Positions 1-35,823 of a stretch of 35,823 nt of DNA are shown one piece after another. This DNA is from Pseudobutyrivibrio sp. (GTDB lineage: Bacteria; Bacillota; Clostridia; Lachnospirales; Lachnospiraceae): assembly GCA_024681435.1 (NCBI GenBank), contig JAILAV010000173.1, forward strand, positions 1 through 35,823. Direction: 5' to 3'. The stretch's first letter is position 1; the number at the start of each line of letters is the position of its first letter. A model generated the notes under the pieces. The model made no database searches. It was given only the letters and a program-made list of their open reading frames with translations, and had not been told where the DNA came from. Position numbers and translations under genes: made by a program.

Positions 1-12
1 TTGGAGATTTAG

Positions 13-3000
13 ATGAGTTTTGTACATTTACACACCCATACAGAATATTCACTTTTGGATGGATCTAATAAAATAAAGTCATATGTTAAGAAATGCTTGG
101 ATATGGGCATGACCGCAGCGGCAATCACTGACCATGGCAATATGTATGGCGTCACAAAGTTTTACGACGAGTGTATGGCCCAGGGACTAAAGCCTGTCAT
201 AGGTTGTGAGGTTTATGTTGCCCCAGGTTCCAGATTTGACCGAGAAGTTGTTAAAGGTGAAGACAGATACTATCACCTTATTTTGCTTGCGGAAAATGAC
301 CAGGGGTACCATAACCTTATCAAGATTGTTTCTGCTGGGTATGTAGACGGATTTTACTATAAGCCTCGTGTTGATTTTGAGATTTTGGAAAAATATCATG
401 AGGGGCTTATTTGTCTTTCGGCTTGTTTGGCAGGAGAGGTCGCAAGAGCTCTTGCCAGAGGCGAATATGACGAGGCAAAAAATGTAGCTTTGAAATATCG
501 CGATACTTTTGGAGTGAATAATTATTTCCTTGAGATGCAGGACCACGGTATCGCCGAGCAAAAGGATGTTAATCAGGGCTTGCTTCGTCTTTCAAAGGAA
601 ACAGGAATTCCGCTTGTTGCCACAAATGACTGCCACTATACAAATAAAGAGGATGCAGCCAGCCATGATGTGTTACTTTGTATCCAGACTGCAGCCAAGT
701 TAGATGACGAAGACAGAATGCGTTTTGAGACAGATGAGTTTTATGTCAAATCTGAAGAAGAGATGCTTGAACTTTTCCCTTACGCAAAAGAGGCTGTTTA
801 CCGCACTCAGGAAATTGCAGATAGATGTAATGTAGAGATTAAATATCATATTGCAGGATTGCCACCATTTGCGGTTCCAGAGGGCTATAATACATGGACA
901 TATTTAAATAAATTATGCTTTGATGGTTTGAAAGAGCGTTATGGTGATGATGCTCATTTATATGAAGACAGACTTACTTACGAGCTTAATACCATCAAGG
1001 AAATGGGATATGTGGAGTATTTCCTTATTGTTTGGGATTTTATAAATTACGCCCGTACCCACGATATTCCAGTTGGTCCAGGACGAGGCTCTGCAGCAGG
1101 TTCACTTATCAGTTACACCACAGGAATCACAGATATTGATCCAATGAAATACAATCTTGTATTCGAGCGATTCCTCAATCCAGAGCGTGTAAGCATGCCC
1201 GATATTGATACTGATTTTGACCCAGATGGACGAGAAGAGGTTATCGAATATGTCCGCAGAAAATATGGCGACGATTGCGTTACTCAGATTGTTACCTTTG
1301 GTACCCTTAAGGCTAAGAGTGTAATTCAGGATGTAGGACGTGTAATGGGACTTCCAATTCCGTTTACTAACAGCATTAAAAAGCTTATTCCTGGAGATTT
1401 GAAAATTACAATAGATGATGCCCTAAAGCAAAGTAGCGAACTTCGTACAATGTATGAGACAGATGAGCAGGTACACGAGCTACTTGATATTTGCCGTAGC
1501 TTAGAGGGACTTCCTAGAAATACTGGTGTGCATGCAGCAGGTGTTGTCATTTCAGGAAAGCCTACAGATGAGTATATGCCTTTGGCTCTTGGTAAAGGCA
1601 ATGTTATTATCACCCAATACGAAAAGGAAGTAATTGAGGCCATTGGTCTGTTAAAGATGGACTTCCTTGGCCTTCGAAACCTTACAGTAATTAATGACAC
1701 TATCAAGCAGGTTGAAAAGAATCATGGTATCAAGCTTGATATGCATGAAATTGATTATAACGATAAAGCTACAATGGAGCTTTTTGCAGCAGGCAAAACT
1801 GATGGTGTTTTCCAGTTTGAGTCAGCGGGAATGAAGAGCTTGTTAAAGCAATTAAATCCTACTCAGATTGGCGATTTAATTTTGGCAAATGCTGTTTATC
1901 GTCCAGGTCCAATGGACTTTATTCCTCAGATTATCGAATGTAAAAATAATAATAAGCAATCTCCAATTGTGGAAAGATTGCCTATGCTTAATGATGTCTT
2001 GGCAGATACATATGGCTTCCCGGTTTATCAGGAACAGGTTATGCAAATCATGACTAACTGCGCTGGATACACAATGGGACGCGCTGATAATGTTAGACGT
2101 ATGATGAGTAAGAAAAAGAGAGATAAGCTTGAGGCTGAAGGTCCAGTATTTGTTCAGGGTTGTGCTGAAAATGGTATTTCAAACGAAGATGCAAAATGGC
2201 TTTTTGATCAGTTGATGCCATTCGCAGAGTACGGATTTAATAAATCTCATTCTGCAGCATATTCGTATGTAGCAGTGCAGACTGCTTATTTAAAGAAGTA
2301 CTATCCTCTTGAATACATGGCAGCTCTTATGACATCAGTGCTTAACAGCAGTACAAAAATTGCTGAGTATATAGCAGTTTGTCGTGAGTCCGGAATAGAA
2401 TTGCTTCCACCAGATGTTAATTATGGAGAGGCAGATTTCTCTGTTGATAATGGCAAGATTAGATATGGTCTTTCTGCCATTAAATCAGTGGGAAGCAGTA
2501 CCATCAAAGCCATCATTCAAGAACGCGAGAGTAATGGCTTGTATCGCGATTTGGAGGATTTCATCAATAGAGTTACAAAGTACGATGCAAATAAGCGTAC
2601 TGTTGAAAACCTAATTAAATCTGGAGCCTTGGATTCATTAGATGGAAACAGACACCAAAAATGTCTTATTTATCAGCAGATAATGGATTCAGTAAACCAG
2701 ACTAGAAAGCATTCAATGGATGGCCAAATGTCATTGTTTGACTTTGCAAGCGATGAGCAAAAGGAAGATTTAAAGGTTACTCTTCCTGCGGCAGAAGAAT
2801 TCCCTAGAGAAATTTTCCTAGGCTATGAGCGTGAGCTTATGGGTGTATATGTTAGTGGTCATCCTCTTGATGAATACATCGATGTTCTTAAGAAAAATGT
2901 TAACGCTCAGGCAATTGAGTTTGCAGCGGCAGGAGATTCAGAAGAGGAAGGCTTTGAAACTGAAGAAGAAAAGGGCGCATCGATTAAAGATGGTGCTGAG

Positions 3001-3519
3001 GTTGTTGTAGGTGGCATAATTATGGAATCAGACCTTAAGTATTCCGGTAAAGGTAATGCTTATGGTAATATCATCCTTGAAGACCTTACAGGTTCTGTAA
3101 AGATTTTGGCCTTTGCAAAGACTTACGAAAGAGTTCGCCCACTTCTTACAGAAGGAAATAAGGTTTTCATCAAAGGTCGAGTTCAAAACGATGAAGAGCG
3201 AGAGGCTATCATTATTTGCGAGGATGTTAAATCCTTTGATGAATGTAGAAAAGAAATCTGGCTTCAGTTTGCAAATAAATCCGACTTTGAGCAAAAGGAA
3301 GAGGAGCTGAATTCATCTGTTAAAGATATGGATGGAAATGATGCTCTTGTGATTTATCTCAAAGAAGAAAAAGCTGTTAAACGAATGGGAGCTAACTTTA
3401 GTGTGGGAGCTACAGAGGATAATATAAGCATCTTCCGTGGAAAATTCGGAGATGATAACGTAAGAGTTGTGGATAAAAAGATAGAATTTGCTGAAAGAAA
3501 CAGGCGAAATTATAGATGA
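13..3519 (+). CDS. dnaE: DNA polymerase III subunit alpha (DnaE)
   Basis: Catalytic subunit of a replicative C-family DNA polymerase, 1168 aa. Seen: an N-terminal PHP domain opening with the histidine cluster HLHTHTEYS (residues 5-13), the polymerase motif GRGSAAGS, the metal-binding motif PDIDTDFD with Asp399 and Asp401 matching the E. coli catalytic pair, and the third catalytic Asp550 in KMDFLGL. An OB-fold region lies around residues 1000-1080. Length and order fit DnaE rather than PolC, since no exonuclease domain interrupts the PHP domain. The ATG follows a TTGGAG ribosome binding site at the left edge of the window. The stop overlaps the holA start as ATGA, so the two polymerase III genes are probably translationally coupled. 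Confidence 0.97.
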   Translation: MSFVHLHTHTEYSLLDGSNKIKSYVKKCLDMGMTAAAITDHGNMYGVTKFYDECMAQGLKPVIGCEVYVAPGSRFDREVVKGEDRYYHLILLAENDQGYHNLIKIVSAGYVDGFYYKPRVDFEILEKYHEGLICLSACLAGEVARALARGEYDEAKNVALKYRDTFGVNNYFLEMQDHGIAEQKDVNQGLLRLSKETGIPLVATNDCHYTNKEDAASHDVLLCIQTAAKLDDEDRMRFETDEFYVKSEEEMLELFPYAKEAVYRTQEIADRCNVEIKYHIAGLPPFAVPEGYNTWTYLNKLCFDGLKERYGDDAHLYEDRLTYELNTIKEMGYVEYFLIVWDFINYARTHDIPVGPGRGSAAGSLISYTTGITDIDPMKYNLVFERFLNPERVSMPDIDTDFDPDGREEVIEYVRRKYGDDCVTQIVTFGTLKAKSVIQDVGRVMGLPIPFTNSIKKLIPGDLKITIDDALKQSSELRTMYETDEQVHELLDICRSLEGLPRNTGVHAAGVVISGKPTDEYMPLALGKGNVIITQYEKEVIEAIGLLKMDFLGLRNLTVINDTIKQVEKNHGIKLDMHEIDYNDKATMELFAAGKTDGVFQFESAGMKSLLKQLNPTQIGDLILANAVYRPGPMDFIPQIIECKNNNKQSPIVERLPMLNDVLADTYGFPVYQEQVMQIMTNCAGYTMGRADNVRRMMSKKKRDKLEAEGPVFVQGCAENGISNEDAKWLFDQLMPFAEYGFNKSHSAAYSYVAVQTAYLKKYYPLEYMAALMTSVLNSSTKIAEYIAVCRESGIELLPPDVNYGEADFSVDNGKIRYGLSAIKSVGSSTIKAIIQERESNGLYRDLEDFINRVTKYDANKRTVENLIKSGALDSLDGNRHQKCLIYQQIMDSVNQTRKHSMDGQMSLFDFASDEQKEDLKVTLPAAEEFPREIFLGYERELMGVYVSGHPLDEYIDVLKKNVNAQAIEFAAAGDSEEEGFETEEEKGASIKDGAEVVVGGIIMESDLKYSGKGNAYGNIILEDLTGSVKILAFAKTYERVRPLLTEGNKVFIKGRVQNDEEREAIIICEDVKSFDECRKEIWLQFANKSDFEQKEEELNSSVKDMDGNDALVIYLKEEKAVKRMGANFSVGATEDNISIFRGKFGDDNVRVVDKKIEFAERNRRNYR

Positions 3520-4583
3520 AACGTATAGACGAAGATATTAAATCAGGACAATTTAAAAATCTTTATTTGATTTATGGTACAGAGGAGTATCTTAAGCAGC
3601 AATACAAAAAGAAGCTTTTGGATGCTCTTGTTAATCCTGGCGATACCATGAATTTTTCTTCATTTAAAGAGGGAGAGGCAAAGGATAAAGGTATTATCGA
3701 TTTGGCAGAAACTGTTCCATTTTTTGCCAAGCCTGTTGGTCCTGACGGAAATCAATACAGAGTCATATTAATCGAGCACAGTGGTTTTGGCGGAGTGTCT
3801 TCATCAAAGGCGAAGGATGATTCCGGCAAGACTCCAGCAGATTTGATTTTAGATTATTTGGGAAATATTCCAGAGACTACCATTTTCATTTTCGTTGAAG
3901 AGGAAAAAATCAGCGATGAAAAAATAAATGGAAAGGTGGATAAGAGATATCGTCTTTACAAAGCTGCAGATAAAATTGGCAGAGCTATTGAAATGAACAT
4001 GCCAAATAATGAAGAGGTTTTGAAAAGATGGATTTTTGCCAAGCTCAATGCTGAAGGCAAAAAGATGAGAGCGGACGCATGGAACAGATACCTTGCCATG
4101 ACTGGGACCAACATGAATAACATGGATACGGAATTGAGAAAATTGATTTCCTATGTTGGTGACAGAGAAGAAATCTGCTTGGAAGATGTAAATTCAGTAT
4201 GCATAGAGACAACAGATATCAAAATCTTTGAGCTTACAAATGCATTGGCTGATAGAGATTCCAGAAAGGCTTTTGATATTTACAATTCTTTGATAGTGGC
4301 AAAGGAAGAGCCTAGAAGCATTCTTTCCCAGATGATTAATTTATATAGAAAGCTTCTTGTTATTAAGGAAATGGGTGCAGCTGGAAAGACCGATGATGAC
4401 ATAGCTAAAGTCATCGGAAATAAAAGCTTTTATGTAAAAATGAATAGACCTAGAGCTAAAAGATTTTCCACAGAGGAACTTAAACGTTTTCTTGAAGAGG
4501 CAGGAGATTTTCTTTTCAAAATAAATACGGGACAGTTAAATGAGACTATGGCCGTAGAATTGTTGCTTATGAAGTATACATAA
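3516..4583 (+). CDS. holA: DNA polymerase III subunit delta (HolA)
   Basis: Clamp-loader delta subunit, 355 aa, which opens the sliding clamp and loads it on primed DNA. The protein begins with a short lead-in, then LYLIYGTEEYL, the typical start of the AAA+-like delta fold without a usable Walker A. The C-terminal part (about residues 210-355) has the helical collar features seen in HolA, including EEPRSILSQMINLYRKLL. The start overlaps the dnaE stop by 4 nt. A replicase subunit directly downstream of dnaE makes functional sense, although in many Firmicutes holA sits elsewhere, near rpsT. The identification rests on overall family resemblance, which is weaker than for dnaE because delta subunits diverge strongly. 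Confidence 0.9.
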   Translation: MKRIDEDIKSGQFKNLYLIYGTEEYLKQQYKKKLLDALVNPGDTMNFSSFKEGEAKDKGIIDLAETVPFFAKPVGPDGNQYRVILIEHSGFGGVSSSKAKDDSGKTPADLILDYLGNIPETTIFIFVEEEKISDEKINGKVDKRYRLYKAADKIGRAIEMNMPNNEEVLKRWIFAKLNAEGKKMRADAWNRYLAMTGTNMNNMDTELRKLISYVGDREEICLEDVNSVCIETTDIKIFELTNALADRDSRKAFDIYNSLIVAKEEPRSILSQMINLYRKLLVIKEMGAAGKTDDDIAKVIGNKSFYVKMNRPRAKRFSTEELKRFLEEAGDFLFKINTGQLNETMAVELLLMKYT

Positions 4584-4598
4584 ATTTACGTTTTATAT

Positions 4599-4627
4599 TG
4601 AAAAAGCCCTCAAAAGCTTGTAAAATA
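4599..4627 (+). promoter_or_regulatory. Probable sigma-A promoter of pfkA
   Basis: TTGAAA (4599-4604), a 17-bp spacer, then TAAAAT (4622-4627), located in the 87-bp gap between holA and pfkA. A start site near 4634 would leave a short leader before the GGAGG ribosome binding site. Read from the sequence only. Confidence 0.65.
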
Positions 4628-4670
4628 GATTGGAATTGTTCAGATGTAGGGATTTAGGAGGATATATCAA

Positions 4671-5657
4671 ATGGCAGACAAGATTAAGACAATCGGTGTT
4701 CTTACCTCCGGTGGTGATGCACCTGGTATGAATGCGGCTATCCGTGCTGTTGTTCGTCAGGCAATTGCTAGAGGCAAGACAGTTAAAGGAATCAGAAGAG
4801 GTTACGCTGGACTTCTTTCCGGCGAAATTATAGATATGGACGCTCACAGCGTTTCAGAGACTATTCAGCGTGGTGGTACAATTCTTCAGACTGCTCGTTG
4901 TTTAGAGATGCTTAATCCTGAGTATCAGGAGAAGGCAGCTAATATGGCTAAGCAGGCAGGCATCGATGGCCTTGTAGTTATCGGTGGTGACGGTTCTTTT
5001 AAGGGCGCACAGAAGATTTCAAAGTTCGGTATCAACACAATCGGACTTCCAGGTACAATCGATCTTGATATCGCTTGTACAGAATATACAATCGGTTTCG
5101 ATACAGCTGTTAACACAGCTATGGAAGCTATCGATAAGGTTCGTGATACTTCTACATCACACGAGCGTTGCTCAATCATCGAGGTAATGGGTCGTGGAGC
5201 TGGTTACATCGCTCTTTGGTGTGGTATTGCAAACGGTGCAGAGGATGTTCTTCTTCCAGAGAGATATGATTACGATGAGCAGAAGCTTGTTAATCACATC
5301 ATCGAGGGACGTAAGAAGGGTAAGCAGCACCATATCATCATTAATGCTGAGGGTATTGGCCACTCAACATCAATGGCTAAGCGTATCGAGGCTGCTACAG
5401 GTATCGAGACACGTGCTACAATCCTTGGTCACATGCAGCGTGGTGGTTCACCTACATGTAAGGACCGTGTATATGCTTCTACAATGGGAGCTATGGCAGT
5501 TGACCTTCTTTGCGAAGGTAAGACAAACCGCGTAGTTGGTTACAGACATGGTGAGTTCATCGACTTCGATATCGATGAGGCTCTTGCTATGAAGAAAGAC
5601 GTTGACGAATATCAATATCAGATTTGCAAATCTTTGAACAATGATTACAAGTATTAA
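4671..5657 (+). CDS. pfkA: 6-phosphofructokinase, ATP-dependent type
   Basis: Phosphorylates fructose 6-phosphate to fructose 1,6-bisphosphate in glycolysis; 328 aa, close to the usual 320. Seen: GVLTSGGDAPGMNAAIR at the N-terminus, VIGGDGS, PGTIDLD with both acidic residues of the catalytic loop, a DTSTSHER segment, MGR, and ETRATILGHMQRGGSP. Gly in GGDGS and Gly in PGTID are the residues associated with ATP rather than pyrophosphate use. Two departures from E. coli PfkA: the Asn of the usual TIDND is Leu, and the allosteric Arg54 position is Ala, so effector control may differ. Preceded by its own promoter and an AGGAGG site. The last 17 nt overlap the next gene. Confidence 0.95.
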   Translation: MADKIKTIGVLTSGGDAPGMNAAIRAVVRQAIARGKTVKGIRRGYAGLLSGEIIDMDAHSVSETIQRGGTILQTARCLEMLNPEYQEKAANMAKQAGIDGLVVIGGDGSFKGAQKISKFGINTIGLPGTIDLDIACTEYTIGFDTAVNTAMEAIDKVRDTSTSHERCSIIEVMGRGAGYIALWCGIANGAEDVLLPERYDYDEQKLVNHIIEGRKKGKQHHIIINAEGIGHSTSMAKRIEAATGIETRATILGHMQRGGSPTCKDRVYASTMGAMAVDLLCEGKTNRVVGYRHGEFIDFDIDEALAMKKDVDEYQYQICKSLNNDYKY

Positions 5658-6456
5658 TAATAATCAAATTAAAAATATCATTGCACTTAACAAAAAAGCC
5701 AGAGAGCGTAAAGCTCAAAGGCTTTTTGTGGTTGAGGGTATAAGAGCTGTTGCTGAGGTTCCTGGTGAATTACTTTACCAAGTGTTTTATGTGGAAGGCT
5801 TTGACTCTAATGATGATGGCAAAAGCTATCTAAAAGAGCTTAAAGATAGGGCTAAAAGTGCAACTATTGAAGCGGTATCTGCGAATGTTTTCAAAAGCAT
5901 GTGTGATACAGTCACGCCACAGGGAATTTTGGCAGTGGTTAAAATGCAGGATTTCACATTGGATGATGTCCTTGGAAAAGGTGGCGATAAGCCAGCGCAT
6001 ATTATTATTTTGGAATCCCTTCAAGATCCAGGTAATATGGGCACCATTATCCGCACCGCCGAAGGAGCAGGAGCAACAGGAATTATCATGAACAATACCA
6101 CTGTAGATATATATTCTCCAAAGGTGGTTCGTTCTACAATGGGTAGTATTTTTAGAATGCCACATCTTGTTGTACAGGATTTAGGAAAAACTGTTAAATC
6201 TCTTGAAAATGAGCATGGCATTTCTGTTTATGCTGCTCATCTAAAGGGATATCGTAATTACGATGAGATGGATTTTACCACTCCAACTGCTTTTATGATT
6301 GGTAACGAAGGAAATGGTCTTACAGATGAGATTTCTGAATTGGCAACTAGCTACCTAAAGATTCCAATGGAAGGTCAGCTGGAATCGTTAAATGCATCAG
6401 TGGCTGCTAGTGTTTTGATGTATGAGACATCTAGACAGCGAAGAACGAGAGGATAA
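5641..6456 (+). CDS. TrmH/SpoU-family RNA 2'-O-methyltransferase
   Basis: Probable S-adenosylmethionine-dependent ribose methyltransferase acting on rRNA or tRNA, 271 aa. Seen: an N-terminal substrate-binding domain starting MITSINNNQIKNI, the usual opening of TsnR-like rRNA methylases, then the three SpoU motifs: DPGNMGTIIRTAEGAGA (motif 1), MIGNEGNGL (motif 2) and LESLNASVAASVLMYE (motif 3), which form the knotted SAM site. The start lies 17 nt inside the end of pfkA with only a weak ribosome binding site, so translational coupling is likely. The exact RNA target cannot be told from sequence. Confidence 0.9.
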   Translation: MITSINNNQIKNIIALNKKARERKAQRLFVVEGIRAVAEVPGELLYQVFYVEGFDSNDDGKSYLKELKDRAKSATIEAVSANVFKSMCDTVTPQGILAVVKMQDFTLDDVLGKGGDKPAHIIILESLQDPGNMGTIIRTAEGAGATGIIMNNTTVDIYSPKVVRSTMGSIFRMPHLVVQDLGKTVKSLENEHGISVYAAHLKGYRNYDEMDFTTPTAFMIGNEGNGLTDEISELATSYLKIPMEGQLESLNASVAASVLMYETSRQRRTRG

Positions 6457-6459
6457 TTA

Positions 6460-6723
6460 ATGAGGATTTGGTTTAAATCTTGGAAAGATAATCACATGCT
6501 TCATGATTTTGTTGTGGAGGATGAATCCGACGAAACACGTACTCATAAGATTTTTTCTGCCGTTGATAAGGCAAGCTATGAGTTTGACACCAGTAAGCCA
6601 GTATGGTTGGAATCAACAATACGAGAGTTTAAACGTCATGGAAAAGCTAGGTTCACAAAGGATAATTTTGTGGATGAAATAGAGTTTGATTACCTTGAGA
6701 TACACGTACTTGAAGAGGACTAA
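6460..6723 (+). CDS. Small conserved hypothetical protein
   Basis: 87-aa acidic, soluble protein with no signal peptide or membrane segment. It begins MRIWFKSWKDNHML and ends in an acidic FDYLEIHVLEED. I recall similar proteins annotated as hypothetical in other Lachnospiraceae, with the WFK..., THKIF and FDYLEI blocks kept, but know no function. It starts 3 nt after the stop of the methyltransferase (AGGATAATT before the ATG), so it is in the same transcript. A candidate promoter for the next gene overlaps its last codons. Confidence 0.75.
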   Translation: MRIWFKSWKDNHMLHDFVVEDESDETRTHKIFSAVDKASYEFDTSKPVWLESTIREFKRHGKARFTKDNFVDEIEFDYLEIHVLEED

Positions 6724-6737
6724 AAGTATGGTATTAT
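6710..6737 (+). promoter_or_regulatory. Possible promoter of the alarmone synthetase gene
   Basis: TTGAAG (6710-6715), 16-bp spacer, TATTAT (6732-6737), overlapping the end of the 87-aa gene. It could give independent expression of the downstream synthetase. The spacer is one base shorter than ideal. Confidence 0.45.
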
Positions 6738-6771
6738 AAAATTGTAATAAAGTACGGGGAGGTGATTCATT

Positions 6772-7464
6772 GTGGACATGAATATGTTTCCTGATGACGG
6801 AGTAACTTCTTGGAACACTGTCATGCTGTTGTATGAATCAGCTATCAAAAAATTCCGCACCAAGGTTGAAATTCTTAATGATGAGTTTCAGCAGGTGCAT
6901 CAGTATAATCCAATCGAATACATTAAAACTAGAGTTAAGACACCGGAGAGTATCGTTAAAAAATTAAAAAAGAATGGTTACGAAATTTCCATTCCAAATA
7001 TGATTGAGCATTGTAATGATATTGCCGGTGTAAGAATTGTTTGTTCATTTACATCCGATATTTATCAGATAGCGGAGATGATAGGACGACAGACAGATGT
7101 TACTGTTGTATCCATAAAGGATTACATTAAAAATCCTAAGCCATCTGGATATAAGAGCTATCATATGCTAGTTACTATTCCAATTTACCTATCAGATAAA
7201 ACTGTAGATACAAAGGTTGAAATTCAAATTCGTACAATCGGAATGGATTTCTGGGCTAGCTTAGAACACAAGATTTACTATAAGTTCGAAGGTAATGCAC
7301 CAGAATACATCAGTCAGGATTTACGAGAGTGTTCTGAAATTGTTTCAATGATGGATACTAAGATGCTTCAATTGAACAATGCTATCATGCAGACAAAGCT
7401 TGAAGAGGCAGAGAAGCAGCGTGAAGAGAAACAACATAGGAACAACTGGAAGGAAAACATTTAA
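6772..7464 (+). CDS. Small alarmone synthetase, RelQ/YjbM type
   Basis: Predicted (p)ppGpp synthetase, transferring pyrophosphate from ATP to GDP or GTP; 230 aa. Seen: only the synthetase domain, with RVKTPESIVKKLKKNG, DIAGVRIVC, the G-loop-like NPKPSGYKSYH and VEIQIRTIGMDFWASLEHK. There is no HD hydrolase, TGS or ACT domain, so it is a stand-alone synthetase rather than a long RelA/SpoT protein. The GTG start is chosen because a strong GGGGAGGTG site (6756-6764) lies 7 nt upstream; in-frame ATG codons 2 and 4 codons later are alternatives. The C-terminal tail (about residues 195-230) is charged and helical, as in RelQ. A terminator follows directly. Confidence 0.9.
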   Translation: MDMNMFPDDGVTSWNTVMLLYESAIKKFRTKVEILNDEFQQVHQYNPIEYIKTRVKTPESIVKKLKKNGYEISIPNMIEHCNDIAGVRIVCSFTSDIYQIAEMIGRQTDVTVVSIKDYIKNPKPSGYKSYHMLVTIPIYLSDKTVDTKVEIQIRTIGMDFWASLEHKIYYKFEGNAPEYISQDLRECSEIVSMMDTKMLQLNNAIMQTKLEEAEKQREEKQHRNNWKENI

Positions 7465-7476
7465 TAATATATAATG

Positions 7477-7507
7477 GGGCTGTTGTTTAACAACAGCTCT
7501 TTTTTTT
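7477..7507 (+). terminator. Rho-independent terminator
   Basis: Stem GGGCTGTTG (7477-7485) / CAACAGCTC (7491-7499) with a 5-nt TTTAA loop, followed by eight T. It ends the transcript of the alarmone synthetase gene, 18 bp before the uppP ATG region. Confidence 0.85.
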
Positions 7508-7524
7508 GAAAGTGGAGGATAATC

Positions 7525-8379
7525 ATGATTGAAATTTTAAAAGCAATATTATTTGGTGTTGTTGAAGGAATCACAGAATGGCTTCCTATCAGCAGCACAG
7601 GTCATATGATTCTCTTAGATGAGATAGTAAAGCTTGATGTTTCTGAAGAGTTTTATAGCATGTTTCAGGTTGTAATCCAGCTTGGTGCGATACTTGCTGT
7701 TGTACTTATTTTCTGGAATAAGATTTGGCCTTTTGGAAAGAAGGATAATAAAGCACCTCTAAGCAAGACAGGCTTAGGTAGATGGATTAAGACAGATATT
7801 TTTGTTCTTTGGTTCCACATTTTGGCTTCATGTGTTCCAGCAGCAATTGTAGGAATACTTTGGGATGATTTGTTTGAAGAGTTATTCTACAATCCAACAT
7901 GCGTTGCACTTGCACTTATAGTGTTTGGTGTTGCATTCATCATTGTAGAAACAAGAAAAGCTGGCCACAGTGCAAAGATAAATAGTGTGGCTGACATCAC
8001 TTATACAACAGCATTTTTAATTGGTATGTTCCAGCTTATCGCAGCCATCTTCCCTGGCACATCTCGTTCAGGAGCAACAATCGTAGGTGCATTAATCATC
8101 GGGGTTGCCCGCACGGTTGCGGCAGAGTACACATTCTACCTTGCCATTCCTGTAATGCTTGGCGCCAGCCTCTTAAAGATAGCAAAGTTTGGACTTCACT
8201 TCACAGCCATGGAAGCTACAATCCTTCTCGTAGGTATGGTAGTGGCCTTTGCAGTATCCATGTTTGTAATCAAATTCCTTATGGACTACATCAAAAAACA
8301 CGACTTCAAAGTTTTTGGATGGTACCGCATCGCCCTGGGTCTCTTGGTCCTCGCCTGCGGCCTCCTCGGGGTAATCTAA
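7525..8379 (+). CDS. uppP: Undecaprenyl-diphosphatase (UppP/BacA)
   Basis: Integral membrane enzyme that removes a phosphate from undecaprenyl diphosphate to recycle the lipid carrier for peptidoglycan and other wall polymers; it can confer bacitracin tolerance. 284 aa, a little longer than the usual 265-280. Seen: the motif GVVEGITEWLPISSTGH (residues 11-27) and PGTSRSGAT (177-185), the two conserved active-site blocks, with about eight hydrophobic segments. Start supported by AGTGGAGG upstream. The last 90 nt are visibly richer in G and C than the rest of the gene. No promoter stood out between the preceding terminator and the start. Confidence 0.95.
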   Translation: MIEILKAILFGVVEGITEWLPISSTGHMILLDEIVKLDVSEEFYSMFQVVIQLGAILAVVLIFWNKIWPFGKKDNKAPLSKTGLGRWIKTDIFVLWFHILASCVPAAIVGILWDDLFEELFYNPTCVALALIVFGVAFIIVETRKAGHSAKINSVADITYTTAFLIGMFQLIAAIFPGTSRSGATIVGALIIGVARTVAAEYTFYLAIPVMLGASLLKIAKFGLHFTAMEATILLVGMVVAFAVSMFVIKFLMDYIKKHDFKVFGWYRIALGLLVLACGLLGVI

Positions 8380-8405
8380 ACACGAGGCTGATGTCAAAAA
8401 GTAAG

Positions 8406-8502
8406 AAAGCCAACCTGTAGGTAGCAAGCTCTGTGTGTTCTTAAGCGAGACGTGTTGTCGAGCGAAGAATACGCAGGCTTGTAACCGTAACAGGTTGGCT
8501 TT
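8406..8502 (+). ncRNA. Structured RNA-like element, copy 1 (also a terminator-like hairpin)
   Basis: Foldable 97-nt element just after uppP. Outer stem P1: 8406-8418 with 8490-8502 (13 bp, AAAGCC... / ...GGCTTT). Inner stem P2: CAAGC (8425-8429) with GCTTG (8477-8481), one bulged T (8430), then 12 more pairs (8431-8442 with 8465-8476). The apical loop 8443-8464 contains GAGACGTGTTGTCGA. After P2 comes TAACCGTAAC. The same loop, bulge and TAnnCGTAAC joiner recur at 22904-22986, with different but still complementary stem sequences. P1 is followed by TTTT and a T-rich tail, so it may also end the uppP transcript. I do not recognise it as a known RNA family. Confidence 0.6.
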
Positions 8503-8516
8503 TGTATTATTTACCC

Positions 8517-10049
8517 TTACCTGCGGGTAATTAGGGACTGGAGGTCTACGCCTGCGGCAGCGCTAGCTTGTGCGATGTAGTTAGGGTCTGCTGCGTTTTT
8601 GTAGAAGTCGTAGCCCATCTTGTGAGCGCCGTCCAGACCACAGAGTCCAGAGGCCATGCCCTGTGCGATATCGATGACGTCGTCAGATTCGCGAGAAACA
8701 ACGATTCCATCAATGTGGCTGTTGTTTTCTGCTACAAGGTATGCATAGACGAGTGAAGCTGCCTGGAGCTGCTCTCCGTTGGCACTTGTGTAACCAACTT
8801 CGGAACACTTTACAGATCTAACAGCGCCTGTTGGTGAAAGCATATCAGGTGTGCATAAGAAATCAGTTAATACATCAATGTTTGCCATTGTAACATATGG
8901 TGAGTTCTGGCTGTGAGATACACTGCCTGATGTCTCCCATGCGTTTGGTGCATATAAAGGAGCGTTGTATGGGTGAACAGCAACTCTCCAATCAACATTA
9001 CCTTCATTCTTAATTAATGAATTAAGTTGTGTTAAGAATGCCTTACCAGAAATATAGTATGAAGCTTCTGCACGAGCCCACTGGTGATCAATACATGTAT
9101 AAACGTTAGCATTTGCATTCTCAGATTTGATTCCGTTGTACATGATTCTAAATGCTCTAGCATATTCCTGCATAAACACATCGTTAGAACCACAATTCAT
9201 ATAATTCCAAAGCCACCAAGCGTTAACTTCATTACCGATGATGAAGTTATCAACCTGACCGTAGCCAATGCCCGAATAATGCTTTGCAAGGTAAGATGAA
9301 GCATACTCTAAAGCGGCAACACCTTCTGCTGTGCTTGAATTTAAACCATAGTAGTTATGTGCACCAAGTCCATCTAAAGAGTATGGGTTGATGTACTGAG
9401 CAGGGCTTGCAACATCAACAAGTATAATTACATTAACCTGCATTCCTAAACCATTATACTTGCGAACTGAAAAATCATATCCTGCTAATGAACCGATTTT
9501 TGAAAGAGGAATATTTAAATTAACCTGCTTTGCTCCTAAATCAGCTGGCTGATTCTTAGATGCAACCGACTGTAATAAATCAGGAAGGACACCCTTCTTT
9601 CCAAAATCCATTCGTGCTGGTGCAGCAGAAGCACAAGCCTCAGGATTTGTAATATACATACTGTTTGAAACTGGTGTAAGAGCACCACCTCTCATAGCAC
9701 ATACAGTGAATTTCTTAAATAGCATTGAATTTGCTGTGCCCTTTGCAAGGGGAACAGTAAATGTAGCACCACTTGCTGCAGCGGCCTGAGCAACATCTGT
9801 TCCAGCAGGTGCTGACTGATTTGGTTCAGAGGCAACTAAATGATACATGCCATCATCAGATGCAGATGCACCTGCAGTTGTAACTACAACATCAGCTCCT
9901 TGGATAACTGTTGCAGCGATGGTAACACCTGTAGAAGCTGCAGATTTAGCAGATTTTGCAGGCTTTGCTTCAGCGATGTTAAAGCTTAATGTAAACATAA
10001 GCATAAAGGCGAATAAACCGCTGAAAAGCTTTTTTGAAAACTTTTTCAT
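8517..10049 (-). CDS. Secreted DUF5722-like protein, probable TIM-barrel glycoside hydrolase
   Basis: 510-aa exported protein. Seen: a signal peptide (residues 1-28, lysine-rich start, hydrophobic core, AEA cleavage site), an Ala/Ser-rich beta-type region (about 40-150), then a large domain (about 160-500). That domain carries IIGNEVNAWW with Glu274 and KCSEVGYT with Glu417, placed like the acid/base (Asn-Glu) and nucleophile of clan GH-A barrels. I associate the C-terminal domain with DUF5722, whose substrate is not established to my knowledge. Good AAAGGAG site and own promoter. It is transcribed divergently from the maltodextrin regulator, hinting at carbohydrate use. Convergent with uppP. 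Activity is inferred, not shown. Confidence 0.75.
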   Translation of the reverse strand: MKKFSKKLFSGLFAFMLMFTLSFNIAEAKPAKSAKSAASTGVTIAATVIQGADVVVTTAGASASDDGMYHLVASEPNQSAPAGTDVAQAAAASGATFTVPLAKGTANSMLFKKFTVCAMRGGALTPVSNSMYITNPEACASAAPARMDFGKKGVLPDLLQSVASKNQPADLGAKQVNLNIPLSKIGSLAGYDFSVRKYNGLGMQVNVIILVDVASPAQYINPYSLDGLGAHNYYGLNSSTAEGVAALEYASSYLAKHYSGIGYGQVDNFIIGNEVNAWWLWNYMNCGSNDVFMQEYARAFRIMYNGIKSENANANVYTCIDHQWARAEASYYISGKAFLTQLNSLIKNEGNVDWRVAVHPYNAPLYAPNAWETSGSVSHSQNSPYVTMANIDVLTDFLCTPDMLSPTGAVRSVKCSEVGYTSANGEQLQAASLVYAYLVAENNSHIDGIVVSRESDDVIDIAQGMASGLCGLDGAHKMGYDFYKNAADPNYIAQASAAAGVDLQSLITRR

Positions 10050-10108
10050 ATAAGAAAACTCCTTTCGGATAAAGAATTATCCCGCGAGAATCACGGGCAC
10101 TGTCTAAT

Positions 10109-10137
10109 ATAGTACAAAATTATTAAAATTATGTGAA
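10109..10137 (-). promoter_or_regulatory. Promoter of the DUF5722-like gene
   Basis: On the minus strand: TTCACA (10137-10132), 17-bp spacer, TACTAT (10114-10109). The predicted start near 10102 gives a leader of about 50 nt carrying a short GC-rich hairpin before the ribosome binding site. Confidence 0.6.
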
Positions 10138-10190
10138 TCCTTAAAGATGAAGAAAATGTAACTTTTCCTTTTTTATAAGTAAAAGTTCAA

Positions 10191-10263
10191 ATATAACTTT
10201 GTTAGAAGTGCACTATTTAAAATTAGAACATTTGTGATAAAGAGAGAAAAGCGAAAGTTATAT
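10191..10263. repeat. Spaced 10-bp inverted repeat
   Basis: ATATAACTTT at 10191-10200 and its exact complement AAAGTTATAT at 10254-10263, 53 bp apart. The right copy abuts the -35 box of the regulator promoter. It may bind a regulator or be chance in AT-rich DNA. Confidence 0.35.
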
Positions 10264-10291
10264 TGACCAGAAAATGAATGTGAGTTAGTAT
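10263..10291 (+). promoter_or_regulatory. Promoter of the LacI-family regulator
   Basis: TTGACC (10263-10268), 17-bp spacer, TAGTAT (10286-10291). The predicted start near 10298 lies just ahead of two operators. Confidence 0.65.
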
Positions 10292-10305
10292 TTTATTGTA
10301 AGAAC

Positions 10306-10329
10306 TGGAAACGTTACCAGAAACGTTTC
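10306..10329. promoter_or_regulatory. Two adjacent LacI-family operators
   Basis: TGGAAACGTTACCA (10306-10319) directly followed by the palindrome GAAACGTTTC (10320-10329). Both are centred on CG, 12 bp apart. They sit downstream of the predicted start site, a position suited to autorepression by the LacI-family protein encoded next. The first site also resembles a CcpA cre site with two mismatches. Confidence 0.7.
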
Positions 10330-10356
10330 CAAATACTTTCACTAAAAGGGAGAATT

Positions 10357-11361
10357 ATGACTATCAAAGACATTGCACGCTTGGCAGGAGTCAGCGTAAG
10401 CACAGTATCACGTGTTCTAAATGATCATCCAGATGTTAGTGAAATAGCCAAAGAAAAAGTTTTGGCAGTAGTGGATGAATATAATTACATCCCAAACACC
10501 AGCGCAAGGGAGCTAGGTAAATCATCATCAGATAACATTGGCGTTGTTGTTCGAGGAATGTCTAACCCATTTTATACAAAAATCATCACAGCCATAGGCG
10601 ATAGAATTGAAAAGGCCGGATACACCATGGTTATGCAGCAGATTGGCACCGAGGACGACGAGGTAATTACTGCAGCAAAAATGGAGAGAGATAAGCGTCT
10701 GTTAGGAATAATTTTTCTTGGAGGAAGATTGAACTACACCAAGGATCAAATGACAAGTATTAATGTTCCTTATGTATGCTGTACATTCTACAATGAGTAC
10801 GGAAATCTGGACAGGTCAGATTATTCCAGTGTCAGCATAGACGATAATCAATCAGCATATAATGCTGTGGAAACTCTTTATAATCGTGGTCACAGAAAAA
10901 TAGCAGTCCTTTTATCAGGGGCGAAAGATGGCTCTGTTAGTCAGGTCAGATATGAAGGCTATGCAAGAGCTCTTAAAGATTTTGGAATTCCTATAGATGA
11001 GAAACTGATTATCGAAATCGACAGCTACAGCATTGCAGATGCATATACAGGAATGAAGAAATGGCTCAAGCAAAATCTGGATTTCACAGCAGTTTTTGCT
11101 ATTTCAGACAATATGGCAATGGGAGCCATGAAAGCTCTTAGAGAATGTGGCAAGAAAGTTCCGGAGGATGTTTCAGTAATAGCAATCGATGGAATCGAAG
11201 CATCTGAATATATGAATCCGGTTTTATCAACTCTTTGCCAGCCAATGGAAAAGATGGGCATCGAGGCGGTGAAATTATTAGTAGATATTATTAGAGATAA
11301 AAATATCCACAGACATGTTATTTTGCCAACATCACTTAGAGAAGGCGAATCATTAAAATAA
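10357..11361 (+). CDS. LacI-family transcriptional regulator of the maltodextrin unit
   Basis: DNA-binding regulator, 334 aa, normal for the family. Seen: N-terminal helix-turn-helix and hinge MTIKDIARLAGVSVSTVSRVL, then a periplasmic-binding-protein-like effector domain (about residues 60-334) with the typical HRKIAVLLSG and DVSVIAIDG blocks. Position ahead of a sugar-binding protein, two permeases and malQ suggests control by maltose or maltodextrins, as for MalR-type regulators. The operators at 10306-10329 lie in its own leader, so autoregulation is likely. Start supported by AAGGGAG. The effector sugar is an inference from neighbours. Confidence 0.9.
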   Translation: MTIKDIARLAGVSVSTVSRVLNDHPDVSEIAKEKVLAVVDEYNYIPNTSARELGKSSSDNIGVVVRGMSNPFYTKIITAIGDRIEKAGYTMVMQQIGTEDDEVITAAKMERDKRLLGIIFLGGRLNYTKDQMTSINVPYVCCTFYNEYGNLDRSDYSSVSIDDNQSAYNAVETLYNRGHRKIAVLLSGAKDGSVSQVRYEGYARALKDFGIPIDEKLIIEIDSYSIADAYTGMKKWLKQNLDFTAVFAISDNMAMGAMKALRECGKKVPEDVSVIAIDGIEASEYMNPVLSTLCQPMEKMGIEAVKLLVDIIRDKNIHRHVILPTSLREGESLK

Positions 11362-11373
11362 ATCTTTAACTAG

Positions 11374-11416
11374 TTAACACGGTTTTTACATTGGTAGGCT
11401 AAATTGCCAGTGTTAA
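11374..11416 (+). promoter_or_regulatory. Inverted repeat ahead of the binding-protein gene
   Basis: TTAACAC (11374-11380) and GTGTTAA (11410-11416) flank 29 nt in the 91-bp gap between regulator and binding-protein genes. It may be an RNA hairpin or a second regulatory site. No T-run follows, so it is not a standard terminator. Confidence 0.4.
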
Positions 11417-11452
11417 ACATAAAAAATCATACACAAAAAGGAGAGTGTAAGA

Positions 11453-12751
11453 ATGAGAAGAAAGAAAGTATTGGCATTAGGGTTAGTTGCAATGATGGCA
11501 ACAGCTGTATTTGCCGGATGTGGTTCAAGCAATGGTTCATCAGAGTCGGGAAGCGCTGATGGCGGACAAGTTTACTATTTGAATTTCAAGCCTGAAGCAG
11601 ATGAAGCTTGGCAGGAAATTGCAAAGCAGTACACAGAAGAAACAGGAGTTCCTGTAACAGTTATTACAGCAGCTTCTGGCACTTATGAGGAGACATTATC
11701 ATCTGAAATTATTAAGGATGAGGCTCCTACATTATTCCAGGTAAATGGTCCTGTAGGTCTTGCTAACTGGAAAGATTATTGCTACGACTTAAAGGGGTCA
11801 TCTCTTTATGACGAGCTTACAAGCGATTCATTTGCGCTATATGACGGGGATGCAGTTGCAGGTATCGCTTATGTTATTGAATCATATGGTATTATCGTAA
11901 ATACGGAGTTACTTTCAAAGGCTGGATATTCACTTGATGATATTAAAAGCTTTGATGATTTAAAGAAGGTTGCAGAGGATATTACAGCTCGCAAGTCTGA
12001 GCTTGGTTTCTCAGCGTTTACATCAGCAGGTATGGACGGTTCTTCAGATTGGAGATTCAAGACACACCTTGCAAACCTTCCAATTTACTTTGAGTATCAG
12101 GATAAGGGCATTGATTCTACAGATGCTATCGAAGGTAAGTATCTTGACAACTATAAGGCAATCTTTGATCTCTACATTAACAATGCAACATGTGATCCAG
12201 CTGACCTTGCAGGCAAGACTGGCGATGATGCAGAGAATGAATTTGCTACAGGCGAAGCTGTATTCTACCAGAATGGTTCATGGGAATACTCTAACCTTAC
12301 AGACAAGGGTATGACAGATGATCAGCTTGCAATGATTCCAATTTATGTTGGAGCAGGCGATGAGGCTAATCAGGGTCTTTGCACAGGTACAGAGAATTAC
12401 TGGTGTGTAAACTCAGAGGCATCTGAGGAAGACATCCAGGCAACAATCGATTTCCTTACATGGATGGTTACATCTGATGCAGGTACAAAGATGCTTTCTA
12501 AGCAGATTGGTGTAATTCCTTTCAAGAACGCAGCAGATACAAACAACCTTTTCGTTCTTAACGACAGAAAGTACACAGAGGATGGAAAGACACCTGTTTC
12601 TTGGAACTTCACAACAATGCCTTCTGAGGAGTGGAAAAACGGCGTAGGTTCTGCACTTACAGCATATGCAGCAGGTACAGGTTCATGGGATGATGTTGTT
12701 ACAGCATTCGTTGATGGATGGGCTTCAGAGTACGCAGCAAACAACAATTAA
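11453..12751 (+). CDS. ABC transporter sugar-binding lipoprotein, probably maltodextrin
   Basis: Extracellular solute-binding lipoprotein, 432 aa, family 1 (MalE-like). Seen: lipoprotein signal with lipobox FAGC, Cys23 becoming the lipidated N-terminus; then a Gly/Ser-rich linker and a binding domain beginning VYYLNFKPEADEAWQEIAKQY. Aromatic residues late in the protein (EWKNGVGSALTAY, WDDVVTAFVDGW) are typical of sugar-binding members. Strong AAAGGAG site. A strong terminator follows, so the binding protein should be made in excess over the permeases. Substrate assignment rests on the adjacent malQ. Confidence 0.9.
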   Translation: MRRKKVLALGLVAMMATAVFAGCGSSNGSSESGSADGGQVYYLNFKPEADEAWQEIAKQYTEETGVPVTVITAASGTYEETLSSEIIKDEAPTLFQVNGPVGLANWKDYCYDLKGSSLYDELTSDSFALYDGDAVAGIAYVIESYGIIVNTELLSKAGYSLDDIKSFDDLKKVAEDITARKSELGFSAFTSAGMDGSSDWRFKTHLANLPIYFEYQDKGIDSTDAIEGKYLDNYKAIFDLYINNATCDPADLAGKTGDDAENEFATGEAVFYQNGSWEYSNLTDKGMTDDQLAMIPIYVGAGDEANQGLCTGTENYWCVNSEASEEDIQATIDFLTWMVTSDAGTKMLSKQIGVIPFKNAADTNNLFVLNDRKYTEDGKTPVSWNFTTMPSEEWKNGVGSALTAYAAGTGSWDDVVTAFVDGWASEYAANNN

Positions 12752-12764
12752 TTTATGAGATTGG

Positions 12765-12796
12765 CGGAGGGCGTCAAGAAGCGCCCTCCGTTTTTT
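12765..12796 (+). terminator. Terminator between binding protein and permeases
   Basis: Perfect 9-bp GC-rich stem CGGAGGGCG (12765-12773) / CGCCCTCCG (12782-12790), 8-nt loop, then six T (12791-12796). It lies inside an otherwise continuous transport operon, so partial termination would lower permease expression relative to the binding protein. Confidence 0.9.
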
Positions 12797-12810
12797 GAAA
12801 AGGGATTATT

Positions 12811-13662
12811 ATGGAGAAAGCAATAAGAAAATACTGGCCTATATTTGTGTTGCCAACGCTTGCAGCGTTTTGTGTGGGATTTATTTATCCTTTTGTACAG
12901 GGCTTGTATTTATCATTTTGTAAGTTTAATACAATAAAAAAGGCAACATTTAATGGATTAGATAATTACGCGTACGCGCTGGGAGATGGTGAATTTTGGC
13001 ACTCATTCTGGTTTACTGCGCTTTTTACTGTGATTTCCACAGTGCTTATAAATGTTATCGCATTTACGATAGCTCTCGCTCTTACAAGTAAGATAAAAGG
13101 TTCAAATCTGTTTAGAACAGTGTTTTTTATGCCTAATCTAATTGGTGGTATTGTTTTAGGTTATATTTGGCAAATCTTATTAAACTGCGTTCTTTCTATT
13201 TTAGAAAAGCCTCTATTGGCATTAAACGCAACCTACGGATTTATCGGACTTACTATATTAATGTGCTGGCAGCAGATAGGTTATATGATGATTATCTATA
13301 TTGCAGGCCTTCAGTCTATTTCAAATGATTATATTGAGGCTGCTAAAATTGATGGCGCAACAAATAGACAGATTTTATTTAAGGTAAAGATTCCTAATGT
13401 AATGCCATCTATTACAATATGTTCATTTTTGACTATAACAAATGGATTTAAGTTGTTTGATCAAAACTTAGCATTAACAGGCGGTGAGCCAGCTCATGCT
13501 TCAGAGATGCTAGCACTTAATATTTACAATACCTTCTACAGCCGTTCAGGCCCACAGTGGAAAGGTTATGGTCAGGCTAAAGCAGTGATTTTCTGTATTA
13601 TGGTAATTTTAATCTCCATGATTCAGTTGAAATTTACTAAATCAAAGGAGGTGCAGCAGTAA
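12811..13662 (+). CDS. ABC sugar transporter permease, MalF type
   Basis: Membrane subunit of a carbohydrate ABC importer, 283 aa. Seen: six hydrophobic segments and the cytoplasmic EAA loop EAAKIDGATNRQILFKVKIP that contacts the ATPase. It lacks the long extra periplasmic loop of E. coli MalF, as usual in Firmicutes. Start supported by AAAAGGG. The stop shares one base with the next start (TAATG), so the two permeases are translationally coupled. Partner of the lipoprotein at 11453. Confidence 0.93.
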   Translation: MEKAIRKYWPIFVLPTLAAFCVGFIYPFVQGLYLSFCKFNTIKKATFNGLDNYAYALGDGEFWHSFWFTALFTVISTVLINVIAFTIALALTSKIKGSNLFRTVFFMPNLIGGIVLGYIWQILLNCVLSILEKPLLALNATYGFIGLTILMCWQQIGYMMIIYIAGLQSISNDYIEAAKIDGATNRQILFKVKIPNVMPSITICSFLTITNGFKLFDQNLALTGGEPAHASEMLALNIYNTFYSRSGPQWKGYGQAKAVIFCIMVILISMIQLKFTKSKEVQQ

Positions 13663-14504
13663 TGAAGACAAATGAAAAAATTGCTAAAGCTATAGTTTTT
13701 ATTGTGCTGTGCATATTGGCCGTTGTTTGGATTTATCCTATTTTCATGATTTTAATCAATTCTCTTAAAGGGGACACATTTATTAGCACAAGCACAGTGT
13801 TCCAGTTGCCAAATGCTAAAAGCTATGTGGGCTTAGAGAATTATGTAAATGCTCTTTCATCAAAGGGCTTTGCAGCAGCTTTTGGATATAGCTTAGTTAT
13901 TACTATCACATCGGATGTACTTATTTTGGTTTGTACAGCAATGTGTGCTTGGTATATAACTCGCGTAAAGAGTGCGTTGTCAAAGGTGTGTTATGGACTC
14001 TTTGTATTTTCGATGGTAGTGCCATTTCAAATGTTAATGTTCACATTATCATCTACAGCAGATAGACTGGATTTAGATACACCATTTAATATATGTGTAA
14101 TCTATTTAGGATTTGGAGCTGGATTGGCAGTATTTATGTTTACTGGATTTATGAAATCAATTCCTCTTGAGATAGAGGAGGCAGCAATGATTGATGGATG
14201 TAATCCAATTCAGACATTTTTCCAGGTGGTTTTACCTATATTAAAGCCAACCCTTATTTCAGTTGCTATTCTTGAGACTATGTGGTTATGGAACGACTAT
14301 TTGTTGCCATACCTGGTTCTCGACAGAAAGAAATATATGACAATCCCAATTCTCATTCAGTACTTCCGTGGAAGCTACGGACATGTGGAAATGGGACCAA
14401 TGATGGCATGTATTATGATGACAGTACTTCCTATTATTATCATGTATATTTGCTTACAGAAGTACATCATCAAGGGAGTTATTGCGGGAGCTGTTAAGGG
14501 ATAG
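13662..14504 (+). CDS. ABC sugar transporter permease, MalG type
   Basis: Second membrane subunit of the importer, 280 aa, six hydrophobic segments. The EAA loop reads EEAAMIDGCNPIQTFFQVVL and the C-terminus ends IIKGVIAGAVKG, a hallmark of MalG-like permeases. AAAGGAGG precedes the start, inside the end of the upstream permease gene. No ATP-binding subunit follows, so the importer probably uses a shared MsmK/UgpC-type ATPase encoded elsewhere, as known for many Gram-positive sugar importers. Confidence 0.93.
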   Translation: MKTNEKIAKAIVFIVLCILAVVWIYPIFMILINSLKGDTFISTSTVFQLPNAKSYVGLENYVNALSSKGFAAAFGYSLVITITSDVLILVCTAMCAWYITRVKSALSKVCYGLFVFSMVVPFQMLMFTLSSTADRLDLDTPFNICVIYLGFGAGLAVFMFTGFMKSIPLEIEEAAMIDGCNPIQTFFQVVLPILKPTLISVAILETMWLWNDYLLPYLVLDRKKYMTIPILIQYFRGSYGHVEMGPMMACIMMTVLPIIIMYICLQKYIIKGVIAGAVKG

Positions 14505-14513
14505 GCCCCATTG

Positions 14514-14549
14514 CCGGAGGCAATTATAAATGGACTGCCTTCCCGTTTT
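14514..14549 (+). terminator. Weak attenuator-like hairpin before malQ
   Basis: CGG-AGGCA (14515-14522) can pair with TGCCT and CCG (14536-14545) around a 2-nt bulge, followed by TTTT. It may reduce read-through from the permease genes into malQ. Less convincing than the one at 12765. Confidence 0.4.
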
Positions 14550-14577
14550 CCCACTAGTTTTTAAGGAGAAAAAATAT

Positions 14578-16089
14578 ATGAAAAGAAGTAGTGGCATTTT
14601 ACTACCTATATCATCATTACCTTCACCTTATGGAATTGGAACTCTAGGCAAAGCAGCATACGATTTTGCAGATTTTTTGAAAGCAGCTGGACAGAAATAC
14701 TGGCAGGTATTGCCTCTTGGCCCTACCAGCTATGGCGACAGCCCATACCAGAGCTTTTCTATCTTTGCAGGTAATCCATATTTTATTGATTTAGAGATAC
14801 TTATCAAAGAAGGACTGCTTACAAAAAAAGAAGTTGAAGGTGAAAACTGGGGTACAAATCCACGATATGTGGATTATGGACAAATCTATACAAGTAGATT
14901 CAAAATTTTGGAAAAAGCAAAGAACAGAGGCTATAAAAATTCTCTTGGTGATATTTCTTTTTTTAAGAAGAATAATCCTTGGGTAGAAAATTATGCACTG
15001 TTTATGGCATTAAAAAAACATTTTGGTCAATTGAGCTGGCAGGAATGGCCAGATGAAGATATTCGTATGCACAAGCCTGAGGCGGTGGAAAAGTACACTG
15101 AAAAATTGGATAAAGATATAGAATTTTACATTTATATCCAGTTCTTATTCTTCAAACAGTGGACTAAGCTTAAGAAATATATAAACGAACTTGGCATTGA
15201 GATAATCGGAGATCTTCCTATATATGTAGCTTTAGATTCAGCAGATGTGTGGTCAGAGCCAGAATTCTTCTGCCTGGATGAGCAAAACTATCCGGTAGAG
15301 GTTGCAGGCGTTCCACCTGATTATTTTGCTGAGGATGGACAGCTTTGGGGAAATCCTTGCTATGATTGGAAAGCTCTAAAGAAGGATAAGTATCGTTGGT
15401 GGATCAGAAGAATAGAAGGCGCTGAAAAGCTATTTGATGTTCTTCGTATTGACCATTTCAGAGGCTTTGACGAGTACTGGGCTATTCCAGCCAAGGAAGA
15501 GACTGCAAAGAATGGCAAGTGGAAAAAAGGACCTGGCATGGATTTGGTAGGCCTTCTTAATAAAAAATTCCCAAAGACGCAGTTTATTGCTGAGGATTTG
15601 GGAGAACCTTCTCCTACTGTAGTAGAGCTTTTAAAGGATAGTAATTGGCCAGGAATGAAGGTACTTGAATTTGCTTTTGATTCAGGAGAACCTAATAATT
15701 ATCAGCCTCATACATATGATAAGCACTGCGTATGTTACACAGGCACTCACGATAATGCAACAGTTATGGAGTGGTATAAGGAAGCAGATAAAAAAGATAG
15801 AGATTATGCATCTAAATATTTAGGAATATCTAAATCCGAAGGCTTTAACTGGGGCATGATTCGTGGTGGCATGAGCTCAGTTGCAGATCTTTTTGTGGCG
15901 CAGATGCAGGATTATTTAGGTCTTGGAAAATACAATCGTATGAATGTTCCAGGCACAAAAATCGGCAACTGGCAGTGGAGATTAATCCCTGATGAGGTAA
16001 CCGATGAATTGGCTGAAAAAATCTTTAGCATGGCAGTGATGTATGACCGTGCAAAGAAGCCTAAAAAAGCAGCTAAAACAAAGAAATAG
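14578..16089 (+). CDS. malQ: 4-alpha-glucanotransferase (amylomaltase)
   Basis: GH77 enzyme that disproportionates maltodextrins, releasing glucose and longer glucans inside the cell; 503 aa. Seen: N-terminal RSSGILLPISSLPSPYGIG, the nucleophile region RIDHFRGF, the acid/base region FIAEDLG and the transition-state stabiliser THDNAT. The start is placed at ATG 14578 because AAGGAG (14563-14568) lies just upstream and family members begin at this point; an in-frame ATG at 14530 would add 16 residues overlapping the attenuator hairpin. Last gene of the transport unit, so imported maltodextrin can be processed at once. Confidence 0.94.
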   Translation: MKRSSGILLPISSLPSPYGIGTLGKAAYDFADFLKAAGQKYWQVLPLGPTSYGDSPYQSFSIFAGNPYFIDLEILIKEGLLTKKEVEGENWGTNPRYVDYGQIYTSRFKILEKAKNRGYKNSLGDISFFKKNNPWVENYALFMALKKHFGQLSWQEWPDEDIRMHKPEAVEKYTEKLDKDIEFYIYIQFLFFKQWTKLKKYINELGIEIIGDLPIYVALDSADVWSEPEFFCLDEQNYPVEVAGVPPDYFAEDGQLWGNPCYDWKALKKDKYRWWIRRIEGAEKLFDVLRIDHFRGFDEYWAIPAKEETAKNGKWKKGPGMDLVGLLNKKFPKTQFIAEDLGEPSPTVVELLKDSNWPGMKVLEFAFDSGEPNNYQPHTYDKHCVCYTGTHDNATVMEWYKEADKKDRDYASKYLGISKSEGFNWGMIRGGMSSVADLFVAQMQDYLGLGKYNRMNVPGTKIGNWQWRLIPDEVTDELAEKIFSMAVMYDRAKKPKKAAKTKK

Positions 16090-16099
16090 TCTTTACTGT

Positions 16100-16136
16100 A
16101 GCTCCATGGGTTCAGGCTCATGGAGCTTTTGATTTT
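16100..16136 (+). terminator. Rho-independent terminator after malQ
   Basis: Perfect 9-bp stem AGCTCCATG (16100-16108) / CATGGAGCT (16119-16127), 10-nt loop, then TTTGATTTT. It closes the maltodextrin unit. Confidence 0.85.
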
Positions 16137-16157
16137 ACCTATGTTGTGTGATAAACT
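16129..16157 (+). promoter_or_regulatory. Promoter of the foldase lipoprotein gene
   Basis: TTGATT (16129-16134), 17-bp spacer, TAAACT (16152-16157). It overlaps the T-tract of the malQ terminator and lies 34 bp before the next ATG. Confidence 0.6.
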
Positions 16158-16191
16158 AGTTCAAGATTTGCACAGACATGGAGGATAAGTC

Positions 16192-17346
16192 ATGAAGAAG
16201 AGACTTTTAGCTCTTGTTATGGTAGCTGCAATGGCAATTTCCGTTACAGCATGCGGCAAGAAAGATTCTGCAGAGAATTTAGCTAATAAGGAAGAAAAAG
16301 AAGAAAAAAGTATCGAGTATGACGTAGATGAATATGTTACTCTTGGTGACTATAAAGGTATCGAAGTTACATTAGAAGGCGAATACGAATATTCAAAAGA
16401 AGGCTTTCAGAAATATGTAGACAGTACACTCACTAGCACACCACTATATGTGCCAGATGATAGTCAGACAGAGATTAAAGAGGATTCTATTGTTAATGTA
16501 GATTATGTGGGCTCACAGGATGGAGTACCATTTGATGGCGGTAGTGCCGAGGACCAGACAATCGATGTCGCTAATAACTGCGCAGCAGGTGCAGGTTCAG
16601 GTTACATCGAAGGCTTTACAGCAGGACTTGTTGGTCATACAGTTGGTGAAGAGGTAGCCTACGAGGTTACTTTTCCTAAGGAATATGCCAATTCAGACTT
16701 AGCAGGACAGACTGTTATATTTACATTCCTTGTTAACTATATTGCAAAGCCTATTGAATCTAAAAAGGATTTAACAGATAAAGTCGTATCTGATAAATTT
16801 GGTTTTGATACAGTTGATGAATACATGGATTCGTTAGAGGAAAAATATAACAAACAGCTTGAGTCTAATCTTAAATCTGATACAGAGACAGCGGTAATGA
16901 ATGCTCTTATTAACAACTGTAAGGTATCCGAGGTACCAGAAGATTTACTTCAGGCCAGAGTTGATATGATTCTTAAGATGCAGGATTTGCAGTATCAGGC
17001 ATATGGCACAACATTCAAAGATTATGTTACATCTATGGGATATGACTATGATGAGCAGGTTGCTCAGCTTACAGAAAGTGTTAAGGATAACACTGAGACA
17101 GAGTTAATTCTTGAGGCTATTGCTAAGGCTGAGGATATTCAGATAGATGAGAAAGAGTACAGCAATTTCATTACAAATATCTACAAGCAGATGGGATATT
17201 CAGATGCAGAAAAGTTCTATAATGATTTCACTGTAGATGGATATGACGGGGAAAGATATTTCAGACTTGCATTTCTTACAGAGAAGGCAACAGATTTCTG
17301 TGTAGAAAATGCCGTTGTTAATGCTAATAGCACTGTTTCTGAATAG
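16192..17346 (+). CDS. Extracytoplasmic trigger-factor-like peptidyl-prolyl isomerase lipoprotein
   Basis: 384-aa surface-anchored foldase. Seen: a lipoprotein signal ending VTAC (Cys21), a charged Glu/Lys linker, a helical/beta region, an FKBP domain (about residues 95-190, with DSIVNVDYVG, FDGG, GYIEGFTAGLVGHTVGEE and VTFPKEY), and a helical C-terminal domain resembling trigger factor's. It lacks the ribosome-binding N-terminal domain of true trigger factor. It probably helps fold exported proteins at the membrane-wall interface. Own promoter and strong GGAGGATAA site. Its closeness to secDF may be meaningful, but the SCIFF genes with their own promoter lie between. Confidence 0.85.
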   Translation: MKKRLLALVMVAAMAISVTACGKKDSAENLANKEEKEEKSIEYDVDEYVTLGDYKGIEVTLEGEYEYSKEGFQKYVDSTLTSTPLYVPDDSQTEIKEDSIVNVDYVGSQDGVPFDGGSAEDQTIDVANNCAAGAGSGYIEGFTAGLVGHTVGEEVAYEVTFPKEYANSDLAGQTVIFTFLVNYIAKPIESKKDLTDKVVSDKFGFDTVDEYMDSLEEKYNKQLESNLKSDTETAVMNALINNCKVSEVPEDLLQARVDMILKMQDLQYQAYGTTFKDYVTSMGYDYDEQVAQLTESVKDNTETELILEAIAKAEDIQIDEKEYSNFITNIYKQMGYSDAEKFYNDFTVDGYDGERYFRLAFLTEKATDFCVENAVVNANSTVSE

Positions 17347-17354
17347 GAAAATAC

Positions 17355-17383
17355 TTTATATTTTTTATCACCTGTAGTATAAT
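17355..17383 (+). promoter_or_regulatory. Promoter of the SCIFF peptide operon
   Basis: TTTATA (17355-17360), 17-bp spacer, consensus TATAAT (17378-17383). A start near 17390 leaves a 45-nt leader with a small GCTC/GAGC hairpin before AAAGGAG. Confidence 0.65.
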
Positions 17384-17435
17384 CTACTCTAGCTTTTTAG
17401 CTCAAATGAGCAATTAAATAAAAGGAGAAAATAAA

Positions 17436-17579
17436 ATGGAACACATTAAGACACTCAATACTAAGAGATTACAGAACACAGTTAAAGAAGGCGGATGTGG
17501 CGAGTGCCAGACATCTTGTCAGTCAGCTTGCAAGACATCTTGCACAGTTGGAAACCAGAGCTGTGAGCACAAGAACTAA
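17436..17579 (+). CDS. scfA: SCIFF ranthipeptide precursor
   Basis: 47-aa RiPP precursor of the SCIFF (six cysteines in forty-five residues) family, conserved across Clostridia. Seen: leader MEHIKTLNTKRLQNT, then a core with six cysteines at 21, 24, 28, 32, 36 and 43 interleaved with Thr/Ser, and a short EHKN end. In this family a radical SAM enzyme links Cys sulfur to carbons of nearby residues, often Thr, giving thioethers. The gene is too short for long-ORF lists. Start supported by AAAGGAG (17421-17427 area) 8 nt upstream. Its maturase lies 100 bp downstream. The biological role of SCIFF peptides is still unclear; signalling has been suggested. Confidence 0.95.
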   Translation: MEHIKTLNTKRLQNTVKEGGCGECQTSCQSACKTSCTVGNQSCEHKN

Positions 17580-17610
17580 TCTCACACATTTTATTTATAT
17601 TTAACCACGA

Positions 17611-17648
17611 GACCGGTCCTATCTAATAGTAATATTAGTGGAACGGTC
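17611..17648 (+). promoter_or_regulatory. Hairpin between peptide and maturase genes
   Basis: GACCG near 17611 pairs with CGGTC near 17645, enclosing an internal loop and an inner CTAATA/TATTAG stem. No run of T follows, so it looks more like a stability or processing element than a full terminator. It could favour peptide mRNA over maturase mRNA. Confidence 0.5.
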
Positions 17649-17679
17649 TATTGTGCGTTTATGAAAGGACTATTTTTTA

Positions 17680-19059
17680 GTGATACATCAGTTTAAAAAC
17701 AACGGTTACAACGTTGTCATAGATATTAACAGTGGGGCGATTCATGTTGTTGATGAGATAACATATGATTTTTTAGCTCTCTGGCAGGAGCATGGGGAAG
17801 ATAAAGCTATTGCAGTTATGAAGGATACTCACCCTGAGGTTTCAGAGGATGAAATTCAGGCTATTCGTAAAGAGATTAATCAGCTCATTTCAGATGGAGC
17901 ACTTTTTACAGAGGACAATTATGAGACACATATTACTAATTTCTCTGCCCGTCCTACTGTTGTTAAGGCTCTCTGTTTACATATAACACACGATTGCAAT
18001 TTAGCATGTAAATATTGTTTTGCAGAGGAAGGCGAGTACCACACAGGCAAGCGTGAATTAATGAGCTACGAAGTTGGTAAACAGGCTTTAGATTTCTTAG
18101 TTGCAAATTCTGGCAGCAGAAGAAATCTTGAGGTTGACTTCTTCGGTGGCGAACCACTTATGAACTGGCAGGTGGTTAAAGACTTAGTTGCCTATGGTCG
18201 CTCAATCGAAAAGGAACACAATAAAAACTTCCGATTCACACTCACTACAAACGGTGTTTTGTTGAATGATGAGATAAAAGAATTTGCCAATAAAGAAATG
18301 GCAAATGTAGTTCTTAGCTGTGATGGACGTCCAGAGATTCATGATTTAATGCGTCCTTTCAGAAAGGGAGCACCTAGCTACGATGTGGTTATGCCTAAGT
18401 TCAAAGACTTGGCAGAATCAAGAAATCAGGATAGATATTACATCAGAGGAACATTTACTAGAAATAATCTTGATTTTTCAAAGGATGTTATCCATTTGGC
18501 AAACGAAGGCTTCAAACAGATTTCTGTTGAACCAGTAGTTGCACAGGAGACAGATGATTATGCAATTCGCGAAGAGGATTTACCAAAGCTCTTCGAGGAA
18601 TATGACAATCTTGCAGCAGAGATGATGAGACGTCAGGGCACAGATGAGGATTTCAATTTCTTCCACTTCATGATTGATTTGGAAGGTGGCCCATGTGTTT
18701 ACAAGCGATTATCAGGTTGTGGCTCAGGTACAGAGTACATGGCCGTAACACCAACTGGAGAGCTTTATCCATGTCACCAGTTTGTAGGAAATACAGATTT
18801 CATGCTTGGTGATGTATTTAATGGCGTTAAGAATACTGAGGTTGTTAATCAGTTCAAACATTGTAATGTATATGCAAAGGAAGAATGCAAAAATTGTTTT
18901 GCTAGATTCTACTGCAGTGGTGGTTGTGCAGCCAATGCATTTAATTTCACAGGTAGCATATTGGGTAACTACCATGTGGGCTGCGAACTTCAAAAGAAAC
19001 GTATAGAATGTGCCATTGCTCTTAAGGTTCATGAAAGTGAATTAGAGCAGGCCAACTAA
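17680..19059 (+). CDS. scfB: SCIFF peptide maturase, radical SAM/SPASM enzyme
   Basis: 459-aa enzyme forming thioether cross-links in the SCIFF peptide. Seen: an N-terminal peptide-recognition region (1-85), the radical SAM cluster C-x3-C-x2-C at Cys106, Cys110, Cys113, the FFGGEP glycine-rich SAM motif, and a C-terminal Cys-rich SPASM region (CVYKRLSGCGSG, YPCHQF, CKNCFARFYCSGGC, GCELQ) expected to hold auxiliary 4Fe-4S clusters. The start is GTG 17680; MIHQFKNNGYNVVIDINSG matches the family N-terminus and GAAAGGAC lies about 10 nt upstream. secDF follows after 19 bp, an arrangement I recall as common in Clostridia. Confidence 0.96.
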   Translation: MIHQFKNNGYNVVIDINSGAIHVVDEITYDFLALWQEHGEDKAIAVMKDTHPEVSEDEIQAIRKEINQLISDGALFTEDNYETHITNFSARPTVVKALCLHITHDCNLACKYCFAEEGEYHTGKRELMSYEVGKQALDFLVANSGSRRNLEVDFFGGEPLMNWQVVKDLVAYGRSIEKEHNKNFRFTLTTNGVLLNDEIKEFANKEMANVVLSCDGRPEIHDLMRPFRKGAPSYDVVMPKFKDLAESRNQDRYYIRGTFTRNNLDFSKDVIHLANEGFKQISVEPVVAQETDDYAIREEDLPKLFEEYDNLAAEMMRRQGTDEDFNFFHFMIDLEGGPCVYKRLSGCGSGTEYMAVTPTGELYPCHQFVGNTDFMLGDVFNGVKNTEVVNQFKHCNVYAKEECKNCFARFYCSGGCAANAFNFTGSILGNYHVGCELQKKRIECAIALKVHESELEQAN

Positions 19060-19078
19060 ATAGAATAGGAGAATAAAA

Positions 19079-21349
19079 ATGAAACGTTTAAAAAAAGGAC
19101 AGGGGATTGCCTGGCTTGTTGCGTTTGTAGCTATTCTTGGTTTACTTGGATATTACGCTGCAATCGTACTTATGGGCACAATTAGTAAAAATGATGATAG
19201 TCTAAAGCTTGGACTCGACTTAGATGGTGGCGTTTCCATCACATACGAGGCTGTAGGTGATGCACCAACTGACGAGCAGATGGCTGATACAATTCTTAAG
19301 CTTCAGCAGCGTATTGAAAATGATTTGGGTGAGGAAAGTTCAACAACAGAAGCTAATGTTTACCGCGTAGGTGACAAGCGAATCACAGTTGAAATTCCTG
19401 GCGTTTCAGATGCTAATGCACTTTTAGAGGAGCTTGGTACTCCAGGTACTCTTTACTTCATAGCTCAAAGAGATAATGAAGGAAATGAGAACTACAGCCG
19501 TGGAGCTGATGGTGAGTATGCTCTTAACTACGATATTAAAGACCTTATCGACAATGGTTCTGTTATCTGTACAGGTAAGGAAGTTACAGCAGCACAGGGT
19601 AGAGCTCAGCAGGATCAGACAACTAGCGCTACAAAGTATGTTGTTACTTTACAGTTCAATGATGAGGGAACAAAGGCATTTGGCGAAGCTACTTCAGTAG
19701 CAGCAATTACTGGTGAGACAATTGGTATCTACTATGATGGTAAGTTCGTTTCAGTTCCAAAGGTAAACGAAGCAATCACTACTGGTAATTGTGAGATTTC
19801 TGGAATGTCTTCAATAGAAGAGGCAGAAAAGCTTGCTTCATATATTCGTATCGGTGGACTTGATATTGAGCTTCAGGAGTTAGAGTCACAGGTTGTAGGT
19901 GCTCAGCTTGGTTCTGATGCTCTTCGTACTTCACTTATTGCAGCAGGCGTTGGTCTTGTAATGGTTATGATTTTCTTAATTGTTATGTATTTAGTTCCAG
20001 GTGCAGTTGCATCATTTGCACTTGCTCTTTATACAGCAATGCTTATCAGCATCCTTAAGGCCTTTGATATTACACTTACACTTCCTGGTATTGCAGGTAT
20101 GATTCTTTCTATTGGTATGGCAGTAGATGCAAACGTTATTGTATTTGCTCGTATCCGTGAAGAAATCAAAGCAGGAAGACCTGTTATTTCAGCTATTGAG
20201 ACTGGATTCTCAAAAGCTCTTTCAGCTATTTTAGATGGTAATATTACAACACTTATTGCAGCAGCAGTTCTTGGTATCCTAGGTTCAGGTTCTGTAAAGG
20301 GATTCGCAATTACTCTTGCACTTGGTGTTATGCTTTCAATGTTTACAGCTCTTGTAATTACAAGAATTCTTATGAATGCTTTCTATGCTATCGGTGTTCG
20401 TTCACCTAAGGCATACGGTCAGGCTAAGGAGCCTACAAAGTTCGATTTCGTTGGAAAGAAAGCAATCTTTATTGCATTATCTGTAGCAATCATTGCAGCA
20501 GGATTTATTACAATGGGTGTATTCAAGGCTAAGGAAGGAAATGGCCTTAACTACTCACTTGAGTTCTTAGGTGGTACATCAACAACAGTTGATTTCAATA
20601 AGACATATTCACTTGCAGATTTAGATGAAAAGGTTGTTCCAGTAATCGCAAAGACACTTGGAGTTAGCGAGGCTAGTATCCAGACAACAACAGTTGATGG
20701 AAGCAACCAGGCAATCTTCAAGACTCGTACACTTACACTTGATGAGCGTACTACATTAAATGAAATGTTAGAGAGCAAATACTCAGTAACAGAGGACTCT
20801 ATTACATCACAGAGTATTGGCTCTACAATCTCTGGTGAGATGCGTAGCCAGTCATTAATCGCTGTTCTTGTTGCAGTACTTTGTATGCTTATTTATATCT
20901 GGTTTAGATTTAAGGATATTAGATTTGCTTCATCAGCAATTATCGCACTTGTACATGATGTACTTGTTGTACTTGCGCTTTACGCATTTGCTCGTATTTC
21001 TGTAGGTTCAGCATTTATCGCATGTATGCTTACAGTTATTGGTTACTCTGTTAACGATACAATCGTTGTATTTGACCGTATCAGAGAAAATCACAAGGCT
21101 ATTAGAACTGAGACAAAGGAGAACCTTGCAGAATTATGTAATAACTCATTGTCACAGACATTATCACGTAGTATTTCAACATCAATTACTACAGCAATAA
21201 TGGTTCTTATGCTTCTTATCCTTGGTGTTTCATCAATCAGAGAATTTGCATTACCACTTCTTGCTGGTGTAGTTGCTGGTACATATTCGTCAATCTTTAT
21301 TGCTACACAGCTTTGGTACATAATGAAGGTTAAGTTTAATAAGAACTAG
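19079..21349 (+). CDS. secDF: Protein translocase SecDF fusion
   Basis: 756-aa fused SecD and SecF, an accessory proton-driven motor of the Sec translocon that pulls exported proteins outward. Seen: SecD half with LGLDLDGGVSITYE, a large extracytoplasmic domain, then GMAVDANVIVFARIREE in its TM4; SecF half (from about residue 455) with LEFLGGTSTTV and GYSVNDTIVVFDRIREN. About twelve membrane segments. The fused form is also known from Bacillus; other Clostridia keep two genes. Start supported by TAGGAGAA. It sits in one run with the SCIFF genes upstream and serS 11 bp downstream. Confidence 0.95.
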   Translation: MKRLKKGQGIAWLVAFVAILGLLGYYAAIVLMGTISKNDDSLKLGLDLDGGVSITYEAVGDAPTDEQMADTILKLQQRIENDLGEESSTTEANVYRVGDKRITVEIPGVSDANALLEELGTPGTLYFIAQRDNEGNENYSRGADGEYALNYDIKDLIDNGSVICTGKEVTAAQGRAQQDQTTSATKYVVTLQFNDEGTKAFGEATSVAAITGETIGIYYDGKFVSVPKVNEAITTGNCEISGMSSIEEAEKLASYIRIGGLDIELQELESQVVGAQLGSDALRTSLIAAGVGLVMVMIFLIVMYLVPGAVASFALALYTAMLISILKAFDITLTLPGIAGMILSIGMAVDANVIVFARIREEIKAGRPVISAIETGFSKALSAILDGNITTLIAAAVLGILGSGSVKGFAITLALGVMLSMFTALVITRILMNAFYAIGVRSPKAYGQAKEPTKFDFVGKKAIFIALSVAIIAAGFITMGVFKAKEGNGLNYSLEFLGGTSTTVDFNKTYSLADLDEKVVPVIAKTLGVSEASIQTTTVDGSNQAIFKTRTLTLDERTTLNEMLESKYSVTEDSITSQSIGSTISGEMRSQSLIAVLVAVLCMLIYIWFRFKDIRFASSAIIALVHDVLVVLALYAFARISVGSAFIACMLTVIGYSVNDTIVVFDRIRENHKAIRTETKENLAELCNNSLSQTLSRSISTSITTAIMVLMLLILGVSSIREFALPLLAGVVAGTYSSIFIATQLWYIMKVKFNKN

Positions 21350-21360
21350 GAGATAGAATT

Positions 21361-22650
21361 ATGATCGATATTAAGTTTTTACGTGAGAACCCAGACGCAG
21401 TTAAGGAAAACATTAAAAAGAAGTTTCAGGAGCACAAGCTTCCACTTGTAGACGAGGTTATTGAACTCGATGACAAGAGACGTGCTACTCAGCAGCAGGC
21501 TGATGATATGCGTGCTGAAATGAATAAGGCATCAAAGCAGATTGGTGCTCTTATGGCTCAGGGCAAGAAGGAAGAGGCTGAGGCTGCAAAGGCTGAAGTA
21601 GCAGAGCTTAAGCAGAAGATTAAGGATTTAGAGCCAGTTGAGAAGGAGCTTGCTGATAAGGTTGAGGAAATCATGATGAAGATTCCTAACATCATCGACC
21701 CTTCAGTTCCAATTGGTCCAGATGATTCATGCAACGTAGAAATCGAAAAGTTCGGTGAGCCAGTGGTTCCTGATTTTGAGATTCCTTATCATACAGATAT
21801 CATGGAGAGATTTAATGGTATCGATTTAGATGCAGCTGGTAAGGTTGCAGGTAACGGCTTCTACTATTTAATGGGAGATATTGCTCGTCTTCATTCAGCA
21901 GTTATCTCTTATGCACGTGATTTCATGATTGATAGAGGATTTACATATTGTGTTCCACCTTTCATGATTCGTTCAAACGTAGTTACAGGCGTTATGTCAT
22001 TCGAAGAGATGGATGCCATGATGTACAAAATCGAAGGTGAAGACCTTTACCTTATCGGTACATCAGAGCACTCTATGATTGGTAAGTTCATTGATACATT
22101 AAATGACGAAGCTAATCTTCCATACACACTTACAAGCTACAGCCCATGCTTCCGTAAGGAAAAGGGTGCCCACGGTATTGAAGAGCGTGGTGTTTACCGT
22201 ATCCACCAGTTCGAGAAGCAGGAAATGATTGTTGTTTGTAAGCCAGAGGATTCAAAGAAGTACTATGATATTCTTTGGAACAACACAGTTGATTTATTCC
22301 GCAGCTTAGATATTCCTGTACGTACACTTGAGTGCTGTTCAGGAGATTTAGCAGACCTTAAGGTTAAGTCTTGTGACGTAGAGGCTTGGTCGCCACGTCA
22401 GAAGAAGTACTTCGAGGTTGGTAGCTGCTCAAATCTTGGCGATGCTCAGGCTCGTCGTCTTAAGATTCGCGTTAAGGGCGAAGACGGCAGCAAGTACTTC
22501 GCGCACACACTTAACAACACAGTTGTTGCTCCACCACGTATGCTTATCGCATTCTTGGAGAACAACTTACGCGAGGATGGCTCAGTTGCTATCCCTAAGG
22601 CTCTCCAGCCTTACATGGGCGGCAAAGAAGTCCTTATTCCCGTAAAATAA
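21361..22650 (+). CDS. serS: Serine--tRNA ligase
   Basis: Class II aminoacyl-tRNA synthetase charging tRNA-Ser, 429 aa. Seen: N-terminal MIDIKFLRENPDAV and a long charged antiparallel coiled coil (about residues 27-105) that grips the tRNA long arm; the TSEH serine-site motif; motif 2 with CFRKEKGAHG and RGVYRIHQFEK; motif 3 with NNTVVAPPRMLIAFLENN. Start supported by AGGAGATAG, 11 bp after secDF, so probably co-transcribed. No T-box leader is visible upstream. A long gene-free stretch follows. Confidence 0.97.
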   Translation: MIDIKFLRENPDAVKENIKKKFQEHKLPLVDEVIELDDKRRATQQQADDMRAEMNKASKQIGALMAQGKKEEAEAAKAEVAELKQKIKDLEPVEKELADKVEEIMMKIPNIIDPSVPIGPDDSCNVEIEKFGEPVVPDFEIPYHTDIMERFNGIDLDAAGKVAGNGFYYLMGDIARLHSAVISYARDFMIDRGFTYCVPPFMIRSNVVTGVMSFEEMDAMMYKIEGEDLYLIGTSEHSMIGKFIDTLNDEANLPYTLTSYSPCFRKEKGAHGIEERGVYRIHQFEKQEMIVVCKPEDSKKYYDILWNNTVDLFRSLDIPVRTLECCSGDLADLKVKSCDVEAWSPRQKKYFEVGSCSNLGDAQARRLKIRVKGEDGSKYFAHTLNNTVVAPPRMLIAFLENNLREDGSVAIPKALQPYMGGKEVLIPVK

Positions 22651-22657
22651 TTCGTGA

Positions 22658-22865
22658 AGCGGCATCGCAGTTTATCTAGTTCCCGCAAGCCATCTCCCAT
22701 ATCTTCGCATGGGAACCCTCCTTCGGATATGTAAGCTTCGCTTACTAGAGCAACAGTTTCCATCGCTATGCTCGGAAACTATTACTCATTTCCCGCCGGC
22801 GTAGGTCCTTCCCATGCTCGATACGGGGCCTTCTTGCTCGCGCTTGCCAAGACTAAGATGCCGCT
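22658..22865. repeat. Dense intergenic hairpin cluster bounded by a 9-bp inverted repeat
   Basis: A 208-bp GC-richer block after serS. The ends AGCGGCATC (22658-22666) and GATGCCGCT (22857-22865) are exact complements. Inside are several small hairpins: TCCCAT/ATGGGA (22695-22700, 22709-22714), GTAAG/CTTAC (22731-22735, 22741-22745), AGTTTCC/GGAAACT (22755-22761, 22774-22780), and weaker CCC/GGG and CTTG/CAAG pairs (22811-22852). CATATC/GATATG gives an alternative pairing. Several loops contain CGC...CTCG-like strings. No ORF. It may be a genome-wide intergenic repeat, a non-autonomous mobile element, or an RNA; I do not recognise a named family. Confidence 0.55.
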
Positions 22866-22872
22866 GTATTAT
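22844..22872 (+). promoter_or_regulatory. Probable typA promoter
   Basis: TTGCCA (22844-22849), 17-bp spacer, TATTAT (22867-22872), at the right edge of the hairpin cluster. The predicted start near 22879 would place the structured element at 22904-22986 inside the typA leader. Confidence 0.55.
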
Positions 22873-22903
22873 ATATGAGCTAGTAAGTAAATGCATTAGA
22901 TGA

Positions 22904-22986
22904 GGCGGTAGACATCAAGCTATTATGTTTCCTGCGTGAGACGTGTTGTCGAACGTGGAAATATAATGCTTGTAGGCGTAACCGCC
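22904..22986 (+). ncRNA. Structured RNA-like element, copy 2
   Basis: Homolog of the element at 8406-8502. Stem P1: GGCGGT (22904-22909) with ACCGCC (22981-22986). Stem P2: CAAGC (22916-22920) with GCTTG (22968-22972), the same bulged T (22921), then 11 pairs (22922-22932 with 22957-22967). The loop 22933-22956 holds the identical GAGACGTGTTGTCGA; the joiner TAGGCGTAAC matches TAACCGTAAC of copy 1. The outer stem and upper P2 differ in sequence from copy 1 but still pair. It lies 51 bp before typA, probably in its leader. A T-run (22998-23001) lies further downstream, not directly after P1. Confidence 0.6.
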
Positions 22987-23037
22987 GGACTAGGGGTTTT
23001 TACTGGAACTATAGGTTTGCAGTAGAAAGAGAAATTT

Positions 23038-24870
23038 ATGTCAGTACAGAGTAGAGAAGATATTAGAAACATTGCCATTATCGCACACGTAGATCATGGT
23101 AAAACTACACTTGTTGATGAGCTTTTAAAACAGTCAGGTGTATTTAGAGAGAATCAGGAAGTAGCAGAGCGTGTCATGGACTCAAATGATATTGAGCGTG
23201 AGCGTGGTATTACAATTCTTTCAAAGAACACAGCAGTATATTATAAGGATACAAAGATTAACATTATCGATACACCAGGTCATGCCGATTTCGGTGGCGA
23301 GGTTGAGCGTGTACTTAAGATGGTAAATGGTGTTGTACTTGTAGTTGATGCATTTGAGGGTGCAATGCCACAGACTAAGTTCGTTCTTATGAAGGCACTT
23401 GATCTCGATTTACCAGTTATCGTTTGTATTAATAAAATCGATAGACCAGAGGCACGTCCAGATGAAGTTATCGATGAAGTATTAGAGCTTTTCATGGATC
23501 TTGATGCATCTGATGAGCAGCTTGATTGTCCATTTATTTATGCTTCAGCTAAGGAAGGCTTTGCTATCAGAAATCTTAACGAAGAGCATAAGGATATGAC
23601 AGCTCTTTTTGAGACTATCATTGATTATATTCCAGCTCCAAAGGGTGACCCAGAGGCACCTACACAGGTACTTATTTCAACAATCGATTACAATGAGTAT
23701 GTTGGACGCATCGGTATCGGTAAGGTAGAGAATGGTTCAATAAAGGTTAACCAGGATGCTATTGTAGTTAATGCACACGACCCAGAGAAGAATAATAAAG
23801 TTCGTATTTCAAAGCTTTTTGAATATGATGGACTTAATAAAGTGGATGTTACAGAAGCTCAGATTGGTTCAATTGTTGCGATTTCTGGTATTTCAGATAT
23901 CCACATTGGAGATACAATCTGTGCAGTAGATGCTCCAAATCCAATTCCTTTCCAGAAGATTTCTGAGCCTACTATTTCAATGAACTTCATTGTAAATGAT
24001 AGCCCACTTGCTGGTCAGGAAGGTAAGTTCGTAACTTCACGTCACATCCGTGAGCGTCTTATGAAGGAGCTTAACACTGATGTTTCACTTCGTGTTGAGG
24101 ATACAGATTCACCGGATTCACTTAAGGTTTCAGGCCGTGGTGAGCTTCATTTATCAGTTCTTATTGAGAACATGAGACGTGAGGGATTTGAGTTTGCTGT
24201 ATCAAAGGCAGAGGTTCTTTATAAAGAGGACGAAAAGGGCCACAAGCTTGAGCCAATGGAGCGCGCTTATGTAGACGTTCCAGATGAGTTTACAGGAGCA
24301 GTTATCGAGAAGCTTTCTCAGAGAAAGGGCGAGCTTCAGAATATGACACCAATCGCTGGTGGATATACACGTATCGAATTTAAGATTCCTTCACGTGGAC
24401 TTATTGGTTACCGTGGAGAATTCATGACAGATACAAAGGGAAATGGTATAATCAATACAATTTTCGACGGTTATGAAAACTACAAGGGCGACATTGCTTA
24501 TCGTAAGCTTGGAAGCCTTATTGCCTTCGAAACTGGTGAGTCAGTTACTTACGGACTTTTTTCAGCACAGGACCGTGGTACACTTTTCATTGGACCAGGC
24601 GAGAAGGTTTATTCAGGAATGGTTATTGGTCAGAGCTCACGTTCAGAGGATATTGAGCTTAATGTATGTAAGAAGAAGCATCTTACAAATACTCGTTCAT
24701 CTTCAGCTGATGAGGCACTTACACTTGTACCACCTAGAGTACTTAGCCTTGAGCAGGCACTTGATTTCATTGATGTAGATGAGCTTCTTGAAGTTACACC
24801 AGAGTCACTTAGAATTAGAAAGAGAATTCTTGATCCAACATTGAGAAAGAGAGCTAGTTTCAAAAAATAA
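23038..24870 (+). CDS. typA: Translational GTPase TypA/BipA
   Basis: Ribosome-binding GTPase related to EF-G and LepA, involved in ribosome assembly and stress adaptation; 610 aa, the usual size. Seen: G1 AHVDHGKT (residues 16-23), effector region RERGITI, G3 DTPGHADF, G4 NKID, then EF-G-like domains with SGRGELHLSVLIENMRREG and the TypA-specific C-terminal part (TRSSSADEALTLVPPR, ending LRKRASFKK). Weak AAAGAGAA ribosome site. A structured leader element precedes it. The adenosyltransferase gene follows after 8 bp. Confidence 0.96.
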   Translation: MSVQSREDIRNIAIIAHVDHGKTTLVDELLKQSGVFRENQEVAERVMDSNDIERERGITILSKNTAVYYKDTKINIIDTPGHADFGGEVERVLKMVNGVVLVVDAFEGAMPQTKFVLMKALDLDLPVIVCINKIDRPEARPDEVIDEVLELFMDLDASDEQLDCPFIYASAKEGFAIRNLNEEHKDMTALFETIIDYIPAPKGDPEAPTQVLISTIDYNEYVGRIGIGKVENGSIKVNQDAIVVNAHDPEKNNKVRISKLFEYDGLNKVDVTEAQIGSIVAISGISDIHIGDTICAVDAPNPIPFQKISEPTISMNFIVNDSPLAGQEGKFVTSRHIRERLMKELNTDVSLRVEDTDSPDSLKVSGRGELHLSVLIENMRREGFEFAVSKAEVLYKEDEKGHKLEPMERAYVDVPDEFTGAVIEKLSQRKGELQNMTPIAGGYTRIEFKIPSRGLIGYRGEFMTDTKGNGIINTIFDGYENYKGDIAYRKLGSLIAFETGESVTYGLFSAQDRGTLFIGPGEKVYSGMVIGQSSRSEDIELNVCKKKHLTNTRSSSADEALTLVPPRVLSLEQALDFIDVDELLEVTPESLRIRKRILDPTLRKRASFKK

Positions 24871-24878
24871 GGAGAACT

Positions 24879-25358
24879 ATGGAAAAGGGAACTATACAAG
24901 TATACTATGGTTGCGGCCAGGGTAAATCCGCTGCAGCTCTTGGAAATGCAGTTAGATACGCATCACAAGGAAAAAAGAGTATAATAATACAGTTTCTAAA
25001 ATCAGAAACAAATTCAGATTATTTTGAAAAGCTTGAGCCAGAAATCAAGCTTTTCAGATTTGAACGTTCAAAAGATGGTTTCGAAGATCTTACTGAACAG
25101 CAAAAACAAGAAGAAAAAATCAACATTCTCAACGGCCTAAATTATGCTAAAAAGGTATTAGGCACAGGAGAGTGTGATTTGCTTGTTCTTGACGAGGTCC
25201 TGGGCGTTGTAGACGAGGGCATTGTATCAGAGGAAGACATCATGGAGGCACTAGAAGGAAGATCAATTAACACTAATGTTATATTGACTGGACTAAACAT
25301 GTCTTCTGGATTATTTGAAATTGCAGATAGTGTATTAAAAGTAAAGCCAGAGAAGTAA
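24879..25358 (+). CDS. Corrinoid adenosyltransferase, CobA/CobO/BtuR type
   Basis: Predicted to attach the adenosyl group of ATP to cob(I)alamin or its precursors; 159 aa. Seen: P-loop GCGQGKS (residues 11-17) followed by AAALGNAVRYA, FLKSE, and the Walker-B-like LLVLDEVLGVVDEGIV. Slightly shorter than typical 170-200 aa members, and the P-loop Cys replaces the more common Asp/Lys. It is 8 bp after typA with AAGGAG overlapping the gap, so co-transcribed. No other cobamide genes are nearby; it may serve salvage of corrinoids. The terminator at its end overlaps the last codons. Confidence 0.85.
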   Translation: MEKGTIQVYYGCGQGKSAAALGNAVRYASQGKKSIIIQFLKSETNSDYFEKLEPEIKLFRFERSKDGFEDLTEQQKQEEKINILNGLNYAKKVLGTGECDLLVLDEVLGVVDEGIVSEEDIMEALEGRSINTNVILTGLNMSSGLFEIADSVLKVKPEK

Positions 25359-25378
25359 TCTCTGGCTTGTAATTTTTA
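25344..25378 (+). terminator. Terminator after the adenosyltransferase gene
   Basis: Perfect 10-bp stem AAGCCAGAGA (25344-25353) / TCTCTGGCTT (25359-25368), 5-nt loop, then GTAATTTTTATT. The left arm includes the last codons and the loop spans the stop. Confidence 0.85.
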
Positions 25379-25395
25379 TTAAGTTTATATAAACT
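25367..25395 (+). promoter_or_regulatory. Probable dapB promoter
   Basis: TTGTAA (25367-25372), 17-bp spacer, TAAACT (25390-25395), starting within the tail of the preceding terminator and 28 bp before dapB. Confidence 0.55.
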
Positions 25396-25423
25396 AGGTG
25401 CAAACATATAGAGAGGTGACGAA

Positions 25424-26185
25424 ATGACAAGAGTAGTAATGCATGGCTGCAATGGCCACATGGGAAGAGTTATAACAGATTTGTGCAAGCAGGATGATAA
25501 TATTACATTAGTTGCTGGTGTGGATAAATTCAAAGGTGTTGAGAATGATTATCCAGTTTTTGATACTATTGATGAAGTAAATGTTGAGTTTGATGCAATT
25601 ATCGACTTTTCTAATGCTACAGCTGTAGATGGATTACTTAGCTACTGTGAGAACAATTCAAAGCCAGTTGTCCTTTGTACTACAGGCTTGTCAGATGAAA
25701 CACTTAAGCATGTTGATAGTGCAAGTGGTAAGGTAGCTGTACTTCGTTCGGCAAACATGTCTCTTGGTATCAACACATTATTTGATTTATGCAAAAAGGC
25801 AACACAGGTATTTGCTGATGCAGGCTATGATATTGAAATCGTTGAAAAGCATCATAATCAGAAGTTAGATGCACCTAGCGGAACAGCTCTTGCTCTTGCA
25901 GATGCATGTAATGATGCTTTGGATGAGAAATATGAATATTGCTATGGTCGCGCTGACAGAAGAGAAAAGAGACCAAAGAATGAAATTGGAATTTCAGCAG
26001 TTAGAGGCGGAAATATTGTTGGTGAACATGAGGTTATCTTTGCAGGACTTGATGAAGTAATCACAATTAAGCACACTGCATATTCTAAGGGCGTATTCGC
26101 AAAGGGCGCTATTGAAGCAGCTAAGTTTTTAGCAGATAAGCCAGCAGGATTATATGATATGAAGCAGGTTATTGCTGCAAAATAA
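25424..26185 (+). CDS. dapB: 4-hydroxy-tetrahydrodipicolinate reductase
   Basis: Reduces hydroxy-tetrahydrodipicolinate with NAD(P)H in lysine and diaminopimelate synthesis; 253 aa. Seen: N-terminal dinucleotide motif MHGCNGHMGR (residues 6-15), the signature EKHHNQKLDAPSGTAL carrying catalytic His and Lys, and the C-terminal VGEHEVIFAGLDEVITIKH with the substrate-contacting segment. Start supported by GAGAGGTGA. No dapA is next to it here, although dapA-dapB pairs are common. The hydrolase gene follows after 36 bp. Confidence 0.96.
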   Translation: MTRVVMHGCNGHMGRVITDLCKQDDNITLVAGVDKFKGVENDYPVFDTIDEVNVEFDAIIDFSNATAVDGLLSYCENNSKPVVLCTTGLSDETLKHVDSASGKVAVLRSANMSLGINTLFDLCKKATQVFADAGYDIEIVEKHHNQKLDAPSGTALALADACNDALDEKYEYCYGRADRREKRPKNEIGISAVRGGNIVGEHEVIFAGLDEVITIKHTAYSKGVFAKGAIEAAKFLADKPAGLYDMKQVIAAK

Positions 26186-26221
26186 TTAATACGGAAGTAA
26201 TTCGAGAAGGATAAGAATAAG

Positions 26222-26878
26222 ATGTATATTCAGCTTAATTCACAAGTTATATGTTATGAGAAGACCGGCGAAGGGGCGCCGGTTATTCTTATACATGGAA
26301 ATACAGAAGACCATCATATTTTTGACAGACTTATTGAGGATATGGAAAGAGACCATACAGTTTATGCTATGGATTCCAGAGGTCATGGTGAAAGCGCCAC
26401 ACCTAAGGAATTTCATTATGCTGATATGGCTGAGGATGTAATTAATTTAATAAAGGCGCTGGAGATTGAAAAGCCATATATAGTTGGCTATTCAGATGGC
26501 GGCATTATAGCTCTTTTGGTGGCGATTAAAGCAAGCAATTTATTGTCAGGCATAGTTTGTTGCGGTGCTAATTTATCTCCATCAGGAATCCATCATAGGG
26601 ACATTAGAGACATTAAAAAAGAATATAAAAGAACTAATGACCCAAGAATTAAAATGATGTTGGAGGAACCAAACATTTCTCCAGCAGACCTTCGAAGAAT
26701 ATCGGTACCGGCGATGATCTTCGCAGGGGAAAAGGATATGATAAAAGAAAAAGAAACAAAGACGATTGCTAGCAATATTCCTGAGGCATCAATGCAGATT
26801 TTACCAGGGGATAATCACTTTAGCTATATATGCAATACAAATCGACTTTATTCGTACATAAAAGGATTTTTGAGGTAG
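26222..26878 (+). CDS. Alpha/beta hydrolase
   Basis: Cytosolic serine hydrolase-fold protein, 218 aa, shorter than the usual 250-300, so the lid domain is small. Seen: oxyanion region LIHGNTEDHHIF, nucleophile elbow GYSDGG with Ser91, acid Asp172 in FAGEKDM and His199 in PGDNHFS. No signal peptide. The substrate cannot be inferred; related proteins include esterases and menaquinone-pathway-like hydrolases. An AGAAGG site precedes the ATG at 26222. It may share the dapB transcript, but no functional link is evident. Confidence 0.85.
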   Translation: MYIQLNSQVICYEKTGEGAPVILIHGNTEDHHIFDRLIEDMERDHTVYAMDSRGHGESATPKEFHYADMAEDVINLIKALEIEKPYIVGYSDGGIIALLVAIKASNLLSGIVCCGANLSPSGIHHRDIRDIKKEYKRTNDPRIKMMLEEPNISPADLRRISVPAMIFAGEKDMIKEKETKTIASNIPEASMQILPGDNHFSYICNTNRLYSYIKGFLR

Positions 26879-26887
26879 AAGTAATTC

Positions 26888-26916
26888 TTGTAATTGACCT
26901 GTCCACATGGTAAAAT
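26888..26916 (+). promoter_or_regulatory. Probable promoter of the diguanylate cyclase gene
   Basis: TTGTAA (26888-26893), 17-bp spacer, TAAAAT (26911-26916). It lies inside the longest possible reading frame of the next gene, which argues for the later ATG at 26990. Confidence 0.6.
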
Positions 26917-26989
26917 TGTTAGAAAAATGAGGGTATATTTATTTTCTGCGCGAAAATATAACGCTTCATATGGGGAAAGTATAAATGTT

Positions 26990-28591
26990 ATGGTTATTAA
27001 AGACAAGAAAATAAACAAAATAATCAGATGGGCTAATATCTTGGTGCTTGGAGTTACCGTCTTTGCGATGGTGGTATGTTATTTTTCCACCAGATATAAG
27101 TCTTCTCCTCAGATTACTCAACAAATAGAGCCAATTACAGTTGCTATTCTTGAAGACGGTTCAAAAGAGTATTTCTTGGATTTAAGAGATTTTGATTATC
27201 ATTATTCTGGTGTTATGTTCTACACATCACACCAAAAGGTCACTGCCTATAATGCAGGACATGAGATTTATTCATTTGATAGAACGGGCGGGTTTTGGAC
27301 ATCATCTACAGGTTCAGGATATCACTTTATAGATATCAATAGCAGAATGGTGCAGATTGCTATTATTGTTAAACCTATCTATGAAGAGGTAGCGGATCAA
27401 CAGCTTACATTCTACGTGGGTTCTGCCTATGGAATGTATAATGAAGTAATGATTGATTCTATGCCTAGATTTTTCGCGAGCCTTCTTATTCTATTCTTAA
27501 GTATCGCGATTTTTGGTTACTATGAGTTCATGCATACGAAACTCCAGCTTGATAACAAATTATTATTTTTAAGTGGATTCACTTTCTTTTGTGGACTTTG
27601 GTCTATAAATGAAACAGATGCATCAGCGCTGTTGATTTCAAACAAGATTTTTGATTCGCTGATTCCATTTTTGAGCTTGATGTTAGTAGTGCCACCATTC
27701 ATTTTGTTCTTTGATAGCTACCTTGAGCTTAGAAGTACATTGATAAAGCATATACTTGTTATCGCGTCAATGTGTCAGTTTATAATACTGACATTTCTTC
27801 ACTTTACAAAGATTGCCGAGTATAGACAAACTCTTGTATGCATGCAGATAACCCTTCTAGTATCTGCAGGCTATATGGTTGGCGGAATGATTGTTCAGTT
27901 TTTTAGGCGTAGAAACACAAGACAGATTGAAATATGCGCTGTTGGCTTATCACTATTTTTACTAGCTTTAGTTGTAGATATCACCATGTACTACAGATCA
28001 CTTGGTGATGCGGATAAGATAGGCCGATATTTATTCTTAGTCTTCGCCTTTACATTAGCATGGGATATGATTAAAGATGCTAATGAAATCCTTGAAAAAG
28101 GTAGAAGAGCAAAGCAACTTGAGGTGTTCGCACTTACAGATAGCATGACAGGGTTACTCAATAGAAATGCCTTTGAAAAGCATGCTGGGTCAGATGAAAA
28201 GCTAGATGGACTGGTTGCAGTTGTGGCTGACGCCAATGGACTTAAGAAATGTAATGATACTTACGGTCACGAGGCCGGTGATGAATATATATCAATCGTA
28301 GCTGAGTTATTTAATAAAGTTTACGGGAAATATGGAAACTGCTATAGAATTGGCGGTGATGAGTTCTGTTGTATTATTTCTCAGGGGAATCGCGTGAATC
28401 TTGATGTATTGAGAAATCTCTTTCTTGCAAAAATACATCATGCGAATGAAGACGGAGATTACATTTTTGACATTGCTGTAGCTATAGGAGATGCCAGCTA
28501 CGATGCTGAACAAGATGAAGATTTTAGATCTATTGTAAAGCGCGCAGATTCGTATATGTATGAGAATAAACGTCGTTATAAAGAAGCATGA
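26990..28591 (+). CDS. Membrane-bound GGDEF protein, probable diguanylate cyclase
   Basis: 533-aa protein expected to make cyclic di-GMP from two GTP. Seen: one N-terminal membrane segment, an extracytoplasmic domain of roughly 130 residues, seven further membrane segments resembling 7TMR-DISM receptors, a short coiled linker and a C-terminal GGDEF domain with DSMTGLLNRNAF and intact GGDEF (455-459). No RxxD inhibitory site precedes GGDEF (the segment reads KYGNCYRI), so product inhibition through that site is unlikely. An upstream in-frame codon at 26894 would add 32 residues, but the promoter at 26888-26916 and the GGGGAAAG site favour 26990. The last 16 nt overlap a convergent gene. Confidence 0.88.
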   Translation: MVIKDKKINKIIRWANILVLGVTVFAMVVCYFSTRYKSSPQITQQIEPITVAILEDGSKEYFLDLRDFDYHYSGVMFYTSHQKVTAYNAGHEIYSFDRTGGFWTSSTGSGYHFIDINSRMVQIAIIVKPIYEEVADQQLTFYVGSAYGMYNEVMIDSMPRFFASLLILFLSIAIFGYYEFMHTKLQLDNKLLFLSGFTFFCGLWSINETDASALLISNKIFDSLIPFLSLMLVVPPFILFFDSYLELRSTLIKHILVIASMCQFIILTFLHFTKIAEYRQTLVCMQITLLVSAGYMVGGMIVQFFRRRNTRQIEICAVGLSLFLLALVVDITMYYRSLGDADKIGRYLFLVFAFTLAWDMIKDANEILEKGRRAKQLEVFALTDSMTGLLNRNAFEKHAGSDEKLDGLVAVVADANGLKKCNDTYGHEAGDEYISIVAELFNKVYGKYGNCYRIGGDEFCCIISQGNRVNLDVLRNLFLAKIHHANEDGDYIFDIAVAIGDASYDAEQDEDFRSIVKRADSYMYENKRRYKEA

Positions 28592-28836
28592 TTCATCCAA
28601 TCAACAAGAGACTGTAGCCCTTCCTCAGTGAATGGCGCAGTCTGAGTCAGCTTTTGGTCATCCGGGGTGTTTTCAGAGCTATAAGGCCCTGGCCAAAGAG
28701 TAGCTTTAAAAAGCACCTCTTCGGTACCTTCTGCTTGATATTTTTCAATTTTGTAACACTTGTTTTTGTCACTTCCTGTAAAAGAGGGAGCTTTTTTGTA
28801 ATATCCTAGTGAAAGGAGTCTTTTTCTATCTATCAT
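28576..28836 (-). CDS. Small conserved hypothetical protein, convergent with the cyclase
   Basis: 86-aa soluble basic/aromatic protein beginning MIDRKRLLSLGYYKKAPSF and ending EEGLQSLVDWMNHASL. I recall close relatives annotated as hypothetical in Lachnospiraceae, with the GYYKK.PFTGS, LWPGP, and FTEEGL..VDW blocks conserved, which supports a real gene. The start is put at ATG 28836; a GTG at 28872 would add 12 residues that do not resemble the family start. No function known. Its 3' end overlaps the cyclase gene tail-to-tail by 16 nt. Confidence 0.7.
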   Translation of the reverse strand: MIDRKRLLSLGYYKKAPSFTGSDKNKCYKIEKYQAEGTEEVLFKATLWPGPYSSENTPDDQKLTQTAPFTEEGLQSLVDWMNHASL

Positions 28837-28930
28837 GGCTTCTATTTTAAATAAAATGTGGCGCGTTGTCACTAAAGAATGATAGAATAAATATAAATAA
28901 TAGAGGGTATATGGAAACGGGGGCGAATAT

Positions 28931-29947
28931 ATGGGAAAAGGTCATATTTTTAGGATTGTCTGTGGTGCGATGATAGCCATTATCGTGGTCATATTAGTTG
29001 CACTTTTTGTCAGTGATGATAATAAAAATCAGACAGTAAATGTTAACTTGGACGTTCCTTATTCCGATACTAATACTTGGATGAGTTATTTATCTGACGA
29101 TAGCTATATTTCAGAGATAACTATTCCAGGTACACACAATAGCTGTGCTCGATATGTATCATTAGACTATATGAACAGATGTCAGAGTACAAGCATTACC
29201 CAACAGCTCGAAGATGGATACCGATTTTTAGAATTAAAGGTTGCCATAGACGAGAACGAGGAAGGCAATAGAATAAAGTTAGTAAATGGTTCTGCAAACT
29301 GTCATAAATCAGGAAAGTTATTCTCAGGTTATCTCTATTTCGAAGATGTATGTGATGAAATTTTTAAATTCTTACAACAATATTCCACAGAGACAGTAAT
29401 TGTAAATGTAAAAATTGATGACAAAGAGCATTCAGTTAGTGACGTTGAGAAAATGCTAAAGGACATTCTGGACACCAATAAGGATTATTGGTATACAGAG
29501 GATGAGATTCCTACACTAGGGGAAGTGCGAGGAAAGGCTGTTCTTGCTTTAGGTTTTCCAGACAAGGCCAGACTAGGTCTTGCTGGAATTAATACAGTAT
29601 GGAAAGATCAGTCTAACAAAGTCCCAGCAGATATTCCTTATGAGCTGTATGTTTATGACAACTATAGATTATGGGTTCAGGATAGATATAACTATTCTGT
29701 AGAAGATAAATATGAAGCAGTGGTAGACGGCTTAGAAAATTGCGAAGCCGATGACAGAACACTTTTCTTTAATTATGTTAGCACCACAGGTGATGGTAAA
29801 ATTGGGCATCCACAAGGATATGCAAATGAGCTAAACGACTTATTGCTGAAATACGATTTAAAGGATGAGACAAGCTATGGCATTGTAATCGTAGATTTTG
29901 GAAATATAGACTTGGCTAGACACTTTTATTACACAAATTTGTCTTAA
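28931..29947 (+). CDS. Membrane-anchored PI-PLC X-domain-like protein
   Basis: 338-aa protein with an N-terminal membrane anchor (about residues 8-28) and an extracellular domain like bacterial phosphatidylinositol-specific phospholipase C. Seen: IPGTHNSCAR with His69 as the first catalytic His, CQSTSITQQLEDGYRFLELKV, and SANCHKSG with His115 as candidate second His. Compared with the Bacillus enzyme, the Asp after the first His is Asn70 and the catalytic Arg of the DIR motif is Lys103; the Asn is common in this subfamily. It may cleave phosphoinositides or glycosyl-phosphatidylinositol, or another phosphodiester. First gene of a probable operon with a chemoreceptor. Strong purine-rich site upstream. 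Confidence 0.8.
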   Translation: MGKGHIFRIVCGAMIAIIVVILVALFVSDDNKNQTVNVNLDVPYSDTNTWMSYLSDDSYISEITIPGTHNSCARYVSLDYMNRCQSTSITQQLEDGYRFLELKVAIDENEEGNRIKLVNGSANCHKSGKLFSGYLYFEDVCDEIFKFLQQYSTETVIVNVKIDDKEHSVSDVEKMLKDILDTNKDYWYTEDEIPTLGEVRGKAVLALGFPDKARLGLAGINTVWKDQSNKVPADIPYELYVYDNYRLWVQDRYNYSVEDKYEAVVDGLENCEADDRTLFFNYVSTTGDGKIGHPQGYANELNDLLLKYDLKDETSYGIVIVDFGNIDLARHFYYTNLS

Positions 29948-29972
29948 TATAGAGAAATATAGGAGGAACAGC

Positions 29973-30221
29973 ATGGGAAGACAAGAAGAACAGGAGGTAA
30001 ATCCAATACTACTAGAATTTCTTGATACTGATTCCTTTGAGGAAAAGTACAAAATTCTAGTAGCAACGCCGATTATGGATTTTGATAATCTCTTAATTGA
30101 TAATATGGCATCGTCAATTGATGTTGTTATTGAAGATGGGGACGTTGAATCAAGGGTTCAAGAATTAAAAGTTTGTGTTAGAACTAGAGCTAAATACGAA
30201 AACGCACGTTTTCGAAGATAG
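29973..30221 (+). CDS. Small hypothetical protein upstream of the chemoreceptor
   Basis: 82-aa acidic protein, no signal peptide or membrane segment, beginning MGRQEEQEVNPILLEFL and ending in a basic KYENARFRR tail. I do not recognise the family. A strong TAGGAGGAA site and position 25 bp after the PI-PLC-like gene and 15 bp before the chemoreceptor gene support translation as part of one operon. The segment SFEEKYKILVATPIMDFDNLLIDNMASS looks helical overall; a small signalling adaptor is possible but only a guess. Confidence 0.6.
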   Translation: MGRQEEQEVNPILLEFLDTDSFEEKYKILVATPIMDFDNLLIDNMASSIDVVIEDGDVESRVQELKVCVRTRAKYENARFRR

Positions 30222-30236
30222 ATATTGGAGGAGAGT

Positions 30237-32264
30237 ATGGCAACACAAAATGCAAAAAGCAAAAAAAACAGAAAGATCAGAGATAAGCTTCTTCTGCTGA
30301 TTATTCCAGCAGTAATTGTGACAATTGTAGTACTTGTTATAATTGCATCTTTGCTTTCTAGAGCAAGAATGCAGGAGATGGCTCAATCAACATTGGAAAG
30401 CTCAATTACCAACCAGGCAGATAATATTGATGGATGGTTAACTGAAAATTTACAGAATTTTTCAACTATCAAGCAGGGCATCGAAGGCATGCAGCCAGAT
30501 GATGAAACATTAGTTAGATACCTTACTACATATGTTGGAAAAAATACTAATTCACCAAATGGTGTTTATGTAGCATCACAGTCTGGTCAGGTAGTAAAAG
30601 GTAACGGTGCAGATATTCAGATATCTAACCCAACTGAGCAGCAGTGGTTTAAAGAGGGTATGTCAAGAGTAAATATGGCATACGGTTCGCCATACAAGAA
30701 CGAGGAAGGCCAGTATGTTATTTCTGCATCAGGTATCATAAATGATGGTGGCGATATTATCAGAGTTGCAGCAGCTGATGTTACATTGGATCAGATTTCT
30801 ATCATCGTAAACTCAGGTGTAAAGATGAAGAATGCTAGCTCATTCTTGGTAGACACAGATGATAATATGATTTTAGCTCACAGAGATGAGAATTTAGTAT
30901 CAACAACAATCAGTGATACAAGCAATGATCCTATTATCAAGTGTGCGTATAACAAGATTATGGCTTCTGATTATACGACAGTTAATACTAGCGGATACAC
31001 AATTGCGTTCCAGGAAGTAGCAGGAACAAATTGGGTACTTGTTTCATATATTGCAGATAGCATTATCTTAGCTGATATTACAAAGCTTAGTCTTATCCTT
31101 ATGGGTGTTGGTGTTATCGCTGTTATATTAATTACTATTATGATTAGCATAATCATAAACAGAGTAGTAAGACCACTTGCATCTATTACACAGCACATCT
31201 CTGCAATGTCAAATGGTGATTTCACTATTGAAATTGCAAGAGAATCCAACGATGAAATCGGTGTTATGGGCGAGCAGGTTAGCAAGTTCGTAGCATTGAT
31301 GAGAAAGATGCTTTCAAGTATTAATGACGAGTCAGAGAAGCTTAAGCAGGAATCTAACAACAGTGATAGAGTCAGCAAGAACATGTTTGATGCATCGCAG
31401 TCACAGGAAAATGCAATGGTTAACCTTAAGAACACAGTTGATGAGCTTGCACTTGCGGTTAACGAAATTGCAGAGAACGCAACTACTCTTGCGATGGTAG
31501 TTTCAGATACAAGAGAGAACTCTAACCAGGCTAATGAAAGCATGAAGGAAACTGTTGAAATTAGTAAACAGGGCCGTGATGACATGGAGAAGCTTTCTAT
31601 CGCCATGGATGGAATTAAGAATAGTAATGATGCATTAGTTGAATCTATCAACGAAGTTGGTAAGGCATCAGAAGAAATTACAAAGATTGTTGGATTAATT
31701 GCAGAAATTGCAGATGAGACAAATCTTCTTTCACTTAATGCTTCAATTGAAGCAGCACGTGCAGGTGAGGCTGGTAAGGGCTTTGCCGTAGTTGCTAGTG
31801 AAATTGGTAAATTGGCTCAGAATTCAGCAGCCAGCGCAGAAAACATTGCAAGACTTATTGACGATGTAGGTAAGGCAATTGGTTCAGTTGTATCACAGGC
31901 TGAAGCTAGTGCAGAAAATATCGAGGCAAACAGCACATTGATACATACAGCTGTTGATACTTTTGATAGAATTTATCAGAACATTGAAAAGTCAAATGAG
32001 CTTCTTGATTTAATGATTCAGGATGTTCAAAAGGTAGATGAGGTTTCAACAAATGTTGCAGCTATTTCAGAAGAGCAGGCAGCATCGGCAGATGAAATCC
32101 TTGAAACTTCAAAGCATATGGTAGAACAGGCTCGTTCAATCACTACAAGCAGTCAGGATGTGGCAGACAATTCTCACGAATTAGCAAATACATCTCAGAT
32201 GCTTACAGGATACGTTCAGCAGTTTAAGATTTCAAAGGAGGAGGGAATTGTAAATGAAGGTTAG
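30237..32264 (+). CDS. Methyl-accepting chemotaxis protein
   Basis: 675-aa transmembrane chemoreceptor. Seen: TM1 (about residues 17-40), an extracellular Cache-type sensor domain (about 45-270), TM2 (about 280-305), HAMP (about 305-360) and a long helical signalling domain whose hairpin tip includes [20 protein letters not shown] (about 490-510), the CheA/CheW contact. The start is ATG 30237, placed 5 nt after GGAGGAG; an ATG 12 nt earlier would overlap that site. No C-terminal CheR-tethering pentapeptide is seen. The stop overlaps the start of a sugar-binding lipoprotein gene, suggesting the receptor reads the occupied binding protein. Confidence 0.95.
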
Positions 32265-33252
32265 TGTTAAAAAGAACCTAGTAGTGCTTCTCCTAACAGT
32301 AGTGATGGCCCTAGGAATGATACTTACAGGATGTGGAAAATCAAGTGGTGGAGCTACAAGCGGTGCAGGAATTAAAGTTTTCTATACATCACCAACAGAT
32401 GATGATTTTAAGCTACTATTAAAAAATGCCTTGGCTGAAAATGCCCAGGCAGCAGGGGTGACATTCGATATTGGAGAGCAGTGCGCATCAGTTAATGAGC
32501 AGGTTGCGCAGATTCAGCAGGCAGTTAGCTCAGGCTATGATCTTATCGTTTGTTTACCAGTAGATAGAAGTACAGCTCTTCAGTTGGAAGTTTCAGCAGG
32601 AGATCTTCCAATGATTTTTGTTAATTCGTCTCCGGATGCAACATATTTGGAGAAGGATAAATATATGGCTGTAAGTAGTTATGAAAATGATGCGGGAGCA
32701 TATCAGGCCGAATATGTTTGGAATGCACTTGGTAAGCCAAGCAGCTTTAATGCAGTACTTCTTCGCGGACAGTTAACTCACAATGCAGCCATAGGTAGAT
32801 CAGTGGCAGTATACAAATACTTCAAGGACAATGGAGTAGATGTAAACTTTGTATTTGATGATACAGCAAACTGGAGTGAAGACGAGGCAAAGGATATGAT
32901 GGCCATCGTTCAAAAGACAGGACAGAGTTTTGATGCTGTATTCTGCAACAATGATTCTATGGCTATTGGAGCAGCTGATTATATGGCAGCTCACGGCTAT
33001 GATTTAAAGAAGATTCCTGTTGTAGGTGTTGATGCTACAGTAGGTGGTTGTCAGTCAATCGCAGATGGCAAGATGCAGTTCACTGTTTATCAGTCAGCAT
33101 CAGGTCAGGCTCAAAGAGCGATTGAATGTGCTATTAACCTTGTAAAAAATGGTACAGCTAATGGTATTGAAGGTCTCAGCGATGACGGTTTATATATCTG
33201 GGTTCCATTCGAAAAAGTTGACGCATCAAACGTTAGTAATTATATGAAATAG
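32254..33252 (+). CDS. Sugar-binding lipoprotein, ribose/galactose-type family
   Basis: 332-aa surface lipoprotein with a type I periplasmic-binding fold (Peripla_BP_4-like). Seen: lipobox LTGC with Cys27, then [46 protein letters not shown] and [10 protein letters not shown], the usual order in ribose/xylose-binding proteins. The start overlaps the chemoreceptor stop by 11 nt, with AAAGGAGGAGGG inside the receptor gene, so translation is coupled. No permease or ATPase gene follows; a terminator does. It therefore may serve chemotaxis alone or feed a transporter encoded elsewhere. The ligand is unknown. Confidence 0.9.
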
Positions 33253-33297
33253 GCCTTTGTATATTTGGACGTTTTTTTCGTTAAAATAAATAAAAAG

Positions 33298-33330
33298 AAA
33301 GAAATTGCATGTTGCAATTTCTTTTTTTTT
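33298..33330 (+). terminator. Rho-independent terminator
   Basis: Stem GAAATTGCA (33301-33309) / TGCAATTTC (33313-33321), extended by A-T pairs from 33298, 3-nt loop, then nine T. It ends the PI-PLC/chemoreceptor/binding-protein transcript. Confidence 0.85.
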
Positions 33331-33331
33331 G

Positions 33332-33337
33332 TATAAT
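33332..33337 (+). promoter_or_regulatory. Possible -10 box for the kinase gene
   Basis: A perfect TATAAT (33332-33337) 51 bp before the kinase ATG. No good -35 box at 16-18 bp; TTGCAA in the terminator arm is only 14 bp away, so the promoter call is tentative. Confidence 0.4.
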
Positions 33338-33387
33338 TATGGCGTGTTGTTTATGTCATATCTATAGCAAGTAGGAGGATATTTATA

Positions 33388-34290
33388 ATGGCTATTGATC
33401 TTAAACAATACAACGACATTCCACATGGCGATATGCCAGGTGACAAGGTAGAAATAGGTGAGGAACACGTTAAAAAAGCACAGATTATAATGGAGTCTCT
33501 AGGTGAGATGCTTGATGCTGTGCTATCAAAGGAAGGCAAAGCAGTTATTGCAGTTTGTGGTGGCTCAGGAGTCGGTAAGTCTGAAACCGCATCTCTTATA
33601 AGCTACTTTTTAAACCAGCAAGGGATTGGTGCCTATACAATGTCAGGAGACAATTATCCTAGACGTATTCCAATGTACAATGATGCTGAAAGACTTCGTA
33701 TCTTCCGCACCGAAGGTGTTAGAGGATTAGTTAAATCAGGCGAGGCTAAAGCAGACCATTTCGAAACTCTTAGAAAATGGCAGCAGGAGGAAACAGATGC
33801 AGATAAATCTCATGTATCTGATAATCCTTGGGTCGATTCTTACATTGAGTATGGGAAGAAAGGTCTAAAAGGTTACCTTGGCACAAAAAATGAGATTGAT
33901 TTTGATGAAGTGTCTAGTATTGTTAAGGCTTTCAAATCTGGCCAGAATAAAATCTACCTTAAGAGAATGGGTAGAACAGACTCTGAACTTTGGTATGAAG
34001 AAATTGATTTCACAAACGTAAAAGTTCTAGTTATCGAATGGACTCATGGCAACAGTGATAACTATGAAGGAGTGGACATTCCAATTCTTTTAAACAGTAC
34101 TCCAGAGGAAACACTGGCTCATCGCAGAGCTAGAAATCGTGATGGCAAGACTGATAGTGCATTCACTATGCTAGTCCTAGAACTCGAGCAAGACCTTTTA
34201 AAATCACAGGCCCATAAAGCAAAAATTATTCTTTCTAAAGCAGGCGAATTGCTCACTTACAGCGAGTATGAAGCATTAATGGAGGTGTAA
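33388..34290 (+). CDS. P-loop kinase of unknown substrate
   Basis: 300-aa ATP-binding protein. Seen: a 50-residue N-terminal lead, Walker A GGSGVGKS (residues 58-65), a following TMSGDNYPRR segment like the DxFY/DNYY region of uridine kinase/phosphoribulokinase-type enzymes, VLVIEWTHGN as probable Walker B strand, and a late RRARNRDGKTDSAF arginine-rich segment typical of kinase lids. Such proteins are often misnamed adenylylsulfate kinase. It ends 1 bp before a GH13_18 phosphorylase gene whose ribosome site lies inside its last codons. The likely job is phosphorylating the acceptor freed by that phosphorylase, such as fructose or glycerate, but the substrate is not shown. Start supported by AGGAGG. 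Confidence 0.75.
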   Translation: MAIDLKQYNDIPHGDMPGDKVEIGEEHVKKAQIIMESLGEMLDAVLSKEGKAVIAVCGGSGVGKSETASLISYFLNQQGIGAYTMSGDNYPRRIPMYNDAERLRIFRTEGVRGLVKSGEAKADHFETLRKWQQEETDADKSHVSDNPWVDSYIEYGKKGLKGYLGTKNEIDFDEVSSIVKAFKSGQNKIYLKRMGRTDSELWYEEIDFTNVKVLVIEWTHGNSDNYEGVDIPILLNSTPEETLAHRRARNRDGKTDSAFTMLVLELEQDLLKSQAHKAKIILSKAGELLTYSEYEALMEV

Positions 34291-34291
34291 T

Positions 34292-35823
34292 ATGAGCAAT
34301 GGACCGATGCTTAATGCTTACCCAGATTCTATGGGTGGTACATTAGACGATATAGTAAAGGTTTTAAAGAAGGAAGAGCTTAAGGATGTATTTGAATCAT
34401 TCTATATTCTTCCTAGCATTTTTAATACAGATTTAGATAGAGGCTTTTCAGTCATTGATTATGGCATTAATGAAGAGCTTGGCAGTCTTGAGGCAGTTGA
34501 TGCAATCAAGGAGATGGGAATTGATTTGAAGTTAGACTTCATTCTTAACCATGCATCTGTATTATCAAAAGAGTTTCAGGATATCATCAAAAATGGTGAT
34601 AAGTCCAAGTACAGAGATTTCTTTATTGACTGGAACAAATTCTGGGATGGTTGTGGCACAATGACACCAGATGGATACATTCAACCAGATGAAAAGTATC
34701 TCAAGGATATGTTTTTCCGTAAGCCGGGCTTGCCAATTCTTATGGTAAGATTCCCAGATGGAAGAAACGTACCTTATTGGAATACATTTTATCAGGAGGT
34801 TCGCTACAAGAATCTTGAAGCGGGGGACCTTATGGAGAAAATGGATATCCAGTATGTGGCTGCAACAAGACTTGCTGAATGCGTTAATTCTCAGATTTCA
34901 TCAGGAGTTAGCGTTTCAGAATTGAAGCTTGGAAAATACGAAAAATACCGTAATGAGGTTGTGAATTTATTAGAGAGAAGCCGTAGATATTTGGGACAGA
35001 TGGATCTGAATATCAAATCACCTCTTGTCTGGGAATTCTACGAGAATACTCTTAAGACATTGGCTTCCTACGGTGCTAAAATCGTTAGACTTGATGCATT
35101 TGCTTATGCGCCAAAAGAGCCTGGAGCAAAAAACTTTTTGAATGACCCGGGAACATGGGATTTGCTTCAAAAAGTAAGGCAGCTAGCAGATAAAAATGGA
35201 GTTACATTACTTCCAGAAATTCATGCAAGCTACGGAGAGAAAATTTATGAGCTTGTAGCAAACAAAGGCTATATGACATATGATTTCTTCTTGCCAGGAC
35301 TTCTCATCTATGCAATTGAGAAGCACAACCCAAAGGTTCTTATTGATTGGGCTAAAGAAATGATAGAAAAGAACATTCAAGTTGTTAATATGCTTGGATG
35401 TCACGATGGCATACCACTTCTTGATTTAAAGGGAATTCTTCCAGAGGATGAGATTCAAAATATGATAGATGTTCTTGTGGATAGAGGAGGATTTGTTAAG
35501 GATCTTCACGGAGCAAAGAATATGTACTATCAGGTCAATGCCACATATTACAGTGCATTAGGTGAAGACGATAAGAAGATGCTCTTTGCTAGAGCGATTC
35601 AGATGTTTATGCCAGGCAAGCCACAGGTATGGTACCTAGATTTGTTTGCAGGAAAAAATGATCATGATGCAGTTGCCCGCGCAGGTGCCGGTGGTCACAA
35701 AGAAATCAATAGAACAAACCTTTCAATAGAACAGATTGAGGAAGGTCTTAAAAAAGAAGTTGTGAAGAAGCAGATTGAATTGCTCAAGCTACGCAAGTCA
35801 CATCCAGCTTTTGGATTTGATAG
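34292..35823 (+). CDS. GH13_18 sugar phosphorylase, sucrose-phosphorylase-like (partial, 3' end beyond window)
   Basis: At least 510 codons, still open at the window end. Predicted to split an alpha-glucoside with phosphate, giving glucose 1-phosphate. Seen: region I LDFILNHAS, nucleophile Asp268 in RLDAFAYAPK, acid/base Glu309 in LLPEIHASYG, Asp372 in GCHDGIP, and subfamily blocks YYQVNATYYSALGE and PGKPQVWYLDLFAGKND. Relative to Bifidobacterium sucrose phosphorylase (Asp192, Glu232) the catalytic residues lie about 75 positions later, so there is an insertion, mainly residues 150-250. Sucrose, sucrose 6-phosphate or glucosylglycerate could be the substrate. GGAGGTG precedes the ATG, inside the kinase gene, so the two are coupled. 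Confidence 0.87.
   Translation, partial: MSNGPMLNAYPDSMGGTLDDIVKVLKKEELKDVFESFYILPSIFNTDLDRGFSVIDYGINEELGSLEAVDAIKEMGIDLKLDFILNHASVLSKEFQDIIKNGDKSKYRDFFIDWNKFWDGCGTMTPDGYIQPDEKYLKDMFFRKPGLPILMVRFPDGRNVPYWNTFYQEVRYKNLEAGDLMEKMDIQYVAATRLAECVNSQISSGVSVSELKLGKYEKYRNEVVNLLERSRRYLGQMDLNIKSPLVWEFYENTLKTLASYGAKIVRLDAFAYAPKEPGAKNFLNDPGTWDLLQKVRQLADKNGVTLLPEIHASYGEKIYELVANKGYMTYDFFLPGLLIYAIEKHNPKVLIDWAKEMIEKNIQVVNMLGCHDGIPLLDLKGILPEDEIQNMIDVLVDRGGFVKDLHGAKNMYYQVNATYYSALGEDDKKMLFARAIQMFMPGKPQVWYLDLFAGKNDHDAVARAGAGGHKEINRTNLSIEQIEEGLKKEVVKKQIELLKLRKSHPAFGFD

Follow-up and report, generated by a model that had tools for sequence, protein, structure and literature searches.

Short interspersed hairpin repeats of Pseudobutyrivibrio, probably mobile, with a conserved fold and exchangeable modules

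A hairpin element that had been recognised as two copies in one Pseudobutyrivibrio contig proved to belong to a family, here called element 1, that recurs tens of times in its own genome and in nearly every genome of the genus. We judge it likely that the family consists of genus-specific mobile short repeats, comparable to BOX, ERIC and bcr repeats and selected for a hairpin fold with conserved internal-loop motifs; as part of the same reading, we take copy 1 probably to form the loop of a terminator-like stem behind uppP and copy 2 the leader hairpin of typA. High copy number, covariation, intergenic placement, presence, absence and inversion at sites in sister genomes, nesting, and largely independent assortment of modules were all observed. 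The features of the window, meaning the whole 35,823-nucleotide stretch of contig JAILAV010000173.1 that was analysed, are collected in Table 1.

Table 1. Positions of element 1, element 2 and associated features in the window
Feature	Position	Strand	Description
Copy 1	8405..8503	+	terminator-like setting 3' of uppP; 102.2 bits, the best of 62
Copy 1, model match	8411-8499	+	covariance model
Copy 1, outer stem P1	8405-8418/8490-8503	+	3' arm ends in TTTT; from fold and sequence
Copy 1, inner part	8425..8481	+	P3 CAAGC/GCTTG, bulged T 8430, P4, tip
Copy 1, tip	8447-8461	+	tandem G·A around GAC-GTGTT-GTC
Copy 1, GTAAC closing motif	8487..8491	+	GUA internal loop plus AC of P1, opposite GTA 8417-8419
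Element 2	22659..22864	-	modular hairpin repeat of a second, different kind, GCGGCATC...GATGCCGC (GGCAAGCGCGAGCAGG...CCTGCGGGAGC), adjoining copy 2 on its upstream side; from fold
Candidate promoter TTGCCA-17-TATTAT	22844..22872	+	end of element 2 and following bases; would point at copy 2/typA; candidate by consensus resemblance only
Copy 2	22896..22996	+	leader setting 5' of typA; frame TTAGATGAG...CGGACTAGGGG; model match 22902-22990, 93.6 bits
Copy 2, P1	GGCGGT 22904-22909 / ACCGCC 22981-22986	+	from fold

The initial annotation had described two matching hairpins on the same strand that share CAAGC/GCTTG, a bulged T, one loop and a TAnnCGTAAC joiner; sequence and fold agree with this description, and each of these parts was found in both copies. 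Exact matches to the loop, GAGACGTGTTGTCGA, lie at 8447-8461 and 22938-22952, and the rest of the window has none even at up to three mismatches. By itself the loop is weak evidence, because shuffled windows held 0.35 matches on average and two or more in 2 of 100 shuffles. The predicted folds are far more stable than chance, at −59.5 kcal/mol for copy 1 (z = −9.3) and −38.5 kcal/mol for copy 2 (z = −5.0), with none of 200 shuffles as good in either case. The identities of UppP and TypA are backed by NCBIfam. Copy 1 lies between uppP (plus strand, ending at 8379) and an ORF at 8517-10049 without an NCBIfam match; since that ORF is on the opposite strand, no same-strand gene directly follows copy 1, as had been remarked. 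The typA gene begins 48 bases past the end of copy 2. P1 has 14 pairs at the uppP copy and 6 at the typA copy, a contrast that matches their terminator-like and Shine-Dalgarno-proximal settings.

In the source genome, the loop matched 29 places at up to three mismatches and its reversed control 42, so that loose matches to the loop are mostly fortuitous. We dropped the loop as a family marker and accepted copies by fold, because the control outnumbered the loop. As a seed, 14 of the 29 places were judged structured by fold and given a hand-drawn structure, with 15 left out, and a covariance model built from these 14 own-genome copies was used to count further copies at E ≤ 0.001. This search for homologues, which had been proposed at the outset, recovered at least 62 copies in the source genome (2.2 Mb, 81% complete; 150 of 952 first-look candidates scored), so that the description of a two-copy element fell well short; the loop first seen is one of several tip sequences in the family. 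Rfam 15 gave no match at gathering score in the window or at 20 further loci. Below threshold, the best hit of copy 1 was a microRNA family at 18.8 bits against a cut-off of 68, and copy 2 had none up to E = 10. With nothing credible at either level, we rejected identity with an Rfam family, in keeping with the earlier failure to match the element to a named one.

The element is about 90 nt long and non-coding. From the outside in, it is built of P1, an A opposite GUA, P2 (3 pairs), P3 (CAAGC/GCUUG) and a bulged U, followed by P4 (about 12 pairs), an AA/G internal loop, a short stem, a tandem G·A and a 3-pair stem with its loop. The 5' end reads GTAG or GTAA, with its GT paired to the AC of the 3' end, GTAAC; the two ends thus pair with each other, and neither is a small palindrome itself. 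The sequence of the outer stem varies from copy to copy. Unpaired positions, by comparison, are nearly fixed: A9 at 100%, U20 at 98%, the G·A positions at 92-97% and GUA at 98/100/94% (alignment of 64 rows, 62 distinct).

We measured covariation by pair counts against shuffles. In the 14-copy alignment, 94.7% of cells were paired, 26 of 31 pairs had two-sided changes and covariation was 0.609, compared to 0.191 when shuffled and at most 0.093 in every slid-structure control. Across the 62 distinct copies, in an alignment fitted by the model, 95.0% were paired, 28 of 31 pairs had two-sided changes and covariation was 0.697 against 0.192. The proposal that stems of different sequence remain paired therefore describes a real, compensated structure, and the covariation check suggested with it came out strongly in favour.

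Such symmetry also raises the alternative that selection on RNA plays no part and that a perfect palindrome is maintained as DNA, whether by template-switch correction of quasi-palindromes or as the substrate of an enzyme acting on single-stranded DNA. This would fit the scarcity of one-sided changes among the 14 seed copies (5 cells, compared to 93 changed on both sides), the occurrence of copies in both orientations, and, between sister genomes, an inversion in place and a deletion between GTAGGC repeats inside a copy. The strands are not equivalent, however: among 1178 cells at sequence-anchored pairs we counted 31 G-U and 4 A-C, in copies still chosen by a model that tolerates G-U, with a split of 29 to 4 in 49 copies and 2 to 0 in the 13 antisense copies. 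The excess of G-U over A-C indicates that just one strand carries the fold, be it RNA or single-stranded DNA; a hairpin of the latter kind would equally produce such an excess. Also against DNA-level maintenance, a single copy of the 62 lies between divergent genes, and three sites shared between sister genomes are 97-98% identical. The tandem G·A and the 1x3 loop are, moreover, the kind of motif used by RNA. On balance, we consider maintenance as DNA without RNA selection unlikely.

We explored how the copies are placed relative to genes. All 62 are small and lie between predicted ORFs of at least 80 aa; nine mechanical ORF calls (ATG/GTG/TTG) begin within a copy, seven well inside and two in the last 24 bases, and these mostly have a Shine-Dalgarno sequence and start farther downstream. 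Thirty copies are co-directional with both neighbours, 13 are antisense to both, nine sit between convergent genes and one between divergent genes, and nine have one or both neighbours uncalled. The 13 antisense copies are a misfit with a strictly sense RNA role. Many leader copies sit in a frame resembling UUAGAUGAG...CGGACUAGGAGG, whose end falls in or at a Shine-Dalgarno sequence; other copies form long stems bordered by runs of A and of U, in the manner of intrinsic terminators. Regular-expression rules, crude enough to misassign a few copies, classed 27 as leader, 15 as terminator, 2 as both and 18 as neither, with a median P1 of 6 pairs in the leader type and 11 in the terminator type. 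In the 29 copies followed by a Shine-Dalgarno sequence and a start codon, openness of that sequence was 0.58 with the element and 0.48 with a shuffled element (higher in 20 of 29 copies, P = 0.048), a marginal effect in which at least 3 of the 29 cases are probably misassigned terminators. Close pairs of element 1, tandem or inverted and less than about 70 bases apart, occur at five loci (L097, L100, L107, L109, L089) in a BIME-like arrangement.

The outer and inner parts of the element largely reassort, without being fully independent. Within the source genome, all 10 pairs of copies with an inner identity of at least 0.90 differ in their P1 arms, with a mean of 3.9 of 6 P1 matches compared to 3.2 overall; conversely, the 41 pairs with identical P1 arms have a mean inner identity of 0.68 compared to 0.64 overall. 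The association between P1 and the inner hairpin is weak but not nil (rho = 0.145, reached in 5 of 2000 permutations).

To follow individual sites, we compared the genomes of the sister species G011 and G019, which are mostly 89-97% identical in long blocks. The comparison took in the 17 copies with aligned flanks in two regions of G011, the stretch at 1400-1520 kb being excluded. In G019, 7 of the 17 sites are empty, which may reflect gain or loss alike, 5 are shared, 3 hold other sequence (one of them the typA leader), 1 is inverted and 1 internally deleted. The inverted element stands in place with a different P1, the deleted copy has lost its inside between the GTAGGC repeats, and one of the empty sites lies opposite a shortened G011 copy. 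At one site in G011 (27240), a complete second copy of element 1 replaces P4, an instance of self-nesting. As to target-site duplication, aligned blocks overlap by 5 bases at one site, and none was seen by eye at the others.

Three of the five shared pairs are those with 97-98% identity. The other two each have 4 pairs altered on both arms; changes confined to a single arm number 0 in one and 1 in the other, and 2 and 6 pairs, respectively, are broken or misaligned. Because P1/inner combinations vary and two-arm changes cluster at these two sites, part of the apparent compensation may be replacement of modules. We therefore rejected the view that covariation arose solely by compensatory mutation in steps, the two sites looking replaced. 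The initial annotation had ascribed the differing outer stems to selection for compensation; this is supported in part, some of the difference having possibly arisen by module replacement. We also considered that the core had entered a terminator hairpin already in place. Since G019 shows no such hairpin at an empty terminator-type site (179935), we limit ourselves to the weaker statement that P1 and the inner hairpin largely reassort.

Turnover was also evident at sites followed across the genus. Upstream of typA, the model matches 9 of the 24 loci that hold the start of the gene, 7 above 60 bits and 2 weakly; by eye, both weak matches are hybrids, and one locus sequence (L156) reaches only 80 bases upstream. 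Again by eye, other typA loci often carry at the same spot element 2, a plain hairpin or hybrids in which element 2 has replaced the inner part of element 1. Of 23 uppP loci, 7 have element 1 downstream of the gene, in one case antisense; the sequence of one locus, L189, stops 2 bases past the match. At several of the remaining loci a simple terminator-like hairpin stands there instead. Between purM and purN, inspection by eye found the element in 11 of 25 genomes, abutting genes (TAATG) in 7, and other sequence or a remnant in another 7. The 11 copies here have P1 and most of P3 in common and differ in P4, as judged by eye. Between purN and purD, inspection by eye found element 1 in 2 genomes, element 2 in 2, a third element in 3, small TTACCACTG hairpins in 7, near-empty spacers in 7, and remnants or a short frame in 4. 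In one genome (G008) the element sits between the end of purN, which is two codons shorter and takes its stop codon from the 5' end of the element, and the native Shine-Dalgarno sequence, which is also present in the empty genomes G004 and G022.

Element 2, directly upstream of copy 2 (Table 1), has a further hairpin seemingly inserted in its CCGGCGGG...GGAGGG tip. Its TTGGCAAGCGCGAGCAGG motif occurs at up to three mismatches in 9 places in the source genome, compared to 0 for the reversed control. By eye, we recognised element 2, with varying inner nested hairpins, at 14 further loci (L143, L149-L155, L157, L158, L160, L162, L238, L246), and in relatives it also occurs within the frame of element 1.

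Other hairpins were seen at the same sites. The third element between purN and purD (L242, L251, L252) is about 150 nt long, rich in UGA/GAA internal loops and set in the same kind of GAGC...GCGGACTAGGAGG-like frame; G002 (L244) has the short frame hairpin only. Six loci there (L237, L234, L239, L243, L249, L256) carry tandem arrays of TTACCACTG...CAGTGGTAA hairpins with variable spacers, several units to a junction, and L248 carries a single unit. Repeated TTCTGTCACAAGG...TTGTGACAGA hairpins 3' of uppP in G018 and G023 (L177, L182) appear to be a further repeat family. Among typA leaders without element 1, four (L144, L146, L147, L159) open with a plain hairpin after a consensus-like promoter; judged from sequence, it is as if a 5'-terminal hairpin of any kind were kept before typA.

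A bolder reading, which we put forward tentatively and hold to be possible, not probable, is a "nesting-doll" mobile RNA system. In it, unrelated hairpin families (elements 1, 2 and 3 and the TTACCACTG hairpins) would compete for Shine-Dalgarno-side and terminator sites, concentric modules would insert into or replace hairpin tips, selection would act on the folded RNA and not on its sequence, and neither a RAYT nor a reverse transcriptase would be needed.

These placements also bear on whether the element is a regulator, either a cis-regulatory RNA (riboswitch-like or a protein-binding leader) or a stand-alone small RNA, that senses something and serves a many-gene regulon. Strong conservation of unpaired motifs would suit such a role, as would the many copies immediately 5' of a Shine-Dalgarno sequence, the position upstream of typA common to the 7 of 24 loci above 60 bits, and the two copies within the purM-purN-purD stretch. 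A regulator is harder to reconcile with 62 copies beside varied genes in one genome, 22 of which either oppose both neighbours in strand or lie where two genes converge, and with relatives in which the same site is empty or holds an unrelated hairpin; nor was an alternative fold of the expression-platform kind noticed. Among the sites whose genes were identified by name, association with a single pathway was not found: those at typA, uppP and the pur junctions turn over between relatives. Copy number and turnover thus disfavour a riboswitch, and we regard regulation of either kind as improbable. The earlier suggestion of a 3'-UTR element or mobile repeat gains support from context and turnover; that of a stand-alone RNA does not.

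We next asked how far the repeat extends. Within Pseudobutyrivibrio, 24 of 25 genomes carry it, in at least 1 to 106 copies each (at most 107 candidates were scored per genome). It was found in none of 16 genomes from other families of the order, nor in any of 297 genomes from other genera of the family in a shallow search; low-copy presence outside the genus could be missed there, because 14 candidates were scored per genome. An exact pattern matched 38 stretches in a species-genome collection, all titled Pseudobutyrivibrio except FP929036 (Butyrivibrio fibrisolvens 16/4). The exact pattern matched no viral contig in IMG/VR and 71 bases of copy 1 matched no plasmid or phage record, results that rule against a phage or plasmid origin. 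In the open-licence PubMed Central literature, no earlier description was found among the matches listed; papers that mention intergenic repeats together with Pseudobutyrivibrio concern, by title and abstract, LytTR systems and a Butyrivibrio glycobiome, and no paper pairing butyrivibrio with "intergenic repeat" was found.

Two enzymes that might mobilise the element, Y1 transposase and reverse transcriptase, were sought in the genus. Y1_Tnp is present in 9 of the 25 genomes and absent from 16, including the source genome (81% complete), and RVT_1 is present in 13 and absent from 12. Six genomes (the source genome, G007, G011, G016, G019 and G021) have neither at E ≤ 0.001. We rejected RAYT/Y1 or a reverse transcriptase as the mobiliser, since G007, G011, G016 and G021 carry 59 to 72 copies each and neither enzyme was detected in them. 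At the 16 Y1 loci, none had an element within about 1.5 kb (E ≤ 0.01), and the possibility that hits would be confined to a transposon end found no support at these Y1 transposase loci.

The same results weigh on membership in the REP/REPIN family, moved by a RAYT transposase. Element 1 resembles REPs and REPINs, as described in passages of PMC3733652 and PMC3116915, in being a high-copy extragenic hairpin with a GTAG-like 5' end and compensated arms, and differs in lacking a linked RAYT and in the architecture of its ends. No RAYT/Y1 gene flanked by the repeat was found, the Y1 transposase being absent from the source genome and 16 of the 25 in all. Nor does element 1 show the REPIN layout of a self-palindrome of 20-40 bp with an adjoining GTAG tag, repeated head to head: the ends pair mutually, the 3' end is GTAAC and not an inverted GTAG, and about 90 nt are spread over several helices. 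We therefore consider this membership very improbable.

The preferred reading, a mobile repeat under selection for its fold, carries a proposed mechanism. The element would spread as a unit recognised through a folded RNA or single-stranded DNA form. It may persist because a compact hairpin before a Shine-Dalgarno sequence or in a terminator loop would not impede the start of translation or termination; a leader copy could in addition provide a stop codon upstream. The element would be transcribed, and as a hairpin at an mRNA end may affect how neighbouring messages are processed or how stable they are.

Various bacteria carry small interspersed hairpins, whose mode of spread and whose conserved folds call for an explanation. 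In Pseudobutyrivibrio, tens to about a hundred copies are present per genome, sites in sister species can be found filled, empty, inverted or nested, and the modules reassort, so that the insertion mechanism, arm-to-arm correction and the effect on mRNA become directly testable by sequencing strains and their RNA. The findings suggest that part of the untranslated RNA in Pseudobutyrivibrio is mobile, and they advise caution elsewhere, in that an apparent compensatory mutation can be a module replacement.

Among known systems, element 1 comes closest to the small structured repeats of other bacteria, with which it was compared by description. The BOX, RUP and SPRITE repeats of Streptococcus pneumoniae, with 125, 110 and 30 copies in one genome, are similar in their high copy number, the modular build of BOX, predicted RNA stem-loops and the terminator-like form of SPRITE; BOX is transcribed in 5' or 3' extensions of operons, and the repeats are mostly confined to close relatives (passages of PMC3049150). 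BoxB modules vary in number in a row, whereas those of element 1 are concentric and nest. ERIC and other bacterial MITEs, in the portions of PMC2229807 drawn on here, are alike in their length (about 100-200 bp), long stem-loop transcripts and intergenic placement, and ERIC is reported within transcripts with an orientation-dependent effect on upstream mRNA. Element 1 shares with MITEs the filled and empty sites in close relatives (7 of 17 empty, and likewise at purM-purN and purN-purD); several MITEs, however, possess terminal inverted repeats and TA ends and duplicate their target, whereas the outermost stem of element 1 varies between copies and no consistent duplication was seen. The bcr1-bcr18 repeats of the Bacillus cereus group, as excerpts of PMC3446304 describe them, also lie between genes, in 5' and 3' UTRs and between operon genes; bcr10 and bcr18 have a conserved RNA structure and bcr1-3 are MITE-like, and those excerpts mention neither the nesting nor the module exchange seen in element 1. 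Repetitive hairpins of sponge mitochondria are likewise intergenic, thought to be mobile and able to form double hairpins via tandem insertion (sections of PMC2800124), but they are organelle elements, and those sections mention neither the insertion of one hairpin within another nor conserved internal loops, both features of element 1. Given its likeness to BOX, ERIC and bcr and the outcome of the REP/RAYT comparisons, we therefore place element 1 among the small structured interspersed repeats, from which, as those are described, it is set apart by its concentric exchangeable modules and its nesting.
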